Assembly (NCBI GenBank): GCA_030141605.1
Contig: JAQGDQ010000040.1
Span: forward strand, 248,001-312,000
Reading direction: 5' to 3'
DNA: 64,000 bases
DNA from: Tubiluchus corallicola
Taxonomy: Eukaryota; Priapulida; Priapulimorpha; Priapulimorphida; Tubiluchidae
Shown here: positions 1 through 64,000 of the stretch, piece by piece
How positions within the stretch are numbered: the first letter of the stretch is position 1
Layout: every line of letters starts with the position of its first letter
Made by a program: the position numbers and the translations under genes
Notes under the pieces: generated by a model
Database searches by the model: none
Told to the model about the DNA's origin: nothing
The model's input: the letters and a program-made list of their open reading frames with translations, nothing else

Positions 1-3000
1 GGCGAACTGCCAATTGCCCAGGGCCTCACGATTCTAGGAGCACCAAGCTGGACCAAATAGTTATCATCTGTATGTTGAAAGTTTGTTTTTCAAAGCCAAA
101 GATCAAAATATATTATTCAAAAATTGGTGTTGTTTTTCATGTCTAAACATTGCTTTCTGTGAAAGTATTTCTATGAGTGGGTAGATGTGTTCAAGATGTA
201 GCAGTTTTAAAGAAGAAATACCCAAAAGGATTAAGCCCGAAGAACAGAGACAATCATGATAGTAGACACAAAGCAGAATAAAAAGCGAAAGCCATAGGTC
301 AATTGAGGTCACGTTGTTCGCCCGCCATGATCACTACGTGCTTAACCAGTGAGCTTAAGTGATTTTAAACTGCCTATTTCGATTTAATGGTGTCAGATAC
401 TACATATGTTTGAGCTAGAAAATTTATAAACATACAGTTCTACGATATCAGTGTAATTGTTATTTGTTTGAATACAGTTACTGCGTTGATGAATGATAAT
501 GCCTCATCAATTCATCATGGCACACATTCACACGTAACCAGTATGGCGCGTGCTGGACGCATTGATTACGTACAGCAATTCACCACAAATCGCCGGGTGT
601 CTAGCCTATTAATAAATAGCTATACCCATCTAAGCAAAATGGTATAAAGTAGCTAAAAGTAATAATTTTATCTTTTAACTGAAAACCCAGGAAGTGGTGG
701 GTAGTTAGTTTAACAACTCATTGTGTGTAAATTCCCTAGACGGTTATACAATAATAATTACGAGGCGGAACACAGATCAGTGCCACTGGCCATTTGGCGG
801 TGAGTGTGTAAACCAAAGGTCCTCAAAAGGGACGCACTCTCTAGGGAGGCATTTCAAATTTAAGGAGAAGAGTTTTTTGCTGGAGGAGGAACTGGCGAGC
901 AATTTAGTCGGAAAAGAAATTCCAAATTGTGAAGCAGTGTACTCTGTGAATGTACTAGCATACAGGCTAATGTGGGCTGGGTACTAAAACTCAATTGAAA
1001 AATTTGTATCGCCGGAATTTTATTATTACCACCCTTTTTTCTTAATAAACCGCTTATACGTCTTAAAAACACATTTGCGCGTTGAAACAAATTTTATTAT
1101 ACACCTAATCAAGATTTATTTTTAATAAGGATTTCTTTATTATTTGATTATAATTAAAACAAGAAATTTAGTTACTTAATTTGTTTTAATAAATGCTGCT
1201 GCAAAAAGACGGTTTTGAAACATTTACTACATGACAATTCAAAATTGAGCACAAATCAAGAAAACTGGGTTTCTAAAAAAAGTCAGAAAATACGTGTTTA
1301 GAGAAATTTGGGAACAGCGAATAAGGTTTACTACGAAATAGGCGAATCTTTTTCGCTACAGTCTAAACAGTTAGCACAAAATGCAGTCTCAACAGCAGGA
1401 GATCTGGGGAAAATATATCTTCTCTGGCCGGTTAATCATCGCCTTCATCGCGTATTTTTGTTCATGGTCAGTGCGTGGCATTTTCAAGAAAGAATCTGCC
1501 TGGTGGCTGAACACGTGATCACCTCGTGTTTCATCTGCTTTCAACTGAATGGCACTGATCAATAATCCACCTAGACTTGCTGCTAGGGGAAGTCTAGAAC
1601 AGGAATCAGCTTCATTCCCAGGCTAAGGACATTTCAATGGCTTCTATATACGATTCCGAAACTCGGGACTCAGGTTTCAAATTTGGAGGCGGCTGATTAA
1701 AATTCGATATAAATAATTCTCGTTTTTATTCTTTCAATACTGCGGCCACTGCTTTTACATGTAGCTAACTGGACACTGTAGGCTTTTTTTGCTTCGCTGC
1801 TGACCTATTTCATTTGTAACGCGTAGAACACAGCTTTCTCTAACAAAACAACAACATCGCGGTCTCAAGCAGGCAGAAAAAATTAACTCACTGAATTTTG
1901 GGAATACGGAATCCGCTGAAGCTACACAAGAAGTGCAGAAGCGTAATGAAGAAGCCAAGATTTTAATATAAGCAAAATTCAGTTCTCACAGAAAAGACAT
2001 TTCCTAAATCCTAATATAAACGTGTGCAGTCTACCCAGTTATGCTCTCATTCTAATTACGCCGTGCATTTACTTAAAATACGTAAGTGATTACTCTTTAA
2101 TAAGTGATAAACAGGTGGTGAATGCGTGCCATTTTCCGTGCAGGATGAACGTTTAGTTCAGCCATATTAGTATACTTCCCTCTATTAAACCACTGTTCGT
2201 CTGACAGGTGGACAATCAGTGAAATTAATGGCTGTTGAGTTTTAATGACCTGTGGAGTTTCCTGCATCTTGTGATCTTAATAGTAGGGACTGTCCTGTTT
2301 TGATAAGAAGCAATAACAGCAAAATTAGATCAATACAACCGCTGTACAATCGATTTTTTCCGATCGCTTTGTAGTTAGCGATAAGAGAAAATTACAGGAA
2401 TTCGGAATTCCCCTGCAGGGGTTACACGGCTTTCGCTCTTGCTATTTTATACATTACACATATTAGCACTAATTCTACAAACGGAAAGAACTTTTCTAGA
2501 GAAAAGGGCTAAGCTTCAGAAGCATGACTTGCACAACTGTCGTTATTGATTAACTCGTGCTATCACCACGTAGCATAAAATTTGCTGCATGTACCACCAA
2601 CTAGTATTATTGCTGTTCTGTACTTAATTTCAGGGAAATTGTTCAGTTTGTGACGATGGAGCGAGAATTTAATTAAATAAACAACAAGCTGTTGCAAACT
2701 CGAAAGCAATTACTGGTCGTGATTGTAAATAAGCAATCAAAACATCTGAAAAGAAGCTAAGAGAAAGCCAAGTAATGTGGTAAAAAACGGAAAAACTGAC
2801 ATCGCACATCAAGGTGGTCCGGACGCTTATTTATATTCGTCGACTCGATTTTTAAGACATGCTTGTTTTAAATAAACTAGCCACGGGTCACTGGATTATG
2901 AACAATTGCGTACTTCTGTTCTGAATCAATGGTGCCACTTCGTCATCTTCATGCCAGTTACAAGCGACGATTTAATGCGCTACTGAAAAACGTGATTCTA

Positions 3001-3427
3001 GAAGAAGTTTCAGTTCACATTTTATCTTTGTTATACGTGCTCTGGGTTACTATTAAATGAGGGTTCTGTACAATATGCAAAGTGTGCAAAGCTTCTCACC
3101 CAGCGACAGACAATATATCACAAGGGTAGAATGAGTTATACAAAAATTTGTAAATAAAGGCCAACATAAGCTTTTATGTTTTTTATTGATTCTAATCTTT
3201 ACAGTTTGTAACGTTTAGTAAACAAAGAAAAAAACAAAAAATAGCATTAATTCACCCAGTAGTTTTACATACAGAGATGAAATATGGTACAATGGATGTT
3301 TTGAAAGGCAATCTCAAGAAAATGACAAAAATTTGGACGGACGGCCTGACAACATTTGCTTGGCGGCTGGGGCTTCAAAAAGGAGGGTGCTTTGCTATAG
3401 TAGCTGCCTTTGTAAATGAGGACATAC
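1..3427. other. No gene recognised (probable intron of GLUT copy A)
   Basis: Exon 4 of GLUT copy A was sought on the minus strand by its expected KK...GR...IIIGR motifs and not found. The short open frames have no family resemblance. Confidence 0.5.
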
Positions 3428-6400
3428 CTTCCCAGCAGGTCTGCAAAGAAACCCAGACACATGCACCCGATCATAGCACCCACAGTGTACAGGCAGGCAT
3501 TCACGGACCACAATGCTCGCAGGTGAGATTCTACCATATATTCTCCCCTGGTGGCGTTATAAGACTCATTGAAAAACTGCTCCAAAACCTAAATGAAAAA
3601 CAACATTATACATAAGTAATCCAAAATGCGAAGCATCGGATTACTTGCTTATTGAGTTTTTCTCTCCAACTGTCTGGCTATCATTTAGAAAACCAGTTAT
3701 TATTGTCATGGTCCGTTTCTTCATAAAATTCTAGTACATCTGTATATGAAGTAATGTGACGTCACACTATTAAAAACTGGAAAACCTACTACATAAAGAA
3801 CGAAATGAAAGCACAATCATGGTGAAACAGACCTCTTAATAGAACTACATTGTTAAGTGATGAACCTAAAAAGTTGGCCAACATCTCTGACTGTCACAGA
3901 AGCTTGTGACATCACAATTTTTAAATTTCAATCACTTTTTTATTTCATAGGAAGCGAAGAAACGAACCTAAGGAACGAACTACGTTTTTTTATAAATCTC
4001 ATTAAAAACAAGAAGATTTCTCAAGTTTACAGCACCAGAGGCATTTTATTAGAAGAATTATTGCTTGAGGTTACTTGATCCAAATTCAAAGGCCTGCATT
4101 CTGCATATGAAGTAGTTTTTGATAAATCACTGCATTGGAAATTGCTTTAAAATGACGCATTGCACACTGTTCCACAAAAAAGGACTCCATAATTTACACT
4201 ACTCTTTTAAAGATAAAAATTATTACATCACATACAACACTGACAAAATGAAAGCATATTTGGCACAGGAATTGTTATTGTTAACGACAGTGTTGATAGT
4301 TCACTGTATCACAATTTACTTATTCTTATGAGTAAATTTTAGCTGAGATAGGTGTGGCTTGACTTGACGACTATATGTTTTTCTGTCACCCCAACTTCTA
4401 AATTAGCCTTTTCACACTGCCAGCGATTGATGATGATCGTGAAAAGGTCAAAGGATAAGTGAACCTAACAACGTTAGTTGAACCAAACAACGCATTTGTT
4501 TACACTTGCAATGCCTCGCAGCCCATGCTGTTGTATTAGTAACAGTTCTTGCCGTTAATTTTCGCTTTAGTTTTTCATTTTACGGGGATCGCTGCTTCTA
4601 TTTTGCTAGCTGTTTTCGGATAAGAACAACATGTCAGCCTAAAACATTAGTGCACGTATAGTTTATAATAACAATAACCACGTGTTTTACCTCTTTTACC
4701 TGCATGTAGTTATGTATATAAGGTCATGTGACTATTGTAGTTAAGCAAGATGTGCTAGGCTCAGTTAACCTACAGCAACAGCGCGTGCGCATAGCAAAAC
4801 TGTGGAAACAGCTATTAATTGCAAAATTATTGCTCTACTTGTAACCTCAAAAGTCGTGAAAGTCATGAATAAATTTAATTGAATTGAATATAATGTCTCT
4901 ACTTACCTCTTGTGGAGGATTTATAACCACCATGTTATATCCAAATGGAAACGTTGTTCCTATGGTCACAATGATGGACGTAAATAGGAGCTGCCATGTC
5001 ATACCCTGTCAAATTAATTAAGTCAACTGTTATTTGTAAATCTTTTTTCCTTTTCCATTTTTTTATCTTAATAATGAGAACAAAGAATAAAACAACAATA
5101 TCAATAGCAATGCCAACTAGTTGTAAAAATGATAAATTTTTATGAGCATTAAATATTTATGCCTGAGTGTTTAACGGCAATACCCAGGGAACATCCTATA
5201 AATTTTTTACATCCAAATTTAAACTAAAAAGCAAGTTTGAACATCCAAGCGTCAAAATAATCCAAAAAATCCTTGGCTCAAATGTAAACAATTATGACTT
5301 TTTGCATCATTTTGCAATGCATTTGCAAGTTTGTTTTTTAATAGGAAATCATTTCGTGCATCAGGAAGTATGTTTAGCATGTATTACCTACCTGAAATTT
5401 GTTTCTAAAATAATCAGCAATCCCCATGATGTTTGTTGATGTTATCCGACAACGTCACTACCGACTTGTGCTCTTTTAATGCCTTTTTTCAGTGCAGCTT
5501 CTACTCTTTTTAGATTTGTTATCTGGAAAAAACAAGACAACCTATTTGTTATGTTTTTTCTATTAGTTAGTAACGGAAGTCAGCTATATTTTGTATGTAA
5601 AAAAAAGCAACTTGATTTCTTCACTGTTCACATATTTTATATCTGTCATGTTTCTGTACAGCATAGCTCAAAGCATCAATTGCGACTTTCATTGGGTCTT
5701 CTCAGATATTTTCCTTCAATGATGTTTAGCGCATTTAGCACGTCTCTCACATAGAACTGCTACAACAAAGTGGCAAAAAAAGCACGAACATCACAAAAAA
5801 AGAAGAAAAGTTGGATATACGATAACTACGGTGTTTTAGTCTAAGGAAATCTGTGGAAACACAGCCAATCAGCTAGAAATATAAAACCTTGATTGCAGGA
5901 AATGCTGCAGACCTTATGGTTTCAAGGGTGTAAACATGAAGAGAGCACGTCTTAACATTTGCTTGAATGGTTGTGGCAAATAGAAGTTTAAGCAAGACAG
6001 ACACTGCCAAGAAATGGTTAAGTAGAAGAACCGAAAAACTTGTCAGATAGAACACATAGTAACAAGGAAAAGATGGAGTTTGATGATAACTCTCTGTAAA
6101 GAAGAATAAAGAAAAATAAGACATTTTCACAGTATCTAACAATTAAAAAATTACTTGCATTTTGCCAACAGGAGGTTGTTCTTTTGTTTATTGTCTATCT
6201 GAAACTGAGCACTGTGAAACAACGCATGTACATAAATTGAAGTATCAAAAATCCAGGTAAAGGTACGAAGAAATTAGTAAATCGAACACATTAAATATCT
6301 TTCTGGTAATCAATGTCTAAAAACCATAAAATTGTCCAGTACCCGAAACTCAAATTAAATTCAAAATTAGGCATTATAGACAGCAACATTAATATTGTCC

Positions 6401-6721
6401 AATCACTGGCCAGACACCAGCACTGCTAAATCAAAAGAAAGGCAGCTCGACGTTTATGTGTTTGATTACTTTCTAGAAACGTCAAAATTTATTTCTCTGG
6501 CCATATATATATAAACTTATACTCCAGCTTATATCGTAAAATTTCACGAAATCACTGTTGCATCACCGAATACTCGCAACATACATTAAAACACCGTTTC
6601 TAAATACCACGACCTACAGCTCAAGGTGGAGGTCACAGGCCCACATGATTCTCACCTGTATCTTTTTCGTATTCTGAATTTCTGATTGCGCTGGTAAAGA
6701 ACGTTGCTCGCTGATAAGCAT
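3428..6721 (-). CDS. GLUT/SLC2-like transporter copy A, 5' part (partial, runs off left edge)
   Basis: Three coding exons are visible: 6656-6721 (22 codons, starts at the first ATG after an in-frame TGA, ends CAG|GTGAG), 4907-5005 (33 codons, phase 0) and 3428-3588 (53 codons plus 2 nt, ends in AG|GTATG). They join in frame. Exon 2 encodes the first membrane helix with a [12 protein letters not shown] motif, like the QFGYNTGVINAP stretch of sugar facilitators. Exon 3 encodes an exofacial loop with two N-glycosylation sequons (NES, NAT), then helix 2 and the family loop motif ADLLGR. The family is the major facilitator SLC2 (GLUT), 12-helix plasma-membrane carriers of hexoses and related polyols. 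The cytosolic N-terminus is only about 22 residues, against 72 in copy B. Exon 2 length (99 nt) and exon phases match copy B exactly, so the two are paralogs. I found no further exons between 1 and 3427, so helices 3-12 should lie left of the window. Substrate cannot be judged. Confidence 0.88.
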
Positions 6722-9627
6722 CCGCTTGCACGGTATTTTTATTCAAGCATGACTTTACCTTGAATTATTTTCAGGCGGCGAGGACCATTGTGTGGAAACG
6801 AGAGAAAATACCTAGTACTGTAGTTGTAAACAACTTTCGAGGAAAGCTATACCTGAGAGATTGATTCAAACAGTGAACAAGTCACACAAAAAATGAAAAA
6901 TCCGAACCCGTGAAACAGTGAACTGAGCAATTGATACAAATGAGCCAGATTAGTCTAACAAGCAACTAGTACATGAAGTAAAAACGAAACTAAACGTCCG
7001 ACTGCGTGTACAATTTCTTATCAGGCAATTCTCAATATGGGAATTAAGAGAAACTCATGTAAGGCTAGAATCGCCGAACAAGTACGGTGGTAACAACCTC
7101 TCTGAAGTAAATTTAAAATTATCTCTATGTACCTATTCACCTAAATTAATATCAGGACTGTTTTTACCAAATGACTAAAGGCATGGTACTAACACATGCC
7201 AAAACTAAAAATAAGATACCCGAAACTAAAAATTTGAATTGGTTTTGGAATAAAATTGGAGTGAATTGGAATAAAATTGCCAAACTTTTACATTCACATC
7301 GGTAAATCTTTATGAATAATTTATGAGTCTTTTGTCTTAGCTAAGTATTATGTTATAACGTTCACCGGGACTCGACTATCATTTATGTCGTGGGTTCTTC
7401 AAAAACTTCTTTGTCAAACATTAATAGTTTGACTGTAAACTCCTTGAAAATGCTCATCTAATTGTAGTGCAGCCCCGTGAGTCGTGCTTGGGTTGGCATG
7501 GCAACATCATTAGAGAGAAATGCAAACAGCACGGAGCCAATTATAACTGATGCATACATCACATATCTAGAAGTTCAACGAATTGATTTATTTTATTCCA
7601 ATATAGATAACAAACAAGAAACGGACCCTTGCACAAATTTCATTTCATTAACCGGGAGGTACACACTTTAATTAACCAGGTATTAACTATTATTATTTCA
7701 GTTATTATTATTGCAAACTAACTGATGCAGCGATGATATGCCATGTATTTCAAGTAAGAATCTAATTTGCAGATAAAGGGGCGACATCCTTATTTCAATG
7801 TATCGCAATTAACATATGTATGGTAAATTTATTGTATCACTGTATGTGTAATTGTGTATACCTATGTGGTATGATTTTTTACGAACTGAGTCAGGTAGTA
7901 CAGAATAAGTGTTACGTAAATTTTATGTATTTCCGTTCACAGCACATCAGAAAATCCGAAAGGAATTTGGGTGGTAATAGAGTTTAGAGACTAACCGCCT
8001 TAAATCAAATGTAAATAAATACAAATTGTTATTCTGACCAAAAACTAGAAAAAATGTATTCGGCACACATAAGGCTTTAATTGCAACGTTGATGTATTGT
8101 TAAGTTTGTATAGTCTTAATTTCCAATGTTTTAAATATAAAATAAATTATTATCAAAGCTTAGATTGTATGTGCTATTAGGCACTAATCTATAGTTCAAC
8201 AAAAGCTTTACAAGGGCCCAGTATTTAGGAGTCACTTAACTAAACATAACATGATTTAAAATAGCAATTCTTGTAGGTTTACATTGTTATAATCGCTAAC
8301 TATTGCATAATACATTGTACTGTATGAGAAATGCGGGTGCTATAGCAACCGCCCACGTTGTTCAAGTATTGGAATGTACGTATATGCTCTGCTGTAGAAC
8401 GGCTCTGTTATAGGTGTATAAAATTCTGCTGAAGGCAAAATGTGAAAATTGAAAACAAAAATTTAAAATTTAAATGAATATCTATTTACGCAAACTAACA
8501 ATATCATAAAGTATTTCTTTCATAATTGCACGACAGTCCTAAATCCCTGATTAGCCGCAGAAAAACGGAAAACGCGATGTAACAAACAAAAGTTTACAAT
8601 AGTTTCTTTCTTGAAATTATGCTCTCAAATCAGCAAAAACCGTCGGTTTTTAATAAATCAGAAGCATAAAATAGCAAAAATACAATTTTTAAACCCCTGG
8701 GCGTAAGGGTTTCTATGTTATATTTTCGATTCTAGCCGTTTCAATTTTAGTTTTATTCAGCTCCCAGCAAAAAACTTTCCTCGAACATGACGCCAGCATC
8801 CATGATATTACTACTAGGAATAACGGAAGCGTGACGTTACGAGGGAGTGTCTGCCGACTGCCGAGATCTCAGCGGCACAGAGGGCGCGGAATGTGAAGGG
8901 TTACTCTATTCTTGCATGAGTCACACTTGAACGTGCGTTCATTTCGTTCAAAACCTCCTAACAAAGTGATTGTATGCCGGATGACGAACACGTGGGCGAG
9001 TCTGGCTCGTCCACGCCGTTTGGCGGAGGTTTTTAAAATCTGCAATAAACCCACGTCGTACAGCGTTATTAGAGCTTTGCGGCTTTTTGATACAGCAGTT
9101 TATCGAAACGCAAAACAACGAAAAAATGTAATTTGAATAGAAGTTGGTGGTAAGCCATAAAAACTGCAATACGATTTATATCAAACCTCTATAAGAAATC
9201 TTCTACGCCGACTCAAGATATATTTTTGCAAGATTTGATTTGTTTACTTTAAATGAAAAATTTATGTATGCATGTATATAAAATTAGTATAATTACATGA
9301 TCTATACTTATATAATATAGCTACTGCAGTGACAGCACATAGTCTCGTGAAAACAAGCAATATATATACAATCATATAAGCAACCAGCAACGTTTTGTGT
9401 ATGCATAGTATCTGTTAAGTGTAAAGTTGCCTTTTGAAAAGATTTCAAGAGTAAGTGACCAAAAGCGTCTTCTTGGACAAAAGGTGGATGAACTCTTCTG
9501 AATCAATCAATGATCAGTTACACCTGTGTGCGACGGGTTCAGCTGACCACTTAATTGAAAAATTGCTGTTGTTGACGTAGCCATGTGACAGTGACACTAT
9601 TTGACCCTTTAATTTTGGTTGAACTTC

Positions 9628-9695
9628 ACAGTCTAACTTAGTAGATAGGGTACTGGCCCTAAGAACTTTGTTTGTAACGCGAGATTTAGTCTCTA
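9628..9695 (+). mobile_element. tRNA-like SINE remnant
   Basis: An A-box-like TAACTTAGTAGATAGGG (9633-9649) is followed at tRNA spacing by a B-box-like GCGAGATTTAGTCTC (9679-9693). The cloverleaf is not intact, so it is not a functional tRNA. Confidence 0.4.
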
Positions 9696-12236
9696 ATGAT
9701 ACCCGGAGCCTGGAGGCATAATACATATTGGAAAGCACAATGTATTTTGAGCGGCAGAAAGCTCGGGATTGTAGAAAAGGTCACCTTTCTAAGCAAAATC
9801 AATAATTTCTGCTGAATCATGGAAGCTGTTGCAGCAAGTGAAATGATGAACAGTAAGACTGCGATATCGCAAATGCCAGCATGGTAGTAAAAAGGGAGGC
9901 TGCCTCGATCAAAAATGTTTATTACCTCGATTTAGGAAAGAGGCCCAGAAGACAGTTGATCTTTAGTACTAGTGCACAACACACAGCGACCTAACATACA
10001 TTACGTAATACGTTAATTGCATCTTAACATACATTTACGCACATTTTCTGAGGTTCTAAAATACCAAGAAATAAAATAAAACGGTACTTCCGTGACAACG
10101 AACTTTTTCTGGTAAAAGGGAGACATCTCTATACATTTTTATCAGCAACAGATTTAACAAGTTATAAAGTATAGTGTAAATTATTGCAACTCCTGTATGT
10201 GTAATAATGTGAAATGATTCCCATAGATTAAATTATCATGCCTAGTTGGTCAACTAACTCAATTTTTAACGTTTCCAAAAACAAATTAAGAATGAGGAGG
10301 CTAGCAAATTAACCCTCAGCTGTTTCTGCTTACTCTGACTTCTTGTAGAGAGTTCGTCAGTGGGTTGTTATGAATATCTGGTAGATTGGTCACTGGACTA
10401 CCGTGGCAAAGAGACTTATCCAGTATTATTTGACCAAAAATATCCTATTATTCAATAATAGTTACATATTTGTTTGTGATCAGCTATTACGATACAAAAT
10501 TTTATATCATAATACAAGTTTATATGTTACAAGTTTACAACTATTTTGTGAAACATAACTAAATGCTTGGGATTGGCATTTTTAAGTCTAACAGTTGTAA
10601 CATTTAATTGATTTTATTAAATTTATTTGAATGCTTGCACTAGAACACTTTTGCTCTTAGTTTAAAATATTTACAGTTGTTTGAGTTTGTTTTAGATAGA
10701 AAGGAAAAACAAAGACGAATAAATCAAGCTTTCGATCAATGATGACAAAATTTCATCAACATCTGCTCTGCATAACTTCATGTTTTATTTTTTCAGCAGA
10801 ACACGTGTACAGTGAAATTTTTTTCAAACGTTAACTTCTGTTTTAATCAAAATGACTAATGACTTAACATTCGCCGTCACACATACTGTACGTAAACCCC
10901 CACGCCGTAAACTTGTTTATCAAACACAAAGGATTGGCCCGGTTTACGTTCACTCACAAAATTGCCTCTAAAAAAGCGTTCCCGCTCAGACTGTGTCTTA
11001 CGCCAGCGCGCTAATTTAGACAAAGGTATTCTTTTCCCTGCAAGCCACGTCATCAGGTTTTACAAAACGTTTTCACAATATGTGTTAAATTCAGACAGCA
11101 TTGAAAGAAAGTAAAAGATTATACATGTACCACTTATCATACTCTTCATTATCTGACAGTAGAATTTTGAAACATTCCAAAGAAAATTGCCAAAATTTCC
11201 AATTAAGCAACTAAAAAACAGTTGATACCTTTATATTTTGATATTCCGTGATGTGAAATTGATAACAGCAGTCACTAAATAAACACTAAAATTCTAAAAG
11301 CAGTGAATTTTAACAACAATGTTAACTACTTCGTCAGCTGTTTTACAATACCGGCTGCCGGCAGCGTGACGCAAAATCCGTTACCCATGACATCACCACG
11401 AATATTACGAAACTGCACACATGAACGTCTCTGATTGGTTAATCTGCTCTAAGCTTGAACAATAAATAATGCCCGATGGGGGTGGGTTGATCAATCAGTT
11501 ACCAGAAAATTTACTGTTTAGATAATTTTGTTTTTGTTGTTGTAAAACCTTGTAAGATCTTGCTGGCAGTTTGTGCAGTAAAAACGCATCTGTACGCTTG
11601 TGATAATTTTGTGATAAGTAACTAGAGTTTGCTAACCGCTTAAACTGCTTGTCAGTAAAATGAAAATGTCATGGATGCAGCCCCCCGCTCAATGCTTATT
11701 GTACAATCAACTGCCGACAGAGAACGCTACTATCCAACGAACCTCCTTGAAAGATTAAGATCTTTGCTGAACTGGTCAACTGAGGTCAAACTAGACGATA
11801 GGTTATGGGCGTTATTACGCCGCGCCCGGCGCTTGTGGAAATGGATTATGTTTAGTGTTAGGTCAATCACTATCAGACCAATTAAAATAAAGTAATTACA
11901 ATAATTTAGTTTTAAATGATACAAAATGGCTTATTGTTCATTACAAATGACTTATATAAATATAGTGTCATTTGCACAGTGCAACTAATTAGCAATCAGA
12001 TTTGGTGCCAAAGGTTTCGTTATTTTTAATTCAGAAATTCAGCTAGTAAATTTTGTATGTTTAAATTATTTATAATCTCTCAGCTGCTTTAACTCGGAAG
12101 TGGTGCTGATAAGTCACTGGGGTAGCAGTGTCTAGTTTTTTGCTGTGTTACTGCTGTGCTTGCCTGTCTGAAGCGCATATTTCTTTTGTTTTAGAATTCT
12201 GCCTGCCCGCAATGTCAACAATATAAGTAATGGGCG

Positions 12237-12258
12237 TATGATGATGATGATGATGATG
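12237..12258. repeat. (ATG)n microsatellite
   Basis: Seven near-perfect ATG/GATG units. Confidence 0.85.
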
Positions 12259-13334
12259 AGATGAGCTGATTTTGCTTCTGGCAAAATTATTTTACAGTAG
12301 CTTAGGTTACAATCGGTTTTTGGTTACTTTTGTTCCCTTGTTACTACTCTTGTTACTATTTATTTTTAGCTTTGCACTGAAATTACTTATACGTGCCTAC
12401 TTTATTACTAACATTTTCAGGTTTGTTTACTTGTTTGATTTATATTTAGCTTAGTTATCATTGGATTAATTTTTTATAATCTCCTTCTTGATATCTTTAG
12501 TTATGTTCGTAATTTTTTATTGTTTGTTTTTGTTGCCTTACATTGAATTATTGCTCAGGTTAATGTATTTTCTTTCTTGTTAAAATTTTAAGTCAGTTTT
12601 TTGTCTTGCATTTACATGATTTAGCTCAAAATTGTATTTGATTAATAACTTAGTTATGTTTTTCAGTATTATATTTTCTAATGATAATTTCGTTACTCAA
12701 GTCATTTAACTGCCAATTATGTTCGTCATATAAAATTGATAAAGTGCCATAATTAATACTATACAATCTTAACTGTATAAGGCTGGCTGAATAGATAGCC
12801 CGTGGTTTCTTCGCCGCTATTTCCTTTGCTTTAATAATATTGCATGCACTGCCTCTAACCTGATAATTTTGGGGAGTTAATAAGATAAACTGAATTGAAT
12901 TGAATAGGCCAGAGAAGTCAGTCAGAGAATAAAATATTCGCAGCGCGAATGCAAAAATGTCTGGCAACAATTTAATATAAGACGCGGGCTGCGCAGCAGA
13001 TGCAATAGTACTGGTCCATTAATACAATTAAAATACTGTAATAAAACAATAAAATTGTATGACGGTCAAAATGTAGACAGGCAATTCAATAATAGCAGAA
13101 ATCACAATACAGATAAACAACCAACAACTCATGTCAAAAAGCATAATATATTTGCTCATAAAATTCATATTATAGCCAAGTTATAAAAGTGCATGTAATT
13201 ATAAGATGCATTATGTAGTTAAAAAATTGATAAAACACAAACCGCGACCTCCTTGCTTGAGAATTGAAATATTTTTAAGTTATTTACAAGAGTTAGAACT
13301 ATCACAGAATATGTGACTCTAAATAAACCTACAG

Positions 13335-13868
13335 CTATGTAACCATAGATACAACTTTAGCTCTATTAGCTGCACTAGTGATACTTTGAGGCTGTTTTCC
13401 GCTTCTCCAGTCCTGAAATTTGCAGAAAGCATCGATGGCATAGACAATCATTGCCAAATATCCGAAAAATGCTGCTGCTGCCCAACCTTTTGTGGCTCCA
13501 ACAGTATCGAAAATAACAGCCAAATATGTTATACAAGCTGAGCCTGTCAGGAACAGAACTGTCCAAAGAAAGCAGTGAATAAACTCTACGAGGTACCACG
13601 GAGTCTTAAACAGGTATTCAATCACGTGAAACAAGTACAGAAGAAGCAGTATTGATGTCCACATGAGTGCTGTTAAAGCTACAAATTCAAAAAATGCGTC
13701 CTTTGGTTCTATGTTTACACCAACGATAACGCAAGAAAGAAATGCAAGGAAACTTGTCGCCATTTGTGTCAGTTTGAGGATTCCTGAAAACGTCCTTGCA
13801 TAACTAGGATCCCAGTATGGCTTGTGATCTTGATAAGATCTTGTGGTAGGCCTAGTTTGAGGCGCCAT
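13335..13868 (-). CDS. Four-helix MARVEL-domain-like membrane protein (177 aa)
   Basis: An intact 177-codon frame starts at the ATG at 13868. It has four hydrophobic segments at about residues 30-51, 58-82, 92-120 and 128-150, short loops, a polar N-terminus and a basic C-terminal tail. Charged or polar residues sit within helices (EF near 61, HxxEY near 81-85, EFIH near 95). This is the layout of MARVEL proteins such as the CKLF-like (CMTM) and plasmolipin groups, which act in membrane apposition and vesicle traffic. I assign the fold by topology and overall look, not by a decisive motif. A candidate splice acceptor (CTTCTTTAG) ends at 13890, 21 nt before the ATG, so the leader is probably spliced or trans-spliced. 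All coding sequence is in one exon; an alternative is another tetraspanning family. Confidence 0.75.
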   Translation of the reverse strand: MAPQTRPTTRSYQDHKPYWDPSYARTFSGILKLTQMATSFLAFLSCVIVGVNIEPKDAFFEFVALTALMWTSILLLLYLFHVIEYLFKTPWYLVEFIHCFLWTVLFLTGSACITYLAVIFDTVGATKGWAAAAFFGYLAMIVYAIDAFCKFQDWRSGKQPQSITSAANRAKVVSMVT

Positions 13869-13889
13869 AATTATTTTGATCTTCTTTAC

Positions 13890-16386
13890 CTAAAGAAGTA
13901 AAAATGTTGTAAATTTAATCCACGTGTCCATGCAGTCCCTGAAAACAAACTTACGAAATGTAATAAAGTAATGAGTATTTTAAATTTGGGTCTTAAATCG
14001 TTAAATTGATTCGATCTGACGCATCATTAAAATAGTCAATTTTTCCAATAATACTTATAAGATAAAGGTTTACAATGAAACAAAAGCAGTTCCTAGAATA
14101 CATATTAGCTGCGTTACACATTTCCCGCAATAGGAGAAATTAGTATAATACCTCTATAATTATTTAAATGTACAAACCTCGGGCTAATCAGAGCAATAGA
14201 TTAACAACCATGAAGCAGCCATGTTCCACATTAAACATTCCTCAGTTTATACTCAGCTCAGCACATTCAGGCAGGATGCATCTACCACACGTGTTAGGTT
14301 ACAAAAGACTGGCATGTATTTCAGGCGTACATGATAACATTACCATGCCTTTTTCATGTGTCATGTACATATAGCTTAATTACATAAATTCAAAATAAAG
14401 CAGAATAACATCGTTATGTTGGTTGATCGTTTTACGCAGGATACTGCTTCATTGCTGGAAATTAATAGCTGCTGACGCGTTTCCGCTTGACTGTTTGTCT
14501 GTAGTTTACGCCTTCCCCCAGTTTCACTTTCGAGAATCAAGATATTCAAAGCTTCGTTTTAGCTCAGCAGTGAAGCCGGTTAGTCGTACTATGCCAAAAT
14601 CTACCACTTACTCAACAGCTTGTTATGTAATTCGTTGGTAATAGTTAATATATAGAATAATGATATATAGATTAGTTAATATTATAGTTAATACATAATT
14701 ATTATTTGTTATTTATTACTTTACTACGATGCACCACCCACCGCTGGTGAAGACCCGCCAGCATTACAATAGATTTCAACGCATATAGTAGCTTTTGACT
14801 TTTGAGGCACCCTAGATCATAGCTGACATAGTTGTAGCTGCATTGTCCTAGCTGTAAAATGATGTAGCTGTATTACTTATTGTTTAATGTCTTACTCTGA
14901 TCCAGAAAGGTGTTCACGTAAGGTGAGTCTAAAAGGTGATATTGCGTTTATCTGATAAGGTTTATAGACTTACGTGATAACGCAGCTATGTGCTTTATGT
15001 TAAGCAAAATACTAGCATTTCAAAATAATACTCATGTACTTTCACGATGGCACCGCTGCCCTATTCGTCTCACAATGATACGTAGGCCTGCAGCCACTTT
15101 TATCTGTATTTGCGACTTTTACGCAATCGTCGGATGAAACGGCTGATTACATCATTAGAAATGGATAACCACATTCATCTGTCTTAACTGGTTACGAATG
15201 CTCGCCCCCTTTTCATAGTATCGTATGTAATCAATTACCGAATGCTAATGCATTAATGCAAATAGTATCAATAATAGTGTACCTACCTATAAAGTACGCA
15301 GTGTTAGAATTTAGGACAGGTGGCTTATATTTTAACGTTTGTTGTGAAATGTTACTTCGTGAAAAGTTTTTGTATAATTATGACGTCATAATTGTGAAAT
15401 CTAACAATAAATTCTAAAGAAATTTTAGTGAACATTTAAAGGTATAGTTTTCAGACATTACGTAAAAAATACGAAATGCCATATAAAACTATTGTCCATC
15501 AAACCCACAGTCATGTAAACTCAGAAACTACTGAAACTTATCTGGAAAAGTTACAATTCAAAAACAACAACTGGTAAATAGTTACGTGTAGGCTGAAGTG
15601 CAGGAACGAGTTAGAGGACGAATGTCTCAGAAACAGCACGCTAAATTTACTGAAATATTCGTACGTGATAGTTTACATGTTATCATATCGACAGAGGTTA
15701 TCTTGAAAGCTCTCGCCTGTTGGTGGATTTAAATTAAGTGAGTCTTGCAAGCATTGTCAACGAGTAACTAGTGACACGTTCACAAGTATCCGGTTGCAGT
15801 GCTGCCACTTCTGCGGTTGCGCGTTTCATCCGGTGACACAGCATACTTTTCAGTATATACTTTAGCTTACGTGCGAAAGACAATATGCTACAAAGAACTA
15901 CTTCAACATCTTGCAACTGTTAAGCAAACAGAAAGTGTTCAGGTTGGCCAAAATTATATTATATATTGAACATATCTATTGAACATCATTACAATTAAGG
16001 GTACACACTTGTTGTTCAGTAGCCAGCAAAAATGTTGGTTTGACTTGCAAACTACCTGGCCAAATCAGTGGCAACATTTTGCAGTATTATCATGAACGTG
16101 TTAACTGCCGAATCGTTAAATAAATGTTGAACCACATGTATCATATCCATCGCACGATCAGAATCTACATGCGTAACTTCTGAACTTCAACATTAAATTT
16201 CGTACAGTAACACAAAAATGACAACATATTTTTGCTAGAGCAACAAGAAAACAGTAAAGCTGATCAATTGCCGAAGGTGTTCTCCTGACGATGAATGAGA
16301 GGGGACATGCTATATAAAAATATGACAAAAATGAAGAAGAAGCAGTAAACCAGAGGTAAAAATTACTATAAGAAGCCAAGGGAACG
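13890..16386. other. Intergenic, no gene recognised
   Basis: Only short AT-rich frames are present. One perfect TGACGTCA octamer lies at 15381-15388, about 1 kb before the coiled-coil gene. Confidence 0.5.
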
Positions 16387-17838
16387 ATGAGAAGAAGCAC
16401 ACAGCACGAAATAATAAGTCTGAAATATCAACGCGGCATTAAGCAAAGAGAAAAGGAATTTTTGAAATTTATGAGGGCGCAGTCGCATCGATCAACAACA
16501 AGAAACATCAAAGAAAGGGAAGATGTTTCACCAGACTCATGTGAGAAAACAAAACAAGCAGCACAACGAGAAAAACCATTAATCAGAAAAACGGGGAAAA
16601 AAGAAAAATATACAAGTGCCACAGTAAAGAAAAAAAGTGGCAATAAGAGAAAAAGCCGGGGTACAAGTAGAATGACAGAAACAGAAGAGAGAGTTGATAC
16701 AGCAAAATCGAAAGAACATGAATTTCGCCGTCTGCAGGTAAAGGAGATGAGAAATTACATTAAGATGTTTAAAAAGAGTAAAGCAAAGTTATTTAGTGAG
16801 TGTGTAAATATGGCGGAAGAGCTGCTGTTGCAGGAAGCGAGTGCAGCCAGGGAATCAGTGACAATACTGAGTGAATACGATCGACGTGAGGATATTAAGA
16901 ATGTCGCAGAAGCAATTTTTGACCATCGACATAAATCCGAATTAAAAGAGTTGAAAAGCGTGGAAGATAATATTGCGCAGCAGATAAACAAAGAACGTCA
17001 AGAAATGGAAGAACTAGAAGAAAAAATAAAGACAGTGTACTGTGATATCCGCGAGGCAAAGATGCACCATGATACAGGTAATTGGGATTTAGAAACTTTG
17101 ACCAAAGCGATGGAAGAAAAACTGTCCATAGGAAAGCAACTGCACAATCATCAAGAAAGAGCATTTATAAAAGTTATTGACCAACAACGAAAGAAAATGA
17201 TGAATAACACATGCAGCATTGTAGACAAATTAGCCGAAGATGCAAAAACCAATATATTACAAAATAAAGACAAGAGAGATTTTTTTTTACTACTGAATAA
17301 GTTAACAAAACGAAACCGCCGTTTGGTAAAAGAGATAAATATCTGCAGTGAGGTAGTATGCGAATTGTCCAAAAAGGTTCAAATTTTGCAACAACATCAC
17401 GACCAACTGACAAGGCAACTTGAGCAAAAACAGCAACACAAAAAGTCTCATACGATGAGGCTGAATTGCCCTTCTGAACAGTCTGATCGTAAGACAAAAC
17501 CCGACTGCATCTTTCATTCCAGTGAGGTCCAGAATCAACAACAAGAACGTCAAATGGACATATTACTATTAGAAGGCGCGCTTCAACAAAAACACTTTAA
17601 GAACATCCAGATACAGGTTGCTGATTCAGATTCATGGCATATCTCGCCGCCTCACAGAGTTGTTGATAGCTATACTATGACAACATCAAAAGATGAAATT
17701 ACACCAGCGCAGAGTTATTGTTCAGAGGACAATGCTGATGATCTTGGAAAAAGAAACGATGAAGATCAGTTACAAGAAGAGAAAGATGAAAGTGAGGTGA
17801 TATTAAACATCCCCAGATTCGAAAAATTTCGTTTTTAA
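16387..17838 (+). CDS. Intronless coiled-coil protein, function unknown (483 aa)
   Basis: An uninterrupted 483-codon frame starts at the first ATG after an in-frame TAA at 16366-16368. In AT-rich DNA this length cannot be chance. Residues about 1-105 are very basic and polar (KKKSGNKRKSRG). Residues about 105-370 are rich in Glu, Lys, Gln and Leu with heptad-like spacing, for instance the RQEMEELEEKIK stretch, and should form a long coiled coil. The last 60 residues are acidic, then end in a short PRFEKFRF tail. There is no signal peptide or membrane segment. The style recalls ciliary or basal-body coiled-coil proteins of the DUF4515 type, but I see no motif that proves it. Other genes here are split by many introns, so an intronless gene suggests a retrogene or a fast-evolving lineage-specific gene. 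Confidence 0.8.
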   Translation: MRRSTQHEIISLKYQRGIKQREKEFLKFMRAQSHRSTTRNIKEREDVSPDSCEKTKQAAQREKPLIRKTGKKEKYTSATVKKKSGNKRKSRGTSRMTETEERVDTAKSKEHEFRRLQVKEMRNYIKMFKKSKAKLFSECVNMAEELLLQEASAARESVTILSEYDRREDIKNVAEAIFDHRHKSELKELKSVEDNIAQQINKERQEMEELEEKIKTVYCDIREAKMHHDTGNWDLETLTKAMEEKLSIGKQLHNHQERAFIKVIDQQRKKMMNNTCSIVDKLAEDAKTNILQNKDKRDFFLLLNKLTKRNRRLVKEINICSEVVCELSKKVQILQQHHDQLTRQLEQKQQHKKSHTMRLNCPSEQSDRKTKPDCIFHSSEVQNQQQERQMDILLLEGALQQKHFKNIQIQVADSDSWHISPPHRVVDSYTMTTSKDEITPAQSYCSEDNADDLGKRNDEDQLQEEKDESEVILNIPRFEKFRF

Positions 17839-18722
17839 CCCAAAATCAGAACAGTTTTTGCAATATTAACCTTGTTTACGATCTTAAAAATCGACAAACA
17901 GCCTTTGAAAAGGTGTTATATAAAACAGCCTAACTGTATAGTCTCCAATATGAAGTACGCTCACTTATCTAACTAATGTATACCGATATTTAAGTGCTAA
18001 TGTTCACCTGAATTATAGTTTACCAAAGAAATTTCGTAGACAATACACGCATGTATTCAGGTACGTACATGTTCGCGTTTGTTTGATCGCATTTTACGTG
18101 CATCAATGTTAAAACTTCACCAGGTTTAAAATTATCTAACTCCTAAACAGTACACTCTACCTTTATAAATCGACTATGCGACTTTACATGATATTTTGCA
18201 CCCCCACATCTGGGCTGGTGTATGTGGTACCTTAGCTTGTTACTTTTTAACTCACTTGACAGATAGCAATTGTCGTTCTGGTTGGGTCAGATTAAAGTCG
18301 CTCTTGCATTTAATTCCTTTGTTTATCGAAGGTCAGTTGCTACTTTAAACTGACAGTTTACAACATTCAGTTTATCGCTTCTTCTATGAAAGATGTATTC
18401 AGGACTTCATCACTAATTCCTAAGCGACAACAGTCGAATCTATTCAGATAAGAATTTTTCAAGCCACGTTACACTTGAATGGGACTCTCTGGCCCCCTTC
18501 CTACAAGTCTACTCAGTCTTAATTGAGTACCTGGCCATGTATTCTGTTTCTCCGCGAAGAAATCTTATTTCTCTGGACATGTATTCATTGTTTCACCTTT
18601 CTATTGCAGCCCTAGGTATGGCGATAGTGATTTTTCCTAGTATAAGTGCAATACTGAAATGAGCTTTTGTAAAGGGGCGGGGGTCAGTTTGCCACCAAAA
18701 TCCACGGTTTGCCACAGAGCCT
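17839..18722. other. Downstream of the coiled-coil gene, nothing recognised
   Basis: No poly(A) signal of standard form stands close to the stop; no coding or repeat structure is visible. Confidence 0.4.
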
Positions 18723-18885
18723 CCCTGTATACTAGAAAATGCTTTGGAAAGTCCACAAAGTAATTATGTATTTCTTGCAATGTGATGATTTGATTTGGGC
18801 ATGAACGTATAAGCCAAAATCCAGCTTGGTCCCTCTATATATAGTATCAAATGCTATGGAAAAATCCACAATGCAAATACGTATT
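18723..18885. repeat. Diverged direct repeat
   Basis: TCCCTGTATACTAGAAAATGC... (18723) recurs about 110 bp later as TCCCTCTATATATAGTATC... (18832). The two remain alike for about 55 bp, at roughly 70% identity. Confidence 0.4.
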
Positions 18886-19064
18886 GCCCGGCGCGTGAAA
18901 TCTATTTTGCTCCTTCTTAAGCAGTTGTCAACAGCGCTCTTTATTCTGTGCTGTGCCATGTTCAAATGTGTGTACATGGCGAATGAATCAGTATTTTTTA
19001 AAACTATGCATATAAAACAATACAAAATACAAAACAATATAAAACAATATAACGAATGAAACAC

Positions 19065-19147
19065 GCAAGAGCGGAAATCGAAACTGCTTACCCTTAACTT
19101 CGGTCGTCAAGCATAACACTGTGTTACCGCTCAGCCAGATTGCTCCG
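19065..19147 (-). mobile_element. tRNA-Ser/Leu-like SINE remnant
   Basis: On the minus strand TGGCTGAGCGGTAACACAG (A box near 19126-19142), GCTTGACGACCGAAG and a B-box-like GTTTCGATTTCC (near 19074-19085) follow one another as in tRNAs with a long variable arm. There is no intact acceptor stem. Confidence 0.5.
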
Positions 19148-19699
19148 ATGCCGTAACTAAATATCCTACCAGTTTGCATTGGATTTTCTGTTTTTTGACT
19201 TTTCCACTAATGTAAAATTAGTTTGTTGTTTAGTTTTGTTTCGTGTTTTGTGCGTTAAGCCTACACTCTTTACGTACATTACAAACTATTGCAAAGGCTA
19301 CGGTTCCTGTATTTGGTCTAAATATTTTAAAAACGTCTGCTAATTAGTTCGTTGTAAAGAGTACGTTAGAGTAGACTATTGTACAAAGAGTACAATAGAA
19401 GATTAAGCAATTGATTGATTACAGAGACTGACTGAGTGCGCGTTGACTAGATGCGATTCAGACTTGCTGTAGCCATGTGAGTTGATTTCTTATTACCAGT
19501 TTGACATAACTGTGAGGTCGTTTTAAGTGACGTCATAAAGGCTTCTCCGTTGCTTGTATAGCAACATGTTTTTGGTAACCATTCTTGGCATTGATATGAT
19601 TTGCAAACTTTTGTGTTGCAAGAAGCACAGGATACGATTCATCTATGTCATAGATAACGGTAATAGAATTTAAGATTTACTGTAGAAGTGACTAGTGAC

Positions 19700-22600
19700 T
19701 AAAGCCCCGCCAGTTTGTACATTCCAGTTGGTAACAGGCAGGAGCACCATAGACGTTTTATTAACGTCCCACAAACTGGTAAGAAGAATAAGCCGTCAAT
19801 GGGTAAACGAAGAAAACGAATTCTTCTGGGGTGCACCATTAATGGGTCATTACCCCAGTCATTAGCAGACTGCTTATCTCTAACAGTCCAGGTGTCAAGC
19901 ACGACAGACGATCAGTTTTCGATTTTAAAGGAAGTGATTGGACATTGTGGACTGTGCGTTTAGAACAAAAAGTGTAGCAACATGCAGATGGTATAACACA
20001 GTTAACTGCAAACAATGAACTGGCTACACTCTGGGATCTTATCAAAAACAATTAATAACGGAAACAAATAATGATGTGCTCGCACGCAAGATGCTATGTG
20101 ATTTTAGTAAACCTTTCTGGACAGCGGAGCTTACGCGACTATCTAAGAACCTTAGACTGTGCAGATCTACCTACCAGCGTCACTCTACATTACAGAATCT
20201 GGTTGAATATACAGAGAGCAAAGAACAATTTAATAATGAGTTAAGCGCAGCGGTCGATAATTAGGTACGAGTTAAAACTGAAAATTTAAATGGCAAGCAG
20301 CACAACTCTTTCTGGAAGACATAGGAAAGTCTTTAATAATAGACAACCAATCACAGTAGATAGTCTCATACACAACGGACACATTATCATGCAAGACGAG
20401 ATGAGATGTGAAATCTTCTACCGCACCTTGTTCAGCGGTGATCATCTTGCCAACAAACAATTTAATGAGGACCATAAAACACAAATCGAAAACGAACTGA
20501 GGCGAATACAAAGAGAGTAAGTAGCAAATTCTTGGCTAAGCAGTCCTTTCACATTAATCGAGCTAGAACAAGCAATCGTACAAACAATAGAAACCGGCAA
20601 GTCAGTGGATGCGGATGGTTTGCACCCCAAAATGATAAAGTATTTGGGATTAAATGCTAGACATACAATGCTAAAAATTGCTAACCTGTGTCTGAAATTA
20701 GGGTCGTGACCGTTAAATAGTTCTAAAGTCATTTTAACGAGGAAGGAAAATAAAACGTCATACAACAATCCTAGCAGCTACTGAGCAATAACAATTTCGT
20801 CCTACTTCGAAAAATTAATGGAAAAACTCATTGAACGTCGGTTAAGAAGATTCTTTGAGCAACGAAATTGACTAGATATCGAACAGGAAGGCTTTATACC
20901 TAAGCACAATACCACTCGATATTTGGTGAGACTATTATCTCACATTGAGAACGACCTAGTCAAAAATCGTTTTAATATATCCTTGTGTTGCGATTACGAA
21001 AAAGCATTTGATAGTGTGTGGCATGACGGTATGCTGTATAAGCTACATACTGGTGGAGTTACAGGCGAATTGTTCACCTTACTTTTGGACTTCATAAGGA
21101 ATAGGAGAGTAAGAATAAAATCGACTCTAACCTATCAAATGAATACTACTGCAGTGTACGACTGCCCCAGGGATCTGTGCTATCACCTCTTCTATTCATA
21201 TTTTATGTAGCGGATATGTACACAAATATGCCATCCAACGTAGAAAAATTTAAGTATGCAGAAATGTAAGGTACGTTGTACATTAGTGAGACTTCGCAAG
21301 ATGCTTGTTATTTAAAGGCACAAACGTGCTGTGATGCTTTACACGACCGGTTCAAAAATGGCGTTTAAAGATAAACACTCAACCTGACAAGACCGAAGCG
21401 ATACTAATAGGAAACTGGTTACCCTGTCCGACGAATTTGAATATCGGGGGTAATGATTTAAATTATGTGACTAAAAGTAAAATTCTCGGGTTAACTATTG
21501 ACAAAAAACTGTCGTTTGAAAGTCTTGTAAATGCAACTCGCAGAAAGGTGTGGTCGCGTTGGTTATCGGTGAAGAAAAACTGCAGAAAATACACAGGACT
21601 TAGATTACCGACCATAGTTTTTCTATACAAAACACTCATCTTGCCCATAATATTGTACGCATCATCAGCTTGGTTGCCACAAAAATACTCAGACTTCGAT
21701 GATATCACGTATGACGTCATGAAAACAGCGACTGGTTCTATCTTATTCCCGGCGATAGAAATTCTAGAACAAATTTGCGGACTGCCAGCTATCGATCTTA
21801 CCGCTAAAATTATAGGAATAAAGTTTTTCTTAAAGGTTCTAAGTGGTAGTGCTAATGACATTCTCAGAAAACACACTACAGAAAAAATGTGTAGTGTAGC
21901 ATCAACCCCACAGTACCGGAAGCATCTACTTCGGCTACATATGAGCAACGCACAAGAGTTCTTGAAAGTCACCAATATTCGCTCCGAACGTGTGGCAGAG
22001 TTACATCACAGCGTGTTTCACTACCGTCAAAATGATATTCAATCCTATTTAAATATGAAATGTAGTAAAAAAACAAAAAACTAATTCTTATCTACGTGGG
22101 GAAACTACAGCCAATTTGTCGCATAAAAATTTAGATCAGACTCTTACTTTAAAAGTTGGAAAATCCGAATGAGGAGTAGAAGTAGGAGCAGTGAGGTTAT
22201 TGACTGGACAGGGAAGTTTCAATGAATTGATGAGTCATATTGGATTTGCTGGAGATGAGCTTTGTGAATGTGGCATGGAAGCCCAGAATCCAAAACATTT
22301 GATATACCGATGTCCTCGAGTCGACGCAAATAGGCGAAATGTACTGCTAAACGAATTGGGAAATGAGAACTTAAATCTTGTATGTTGCACCAAAAATGAA
22401 AATTTAATATCGGCACTAACCTACTTTGTAAAGGATCCTTTTATTTTAAGATCCTGCTGTTAATTTTTAGTAAAATAGTGATTAAATTTGTGTAGTTCTT
22501 GAAATTACTGATTGTAACTCTTGTGGATTTAAATATTGAATTGGAATTTAATAATTTGGTGTATTAATTTATCTGCATTTTTATGTTACCTCACAGGAAA

Positions 22601-22823
22601 CTTGCTGCATTAATAACCTTGATTATAGCACGCACTTCAATACTTCTTATTTAATATCACTGTAAATAATGTTATACCCACAAATTAAAAAAGCTAATTA
22701 CAGAATCCGTAAATGTAATATTGTAGAATTCACTCTGTCTAGTGTCCATGTAAAATTGTATAATGTTTGTACGGAAATTTTTGCCTGCAAAAAGAGGCTA
22801 ATAAAGACTTATCATCATCGTCA
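19700..22823 (+). mobile_element. Decayed non-LTR retrotransposon (LINE), plus strand, 5' truncated
   Basis: Broken reading frames follow the order of a LINE ORF2. First come endonuclease-end remnants with FDFKGSDWTLWTV near 19920. A linker follows at 20110-20250 (KPFWTAELTRLSK), then reverse transcriptase from about 20560 (GKSVDADGLHPKMIKYLG; SYFEKLMEKLIERRL; CCDYEKAFDSVWHDG; then PQGSVLSPLLF after a frameshift). A thumb region runs 21437-22084, and a C-terminal Cys-rich part at 22191-22463 (CECG, then HxxYRCP) resembles jockey/I-type elements. The catalytic YADD box reads YAEM then stop at 21255-21269. Several stops and frameshifts make it inactive. The 3' end is near 22823, where AATAAAGACTTATCATCATC forms the usual short-repeat tail. 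Confidence 0.88.
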
Positions 22824-23177
22824 TGACGTGTTTAGTGACGCCATAAACATTTTTTACACGTCATAGGAGTAAGACGTCTAGCAACAAAATCTTCGTAACA
22901 GTTCACATTCAGCAGACGGTTGAAGAAACTCATGTAAAATGGCTGAAGTTCTAAAGTTAAGAGAAATGGCTGCAGGTACGTAAATATCACGAAATCTTCC
23001 TTAAATTCTCTCATTGTACCATGGCCAGAAAGGCAGAAACATCATTTTATCATGTTATTTCATTATTCTAATGGGAACAAGAAAACATTGACTAGAAGTG
23101 TGACTACTGAATATGACGAGTTCCATGATTCCATCACTCAGCGCGATGGCAAACGCTTAGTAGGTAGTTCCTTCTCT

Positions 23178-23460
23178 ATCAGCCAAACACTTTTCTCTCG
23201 TTATATTGTCTGTCACTCTCTCTTACTCCCTTTCTTTGATCTTTTCCCTCTCTTTCTCTATTTGCAATGTCCCAACCTGTCGACCTCTTAGCCAACTCAC
23301 TTTTGTCTGTCACTGTCTCCTCCTCTTTCTGTTATCCCTTCTCTGTTTTTCAATTCCTTCTCTATTTGCAAGCTGTTCACCTGTCGACCAAACACTCTTT
23401 CTCATACTTTTCAACTATATTTTTTTCTTTCCCTCGATTTTTTCCCTTTTATCTCCCGCC
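23178..23460. repeat. Pyrimidine-rich tandem repeat, unit about 105 bp
   Basis: Two full copies and a part share CTCTATTTGCAA, then ACCTGTCGACC, in a strongly C/T-biased strand. Open frames here reflect the composition. Confidence 0.65.
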
Positions 23461-23706
23461 AAATAAACCTCGCTGCGGTCATATTTAAAAGAAATGACGT
23501 AAATTAATGGACAGCCCGAAGGCTCGCGTAAGTTGTCTATTGAAGTCCATTCTAATTGTTTAAATATCTGTGTTTAAATGTATTTATATGTAAAAATTAG
23601 GTTTCGTATCAATTAGGAACAAGTTAAATATAAACTTTGTTTTATATTTAAAGCATGTTACAGAATGACTATTTAGATTTCTAGGATGTTTTTGTTTCTT
23701 GCTTCT

Positions 23707-24520
23707 TCAAAGTTTCATTCCATCTATTGCAGACATTGAGGCATTAACATTTAGTAGAGTATTCCACCCACTTCTATCTGCAGCTAACCGCCTAAGTTCT
23801 TCTACTCCTAAAGATAGATTTGGTTGAAGGTGTAAAACATCTTTATTTATCTTAGCTATCCAAGTTGTTTTTGGTGTGCAAAGTGGTTTTTTGCAAAAGT
23901 GGTTTTTTGCAAGGTTTTAAAGCGATGCTTACTGGGGCTTCACTCGGTAATCTTAGGAGATGACCTAGCCATCTTAATCTTCGGATCTTCACTTTTGAAC
24001 TCCAATGAATTTCTTTCATTATAGCGTATAAATCTTCATTTTTGATTATTTATGCCCATCTTATCTTTAGAACTTTTCTAAGAAGACTTCTATGAAATGG
24101 GTCAATCTGCTTTTCTTGAGTAATCGTTAAACCTCATGTTTCACTGTTGTACATAAAGATGCTGGTAACGTAAGCATTAAATAATCGAAGTCATATGTTA
24201 AAACTTAATTTCTTGCTTGTTTATACATTCTTGTGTTGAAGAAAAGCATGTATTGCTTGTTGCATTTTACTTCTAACATCATCTTCGGTGTTTGGTAAAG
24301 TGCCCATATACTTGCACTTTTTCCAACAGTGAGTACCATCTGTAGTTAAAAACAACACAACTTTATTAAAAACGTTTACAGTTGCGTTGTTTTTAACTAC
24401 AAAAGTTTTTATGTGCCTGTAATAAAATTGGCTTTGATTACCATATCTTGCAATAATATATTCTTCTGTTTTTGACTGGTTTACTTGAAGATTTCTTTTC
24501 TCTAGGAAATAAAGGGGAAA
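23707..24520 (-). mobile_element. LINE fragment, C-terminal part, minus strand (RTE-like)
   Basis: Reading the minus strand downward from 24520 gives RT-thumb and C-terminal motifs: NLQVNQSKTEEYI, KYMGTLPNTEDDV, FNAYVTSIFMYNSET (then TGA where Trp is usual), KIRRLRWLGHLLRLPSE, TTWIAKINKDV and LRRLAADRSGW. A stop follows at 23707-23709. The RWLGHxLR and LAxDRxxW motifs are typical of LINE C-termini. One frameshift and a 15-bp duplication (TGCAAAAGTGGTTTT type, near 23880-23910) break the frame. A near-perfect 20-bp inverted repeat sits inside it (24342-24400). Confidence 0.82.
24342..24400. repeat. Inverted repeat (20-bp arms, 19-nt loop) inside a LINE relic
   Basis: The arm 24342-24361 (GTAGTTAAAAACAACACAAC) is complementary at 19 of 20 positions to 24381-24400. 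The loop is 24362-24380. Confidence 0.9.
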
Positions 24521-24769
24521 ATCCCTTTTACGTACGTTTTTGTTTACATATGTTTATAATTATCATTAGTTTACCTATGTAGTAGATTTATAGAGATCTA
24601 ATGAATAAGTATTGCATATAATTATTATTAGCGCTTGTTACGTACACAAAGTATAATATGTGTTTCACACACAAAAAGAAACAAATATAAACAATACAAA
24701 AGGACAAATAATTAGACTACTATTACAGTAACAAAAAAAGATAATTAGCAGGTTAATACATATGTTAAA

Positions 24770-27150
24770 ATATCTTTGATTTCCGGATTACTAAAACCAG
24801 GTAATTGACTAGTATTAAATAGTAATTCATTTGCTATCGATAAATTGACATGGTCGTTCTCAGAAAGAAAAGGTAACCGTTTTTTACCTTACTGCAAGCC
24901 TCCCTTGGTGAATTAAAAATAATATTATAAAAATTGCTAGTAGGGCGTCAATTAAAACCCAGAGGTGATGACAAATTATCTGTGGCATAATTCGTAATAG
25001 TTTTAAAAACGGTATTAGGCAACATTATACATTTTCATTGTATTTCACAAATCTACAGTGTAGAGACGCTGCAAACAAACACATGTCAATAATAAAAGGC
25101 TAAAATCTAGTATGTGTCATATTGGATAAGTGCCAAACACCGCCTGACTGTAATATAAAACTTGTATTCAACCTTTCCAAAGTAGAGCTATTTAGTTTCC
25201 ATAAACAACAGCTAGTGAAACTACAACATTGCATTTTTCAACTGATAAATCTGAGATTACATGATTAGCTTTACATATAAAATCAATTCTTTTGGAATTT
25301 ATATCGTCATCATCTTCCAATCTAGAGTTAATAATGTGGCCTAAATGATTAACTTTAGTTAGCCATTTTAAGGGCCTACCATCAAGTATTATGTTAGGAT
25401 AAGTTACATTACTTTTACGTTTAGAGAATAAAATACAGTAACTTTTCATCTTGTTGCTGGTGTTTACACAATTAATGTTAAATTCTCTGCCATATTCTTC
25501 GCATATATTTAACATTCTTTGCACGGCAGCGACACTAGGTGCCAGTAAAAGTTGTCATTTGCGTAGGCTAATGCACCGGTAAATAGACTACCAACGTAAC
25601 AGCCAATATTAGCGTGTTGAAGTCTTATTAACAAACCATCTAAATACGCATTGCAAAAAGAAAGTTGGAGATAAAATAACTTCTTGTAGAACCCCATTAT
25701 ATTGACCTTAAGATTTCATGACTTAATACCGTTCCACATGACACAAGCTTCTTGCTCAGGGTACATAGCAAACAGAAGCTTCACAATTTCGGCAGGTAAG
25801 TTCCGTATTATAGGCAAGTTTAACAATTTACTATATTCTACTTTATCAAGTGTTTTCGAAGCATCTATTAGTGAACAGAACATATCGAACCATGACTCAT
25901 TTAATACGACACAGTTTTCCTTAAAATAAATGTACACACTGTAGTAGATATAGCTTTCCCATGTATCCGAATTGTAGATCAGACGTCATGAGCTTGTCAC
26001 TGTATTTTAGCAAAATAATTAAGTCAAGTAATTTACTGATTGCAGAAGTTAAAGAAATGTCTCTATAATTAGCTTTATCTGCTGGCACGTTTTATCTTTC
26101 ACAATTGGAATAATAGTTGCAAGAAAAAGATTTTTTGGAACAATGCTATGTCTTAACGTGCAGTTATATATAATATGGTAAGATGCACAAAAAATTCACG
26201 AATAGCATTTAATATATGATCAAATATCAATCCAGCAGAGCCGCCTGTTTTTCTACGTTTGAGATTATTCAGCGTGGATAAAGTATCATCAGTATTTATA
26301 ATCGGATTAGTGTGCCTATGTTCAAGCTTAAAGATTTTATTAATAATTTGATGCTTAATGTTGTTGTTTGACCGTACGCTGTTGTACAAAGCAGAATATT
26401 CGTTTGCAAATAAATTTGCAATATCATTTGCGTTATCAGCCTCATCAACACAAGAACTTCAAGTGTCAGATTTGACATTTCCTTTCATTTTATTTAACTC
26501 CGTATAGAAATTTCGAGTTTTATTTTGAATTGTGCACTCAATCATTCGTGCATTTCTGATTTCAGTTTCATGCTTCTTTACGTAACGAATGGCGTAATGG
26601 TATTTTGCTCTGGTTCTGCGCATAATGTTAGCCACTATGTCATCATGGGGAGAACCACAGGAATCCCAAATGCCTTTCCAAAATATGGCTGCATTTCTCG
26701 CAGGTGTGATATGTTCCTTCCAACCTGAAATAACATTGCTATCTCGTTTTGAAGCGACAAAATGTATACAGTTTATCCCCGCTTGCAAACACACAGTCAC
26801 AATGCGACTAAAAAAACCAGAAATTTCTGATTTATGCTTAAAAACATTGGCATGGTGAGTAAACTTAGAAGTGCTTTAAGCTGAATTTGGTAATTATAAA
26901 TATCAAGCACACTAGCTTTGTAGCACACTGGCTTGTGGGAGAACACTCTGTCACTTTGCGACATTTTGCATAAATCACAATTGACATTTAAATGAATACT
27001 TGAATAATCAAACAAATTAGAACCACCGTGATTCACCCACATTCTGTTAGTACAATCGTAGAGAAAACGTGTTACTAACATATGATCAATGCAACTTTTA
27101 TCTAACCAAAATAAATTCAAATACGTGTAATTAACAGAAAAATTCATATG
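24770..27150 (-). mobile_element. LINE fragment with endonuclease end, RT and thumb, minus strand
   Basis: On the minus strand, in LINE order: endonuclease C-terminus (27147-26960, SCIDHMLVT), linker (26800-26460, GWKEHITPARNAAIFWKGIW), RT fingers (26389-26200, LKRRKTGGSAGLIFDHI), palm (about 25900, FCSLIDASKTLDKV), the catalytic box as YAND instead of YADD at 25554-25565, and thumb (25524-25192, LKWLTKVNHLGHIINSRLEDD). Frames are interrupted several times, so the element is dead. It differs in sequence from the other two LINE relics. The 3' end is uncertain; homology fades below about 25000. Confidence 0.82.
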
Positions 27151-28394
27151 GCTAATCTTTTATTATACAACGCTGGACGATGATTAGATTGCGACACATC
27201 ATTTGAGGAACCATTGTGACCCATTATGAGGCCCACTATAGAGCATTTTCAATAGCATCAGTGGCATTTACAGCGAGTTGAAGGCTGTTTTTAAGGTTCT
27301 GTCCACCTTCTGCAGCAGCACAATGACCTTTTTATAGGGTACTACATGCCATTAGGGTCTGCTGTTAGAAGCTGATTGTACACTAGATGCTGTATATCAA
27401 AACCAAATGCACAAAGCTTTATGAAAGCCATACCTGAAATTAGGAAACATGAATAAGAACAGCAGTGCCAACCTTCGGCAAGAGCATTCTCAGGTGCATA
27501 TCCTAAATTTATGATGCAGCTGAATTTTTCAACTCATGGAACAGATATCCAGGACAAATGGCAGTGGTGCAACAGAGCCAGCCAACTCAAACCATCAGCA
27601 CTTATGAAACAAAACAATCTGCCAAGCCCCCTGGAAGATCTTACCACAATATCATGGTAGTGATCATATTTTATTATACGACGTCGTACGATGATTAGAC
27701 TATCACACATCATTTAGTCAAGTCGTGTTATGTAGATTGGTAGACATACTAATCTTCGTTGGGGTTTCTGATGTCAGCCATCTGCTATTTATTAAGGTAA
27801 TTAATTGGCAAGACTGCAGAAGTTTTCTAAATTAAGTTCTAATTGAATCATTCATCATCATATCATGGTAGTGACCATTTATCGTTACACCACGTCGTGC
27901 CATGATTAGATTGTTATGCACCACTTAGTGAAATTGTATCAATTGCATGATTAGATTGTATTGCATAGTTGGTTTTAATTAAATTATTTGCCATTTGAAG
28001 GGTACAGCACAGGTTATTTTCTTGAATTACCTATGAACAGGGGAGTTGAGGTGCCCCTTCCCTCTGTAACCTCAGAATAACGGCCATTTCATGCCTTCTT
28101 TTTCTTGGATGAAGATACTTTTGTGATAGTAGATTTTGGTGGACTGAACTAGTGTTTCCTTGAAGATCTGAACTGGGACAATGGGACATCACATTTATGC
28201 AGTAGGAAGCAGCCTTGCAGTGGCACTTAGGGCAAGCTGGAACACGTTCTTCTGATTTTGGTGCCATCCTGCAGCAGTCACAAAGTACGTTCTGACTACA
28301 GTATTGGTGAGTACTGTTTTTTATTAAGTGACATCAAACAGTTTGCTAGGGTCATTAATTAGTGACTAGCCAAACCCCACAAAAAGAATTTTGT

Positions 28395-28950
28395 GCACAA
28401 ATCAACACACAACCCACACCACACCACTCCACCTCATCACACCACACTGCACCACACCATACCACTCCACCTCATCGCACCACACAATACCACCACACCG
28501 CACCACACCATACCACCTACACACCACACCACTCACACCATACCACTCCACCACATCACACCACACTGCACCACACCATACCACTGCACCACCCACCCGC
28601 CTACACACCACACCATACCACTCCACCACATCACACCACATCGCACCACACCATACCACTGCAGCACACCGCACCACCCACACACCACACCACCCACACC
28701 ATACCACTCCACCACATCACACCACACCGCACCACACCATACCACTGCAGCACACCGCACCACCCACACACCACACCACCCACACCATACGACTCCACCA
28801 CATCACACCACACTGCACCACAACACCCACCCACACACCACGCCACCCACTCCATACCACACTACCCACCCCACACACCCTATCACCCCACCACACCATC
28901 CATAGCACAACACACAAAGCACACCACCACCACACCACATCAAATCCACC
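28395..28950 (+). repeat. CCA/CACAC-rich satellite with an 86-bp higher-order unit
   Basis: About 555 bp are made almost only of A, C and T in words such as CACCACACCATACCACTCCA. An 86-bp unit repeats nearly perfectly at 28651-28736 and 28737-28822, with looser 70-74 bp spacing before it. All three plus frames are open (HTTPPHHTT-like), which reflects composition, not coding. Confidence 0.9.
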
Positions 28951-29429
28951 ACCTCACGTGGTGATCATGATGATGATGGTGGCAACGATGACGACACCTA
29001 TAGCACAAGCACCAACAGCACAGCATTACAACAACACCATTCCAAACATTTTTCACAAAGTTGAAACTATGTGCTATAATATAATAAATAGCAAAGGCCC
29101 CGCAAAAGATTTTGCGTAAAAAACCACGTGTAATCAATAATACGCGAACATCCTACCTAGTCCTCATTTATAACGCAAAGCCCGTAACATCGTGCCTACT
29201 GTTTGTTTAACTAACGCAAAGCCTGTAGCTTTTTGCTGAATTAAAGCTATAAGATTATAGACAGAATACAATGGATGACGTCACAACAATGTTTTTGCGT
29301 CAGCAGTTTTCTAAGCGAAAATTGCCGAAAATGGAACTCCTAATTAACTCGTCGGTACTTCTCTCGATGGACCTGCCCTAACATATAGCCTACATCATCG
29401 TGTAGCCCTGTCCTTCCTCTTTCTAAAGA

Positions 29430-29830
29430 GCCGTATATCTCCTTCCGAGAGTCCCACCAGGCGCCGCTAGAACGTTTTTTCCGCAGGCTGTTTGGTCAAA
29501 ATTTCGAAAAAATCGCGAGTTGGGTCCGGGAAAACGCCCGTTGCGGGACACCGTGGCCCTCTCGCGAATTCAAAATAGGCCTATGACACCCACCGCTGAA
29601 CGGGCTATCTATCCATACCCAGCACCACCCTCGGCCCATTCCAGTTCTCCACATCTCAGCCGTATAACTTTTGCAAAAAACGGCCGAAAAATGGCCATTT
29701 TTGGAGGTTTTTCGCCCCCCGTTTCTCCCGGTGGGCCCGATTCGAAAAATAAACCCCCAATGAGACGACACTAGATCGAGACCTTTCGTTTGATATATAG
29801 ATCGCCGCAAATGGTGCCCTCGTCTGGGCT
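29430..29830. other. GC-rich island of unknown origin
   Basis: This 400-bp stretch is rich in C, G and CpG (for example GGTCCGGGAAAACGCCCG and GGTGGGCCCGATTCG) within DNA that is about two thirds AT. It is followed by an AT microsatellite at 29847-29882. No protein, rRNA or tRNA could be recognised in it. It could be an inserted element, a transferred fragment or a conserved RNA. Confidence 0.5.
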
Positions 29831-31156
29831 GTAGCCTCGAATCTTATATATAAATAAATATATAAATAAATATATATATATACCAAGAATATTAATATAA
29901 TAGTAGATATCTCTAATATATTTAGTCTTAATTAAGGGGTATATGTCATGTCATGTGTACAGTACAGGTTTTTCTTCTTGAATTACCTGTGAACAGGAGA
30001 ACTAAGGTGTCCCTTCTCCCTGTAGCCACAGAAGAATGGCTCTTCCGTGCTTTACTGTTTCTGGGTGACGAACTAGATTTTGGTAGACTGAACTAGTGGT
30101 CTTGCAGACCACCTCTACACGGGGTCAATGGGACAGCATATCTACACAGTACAAAGAAGGCCTTCAGTAGCATTTACAATGAGCTGGAACATATTCCTCA
30201 GACTCTGGTGACCCGTTGAACAGCCCAAAGGCACATTATAACCTTTGGTGAGTGCAATTTTTTGATTAAGTTATATCAAGTTGTTCTCATATCTGAGAAC
30301 CATTACGACGCCCACTATAGAGCTTTTACAATGGCATTTAATGGTATTTAGAATGGAACCTGTTCTTAAGATTCTGCCCACAATTTGGTGTTGTGTTCTA
30401 GACGCCGTTAATTGGATCCAGAGTCAGCTGTTAGTCTGGCAAAAGAGCTGCGGCTGACTGTGCACTAGATGCTGCACTTTAATATCAAATGCACAAGCTT
30501 TTGTGAAAATCATACCTGAAATTAGGCAACATGGACAGCAAACATATTGATGACTTTACACAAGAACACTCTCAGTGTCAAACATACCTATTTTATGATG
30601 CAACTTAATTTTTCAAAACCCGCAGAAAAGATAGCAGTGATGCACGCTTTGGCTAAAGAGGATCCTGGGTGGTATACCACACGTCTGGTGTGCTTCAACA
30701 GTGTGACAGGTGTGCTACCTTCACCAACAAAGTGTTCGAGCACAGGCATGAGTTGACTAAGCTTTTCAGTTTTAGTAGTGTTACTTAGAGATAAAAATGC
30801 TTCTGTTAGCGCCTCATACACTTGCTATGTGGGCCATCATTTTTCCTCTCTGTAAATGCTGATGTCTGGTCGCTGACAAAGCTAATCCTTTTTAGGGACC
30901 GTGGCATTTTCTATTTCTTATGGTCATATTAGATGACCGACCTTTGAAGCCTGGCTTTGAATATTAACGTCGTCCTGTTTGTCTTAGACCACGCAATATA
31001 ATACTATTTAGCTAATATGTTAACCAAGCAGCTGCAGCCGTCTTGAAATCCTGAAATGATGTCATAGGTCACTACGATGGTAGTGACCATTTAATCCAAC
31101 CAAGGCATATTATCGTTACGCCATGTCGTGATATATGATTAGATTGTTACACATTT

Positions 31157-33337
31157 TTTAAATGTGCTATGGCCTATGGGGAATACTAGTCACACTAATT
31201 TTAACGAATATTGCCTCATCTAACTCCAGGTTCATACAGCTTCATTTCAACTATAAGTTACGTTATGTTATTCGTCTTTTAATATCTAATACTTTTGTTA
31301 TACCAAACCTACCCGTGCGAACAACATGCATTCCCGCACGGAGCAGCAGCAGCAATTACATTCCTAACAATGCAATTACAATATTAATGCCATTAAACAG
31401 AGTGTTAAGCTAGGCACAAATTTATTCATTCGGAACGGCAGTAGAGTGACAGAACTTAACATTCAATAACATAACAACTTCTACACATTCAAATCTAAAC
31501 CGTAAAGGAAATTTATAATTATAATTATAACAAGAGTTTATGTTACGTATATCACCACATCTCTGACATGTTAAAGCTCTAATGTCACTGTTTGAGAAAA
31601 GCATAATTTGTAACTAATATGACAATCATCTTTTAACTAATAAATTTAATTAAAGCATAAGTCTCATTCAGTCAATAGCTCTATCTGGGCAAATATGGCT
31701 GACATTTTAATTTGAATTTCTTTTGCCCTGGCCAAAGGTTGTTTACGCAAAAGTCAGTTAATAATTCGAGCCATCAAAAATACATCTAGTAAAGTTGTAG
31801 AAACCTTTTAATAAGGAAACTTTTTTAGCTGGCTTATATAGTTATAATATTCTTTATATTATTAAAGCCAAATCATGTACTACTCATATGACCACAATCA
31901 ACGGTTGTCACATCAAACTATGTATAAGATATTACGTCATAAGAAGTATGTAAGATGTAACTGTAAGATCCCCCAACAAATAGGTTAATATTAAGAAAAT
32001 TTAGCAAGATTTAGAAGAAAAAAAGATGTAGGTCTATCAAATATTTTTATTTACCAAACTCCGTTAAATAGATAGAATCACAGTGTTGTAGCTATACTTA
32101 GCTGCCTAATAAATATGCTGCCATTTTAAGTAAAATAATTATTGTGCTAACATTGAGATTCATGTTGAGATTCAGCCTATCCCACGCAGAAAGCATAGTT
32201 AGTTCTTCAACATTACAGTTTTATAAGCTGACATGTCAATGGCAGCAGGTTTTAATTAGAGGTACCTTATTGCTCAACAAACCTTCTTTAATACTAAAAA
32301 GTGATAAAATTCATAATGTTTGTTATTGGCAAATTAAATGTCACTTTAAATGTATGACACAAGTTTTATAAGCTACAGTAAATCCTAATATAACAATGAT
32401 AATACTAAGTAGTGCATTACGAAATTAACACAATGTATGACAATTGAGCAAATGACTAGAAATATTTATAATACGGAACAACTATAATTATGAGAAACAA
32501 CATGCTAAATACCAGTTTACGTATCACGTGTATGATATAACTAAGTAAATGTTTTTATAAAACGACTGTGATGAAGTACATATTAGCTTACAAAACAGAT
32601 TACAAAAAACAGTACAATACAAACAAAGTATGTAACATTATGTATCTGAAGATTTGAAACAGTTGAACACTTTGTTTTAGACAGTATACAATTTGGGATA
32701 GTAAACTTGCATATAAACTTGTGATGTAAAGAACTGCTACGTGCTGTTATACAGAAAATCACATACCTACCTTAAAAATACATGTAATGAAATTTGTAAC
32801 ATATCAATATGAAAGTGTTAGTGTACAAACATTACACTTTATGCATCATTTCTGCAAAACATAATATAATCAAACAACAACTAAATTAAACTACAAATAA
32901 TACAATGCACACAGCTACAAACAAGCATTTAGTCAAACACACCCGCTTCGATGGCTACTTTAATCCATACCGTTATTAGAATGAATAATATTTACTTAAA
33001 AAAGTACAATTTGATTTTGAATAAACATAACTCTAAAATGGCACTAAAATACACAATTCTCTACCACAAAACTATGCAGACAATCAACTTGCAGCACAGC
33101 TAAAACACAGAAATGATCTACAACTCTTACTGGGCAGTGTGTTATATAGGAAGCACCACGTCCTGATGACCATCACAGTAAATACTCTATAGTCTAATTT
33201 TAAAATACTGTTACTCAAGTACATACAGAATACACACAATACTACAATACTAGAATATAGATTTCTTTTGTTTATAACATAAACAACGTGTTAAAATTTT
33301 GTAACGTAGAAGTCATGAGCAATTTTTCCCCATAATG
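31157..33337. other. AT-rich non-coding stretch
   Basis: No family-like frame on either strand. It may include distal 3' UTR of GLUT copy B, but I see no sign that decides this. Confidence 0.4.
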
Positions 33338-33477
33338 AAAAGGCACTAAGATTATGCACTCACAAAATCATGCAAGTAAAATGGCATTTTGAAAATGAGT
33401 TGAGGCTAAAAAGCACTAAGATGATGCACTCACAAAATCATGCAAGTAAAATGGCATTTTGAAAATGAGTTAAGGCT
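33338..33477. repeat. 70-bp tandem duplication
   Basis: 33338-33407 and 33408-33477 are nearly identical (GCACTAAGAT.ATGCACTCAC onward), differing at about four positions, so the duplication is recent. Confidence 0.93.
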
Positions 33478-34011
33478 AAAATGTTATCAAACAAGATTGT
33501 GCAAACTAAACGATGATTATAACAATATCCAAAACGAGGTATGGCTCTGATGCATTTTCTGTTGAGTGATTTTAATAGTTCAACATTTTCTAATATGAAA
33601 ATGACAACAATATGAGAAGATTACATGTGCAGAAAACACCAAATGTGGGTAATGAAAATACCTACGTAGTTTTCTGGCGGGTGTAGTGTACATTATTGAT
33701 TAGTCAACAAAAAAAGATTTCTGTATGTGAGCACCATTTGAAAAAGCTGACGTCTTGACATCTGCCAAAAAAGCAAAAGTGCCAGATATTGTAAAGCAGT
33801 TATATATACTAAGTTTACATAAAGTTACCAATTCTTGCTCACTAATGTTAAGTCTCAAAATCTGTGATGAGAGTGCACACAATTCTGTTTTACTTCAATA
33901 ACTTAAAAGGCCGAAAATTATTTTCCTAGTTCCTGGCTACACCAGTGGACATTAGAAGCTATGTCAAACTAAAGTCCTTATCTAATTTTTCTGCAGGTAG
34001 AATTGCAAACA

Positions 34012-34815
34012 CAGTCAAACCTCGTTACACCACCCCGTTATACCCCAAACTCATTGACTACCTGCAAAATGGTCAGGAACAAAGCGACTGTATTCAAATA
34101 TATGTAAAAATAATCTGTTACACTGCCACCTGTAACCTGCCATCCGCCAAGCAAATTAATATACATGTTCAACGAGAAAATACTGGCTGCCACGCCAGCC
34201 AGCCGGCAACCTTCATATTATGCCAGGTGAGTGGCCCACCTGTACGAAGCTGCAATATGCTCTGTTGAATCCAGACGTCAGGTGTCATGTAATATAATAC
34301 ATGTAGTCATGCTTTGATTGTTTGCAAGCTGTTGTACAATCACAATTGTAAAGGACTGATAGCTCTGATATTATTGTCAATGCACCACACAGTCAAAATA
34401 GACACTGAGAAAACACGTTTCTTTTTTTGCCACGAAAAACGTGATGTTTGTTTTCCAAGAAATTTGCAGTTATGACTTAACATATACATGTATATGATTA
34501 GTGGAACTGCTGGAGCAGCGGGCCTACAGTCAATTACATATAATAGTTGAATACAGAATACCTTTACTATGTAAACAAAATGTTCTTGATAAAGATCATT
34601 GATTTTGAGTGAGTCAATTCACAAATGATTAATTTAACAATTTTCTTTTAATTCATTAACCTTTAGAGTGATAATTGTTGACTCTAAATAGTGTACACTT
34701 GTCTGACTGTTTTGTGATTCATCCATGGCAAAATAACCTCGTGATAATGCCCAATTTATCATAATGTCAACTTTTTTTCCCATTCCAAAGTGGGTGGTAT
34801 AAAGAGGTTTGACTG
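34012..34815. mobile_element. pogo/Tc1-like non-autonomous DNA element with inverted ends
   Basis: The left end (34012-34036) reads CAGTCAAACCTCGTTACACC. The right end (34791-34815), read on the minus strand, gives CAGTCAAACCTCTTTATACC, so the inverted repeats match at 18 of 20 positions. TA follows the right end; CA stands at the left where TA is expected. The 750-bp interior has no transposase. It lies 103 bp past the stop codon of GLUT copy B and may overlap its 3' UTR. Confidence 0.6.
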
Positions 34816-34917
34816 TATTCATCATTTTCAAACCGACAAGGTTTCACCTATCTACTCACGAACGAGCTACTACATTAATGCTAGCAAAATTAACCTATCT
34901 GTAAAATGCAAATCCAT

Positions 34918-37900
34918 CTAGACTTTATTTTCTGCACTTTCATCTGGCTTAGATTTGTCATCAGCTTCGTCAGCAGCATCACCAGCACCTTTCAATGGGC
35001 TCGTCACATCTCCTTCCTCGGCTGCTTTTTTAGCCTCTTGTTCTTTCAACCACTTGGGCTTAAATTCATTAACGATATCATCAATAGGCCGTCGTCTTGT
35101 CTCTGGCAGGTATAAATAGATGTAGATAAACAAAAATATCGAGCAGACAGCATAGATCAAGAAGACATATGAGTGGATGACCTCTTTGAGATCCAGGAAA
35201 GTGAGACCCACAATAAAGTTGGCCGTGAAGTTGACCATAAATGACAGTGAGACTGCTTTCGGACGGGCATTCTCCTGGAACAACTCTGGTGTGATCATGA
35301 AACAGATTGTAGCTGGAAGAAAAACAGTGTATTAGCAAAAGCAAACTTGTGATATATTACAGGGAATAGAATATGTGGAGTGCAGTAGTTAAAAAGAATG
35401 TAGTGCATCAAGCGATTTATGATTAGAAACAAGTATTCCATTTTGTAAAACACTCAAGTGCTTTGTGTCACCTAGGGTTGAAACTATAATATGCAACAAG
35501 CCAATACATACTTCACTTGTAGCAAAATTCTAGTGAAAAGTATTTCAGTGTAGTCAATAACAAAAAGAAACTTATATTTATTTTATATACATGTAACAAA
35601 AAAACCAACACCTACCTGGTCCAAATGTGTTGAAGGCTATATAGACAATCGTGAACACGATTGTCAGGGTCCTCATGTAATCATAGTCAGGATTATCCTG
35701 GCAACAGTACAGAATATTTTAGCATGTTAATGTATATTAAAATCATTATTACATACTATGCTTGCAAAGGAAGCCTCAACTTATCATTGAAGTGATTTGT
35801 CTGCAAGTGAATGCTACAGTTCATATGATCTGAGACCCAGTTTATGAAAATGATTCTTCTAACAGTTGACTTTTTCAGTATAACTATGAACACAAAAAGT
35901 CAACACAAAAGACACATGTTGTGTTCAATAAATTATTCCAAGGATGTTGTACAAAAAACTGGCGAATTCTTAAATAACTAATTCATCTTATAAGAGCACC
36001 AATTCCTTAACTAACTAGCTTTTGATACAGTCATTTCATTTTCATGCATGAACTTATAAACTGAAACAATAGTCTGAGCAACTCAACTAAATTTTGAACA
36101 CGTAACACCTGATAATGTTAGACCTTAAACACCTATATGGCAAATGGTAACCATTTTTTAGCTAAACTGATGATAACATGTGATGAAAAATTGTGAAAAA
36201 ACATAGAAATTGTAATTGTTGTTTCAGACAAAGTCAAAGAAAAAAGAAGAAACTTTCATACTTGGAAATTCTGATGCATGGTCACTGTCAAGAGTATGAG
36301 CATAAGTGCCTGACCAGCAATTCCGACAAGCTCAGGTAGACGACGGCCAACTTTTTCAATGGTGAACATGCTGCAGAGATTCATAATGACCTTTACACCA
36401 CCGATGCCCAGACTAGCTTTGGCAGACTCGCCATAGTCAGTTCCACCAGAGCTAAAAATATGGGTAGAAAAGTACAGCACCTGTAAATAAAAACAGAGTA
36501 CATTATTAAAATGTAAGACAAACTGCAAAAGCAGCTATAAAATAGGTTTATATTGAAGGAAGTTTATTTTAAATATGAAAGTAAAAGAAAGAGCACAACT
36601 CAGTATACAAGTTGGAGTACCTAAGTTTTGGATTTACCTGCAAAAATGACAAGTAAATATGATATACCTATTAGGACAGAATTAAACACTTAAGCTTATA
36701 TACTATAACCACAATCTTGACAAAATTATAAGTGCACTTCTTTCAGAATCTTTTGCTGGTGACACAAACTGAATTCATGTGTTATTCAACATAAAAGTAG
36801 TATATTTACTTTACTGCCAAGACAAAAGCATTTAAGGCTACCTTAAAGTCAAACTAAACCCGCACTATAATAAAACCTTTTACAACTTAAAATCCTACTG
36901 TCATTATGAATATTCAATTTATTTTATTACAAAGTTACTGTAAAACTTGTTTCTTTTGATTTTTTATCATTTCATTGTTAGCGGTATTAAATTTGAAGAA
37001 CCGCAATTTTTTGTTACGCGAGATGAATGGTGTTATGAGTACAGTCACAAGGTCACCAAAGATCGGTAAACAAACATCGGTAACCACAGACACTTACTGT
37101 ACATCATACGTCATTCTTGCTCACTCGCACCAAAAACATGGTAATCTTTACGGTAATGCATGCATTTGGAATTCCCCAGAAAAAGGTAAGTTACTTAATT
37201 TATAATCTCTTTTTTTAATAATAACTATGAGTTCTTTGTGTAACCATAATAATGAGTTAAGAAAACTTCAATGTCTGTTGGCGTTAAATACAGGCCTTTA
37301 AATGTAATGCAATCAGCAAACATAATGAATGGAGGCATTGCACACCAGTTAGACGACATTTCAGCAGACGTTATTAGAGACACAGACATAGACACAAACA
37401 TGTTTACTGAATCATCGATCTCTTCTAATACACATTTACAAAGCTAAGTAGGTATCAGTTTTGTTTAGCAACAAATAAGCATGCAGTGAATCTATCAATC
37501 CTGCTTATCAGATTGCTCCCAAACTCACAGGAATAACACCTCCAAGTTGAAGAGACAGATGCACAGCTAGGCTGACCCACAGCGCATTACGCAATGTTGG
37601 ATCTTTGATGATTTCCCACATTGATAGCTAAAAATACAAAATGATGGTGACAAAAGCTTGTACAAAATACAAAATATTGCAATTTCTAAGCAATTATTGT
37701 AAATTATTTCATTAGAAGACAGTCCTAATGCACTTACATGTCTAACATGTTTCTGTGCCTCAGCTTCACGTCTGAGTTCCACCAGTTCAAATTTCAGATT
37801 TTCCTCTGTCGTATTTCTATAGAACTTCAGTGCTGAAATATAACAGTTTTTGAAATTAATATTACTATTAGAAGCCAATGTTAAAAAAACTTAGCAAAAT

Positions 37901-40900
37901 CAGCTTTTGGCCATTCCAGCAATTAGTTGACAGTTATTGACATAAGACTATGAGCCAATATAGAAGCAAACATGCATGCAGTAATTTTAGTGATAAATGT
38001 AACATCCAGGGGCATAGCCAAATTCTAAAGTTAAGGGGAGCAAGAAAATAAAAAATGTGTCATGACACATATGAAACAACTTTTAACATATTAGTTACAC
38101 ATTTTAATTTTGTGTTCAAAATCAACACACGAGAAAAATATAGCTGTTAGTTTGTATTTAAAATTAAAGCACAATAAAAAGTTTTACAGTAGGCTCATCA
38201 ACCTCAAAACAGCGAAAACGTGTGTGTTATTTAATTATTTTAATTTTAAACATAAAATTGAAACAAAATGAAGCACTGTAAAAATGTATCACGAAGGAAC
38301 TGCAGCAGTCTGTTTTGTCTAGACTTCATTCTAGGAAAGTAATCTAAAACTTTATTATAATCCACCTATATACATGGGAAGCAGGTTAGTCAAATAAAGT
38401 TGTGACAGCAGAAAATTCTTCCAAGGTCATGCGATTAAAAAAATAAAAAAGATTCGACTTTTATTACCTGAGTGAACTAAAGAGTTAAAAAAGTTATTGA
38501 AAAGGCGCCAATTTTGAAAAATGTGCTCCAGGGAGCAGATGCTCCCCTTGCTTCCCTATTAGCTACACTACTAGTAACATCTTGCCATGTTAAATGTAAC
38601 CATCTCAAATGAAACATTTTATTACTTAAATTTAATATCGACAAACATATTAGGCCTACACTCTTACAAACTGATACACGAAATATATGTATAACATTCC
38701 AGTAATATTTTATATTAGTTTTATTAACACAGGATAGGACATTTTCACTTAAAATAAGAATGATTGCTAGAAAAATATACTTCCAATGCTACAGTGAAAT
38801 GCAGTTCATGCAAGGAATCTTATTAGTGCATGCAATAATTATATTAATAACACAGAAACTCTCACCTTCTATAGCCTTTGATTCTCTTTTTGCATTATCA
38901 TTAGTTGGGTCATCTGCATGCAGCAGTGGACAGATAAAAAAGAAATTTATTTCCGACAGGACTAACATGCACTAGTACTATCTATAAGTTCAATAATAAG
39001 AGAAATTAATGAAACTTTTGTGACAGCATAGATAGAAATGCAGTAAAACCTTGCGAGGCACATTCCTTAGTACGTATTAATACAATGCAAATGTGCAAAA
39101 TTTTATTACGATAACGCTGTTAATCATTAATGAATCTGTTACAAGTTACAGAAAAGATCAACACCAATAGCAGTATTACCAGAAACAAGCATTCCACAAT
39201 TTTCTGAGAACAATGTCATACACTTAGTCTATTAGTTTTATACTAAACTTTTTACCATCTGAGAGTAAGATGGTTCTAAAACAGAATGTAATACACTAAA
39301 AGCACAAACTGAGACAACAATAGTTTATTTCTAGCTGCTACAGCATTTGACATGAAATATAGAAAAGGTAACAATATTAAAGCACATCTCTTTGCACATT
39401 TTTAGCTTTTATTAATAACATGCTTGTATCACATCATGTTTCTCTGAAATAACGTATTTTTCTATTCTGTTAATACGTGATATTTGTCTGTTCCAAATAC
39501 TTTTGGATGCTTTTTGGTAAAATATATATTCAGAGTTGAAATGCTGTCTTTTACAAACTTTATGTTAATTTGCACTGTCATCATGACTGTTTTCTAATGA
39601 CATATATACATATATAGGCCTATATATATATATATATATATATGTCAAATTATTATATACAGTGACAACTAACAGTTCAATAGTCTAACAGGGATTTAGT
39701 TAAAGATATTAAACAAGCATGATAAAGCGAGTTTACTGACATTCATAGTAGCGCATAAATATCTCTCATGACTGAGGAGGATCTAGGTTACACAAATCCA
39801 GTTACTGAAACTGGTAAAAAGCAAGTGGCTTGTCATGCTTGTTCAAATTCCAGTTTGATAAAATGTCAAAGATACATTAATTTAATTACTAATAAATTCA
39901 GTTAAAAACTAAATAACCTAAGCCAGCTAGTTAAAAACTAAAATATATATTTATTTAGACTTATAATTGATCACTTGCAGTAATTAACTTACATGAATCT
40001 AAATAATCTGCATGACATTAGTCACATTGTCATAAAAACTACAGTCCTATATTGCGATCAGTCGTACTTATATTTGCAAAAGGAATAGTTGGCTGTTTAC
40101 CAGTCATGCAAGACTAAGGTTTGATGTAAACATTTCTGATCAAATAAATGAGATTGCATTTTCAATCTAGGTTGTTGTCAACATCTCAGCCAGGTATATA
40201 TAAGGAGATCTTTCTTGCACACACATAACTACTGTCAGGACAAGTGTTTTGCTTCATCAGTGTGTGAACGAACAAATCTTGACCATTTTATAACAACTTC
40301 ATTAAGTTTGAATCAAGTTGGTTAAATTATTTTCATTAATTTACTGCATACTACTAATAGCAATATGTCTCAAGTACGTCAAAATTACCATCAGGAGGTT
40401 GAAGCTTTTGTTAATAAGCAAGTTCACCTGGAGTTGTATGCAAGCTATGTCTACCAAAGTATGGTAAGTGGCACATTAATATTCACTTTTCATAAATAAG
40501 TTATTCGAACAGTGGGGGTTTGACTTTGTTTTGCTTTTAAATAGACTATTGCTCCTTGATTTTTAGCCGAGGTCTTGTATTTTTAAAGACCATGCTTAAC
40601 AATTCTTTGTTAGGCCTATATGCTTTTGTATACCTCAAATGCTAAACATATACCTGAATATACCTAAATATACCTGAAATATATATATATATAAAACCAT
40701 CTCTATATAAATCTTTATTTAGATAAATAAAGCATAAATAAAAGGTATATATGCCAAACCTTCAGAGTGTTGTATGCATTGAAGATTAATATCTTTATCT
40801 GAATTTGTCATTTTAATTTACTTTTTTAATTTGACACTAATACTATAACATAATGACATCAACCAATTTGTTCCTATCGATAGGCATATTATTTTGACCG

Positions 40901-43900
40901 GGATGATGTCGCATTCCCGGGATTTCACGAGTTCTTTGCCAAGAATAGCAATGAGGAACGGGAACATGCACAAAAGCTTATGAAATACCAGAACCAACGT
41001 GGAGGAAGAATTGTTCTACAAGGCATACAGGTGAATTTAAGCCATTTTCTTTGAGAATTGATAATCACCTTCAATTACAAAATTCATTCACAGGTGACAA
41101 TGAAGTAAATTTGATGTTTTTTTATTAAGACAATTTATAACCGGATGTATAAGTTAACTTTCGAGTCGTTTATAATTTTTTTTATTACTATGCTAAGTAT
41201 TATAACTGCACATATACTAAGAATAAAAATGCATAATAAATGAAATACAATATGTAGAAAGTGCTACGCACAATCATCAACCTGAATCATTGTAGGTGTC
41301 ATATAAAAAATCCATCTACTTATAATTAAATTTCAATATCCACTTTTCCTAACCTATAATTGTGACTTTTTCCTAAGTCTCAATCTATAGACGTTTTCCA
41401 TGAAGAACTGAAGCAGCACGTAGCAAAGATAGAGTGCTTAGTTGCATTAACACATTCTTTTTATTCAAACAGAAGCCGGAGAAGGATGAATGGGGCACAC
41501 CACTCCAAGCGTTGCAAACAGCACTGGAAATGGAGAAAAATGTGAACCAGTCCCTTCTGGACTTACATAAACTAGCAAGTGATCACAGCGATCCCCACGT
41601 GAGTTTCTTTCTCACTTAAATCACTTCTTTCCTTTCTTAACTGTTTTGAACAACTACATTTCTGTCTCTCTATTGATGACTGCAACTTAGAAGTAACTGT
41701 GAACAATTATGATGAGTATTTTGTCTTCTTACAAGTTCAAACAGTTTGAGTTAAAACATATTGAAAAAGTTTGTTGGGATAGGTTAGCTATTGATAAGTT
41801 GTGATTATTATATTCGATTTGCATTTAAATTAAAAATATTGTATTTCTGAAACCTATAGGTAATTTAGTATTTCTGCATGTGTGTGTTTTATGCATTTCA
41901 GTGTTATTAGTGTTTTTTGTGTTACAGGATTATTAGTAATGTTGTTAAACTCATAAAAGTGTAGCAAATTATGAATGATACTGTTTCTGTTTCAATGTTG
42001 TAAATGTTTTTTTTCAGTTTATTAAAGCAACACTTTACAGCGTTTCTGGAGTGTTCTCTATCTCTTTCTGCCACTTCCTTCCGCCCCTATCTCTCTCTAT
42101 TCCAATCTCATATGGTTAAAAAAATTGAACTTGAACGCTACAATATTTTGCATTTTGTAGAAATATTTTGCCCAGTACAAGTTAATTTTGGTTAAGCTTT
42201 ATATATACTCATTACGTACATGGCTTCACTTATTCAATTATCACTTTATTTCAGCTGACTAATTATCTTGAAGATGAATTCCTGGATGAGCAAGTAAAAG
42301 CAATAAAAGATTTGGCTGACAAGATTACAAAGCTGAAGCGCTGTGGCTCTGGTTTGGGAGAATATATATTTGATAAAGAAGACATGAGCTCTTAGGAAGC
42401 TGCAAAACAACATATACTAGGAGACAATAGTTTGACTGATGTCATCTTATTATTTGGGTACCTACTAAATCCTAGCTATATGGAGTGAAAATAAATTGAA
42501 AATTTGAGATCATATTTTATTCGTGTTACCTGTGTAACGTTTAGTAGATACAGAATGGACTGTTGACACAGTTTGATGCAATTACGCATTTGTACATTGC
42601 ACATATTTTTCGTGAAAAAGAGGCACTTATTAGATGAATTCAAAACAAGTTTTTAAAGCACTAAAATTTGCTTATATGCAAACATGGCATATGGGAATCA
42701 ACACGAAAACAAATATAGTGAGGAAAAAAATCCAGAAACAGCTGCTGCAGTTTGTTAAACAGCGCATACATTTTTCAGTTTAACCTACTTTCTCAAGCTT
42801 GGCCATATACTGTAGAAAGAACTGCCTTTAATAATGTTTGGTTTAATTGTTCTCAAGGCATTCATAATAAATGCAAGAAGCGAATTATCTGTTGTTTTGT
42901 TATAATGCAAATTCAAAGTTGCTTTACTCTTGAAAAGAAAGTTTCAGTGTATGTGATCATATTATATGCACAAAAGTAGTACTAAATTAGAAAGTCCGAA
43001 TAACTTTACACCTCCACTAAGTGATACAAATTGTAGAATGCTCCAACAGAGTAACAATAACACTGTGACAGTTAGACACTGAATCACTTAGGACATCACA
43101 AAATATATGACAGACAAGATAAAGAATCACTTAGGACATCACAAAGTATGTGACAGATAAGATAATGAGTCACTTAGGATATCACAAAGTATGTGACAGA
43201 CAAGATAAACAATCAGTGAGGACATCACGAAGTATGTGACAGATAAAGAATCACAGAGGACATCACAAAATAGACATATTACGTACTGTAACTACTGTTA
43301 TATCATATATTTCCACACTATATTAATACTTTGATAAACAACAATTCACAGTGTACATATTAAAACTATGCACCATATTATATTAAAAAACGGTATGAAT
43401 ACAAGAATTCTGCTTTAGGTCAGCCAATGGATGAATGGGTGGACATCTACCATACTGTCCAGCTATATCAATATTTACCTTGCTGAAATTCCAAAAATTC
43501 TAAGACAGTTCGAAGACATTAGTGTCTTAACATGAACTATAAGGAGTACCATACAGCATCTTATCATAAGGACTATCCTCGATAATGAGGTCTCTAGTAC
43601 TGCTCTAGTCAGTTACATTAAGTAGCCTTCCCACTAAGTGCTGCATTCCGACTTGCAGGTAGTGCTGAATACCAGTTTGCAGAGTATCAAATTGAACAAA
43701 AACAAAAAAGTAAAAGTTGTGCACAACTGATGCTATACATTTGTACCTTCCAAAGCTCTCTGCTCATCATCCTCATGGCACAATAGGTAACGAGGGCTTT
43801 CATGAGCAAATGGCAGTGCACACAGCTGGAAGAAGCTGGTAAAAGCCGTCATACCTACGAGTAACATGTCATTACATATTATTGAAATGTAGATGCATTG

Positions 43901-46900
43901 GTAGTTACTTGTTTACTAAAATATTAGTCATATATAATTGTAATTACTCAAGAATGGAATGTTAAACTACACAAATTTTGCGATATGGCATGATACTGTT
44001 TCCAATGATACAATAACAATAAACTATTTTTTAGACAATAAGATATACGATACGATAAATTATTTTAATGACAAAAACGATACTGAAGTTAGACAATTTG
44101 TGTAACAACGGAATTAAACTTAAATGGTTGCTATAGTTATGAAACACAAGTTTGTTTGTCATAAATAAATAAATAAATAAGTAAAGCTGTGACAGATAAA
44201 CATATTACCGCCATAAAAATATTTATCCTTGCAAGCTACAAACATGACCGGGAAAAAGTGACACTAAAATACGGTACATAGTATGTGACATCCATGAGTC
44301 AGTATCAAAGTGTATAAGGGGTCACTATACTTTGTCAATATGATTCAGAAAGATGATAGCCGTTTTTGCCAGGGGAAGTACAAGAAAATGATTCTGTGTC
44401 TGACAAGTTTATAATTTTAAATAATTCTTTTGATTTACTTCATTGGATAATTACTGTAAATAAATAGGAAAGTGAAGTGATTTTATAAAGGTAAGCGATA
44501 AGCAATGATACACACCAAATTCGATATGATAACGATATTTCTAGAATAATATCGATACGATAACAATCGAAACAAGTTTTTCATATCGATACAATAATCT
44601 GCAATTATACTAAATGAAGAATTGTTCAAATTCAATTAATTATTTTCTCTATTAATAAGATTTAGAGAAAAAAAGCTAAAACATTAATTACTAATTCATA
44701 AACAAAAATATTAACAAGCTTACAAAGCAAGAGTGGCCATTGAGCGTCAGTTCCAAGTGCTTCTGGAAGCCCCAGGAGCTGGGAAATCAACATGGACGTG
44801 GCAAAACCGAATTCGTACAAACCACCCATGGCACCACGCAAATTACGCGGTGAAATTTCCATAAAGAATATGGTTGCCACTGATGCAAATCCTATACACA
44901 AAACCAATTCACTAAATTCATTCATTCACTTAATCAATTTGAAATCACTATAAAATGAGTAAATCATTAATAAAGTGCAGACACTGATCAACTGGTCACT
45001 TAACTACCCCAAAACAGCTAACCTTCCAATGTGTATAAACAGCAAATCAATTAGCCAGGCTAATCAGCCAACCAACCAAGCAATCAAGCTTTTTCAAAAA
45101 AGAGACACTCATTTAAATACCCTTTAAAAGAATGTTATTCAAAAATGTGATTTATATATAGCCTGTATTTCCTTTTGAGTCAGAACAACTAATCAATTTT
45201 GTAACAAAATTGTGTTTAGAAGAAGGGCTTCTTGTATAATTGACTGAACCAATTAAGTAAGAAATCATTGTCGTAGAAGTTAAAATGTGTGTACAGCTGA
45301 TAAGTTATGCACAATAGCTTACCTGCAGCCATGCCAAATACCAGACGACCAATAATAATCATCTCATAAGACATGGCAACTCTAGACAAGCCCATCATTA
45401 AGCAGCCCACGAATACCGTAATGCTATTGCCCATCATAGTTTTCTTCCTAAACCAAGAAAATAATAAGTTTATTGCTAACGAAGGTACTATATCACTACA
45501 TTATAATAAAAATGTTTGACAGGTAGCAGCGTTCAGTTCACAGTGTCTAAAATATGAAGCAGATACGCAGGTACCATGCGTAAAAGCACACAAGCTAACA
45601 TGAGTGGAAACAAATTCAATTTCACAAATGAATGCTATGAAAAATTGAAGTTCTTTTCTTGCAGCTGTTTCTACCATTAGACCTAACCTTACACATTAAA
45701 TGGCTGAAACAATTTGTGAGATTGTGTGATAAGACTAGGCAGCAATGATAATTTCCTTTATAGTTGCTCCACAAAGGCGTTTAATTATAATTTTGCTAAT
45801 GGCTAGTTGGCAGCTACAGCAATTTACACAATACAACACAGCACAATTCATTACAAAAGCACTGAATAAATAGGGTACTTCGCAACACAGGCTTAATCCA
45901 TTGCCTTTCTCAAACAATTTGTAATTATTATTGTGCATAGTTTAGTCGTTCATTGTTTTAAGAAAAAAATAAGGTATTAAATTCGCAACAGTTTTATAGT
46001 TACCTGCCGAACTTGTCTGCCAAATAATGTGTAACAAAGCTGGCTGTGAGAATACCTATAGAGTAGATAGCTGCAGTAAAAGACCATAAAGTTCTAAACA
46101 TTGCTTCCGGCATAATGGCACTCTCATTTCCTTGGCGAGAAGGATAAGATTCGTTTCTGTAAAATTTCTCTAAGACCTAAAAAAAGAACAGAAATTAGAA
46201 AAGTATCTCATTTACCAAGTGATAAATAGCAATGAGAGATAGCGATAAATGATTACTCACCCGTTTAGGATTATTGATAACGACCATATTGTATCCAAAA
46301 AGAAAAGTAGTTCCAATGACAACAGTGACTGCAGTAAGAGCCAACTGAGGTGTCATACCCTACACAATACAAAATAATAAAAAAAAATACTTTGCAGAAT
46401 TGAACTTTGTACCAACAAAGACGTTTATTTTAAAATTTGTAATGTGTTAAGAATCTATACAAAATTTAACAGTACTGCCACATTAATTTGACGTTGAAAA
46501 AAATTGAAAATCTGAGAGGTGATGGAATACTGAAAATCAAATGGCCCTGGTTCAAATCCACACTCAGTCCTAACTTTTTTCACATTTCCACTGCTTTGAA
46601 CAAGACTGGTTTCATACAATTAATAACTGCGGGTTCGTTCCATCACTGAATGACGATTTTATAATTAAGGTTACAAATGATAAGTTAGCAGACTTGTAAG
46701 TTATTTTGCTTCGTAATCCTAAACACATTTGCTTTTTTATTTAGTACAACTGAAGGTGCTTGTTACAGATGACCAGTTTAAACTTAATGAACTGTTATCA
46801 AGTTCAATGGTGTGCATGTAAAAAGCTAACAGCACATTCTAAGATCTGTTTTTTGGTTGACTTCTGTAACATTTTCAACAGTTTTAAGTCCTTCAACACA

Positions 46901-47377
46901 CCAACCAGATATGTTGAACTGGCATTTTTAACAATATAATGGTAAACCACACCTTGATTTTTAAATTTTTACTATACGAAAAACAATGTTTCATCTACTA
47001 GTAGTAGAATTCATCAGGTTATTCAGATTCATCATGTTATTCATCAAGTTATAACTAGAACACACAAGCTAATGACTCCTTTGCCATTATGTTATTAAAA
47101 ATGAAGAAATAATAATTTTTCTAAATTATGACAAGGTCCTATCCCTCACTCATTTGCACACCTGATATCGCTGTTTGATTTGAGTTGACACCTGTCTGGA
47201 CATTCTTCTGATGTTGCCTCGAGCTCTCTCTATTCGAGATCCTGTCGATTCTGTTCTGGGTCGCATTTCTGGCAGTTCCTCCTCCTCCTCCGGCAAGGTC
47301 TTTGGCTTTGAGTTCTTGGGCGGATGTTCCGGACCCATACGATGATGGGGCACGGGGGCAATGCTCATTCCGGACAT
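34918..47377 (-). CDS. GLUT/SLC2-like transporter copy B, complete, with altered substrate-site residues
   Basis: Coding exons in order: 47162-47377, 46261-46359, 46004-46176, 45323-45447, 44724-44891, 43747-43854, (cassette 38866-38913), 37738-37832, 37529-37627, 36262-36480, 35616-35697, 34918-35312. All introns are GT-AG, phases agree, and without the cassette the product has 592 residues. Family marks seen: FGYNMVVIN in helix 1, ADKFGRKK after helix 2, IIIGR in helix 4, EISPRNLRG (216-224), [14 protein letters not shown] after helix 8, PELF after helix 10, and LPETRRRP after helix 12. Exofacial loop 1 has two NES sequons. The N-terminus is long (72 residues, with a Glu run and a basic [11 protein letters not shown] stretch) and the tail is charged (KAAEEGD to the end). 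Relative to human GLUT1 the sugar-contact positions Gln161, Gln282, Asn288, Asn317, Glu380, Trp388 and Trp412 become Glu231, Leu354, Ile360, Lys391, Thr458, Phe466 and Phe490. Membership of SLC2 is firm; glucose transport is doubtful. Confidence 0.93.
38007..38573. mobile_element. hAT-like MITE (567 bp) with 8-bp target duplication
   Basis: The element starts CAGGGGCATAGCCAAATTC and ends as the complement of TAGTAGTGTAGCTAATAGG, with further inner similarity (AAGGGGAGCA on both arms). The 8-bp word GTAACATC flanks it on both sides (37999-38006 and 38574-38581). A CAGGGGC(G/A)TAGC terminus plus an 8-bp target duplication is the mark of the hAT superfamily. It encodes nothing and lies in an intron of GLUT copy B. 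Confidence 0.72.
38866..38913 (-). CDS. Predicted 48-nt in-frame cassette exon of GLUT copy B
   Basis: On the minus strand a pyrimidine-rich tract ends in GCATGCAG, followed by 48 nt and a GTGAG donor. Entry and exit phases (2 nt in, 1 nt left over) are those needed between the exons at 43747-43854 and 37738-37832. The exon would insert 16 residues, [16 protein letters not shown], into the large cytosolic loop between helices 6 and 7. Its end (ESKAIE) resembles the end of the preceding exon (EQRALE), so it may be a partial exon duplication. Skipping it restores the usual GLUT loop length, so I read it as alternative rather than constitutive. It could also be a chance pseudo-exon. Confidence 0.6.
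39600..39644. repeat. (TA)n microsatellite with AGGCCT interruption
   Basis: CATATATACATATATAGGCC is followed by about 11 TA units, in the GLUT copy B intron and 0.6 kb before the ferritin promoter. Confidence 0.9.
40195..40204 (+). promoter_or_regulatory. TATA box of the ferritin gene
   Basis: TATATATAAG lies 170 nt upstream of the ferritin ATG. A start site about 30 nt downstream (near 40227) would put the IRE roughly 20 nt from the cap, the spacing needed for translational control. Confidence 0.6.
40247..40272 (+). promoter_or_regulatory. Iron-responsive element (IRE) in the ferritin 5' UTR
   Basis: The site fits the IRE consensus: unpaired C at 40252, a 5-bp upper stem (TTCAT 40253-40257 with GTGAA 40264-40268, one U-G pair), the CAGTGT loop at 40258-40263, and a lower stem of at least four pairs (40248-40251 with 40269-40272). 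The first C and the G at position 5 of the loop, which pair across it in known IREs, are present. In iron-poor cells iron regulatory protein binds such an element and blocks ferritin translation; that is family knowledge, inferred here from sequence and position. Confidence 0.9.
40365..42395 (+). CDS. Ferritin, H-type cytosolic subunit (four exons, 170 aa)
   Basis: Exons 40365-40463, 40884-41030, 41473-41598 and 42255-42395 are each flanked by GT-AG introns in phase 0 and give 170 residues, the usual length for animal ferritin subunits. The product is the iron-storage protein that forms a 24-subunit shell and oxidises Fe(II) at a di-iron site. All ferroxidase ligands of human H chain are present: Glu23, Tyr30, Glu57, Glu58, His61, Glu103 and Gln137 (human Glu27, Tyr34, Glu61, Glu62, His65, Glu107, Gln141). 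The motifs LYASYVY and EEREHA are intact. There is no signal peptide, so a cytosolic form is expected. The gene lies wholly inside the 4.8-kb interval between GLUT copy B exons 43747-43854 and 38866-38913, on the opposite strand. It has its own TATA box, IRE and AATAAA, so it is a nested independent gene and not a pseudogene. Confidence 0.97.
42490..42495 (+). terminator. Poly(A) signal of the ferritin gene
   Basis: AATAAA lies 95 nt after the ferritin stop codon, on the sense strand, the expected place for a short 3' UTR. Confidence 0.7.
43081..43273. repeat. 43-bp minisatellite, about 4.5 copies
   Basis: The unit GAATCACTTAGGACATCACA...GTATGTGACAGA.AAGATAA repeats with few changes and the last copies are shortened. 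It lies in a GLUT copy B intron, about 0.6 kb past the ferritin poly(A) signal. Confidence 0.9.
46500..46590 (+). mobile_element. Possible tRNA-like SINE remnant in a GLUT copy B intron
   Basis: GGTTCAAATCC (46553-46563) is a perfect B box, with a weak A-box-like stretch (GAGGTGATGGAATACTG) about 40 nt upstream and a T run after it. No cloverleaf is visible. Confidence 0.3.
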
Positions 47378-47400
47378 GTCTGGTTCTTATTATAATGTGC
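47378..47400 (-). promoter_or_regulatory. 5' leader of GLUT copy B with candidate splice acceptor
   Basis: A TTTCAG|G acceptor-like site on the minus strand lies at 47401-47402, 23 nt upstream of the ATG. The coding exon therefore probably starts at 47400, after a 5'-UTR intron or a trans-spliced leader. No upstream exon could be recognised. Confidence 0.4.
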
Positions 47401-47402
47401 CT

Positions 47403-50400
47403 GAAATTTAGCAGACTTGCAGAACAATTAATTATGACGATATTCAACCTACAGCAAGTCTTACATACCAAATAATTGCAACAAGAAAAAAAAACAATTT
47501 TTTCCTGAATCACCTCCTGAGCTAATGCATTTTATTTCACATGTGTTTGATTTTAAAGGACGAAAAATGAGCTCAAACAGATTTTAGTAGCTGTCTTGAA
47601 CTTCACTTTTTTACTTATCAATCCAAAACGTGCCAGATTTGCAGCACACTGCCTAACTAACGATTATTATACCCCGAGCCACTTTTTCACAAAAATCGAG
47701 TTTTTCTCTTGTTACTAAAACAAGACAATAAGAAATCAGCTTGTAATATGTTTATTGCTTATCCAGTTTAAAGAAGCTCCTCCCATCAGACGTATGTTAT
47801 AATTCATCAATAATAAATGGACTAATTATCCACACATGTATGCAAATAAAGTGTTAAGAGAAAATACTTAAACAAAAACATCCAACTGGAAATACCTTTG
47901 CTCTAATACAGACGTGTTTGGAGTAGGTGGTTGAAAATTACAGGATACTACAGGGAGAAAAGTGTAGCGCAAAACGCTAAAAAGTAAATGGTGAAAGGAA
48001 TATCCAAGTAATCACGGCTGTTCGTGACAAGTTAAGCAATGCCAATCCCAGTCAGTAAATGGATAGGTTTCATTGAAAGCATGCCACTCAGGATGTGTGC
48101 TATTATAAAGCATTAAAGACTTAATATACAGTAGGCCCTAGTATAAATTAAGTGATAAAGTAAAAGAATAAAACAGTGAAAAGTTTTTAAACTACTCGTA
48201 TAATGCGATTTTTTCTACAGAATCGTGTGAACAAACATTTTAAAGTAAAAGCCTAGTCACTCTTTATACATACAAAACAGTCTACATTTATTTGTGAAGA
48301 AAATAAACAAATAACTTTAAATCAGATCTCAGCGTTTACAATAACTACCCAAGTTAATTAATAAAACACCCGTAATTTGAACATTGGCGGTACTGTACCA
48401 ATAGATTTTGCACTCGGTAAACTTTGCTCGAGTAATGAAGTCTGACGTCGCAGCAGTAATTAGCGGCAAAAAGTAAGCACAATTCATCACAGTTTTACGT
48501 TATCGGCACAGAAATTTCATTCAATTCAACTAATTATTTACTAGCGCATATATTGGACTAAAAGTTTTAAACATATTAGTGTCCTTGGATATTAGATATT
48601 AAAATTTAATAAGATTTTAATCCTTGGATCCTTGGTTGCTGCTAGTACAAGAGTGATAGACATTTAAGTCTGTTAGTTGTCACGTTTATTAAATTTGCTA
48701 AATGTTTAAACGAAACGCTTACTAAAGCAAAGGATTCGGCTTATACATACCTAATTTTTAGAATTAATACCAGTTGTTTATTACTACTGAAAAGACAAAA
48801 AATCAGCAAAATTTACCTATCCCATACTACAATACTCAGATGTGTAAATCACTACTTTAGCATATTTTTGGCTGTTCTAAACTCCATAGCGAACAAATAA
48901 TGTGTGTAGATTATTTAGTACTTACACTGCGAAACACATGCGAAGCCATTTATGCAAATACTTCTCTACCCTGTGTCCACAGTCCAATGTACTGGCTGTT
49001 CATCACACTGGTCTACACACAGATTTAACAGAAGCAGAAAGGATAGCAAACTACTTTTGCCAAAAGGGAAGCAAAATGTGATTTCACTAACCAAATAATT
49101 TTTTATTAGTGTTTGTGCAAACTAAAAACGAAATTTTTCTGTTTAAAATAACTTGAAAAGTATAATTTTTCCAATTTTAAGAAGAAATCGTCATCAGTGC
49201 GCGGTGTAGCATTGCAGTTTAATTGAACCGTATACCATAGGAAGCTGACTTTGCTGCTAAAAATGTGCAGAATTTTCATGCGATTACTGTGAAAAAATTA
49301 TTTTGTTCTGTAAAATACCTGGAGAAATCGGGTATCTGGGTGGACCAGTCCCTCAGATCATTATCAGCAGCAGCGTCATCATGCGATGACATCAGCAATT
49401 AATAGTCGCACAATGAGAAAAATAAGTGTATCTTACTTAATTAGTTGATTATTATATTAGATATTGTTTCAGAACATGTTCCTTGAATTTTTGTGAAAAA
49501 ACAATGGCGAGGCTGGGCTTTTGCTTTAATTTTACTTTAAGGCGCGTTCTGGCAGTGGCGCGCTGGCGTTGCATTAGCGTAGGCACTGACAGTCACAGCG
49601 CTAGTCTATGATATTAAGAATAATGATGACTATCAGAATGAACTGCGAACGAAAATTTTGTCTTTGGTGATTTTCAGGCTTGAAGGTGACTTACGGAAAG
49701 CCGTGCCAAAGTTGCGAGCGCCGAGGTTTAGGAGCAGAAGTAAAGTAAGCTGTGGATAGGCATGCACATTCATCATTACTGGAGGAAAAATTAGCAGCAG
49801 AGCAAAATTTCGCAAGTTTGATTATTATTACACGGCACAAATGTTGAGTAAATATTGAGTAAACAAAATTCACTCATCAAAACATAAAAAACCAAGGTGA
49901 CATTAGAAGTGATAAACTGCGAAAAACAAGATAAAAACCAACTATAAGTGTTATGGCAAGAAGGATCTTCCCGGGGAAAGATCATTATAAAACTTAGTAG
50001 CCCAGAAGGGAAAGAAGCCATGGGTTCGTGAAAGAAGAATCATTCCTGGTTTTACGGTCGCATAGCTACAGCAACTCTGAAATGATGATAGCGAAGAAAA
50101 TGTTCTATTTCCGTCTGTTAGTATCTGTCGGCACTGGATTACAAAAAATCGTCTCTCCCACATTGCATTGGCAGAGGGCTAATTATACCAGGAGACGCTT
50201 TTGCGCTCGGAAAGGTCATAAGCTTCCTTTCCACGTTCCTCGGTACAGTTCGCTTGTGCATGTACAATCAACATGGTTTAACAGAATCCCAATCAGGGAA
50301 ATAATTCAAATCAGTCTGCCGTCGGTGTCACAAACAGCAAATTCCATCCAGCAAATGGGCAATTATCGTAAACAGTTGATAAGTCCCAGACAACGAAAAA

Positions 50401-52794
50401 ATCAGTTTAAGATGCGTTTTATGCTATTATTGTAAAATAATGTGGTGTCCTACGAGTTTACGACAATGATATTAAATGTCCAGACATACATAATTTTGGG
50501 ATAAAAATACTTGAAAATGACTGGAATTATTAAGCAGCATGATGTCCGCATCACTGGTATAACACTATGAAACTACAACATGAAAAAAATGTTAAACATT
50601 TTAGTATGTTCCCTGCAACGTTTCTGCAAAATCTATGTGGTTTACGACATAGTTTACAATTAAATGCAAACGCTGCTAATGTAATTATGGACAATCTTTA
50701 AAGGTCTATAAACACTGCTTTTTGTGCTAGACCTTCTCAAATTACAACTTTTGCATTATATCACAGTTTTTCTTTTTACGACAAAAATATTCAAATAAAC
50801 TAAAAAAATTAAAAAAATTATTGCAAATTATAATCTATACTACACCTGATAACTTTAGAATTTTGATTTAAACTATTTACTAAGCTCACAATTTTAACTT
50901 TTTAAGTCAACAGTTGTTAATCAACGATGCGCTGACACTGAATCGTGTTGATAATGATGAAATTTAATCGCCATTTTCTTTATTTCCAAATTAAGTATTG
51001 ATAATCTCGTCATAAATTTACAGAAATCAACCACACTTAATTACATACTCGTACTAAAAATTTACACCGCTGAGGGCAAATGCGTCTAACCCACATGGTG
51101 CAATAATTAAAGACAGATACTATAGTTCGAAATCAGGCAATCCGACTGCTGACATCCGATTGAATTTGATCCGAAATACTTGACCATCAGAATTTTCATG
51201 AAATTAAAACCCTCATAAGAGCAATTTATAATGAAATTATAGCTTGAAAACTGAATTTATTAAAGGTATGAACATGCAGCTCTCTTGAACACAAACGTCT
51301 AGTTGTCTAATCTCCAAAAAAGAAGGTAAAGAGGTTTAAATGGTTGAAAGGGCTCTTCTAGCAGGCTTTTGCCCTTATACATGGTTACCACAACAGGTAA
51401 CAGATACCAATTCTATATTTTCGATTTTACAAGGGCTTAAGACTGTAGGAAATTGATTTCGCCGCTTATATATTCAACGTGGAACTAAATGTCTGACGAA
51501 TTCTGCGTTTTACGTTCAACTTTTGAGGTCACTAAACTAAATTCTAGACCAGAAAATTTTATATTCGAAAGAACTTATGCTGGAGTAGATCTACTGCTTC
51601 GCCTAATTTCGAGCAGACGACGGGCACGCGTCATAGCGAAGTTAGTCAACCTGTAACCTTGAAAGGAAACTGAGAAACTTTTGAGTCTACCACCGATAAG
51701 AAGATTTTACAACTAACAGAGTGACTGGACTAGCCCAGAATCACTTACAGGCTAAGTCCTAGCGCTTGCCAAGAGGTGGTTCTGCCTTCTTTCATTCTCA
51801 AAATAAGTTCCTGCGTAACCTTGAATACGATTAGCTACTCAATGTCAGAGCTATGTATAGAGAGTTATGTATACACCGGAGTCCGGGCATCAATCAAGCA
51901 ATGCAAACAAGCTGAGCCAATATACCTGCTGTCCAGTTAAAGCAATAATTATAGGTTAAAGGTTTACCAGCTATTAAATTAAATTTACTGTTTTTCACAG
52001 TAAGACCCCAGGATGACTAGGCACCAGAGAACTTAACTGTTGAATAGTTCCAGCACATGTCGTACAAGATAGCGTCATTGCGATACGTATCAAGATGAAA
52101 TTGTCGAGTACAAAGATTTTTTCGAAGTGGTAAGTACTGCTGCTATGTCACGTTTACAAAAAATTGTCCAATATGTATTATGCTTATGCTTACGTCTGCA
52201 AATCGTAATGGTAAAAGCATTTAGACTCTGGCATCAAATAAAACTGTAGCGCGAACATAGTCTATTTGTAGCACTTTCAGTTCGTGAAGGTCATCTAAGG
52301 TCAACTTAAGTAAATAACCACATTTTTAAAGCAAATGCTATTACTATAATTATGGCTCATACAGTTGAATATACCGGAGTGACGAGCAGAGCACAAATAT
52401 CAAGCAAAAGAGCAAAAACGAAATGAACGACAGTGACCAGTTTAACAACATCAACAAACTATGCACGGAATACACTATTTTCAACCCTTCAGAAGTTGCA
52501 ATCTTGTTTTGATAATAGGCTTAGGACTGACCTTGAACTTCAAGTATCTGGCGAATGAAATTCTGCAAACTGATTGCACTGCAATAATGCAAACGGAAAT
52601 TTTTTGAATCTATGACTTGAAACGGAATCTATGACTTGACCGACATCAAATTTGTGTAGCAATATCTCCCATTTTTAATTGCCAGGACTAAAACAAACGT
52701 TCACTTGTTATACCGCCCTCCATTTCGAGAAAAATTATACAGGCCAATCGTTGCCGAGTTTACTAATGTCCTCACTGAGTTTGCTAAAATAAAG
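47403..52794. other. No gene recognised upstream of GLUT copy B
   Basis: The region should hold the promoter and any non-coding first exon of copy B. A 135-codon plus frame (50028-50435) has no recognisable motif and is not annotated as a gene. Confidence 0.4.
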
Positions 52795-53110
52795 GGAACA
52801 AAATTTAAACGAGTTAAAACTTGGCCCATTCACCTTGCACTACAATAATTCTGCGTTTGGGTCACTGACTCAGTGCTACCTTGAAAAATTTTGATGTCAC
52901 TGCCAATTTACAAAGCTTAGCTTTCAACCTTCAGAAAAACTACACACCCCTATTGTTGTTTGGTACGCCCCAGTGAATTTTAAACAGATCTGTCCACCCT
53001 GGAACAAAATTAAAACGAGTTAATTCGTGTCAGCGGCGCTGGTCATAGGTGCAATAATCCTAGGCTTGGGTCATTGATTCATGCAACTTAACCTTGAAAA
53101 ATTCAACACA
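52795..53110. repeat. Diverged tandem repeat, period about 206 bp
   Basis: GGAACAAAATTTAAACGAGTT at 52795 recurs as GGAACAAAATTAAAACGAGTT at 53001. Both are followed by TGGGTCA(C/T)TGA and ACCTTGAAAAATT at similar distances. Confidence 0.65.
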
Positions 53111-53165
53111 TTTACTTTCTGGGCCTTGGGGCAAAAATAAGAGAAAAATAAGTTAAACTAACAGT

Positions 53166-53166
<1 letters not shown>

Positions 53167-53201
<35 letters not shown>
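53167..53201. repeat. (TA)n microsatellite
   Basis: About 17 uninterrupted TA units. Confidence 0.95.
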
Positions 53202-53204
<3 letters not shown>

Positions 53205-56200
53205 CTTTTTTGCTGTTGAACTATTCACGAGATTCGTGTCATAGCGGTCAAGTAGAATTAACAGAAGTGGCGTGTGTTAATACGAAATTCAAAAAACCTT
53301 ATGAAAGTTTGAGTTTTTATCACGCAAGTTTAAAAGTTTAAAACTGTAAGTATACGTTTCAGCGAACGCAAGTTCAGTGCTGTAAACCCAGCACCCACAA
53401 ACATCTAGCAGTGTCCGTAACGTCAGGACTTCCACCCGAAGAACTTCAAATTTTCGCGTTTGTTCAGGTAGTGTCAAGACTTGACACGTGATCACAGAAA
53501 ATCGATCCACCTTTCTAGCCGCTGTGTGACCACCGGTCAGTGAACTTATTTACCAAACAGGAACGATGCAAAACAAATGTAGCGCCATTTGCGGTTGTCT
53601 GCGTAAATTTAGTAAATTTAAACTGTGGGCTTGACGGTTTCCCTTGAAAAGAACGACATTAACTGAAGCGAGAAAAGCCTACAGAATAGGACCCCACAAA
53701 ATAAACATTGTTGTGCTTGCAGAAAGAGTGAAAACAGAAACACAATATACTCTGCTGACTTGAATATTGTAAAAAAATAGTAAAAACGTCTTGCCTGTTG
53801 TAGCTGTACTCACAACTTCGACATTTGCAGACAACTTGGCAAAAAAGAGTTATAATTTATAATTATAGTAAAAGCTACTTTATACTTGATCAAGCATTTT
53901 AAAGTGTGAATGAAACGCGGGGGTCGGAAGAAATTAATTCATTCACGTGTTCAAACAATGTACACACATAGACGTCAGGTTATAATGGAGAAACGAATAA
54001 GCTTAAAGTAAGCATGATAACAGTCTAGGTATATTTTTAGTTTTAAAGGCCTACATAATCAACATTTTATAAATAAATAATGGACACATGGTCACATAAT
54101 TTAAAAATTCTGCAGAAGGCAAACATATGCATTCATTTCACAAAAATTTCCAATCTGTGTAAGCTGTTTAAAGTGCCTTTATTATTCAGTATTTCATTAA
54201 TTACATTGGAATACAAAATTTATCCATCTGAGCGTTGCGAGACACAAAAAAATAAAGCTTCGTATTAGCGGTAGTTAGGAAAGTAGTTTTATCTTGCCTA
54301 TAGCGGCCCACTTTAACTATCCAAACGATCCAATCTGACTACATACACATCAGATTACGTAATCTTAATGATTTCGCTTCGACGCGCAATGAATGCATGA
54401 ATGCGTGCTCTATGCCCAGGCTCCAAGAATAGCCCAATCGGTCAAGTGAGGACAAATGAATGTCTGCATTAGCAGAGTCGCTTCCAGTTCAAGATGGGGA
54501 GCTACAGACACAACTTGGCTTCATTTGCCTAGGCATATTTATTAATAAGCAGGAAATAAGCTTCATTATACACGTAAAGGTAATTTTGAGACAAGAAAAA
54601 TGATAGATTGTCTGAGAACAATAATTATATAGATTACCTGAGGTGTTGAATTGTTGAATTGCTACTGCTCTGAGTGAAGTTGTGAGATAATGACTGGTCC
54701 TAACCAATGATGATGTTAAGGCTCACTGGTCAGACTAATTTGACGACTTAAATTTGTAATTCCGACAAAAATAATTTGTATTTCTATAAAGACTTGGTCC
54801 TGGACCGTTTACTAAGGCAAAAGGTATTGATGAATTATCACGCTTGCCGCTGGAGGAAGGTCAACAAAGTAATCAATTCAGTGTGTGAATGTCCGTGAAA
54901 GCCAAATCAATGAAATTTGATAGGAAAGCCAAGTATGGTATATCCATGATTAGATTTTGGGCCAGAAATCGTTGATGCAAAAATGACCTCTCTAACGGTC
55001 AAACGTTACTGTTACTAAAGATAATGCACATCTTTAAAATGGTACAAAACAGACATGGTTTGTATTGAGTGTACTTAGGAAAACACCATTGTTGGGCTTT
55101 TCATAGGCAACGTGACTAATGTTACATTGGATCATGGTATATGAAATTTCAAGGTCAATCTCTCATAAATTTCTTAGATCAAGTATAACTTGAAAATAGT
55201 GCAACATAAACACATTATTTGTACTTACAAAATATAGAGAACGCATGGGCTTTCTATTGTGCTAACATGCAAACTTGGTCAATTTTTAAAATAAAATCTG
55301 ACTAACTCACAAATGGTCCTGCCATAATGTGAACTGTACACAGTGCTGGGAAATTTTCATCTACCCAAACAAGATAACTAAACAAAGCATCTATTTTAGT
55401 GAGAGGCTTAAAAACATTTTTTATTGCAATCATATGCAGCAGGGGTAACCACGTACCTCATTGTTCCCTCTAGTTTCATGTAGTTCTTATGTAGCCAAGG
55501 AACCGCACAAATGTAGTTCAAAAGTCAAATTCTTAATACCAAGAACAATAACATGGTTGATACAGGTAATATCACACTATAAAAAATGTTTATTTAAAGC
55601 AACGTTTAATTGTAGCTATCATCGGGCTGTTAAAACATACCAGTACCTAGCTGAAACTTTACGTTTAATAAAAAATGTTCGTTTTTGTTAATTTTCACAC
55701 AGTTGATCAATTTAATCACAATAAACACATTAAAATCATTAAAAACAATTGCTTTAACTTTTAAATTGCGCCTACTCCAGTAGGCCTACCAGTACTTTTA
55801 AAGTAATTGTTTTAGCAAAGTTATTAAGGTACAAAATTTAATACCTGTCTTGCAAAAATCTGATACTGGCCTTGCTTTACTCGTTAATTTCGACGGATTT
55901 TGGCTAAGACAAACGTGCAATGTCTACGAGGCTGAAGTTCGGTTCAACGCAGCAAAACAAAAAAGTCACCATGAAATGGTTTAATAACCATCAAAGAAGA
56001 CGAAAAGCCGAAATTAATATAGCAGCTGTATCGAGGTATTCTGATAACGAATCAGCTCAAAAAAGCAGACAAAATAAATTATCACTATCCGTTTATCCCG
56101 CGTGCTGAACGAATGCTTCAGCTGCTCAACAGCTTTCCCTGGCGCTACAGCAGGATTGTGCGATGACGTCACATCAGGTGGATGGTGACGTTTATTGACA

Positions 56201-59200
56201 GAAGAGGACGCTAGCGTTTAATGAGTGACTGGACCCTCGAGAAAATTATGTCGAGAAGCCAAAAGAACAAGAATAATGCCTACGTGCTCTGATCACTTGC
56301 TTTCAACAGAAGCCATGGCATTTATCATGAAATAAATACGCGTAGTAAACGAACTCACCTCTGTACGTTATTTTTTGTCACAACACCAGTAAAATTATAC
56401 TTTTTGTTATTTAAATTTGACTTTCAGTAACGTTTTTATATTTTATTAAAAGACTAGGACTAGGACTCATCAATTTAATGTAAGCTTGAAAATTGCGTAA
56501 TGGTTTTTAGTGATAGAAGCCTTATTAAAAATCAGCATTAATTTTTCGGCTTCAGTAAAACTCGCCCCTATTTTAAAAATGAATATCAAATTTAGGTATG
56601 TTAGTACCTCGCTAAAAGCCAAAGCAGGATTTAGTGAATTAACCTTTTGCACATCAAAATTATAGTAACTTTAACAAAACTTGCAATTTTTTCATATTTT
56701 AGCACTACTGAGCCAAAGTGACTTTATTTTTCCGGTACTAGAGAACCAAAACCAGCGTAAAGTTTTTTCAGGTTCTGAAAGCTAAAATTATCAGCTGTAA
56801 TTTTAAAAACTTAGAATTAGATTAATTAGAGTTCACCTTGAGGTGTAATTTTATTTTACTTTTGATGCAGCACTTTACTAGCTATAGTCAGGGTTTTTGC
56901 TTCTCGATCATCTTAGTAGGGGTTCTTATGCTTATAGCTGCATTCCAGACCACTTGGGTTTAATTACAAGACTTATTTTCTATAAAAACACGTATATTTT
57001 CCGTCTTCAAAACAAGCAGTGATTTCGGTAACGTTTTGAAAATCAACTTTTTTTCTGTTTGTCTTGACATCGCGTATTTACTCGATAATTTTAAAGTTGT
57101 TCATGAAAAAGTAAAGACATTAAATGTTGCAACATCTAACCAAAGCAAGTGATTTTACACAGGGCAGGATTGTGCAAAATTCCTGCACAAGAGCAATTAT
57201 AGCTACCAATAAATTAACAGTAGGATGACACATCGTATTTCCGGCATTGGTATATATGTAAAAATGGTAACTAAATGAACAGCAAAGTTGCATAAACGTG
57301 TAAATGAATTTCACGATAATGGTATTTTGACAGGATTAGCTCTGTTAGACCAGTGCACTAGTATTACTACTTTGGGTAAGAACAGATTATTTATTAGTAG
57401 TCAGAATGCTATGTCAAAATATGAATATTCCGAACAGGATCAGATCTGTAAGGAACTATTTTGGGCAAGTCAGTATGTAATATTGAACATGTACCTGGCT
57501 TCCTCAAACAATGATGTCATGTGTTTACTAAATTCGCTGTTAATTAACCAACTGACTAAATTAACGTACATCAGCAACAAACTTTTATTTTTATTAACGT
57601 CGTAAATAGCCACTAAATACCATGTGTTTATTTGGTAGTATTGCACTTGCAATTATGAAAATGCGAATAAATGATACATACAATAACAATACCTGTACTG
57701 ATTACAAGCACATATGGTCACTCGTCAGCATATTCTACCTACAGAGAAAAATCCTCATTAAAACTCTACTGGCTAACGTGCATGGTCGCCATTACAAATA
57801 TCTGTGTTGCGTGAAAGAAAAACGAAGCTTGGTATATCTTCTTTCCCGAAAAACAATGTTGAAGTTGAATGATTTATATTAAGTAAGTGATTTTATTAAT
57901 TGTTGGCACAGCAACTTTGAAAAATTAAAAGCCAAAAATTAATGCATCCAAATCTGCGGAAAATACGAAAATCAACCCTAGGAATATAATTTTTAGCAAA
58001 ACTAACTTTATGTTGTAAATAAACACATAAAAATTTCACTTTTTAAGTTTTTCGTTATAAACGTTTTACTTATAATAGCAAAACAGGGAGGCAAATAATT
58101 GCTGCACCACAAACAATAATTTCTAATTACAACTAATTATAAGTAGGATTAGTGAGTGATGCATAATAGCTGCATAAAATTACACAGAACCATTTAGCGC
58201 ACATGATATTTTCTTACGTCGATTTCCCAATATGTAGCACATATGCTTTATGCATGCATATATACAAGAATGATTAAAGTGGGTTAGTTTTTCTTCTCGT
58301 GCAAGATGTTGTCTGTGGCTTCGCAACTATAAAACGTTATCGTCTGTTCGGTTTTAAGTTACACTATCCGAAATGTCAGAAGTCGGGCGGATGCTGTCTG
58401 AGAACGTAAATAACTCGTGACAAGCAAAATATTTACTTGTTTACGGTTATTATTATTTGCGAGCTTTCGCTACTATTTTACCGTGGTAAGAAACAATAAG
58501 TAAGTTTTCCATGTTGTTGCAAACAATTTCTTAAGTTGTTAGGTGCGCATCTTTTTTACATGAGTCTCCTGGAGACTAGGCAGATGTACATCCCCTAACT
58601 GTAAAGTTAGAAATGATGAGGCATTCTACATTACCTTTACACAAACAGAAACAAATGCTTATAACAATGTCCTCCGACTGTCGGAACTGCGTAGCGTCCC
58701 TCTGCGTTCTAGTTTTGTTATTGCTCTGCTTACAAAACAGCCTTTCAAAGTTTGATGTAAAGTTTGCCGTTTGCTTATAGTTTAAGCGTAAAGTGAACAC
58801 ATTTTTTAAAATATTTCTTTCCGGTTTGGCTATTTGGCGTAATTAACATGAACCGTCTCCCAGGTGTTTAAGATTTCAGGTTGTTCGTAATAATAAATTC
58901 AAACTAAGTACATGTACCGAATTATCGTAAGTCATTTTACAGTTTCCATTGTGTTTCATTTGCCAAATCCAGTTACTAAAGTCGGCTAAGTGCCCACATG
59001 ATCTTTTCATTTCAGAATGATGAAGCAACGTGAAATACAGTATTTGCCCTTGAACACAGTATGAGGCACACGAGTCAAAACAACATTTAACAAACGACGT
59101 CTTTGGTGAGTTTTCTTAAATGCTAAAATTCAAAGCCTAATGCTAATAGCCATCGTTCTAATTTTGTGGTAGAACTGATCTGCGTGCTGAGTATTATAAA

Positions 59201-62200
59201 AACTTATTGCTGTCGTCAAATCAAGAAGATAGGACTCGAAACTGAGTTTGTTTTTCTGAACGTATGTCTTGAGTCTTAATTTCCTAGCGTGGTTTCCTTA
59301 CAATTGATTAGTTTTCTACAAAATTCTTATATAAGCCTACTATAACATACAAACTTTATATACTAATTTTGCCAAACTTGAGGATGGGAAATTAAAGCTG
59401 CTTTTCTCATAGTTTTTACAAGCAAGTGTTAGCAAATGAAATTCTACTTTTGTTAGTGCAGCGATGTATTCTTTGTAAGAACGTCGTTACTCAAAATTGT
59501 GTGCTCCACAAAAGTCACAGCCGGAGAAATTAAAAGCCCCTGCGAAAATCCTGCTAGTTACCGAATTGCCTGTAACTTGCTGGATTTCCTTTTGGATCGA
59601 TGCACAAGGTCAAAAAATACGATTCAGCAGCATGGCTTCGTGTGAAACCATTGAGCATTTACAGAACTAGCTGAAGTTGAATCTGTACGTGATGTCTATA
59701 GCAGGTCAGTTACTGCATCCGGGGCAATGCTGGAAAATGAGCTAATTTCGTCCCCAAGTATGGCTTCTTCCTGTTGACAGCCGCTGAAGCCTTGTACGCT
59801 ATTCGCGGCGCATGCGCAGACATAGCACTGCTAAACCTCGTTCCCTGTGGTACACAAATGTTAGTTGAAACAGGCAACTAAACAAAATAGTTGCTTTCTG
59901 GTTGTTTGGTAAGAAGCAAATCAATGCGAATACAGCGCCGCCAATTGGGCATCTTGCGAAGTTGAAGGGGAAGCATTAATGTCTGACGTCCTTTGGTTGA
60001 AGTTCAAATAAAATTTAAGGTTTGTGTTTACATGCTTATCTTCGTAGAATTTTTTTATGTAAGTTAATAATAAAAAAAGCTTTACGCATCAGGGTAAAGG
60101 TTTTACAGAAATTTCTATTCATAAAACTTATATCCAGTTGCAAAGCAAAGTTTTATACGATGTTTCGAGCAAACGGTCTAGCTATCAGTACGAAAAAGAG
60201 CTTTCATTAATAATGCTATATTAACGTTCTCTTTCTTGTGGTAGCAGCTTCGAATACGATACCTGAATAAGCTGATAAGACAAACTGTCGTGTAAAACTT
60301 CGTGTATTGCTTTTGATAAAATGAAGTTTTTTTAATTGAACATTTTATAATTGTTGAAATTGTTACACTATTTTCAGATTTTTTTCTTTGCTGTTGCTTT
60401 TTAAAACAGTTTGCCAAAACTTTTTAAAATGATTTTTCCATCACTTTTGCCTAGAAATACTACACTGTATTGTTTCTAGAACACAAAGCTATTTTTTAAT
60501 AATATGATAGTAATAATAACTATAGACATGGCAAATGTAATGAGTTATTATGAGTGAGATTTACCACACGTACATGTATAGGATGCAAATTTGACACATT
60601 TTGTTATAATAGTGTTTCAGATTTTTAATGCCTCAAGAATTAGAATTTAAAATTTGGTTTCTTGTTTTATTTTTACTTTTATTGTATTTGCTTATATTGT
60701 ATTGCTGAATTTGTATCTATGTACAATTAAATTTGTAGCCTAAGTTACAGTGTTCATTACTACTATATACTGCATGATCAGAATATAAATGCACAAACAC
60801 AAATACAAAAGCCAGCTACAAATTGTGATAGTTTATTTGAATTTATAAGCTTTTGTGATATTTACTACAGAATCAAGCCAGCTTAGGAGCACACAGAATT
60901 AATTATTAACTGTTCACATGAATCGTGCAAATATCAATGAGCCATGCTCCTTAGTTAAGGCGATTTTCAAGGTTGTATATCAATAAATAACTGTAGTCTA
61001 AATTTAAAAGCGCTTTTAATGAACGAGAAAACTGAGACAATATCAAAATCAAAGCAGATACATATTTTTCATGTTTATGAAATTTTTGTTGCCCTATTAT
61101 GCAAGATATAAAAGCATAAATAGGTAAACGGATAATGATAAGATTTTTGTTTGCTAGAGGAAATTACACTGCCAGCCTGAATTTTGCAGAGGCAGTTCTT
61201 GTGATGATTTGCTGATAAGGTGGATTATCCACGCGACAACTAATTTAATTCCATTAAATCTGAAGCAGTACAAGTCTTGGCAAGAGAAAGATGGCGTTCA
61301 GTATGAATAAGCATATTAACCGTCGTCGCTTTTTACTTGATTAAAGTAAAGAATGTTAATAGATTTCGTTGAGCAATATGCAAACCGTTGTATGCGGTGT
61401 TTGTTATATTTCAGCAATTGGCTTTAAGGTTTCCACAGACTTGCAACAGTTATGAGTGGAAAATAGAGCAAATCTTTTTGTTCCCAGAAGCCACAAAATG
61501 CAAGGATCATTATATACTGCAATTAAAATTTGCAAGCTTAAGACCTGTAAAATAAACGTATAACTTGCTTTGTTACCCGATTTTTTTATTTTTTTATACT
61601 TTTACAAATTTCAGTGGGCCTAGTGGCCTACATATATAGTCGTATCGTATTTACGCATCGAAAATTTACGTCACGTATTTGTCAAAGTTAACAGTATGTG
61701 CGTTACATAGTTTGACTTTTGTGGTTCGTCTGATATTAACTAATTTTCAGTAGACGTTGGTGGTAATTAGACAACTGTAAAATACTTCAGTCAAGCTGAT
61801 ACGAACAAGGTGTGTGACTGTTTTCCTAGAAGTTTTCAAATGTTAATAGTTTTCACCAGGGCGTCTTCAATGCAGGCGATTATTTATGGCGTACTTCGGG
61901 TTTATGACAATCAGTTAGTTTATAGAGATCAATAAATTGCGTATGCGTGCATTATGTAAGCAGGTTCGGCGCAGTCAATGTATACTTTCATGAGAACCTG
62001 AAAATTAAATGTTAATAATTGTCCCAACGGGCAATTCTAGATTTAATAATTAAAAATTTAGTAGAAATGCATGCCTCTACGTACTGAAAGAGTTAGTGAG
62101 CACAGGTGCTGTATATCATTATTTTTAAGCTCACTTTTGTTTGTGTGTTTACGGTTTCTGATCAGAGGGCGGGAAGAAAACATCGCTCTGGTGAACAAGG

Positions 62201-62633
62201 CTTTACAAATGTTTTTTTTCACCGCGCTTGTCATAACATACACGCAACTGGTAGTTATCGTGAGCGGATGTTCACTTTTCTGATTTTACTTTATTACTGA
62301 TATTCGCGAGACAAGTTTATAGCAGCATTGCGTCATTAATCAGAGGCCAGATTCATCACACGTCACAGAGAAAGTTATTCGTTGATTCCCCGAAGCCAAA
62401 CAAATTAGATACATGTATCTAACTCTTCTATTATGGTATTACCACAAATAATTATCAAAATGTACTTGGTTGAAAAATTAAGTTTTATTCACTTGCGTCT
62501 GGTGAGCAACCTGATCAAGCTATAGTAGCTCATAATACTAAATGACGAAAACGTTGTCCTTGTAATTATATATCATTGCAAATTATATAAGGTAATCAGA
62601 AATATGTATAATATGTATGACTAGCATCTAAAT
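53202..62633. other. Long gene-poor stretch
   Basis: Apart from the RT relic at 59520 no gene, RNA or structured repeat was recognised. Frames of up to 105 codons (57288-57605) have no family features and AT-driven composition. Confidence 0.4.
59520..59700 (+). mobile_element. Short reverse-transcriptase relic
   Basis: The plus-strand frame reads CENPASYRIACNLL, then FLLDRCTRSKNTIQQHGFV and a stop. This recalls the NPxSYRPI...LLxR...QHGF block of LINE reverse transcriptases. Only about 180 bp can be matched by eye. Confidence 0.45.
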
Positions 62634-62836
<203 letters not shown>

Positions 62837-63200
62837 GAGACAGCTGTTTCCACCAGAGCCTGAACATTGTGGTAAATTCATATTTATCTTGAATTGTTAT
62901 AATAAATAACGTTTGTTTTCACTAATGCTGGTGTCTGTTATGAAGTGACAAATTCCTCATACACTTTTTGTACTGTTACCATCAATTATTTTACTTACTG
63001 CATGCCAGTTTTTGTGATAAATTTGATGGACTACATAGCATTTCAATGAATTACTACTACTATCCTGCCTCAATAGGTACTAGCAACTAGAAAGGTAATA
63101 AAAGCAATTATGGTATAAATGTGCTATTATCGCTAAGCAAAGTATGCTACGAGTCATCAAAAACCAATTTTTAAAAAGCTGTAACTCCGACAAAAGATAT

Positions 63201-63478
63201 GTAATTAAAATATAGATACAATAACCTTCTTTTAAATAAAAGGTTCATCACCAAAAATCCCTTTGGACTAGGTTAATTTACTGAACGTTCAGAAATTATT
63301 GTAAGCATTTTATCCCGCCAAGGCCTTCACTGTTTGCAATTGTTTGTAATTAAAATATAGATAATCCTTTTTTAGATTCAAAAGTTTATCACCAAAAACT
63401 TTTTTGGACTAGGTTAATTTATTGAATATTCAGAAATTTAGTGCAACCATTTCATCTCTAAGGCCTTATCTGGTTACA
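63201..63478. repeat. About 145-bp tandem duplication
   Basis: 63201-63345 and 63346-63478 share GTAATTAAAATATAGATA, TTTGGACTAGGTTAATTTA and the AAGGCCTT stretch in the same order, at about 75-80% identity. Confidence 0.85.
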
Positions 63479-64000
63479 AACACTAGTATAATATCTCTTT
63501 GCTGTGACAATACTTAATGAACTGGGATTGCAATCGACAGTAACATACTCTAAGAGGATGAGTTCTTGCCATTAAAGTGTTATAGTGAAGGGCAGAGTGA
63601 CAAGATAATGGAATTTAGATGCTATGGCGCATAAGTCATCCGGGAGAGATTTTAACCCTGTCGTTACGATTTTACTGTAATAATTTTGACGTGAAAAGTA
63701 CGACCACTGTTACAGAAAATGAACATTAAATCAAGAAAAGAAGGAAAAAGAAAAAGAGGAGGAAAAGAAAAAATTAAATATATTTTAACCTAAGGGTTAT
63801 TATTTTGTTGATTAGTGTCGTGTTAAGTCTATGTACACTTACCAATTCATTAAAGAACAAATAAATAATGTCCTTAATGACACTGTTTGGAAAATTTGGA
63901 AAAAGTGACTGAGGACAATTTAAAGTATTTCTGTCTTAAAAAAACAGTGACATGTAATCTTTCGATCTGATTATCTAAATAATTACGAAATTGTGTTTAG

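Follow-up and report, generated by a model that had tools for sequence, protein, structure and literature searches.

A tandem pair of GLUT-type genes in the priapulid Tubiluchus corallicola with a jointly replaced hexose site and a Glu/Lys pair

The substrate range of a GLUT transporter is usually read off about ten residues of its central cavity. In GLUT1, Gln161 is described as the sole N-domain residue of the glucose hydrogen-bond network and Asn317 as one of its C-domain residues (PMC7462842), and in GLUT3 the corresponding Gln159 (TM5) and Asn315 (TM8) contact the same single ring of an inhibitor (PMC9098912). Transport by GLUT1 reportedly falls more than 50-fold with Q161L and more than 10-fold with Q161N (PMC4412407). 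Asn317 (XylE Asn325) is named elsewhere as a negative control, stated to have no direct effect on substrate binding (PMC4653847). The GLUT5 mutant Q166E is reported to bind less fructose and to bind glucose better (PMC7462842), and GLUT9, with Glu at the N317 site, is reported to retain some glucose transport (PMC11169512). The Schistosoma mansoni proteins SGTP2 and SGTP3, fast-evolving relatives of the class I GLUTs, have been argued not to carry glucose (PMC4653847), and the yeast sensor Rgt2 derives from a glucose transporter (PMC6071613). Taken singly, neither charge is new: human GLUT7 has Glu at the Q161 site, and GLUT9 has a charged residue, also Glu, at the N317 site. Among the related cases in our limited survey, which was based on the accessible parts of the papers and does not prove absence from print, we found no published description of Glu and Lys paired at the Q161 and N317 positions.

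Here, we describe an SLC2/GLUT gene (gene A) and its tandem sister (gene B) from a window, that is, the whole stretch of 64,000 nucleotides analysed (C1820:248001-312000). Gene A occupies positions 34918-47377 on the minus strand and, rebuilt from the window DNA, forms a single intact open frame of 608 codons in 12 exons, all with GT-AG borders. From the rebuild, exon 1 (47162-47377) provides the Met start and a cytosolic N-terminal tail of 72 residues, and exon 8 (37738-37832) the intracellular helices. With the alignment added, TM1 and the FGYN motif are assigned to exon 2 (46261-46359), the outer TM1-2 loop with two N-x-S sites, TM2 and the N-domain A motif to exon 3 (46004-46176), TM4-TM5 to exon 5 (44724-44891), TM6 and the ESPR motif to exon 6 (43747-43854), TM7 to exon 9 (37529-37627), TM8-TM9 to exon 10 (36262-36480) and the first half of TM10 to exon 11 (35616-35697), while exon 12 (34918-35312) runs from the second half of TM10 to the stop and includes the PETR motif and a charged C-tail. 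Exon 4 (45323-45447) spans TM3 to TM4, and a residue check located in it the conserved Arg equivalent to GLUT1 R126. The count of 12 includes a 48-nt exon 7 (38866-38913), flanked by AG/GT sites with phase 1 on either side; no counterpart was found in gene B, so it may be an optional exon or a miscall. As 48 is divisible by three, the frame is open with or without it. The earlier note had correctly proposed an intact frame, but over 11 exons; it evidently missed exon 7, and as a result 16 must be added to its residue numbers past 297 (its Lys391 becomes Lys407).

By profile, gene A falls in the sugar porter (SP) family of the MFS (298.8 bits against PF00083, Sugar_tr, cut-off 22.3; 254.7 bits against TIGR00879, cut-off 237.8), and its best phmmer matches among PDB sequences are GLUT4 (2.1e-84) and GLUT1 (3.3e-82). 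With the class I GLUTs (GLUT1, 3 and 4; SLC2A1, A3 and A4) it shares the fold motifs, a TM1-2 loop with a predicted glycosylation site at N45 and the gating salt-bridge residues; the claim that scaffold motifs are kept holds for A and B alike. The SP motif, P208ESPR and P453ETKG in GLUT1 (PMC7898563), reads HESPR and PETRR in A and KESPR and PETKG in B, both genes having lost the first Pro of the N-domain copy and retained the key Glu at 209. The A motif, whose presence in both halves is given as a criterion of the SP family (PMC7898563), is D-K-x-G-R-K and E-K-x-G-R-R in gene A, with the first Gly replaced by His; in gene B Leu replaces Arg/Lys at 89. An Asn at GLUT1 N45, followed by E-S, gives both genes the N-glycosylation site in the TM1-2 outer loop that is described as a feature of class I/II GLUTs (PMC2890515). 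Gating is described as involving two networks of salt bridges (PMC6071613); A and B retain the residues of both, as well as R126.

Unlike the class I GLUTs, to which it is 34-37% identical, gene A has seven of the nine hexose-site residues checked replaced and has lost a TM4 residue, P141, P385 and P387. In a 15-sequence MAFFT alignment that includes GLUT5, 7 and 9, GLUT1 Q161 corresponds to E231 in exon 5 (with F at I164 and M at I168), Q282, Q283 and N288 to L370, Q371 and I376 in exon 9, N317 to K407 in exon 10 and E380 to T474 in exon 11, while exon 12 has C481 and F482 at P387 and W388, and N505 and F506 at N411 and W412. This register agrees with that from phmmer against the PDB sequences of GLUT1, 3 and 4. 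The earlier description of a GLUT paralog with most hexose-binding residues replaced is thus confirmed by the gene rebuild, phmmer, tblastn and MAFFT; its gap-free register around the motifs stands, and all nine of its residue identities are correct, apart from the shifted numbers. In the hexose-site set drawn from the parts of PMC7462842 and PMC4412407 available to us (Q161, Q282, Q283, N288, N317, E380 and W388), Q283 alone is retained, in A and in B. Both helix-10 prolines had been called lost; there are three such prolines, of which P385 and P387 are indeed gone and P383 is retained. Loss of E380, which had been counted among the marks of gene A, was rejected as such because the site is occupied by A, G, A and A in the genome's four canonical paralogs; one of them also has C at W388 and one F at W412. 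All four retain Q161, Q282, Q283, N288 and N317, and the sites that separate A and B from all of them are Q161, Q282, N288 and N317. Lys at N317 and a hydrophobic residue at N288 are both absent from the six mammalian GLUTs in the alignment. GLUT7 (SLC2A7; 32% identical to A) resembles gene A in the Glu at the Q161 site (alignment; PMC7462842) but retains Gln282, Gln283, Asn288 and Asn317. The urate carrier GLUT9 (SLC2A9) resembles it in a charge at N317, Phe at W388 and loss of E380 (alignment; PMC11169512), but its charge is Glu rather than Lys, Q161 is replaced by Ala and N288 is retained. SGTP2 differs from gene A in that its hexose-site residues are listed as present, and the accessible text of that study mentions no Glu/Lys pair for SGTP2 or SGTP3 (PMC4653847).

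Gene B is 50% identical to gene A and has its first exons inside the window, also on the minus strand. Exons 2 (4907-5005) and 3 (3428-3588) were located by tblastn and comparison with A, and exon 1 (5392-5427), with 12 codons before a GT donor, was placed by eye from the intron position shared with A. The gene continues leftward out of the window, as far as C1820:239797, and its frame is open. At the Q161, N317, Q282, N288, E380 and W388 sites it has the same E, K, L, I, T and F as gene A, with different codons for the Glu (GAA/GAG) and the Lys (AAG/AAA). Over 23 cavity positions taken from the available parts of three papers, with a state called new when absent from seven canonical GLUTs, gene B retains 13 of the 14 new states of gene A, compared with 57/172 elsewhere (p=1.4e-5) and with 42/110 inside approximate TM ranges (p=9.6e-5). 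Seen from B, the counts are 13/18 in the cavity and 57/169 elsewhere (p=2.0e-3); the excess is weaker against sites conserved in canonical GLUTs (p=0.0005, 0.013 and 0.056 at three thresholds, the latter two values for the most conserved sites). The list from the papers supersedes an initial one (14/15 and 56/171, p=4.9e-6), which was dropped because it had been compiled after the alignment had been inspected. Between A and B, dN is 0.40 and dS about 2.8 (NG86), with synonymous sites saturated. Since gene B has the replacements in spite of 50% identity and this saturation, they are shared beyond chance, and the comparison speaks for selection on a rebuilt pocket rather than for decay, as the earlier note had proposed. 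Because the sister holds nearly the same replacements, A and B may well carry or sense something different from ordinary sugar.

Two more relatives in the same genome, C (on C1512) and D (on C246), form one clade with A and B (100/100). All four have a TM4 one residue shorter than that of GLUT1, Thr at P141, F at I164, L at Q282, T at P385 and the ITPELF motif; unlike A and B, C and D retain Trp at W388. The two charges are both kept by gene B, but C has Glu/Asp and D Gln/Asn at sites 161/317, so that the Glu/Lys pair marks the A-B branch only, C and D being without the Lys and D also without the Glu. GLUT1 N29, which we take from established alignments to be the position of the symporter TM1 Asp, is Asn in A, B and D and lies outside the covered sequence of C. 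The pairing of a TM1 Asp with a TM4 Arg that is described for proton-coupled symporters of the XylE and GlcP type (PMC6071613) is thus not found here, the TM4 Arg at R126 being retained. On an animal GLUT tree without class III GLUTs, the four genes cluster with the canonical paralog G2019 (95.6/92), with support of 52.1/64 for their placement relative to class II. Gene A is 35% identical to GLUT1, the canonical paralogs 44-49%. Weaker further matches in the genome lie on contigs C427, C1714, C1812, C544 and C2307. Searches of the assembly for COX1, molluscan haemocyanin and innexin gave no match; for haemocyanin and innexin the control genomes had none either, so that little can be read from these two absences. 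The ferritin has as its best PDB match 5wpn, a marine worm protein. A bacterial or phage origin of gene A was rejected, as introns are present and a three-sequence alignment of A, B and D had no relative among the GTDB and IMG/VR contigs, collections almost without animals and so uninformative on animal orthologs.

Judged from their sequences, A and B are very probably working carriers or carrier-like proteins with a site that is not of the hexose type. Our main reading, to which we give a probability of roughly 0.5, is that they are tandem working SLC2 carriers with a hexose site that was remodelled ahead of the A/B split and maintained afterwards, and that they use an ion-pair mechanism. In sequence, the cavity shared by A and B has Glu on TM5 in the N-domain and Lys on TM8 in the C-domain, with Leu, Ile, Thr and Phe replacing Gln282, Asn288, Glu380 and Trp388. 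The Glu and Lys side chains would be close, because the equivalent sites contact one ligand in GLUT structures, and could form an interdomain ion pair that shuts the empty cavity; we put even odds on such a pair in some state of A or B. The substrate, more likely a polar molecule with a charge or a zwitterion than a hexose, would compete with the ion pair and break it, which would lead to the usual rocker switch. The charged or zwitterionic nature of the substrate is a tentative part of this proposal. It is doubtful, though conceivable, that A and B are the founding members of an SLC2 subgroup whose empty carrier is latched, in place of the sugar, by a Glu-Lys bridge linking the two domains at the centre of the cavity, and that a charged or zwitterionic small molecule, as cargo, breaks the bridge and starts the rocker switch. 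Hexose uptake would not hinge on A and B, since the four canonical paralogs keep the polar residues of the site listed above. The loss of P385 and P387 in TM10 might hamper gating, and the absence of the Glu/Lys pair from the wider clade, the use of Asn317 as a negative control (PMC4653847), the glucose transport retained by GLUT9 (PMC11169512) and the weaker excess against conserved sites also speak against the proposal.

Alternatively, A and B could still be facilitators of a hexose, a polyol or a related neutral sugar, with a preference shifted as in GLUT7 or GLUT9 and a Glu and Lys that only retune hydrogen bonding. The natural Glu of GLUT7 and the reported gain in glucose binding by GLUT5 Q166E (PMC7462842), the glucose still moved by GLUT9 (PMC11169512), the retention of Q371 and, in A, of N505, and the deviation of two of the four canonical paralogs at W388 or W412 are all consistent with this. 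We nevertheless consider it unlikely, given that Q161, Q282, N288, N317 and W388 changed jointly in both genes, that substitutions at Q161 cut GLUT1 transport so strongly (PMC4412407) and that none of the mammalian GLUTs aligned has the Lys or the hydrophobic residue at N288. A GLUT-derived sensor or non-transporting regulator (a transceptor), comparable to yeast Rgt2 and Snf3, appears improbable: the gating salt-bridge residues are retained and gene B has a short N-terminus, 12 codons ahead of the TM1 exon, even if two inner-gate TM10 prolines and the TM4 proline are lost, TM4 is one residue short, gene A has its long N-terminal tail and charged C-tail, and Rgt2 itself offers a precedent (PMC6071613). 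That A is a relaxed or decaying paralog with no defined function is hardly credible in view of open frames in both genes, a dN far under dS and the retained cavity states and scaffold residues, despite its fast divergence and the argued loss of glucose transport in SGTP2 and SGTP3 (PMC4653847).

Read as tandem carriers with a rebuilt and maintained site, A and B would represent a natural re-design, in which most of the GLUT cavity residues were replaced together and the new set was kept, in a genome that also has canonical copies. If a charged solute is indeed carried, few steps would suffice to convert a uniporter of sugar to a different type of carrier.

Gene A, the SLC2/GLUT gene under study, comprises 12 exons on the reverse strand of positions 34918-47377, with GT-AG at every border, a coding length of 1827 nt including the stop and no internal stops. 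The earlier note had given it 11 exons and overlooked a 48-nt exon (38866-38913), for which reason its residue numbers hold through residue 297 and are 16 too low beyond. Since the tandem sister, gene B, lacks a counterpart of this exon, gene A may not always use it. Searches of PDB sequences (phmmer) returned 47 distinct matches to gene A at E <=0.001, headed by GLUT4 (2.1e-84) and GLUT1 (3.3e-82), and the profile scores exceeded their cut-offs for Pfam Sugar_tr (298.8 bits) as well as for NCBIfam TIGR00879 (254.7 bits). The protein has the features of the sugar-porter family and lacks the hexose-site signature.

Intron 6 of gene A holds a complete ferritin gene on the opposite strand (40365-42395, plus strand; four exons, 170 codons; best PDB match 5wpn, 3.1e-77), as well as a tandem repeat with a 43-base unit (43074-43245). 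An iron-responsive-element-like hairpin lies 5' of the ferritin start (40244-40277, plus strand); it reaches 30.4 bits with Rfam IRE_I (E 3.8e-5 for 251 bases), short of the gathering score of 34, and its folding energy was not better than that of shuffles. Elsewhere in the window, a single-exon open frame (13335-13889, minus strand) encodes a MARVEL domain (PF01284, 50.3 bits), and an open frame of 488 codons (16372-17838, plus strand) is rich in charged residues and had no Pfam match.

Alignment of 15 sequences with MAFFT (six GLUTs from mammals, genes A and B, their relatives C and D, four canonical paralogs of the same genome and one intronless copy) bore out all nine residues assigned to gene A in the earlier note: Q161 is E, Q282 L, Q283 Q, N288 I, N317 K, E380 T, W388 F, N411 N and W412 F (GLUT1 numbering). 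GLUT7 likewise has Glu at the Q161 site and GLUT9 Phe at the W388 site, while GLUT9 carries Glu at the N317 site where gene A has Lys, which occurs there in none of the six mammalian GLUTs. A single charge at each site is already known (GLUT7, GLUT9). In the excerpts of the respective papers, GLUT1 Q161L and Q161N lower transport over 50- and 10-fold (PMC4412407), GLUT5 Q166E reduces fructose binding (PMC7462842) and GLUT9 E364A weakens urate binding (PMC11169512).

Within the window, tblastn with gene A picked up two further same-strand exons at about 5 and 3.5 kb, and searches of the 343.5-Mb assembly (window at C1820:248001-312000) with both genes extended gene B to C1820:239797; no additional copy was found within 60 kb left and 40 kb right of the window. 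Spliced alignment of gene B gave the same intron phases at nearly all the same places, one position differing by 3 residues in a gapped loop before TM10, and gene A having the additional 48-nt exon 7. The proteins are 50% identical over 491 residues, and in gene B the first seven sites (Q161 to W388) are occupied by E, L, Q, I, K, T and F, with M at N411 and Y at W412. The Glu plus Lys combination retained in the tandem pair is new within the limited set compared here.

Six further intron-bearing SLC2 loci were rebuilt, some incomplete at the N-terminus: C1512 (C), C246 (D), C1738, C1925, C2019 and C1691. The last four, the canonical paralogs, retain Q161, Q282, Q283, N288 and N317; at 161/317 the residues are E/D in C and Q/N in D. 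A to D all lack one residue in TM4 and have Thr at P141, Phe at I164, Leu at Q282 and Thr at P385. Maximum-likelihood inference under LG+F+G4 (14 sequences, 456 columns) grouped A+B (98.4/98), C+D (94.7/95) and A to D (100/100), with A to D joining C2019 (95.6/92); the placing of this group relative to class II has low support (52.1/64). With the residues of C and D, Glu161 on this tree had either a single origin with loss in D or two origins; Lys317 arose on the A-B branch, given the genes compared. The intronless copy (C579:16897-21078, at 1501-2682) matches the C1738 gene at 349/379 residues and contains no stops, yet has Arg at Q161 and W388; it looks like a retrocopy losing function. Contig C1761 (873,888 bp) of this animal assembly holds 13 of the 14 PF00083 matches of a profile search, as open frames mostly in one tandem group, one protein being 51% identical to a gammaproteobacterial MAG; the contig looks bacterial, from either a symbiont or a contaminant.

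For 23 cavity positions drawn from excerpts of PMC11169512, PMC9098912 and PMC7462842, gene A has 14 states that occur in none of seven canonical sequences (GLUT1, GLUT3, GLUT4 and the four paralogs), and B shares 13 of them, vs 57/172 outside the cavity (p=1.4e-5) or 42/110 within approximate TM ranges (p=9.6e-5). Counted from B, the figures are 13/18 and 57/169 (p=2.0e-3). The same test on C-D, A-C, A-D, B-D, B-C, GLUT5-GLUT7 and C1738-C1691 gave p >=0.15 throughout. The A-B excess is clear, yet it is in part due to the general constancy of such sites, since on sites conserved in canonical GLUTs p was 0.0005, 0.013 and 0.056 at thresholds 0.5, 0.7 and 0.85.

According to excerpts, GLUT3 Gln159 (TM5) and Asn315 (TM8), equivalents of the E231 and K407 sites of gene A, both contact one inhibitor ring (PMC9098912), and one glucose hydrogen-bond network in GLUT1 includes Gln161 and Asn317 (PMC7462842). 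E231 and K407 are thus expected to lie opposite one another, on either side of the interface between the domains, and an ion pair is plausible. Against a central role of the site, the excerpt of PMC4653847 regards Asn317 as without direct effect on binding. Sugar porters have two inner gating networks with Arg and Glu residues (PMC6071613, in excerpt); A and B retain these along with R126 and the ESPR-motif Glu, so that the rocker switch is probably intact. Among the rivals, a hexose or polyol carrier with changed preference ranks first, a sensor second and decay last. Over 492 aligned codons, A and B give an NG86 dN of 0.40 and dS of 2.8; they agree at 49/113 four-fold sites, and Glu (GAA, GAG) and Lys (AAG, AAA) are encoded differently in the two genes. 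The most likely bold reading is that A and B would carry a charged or zwitterionic solute, which would compete with the predicted ion pair.
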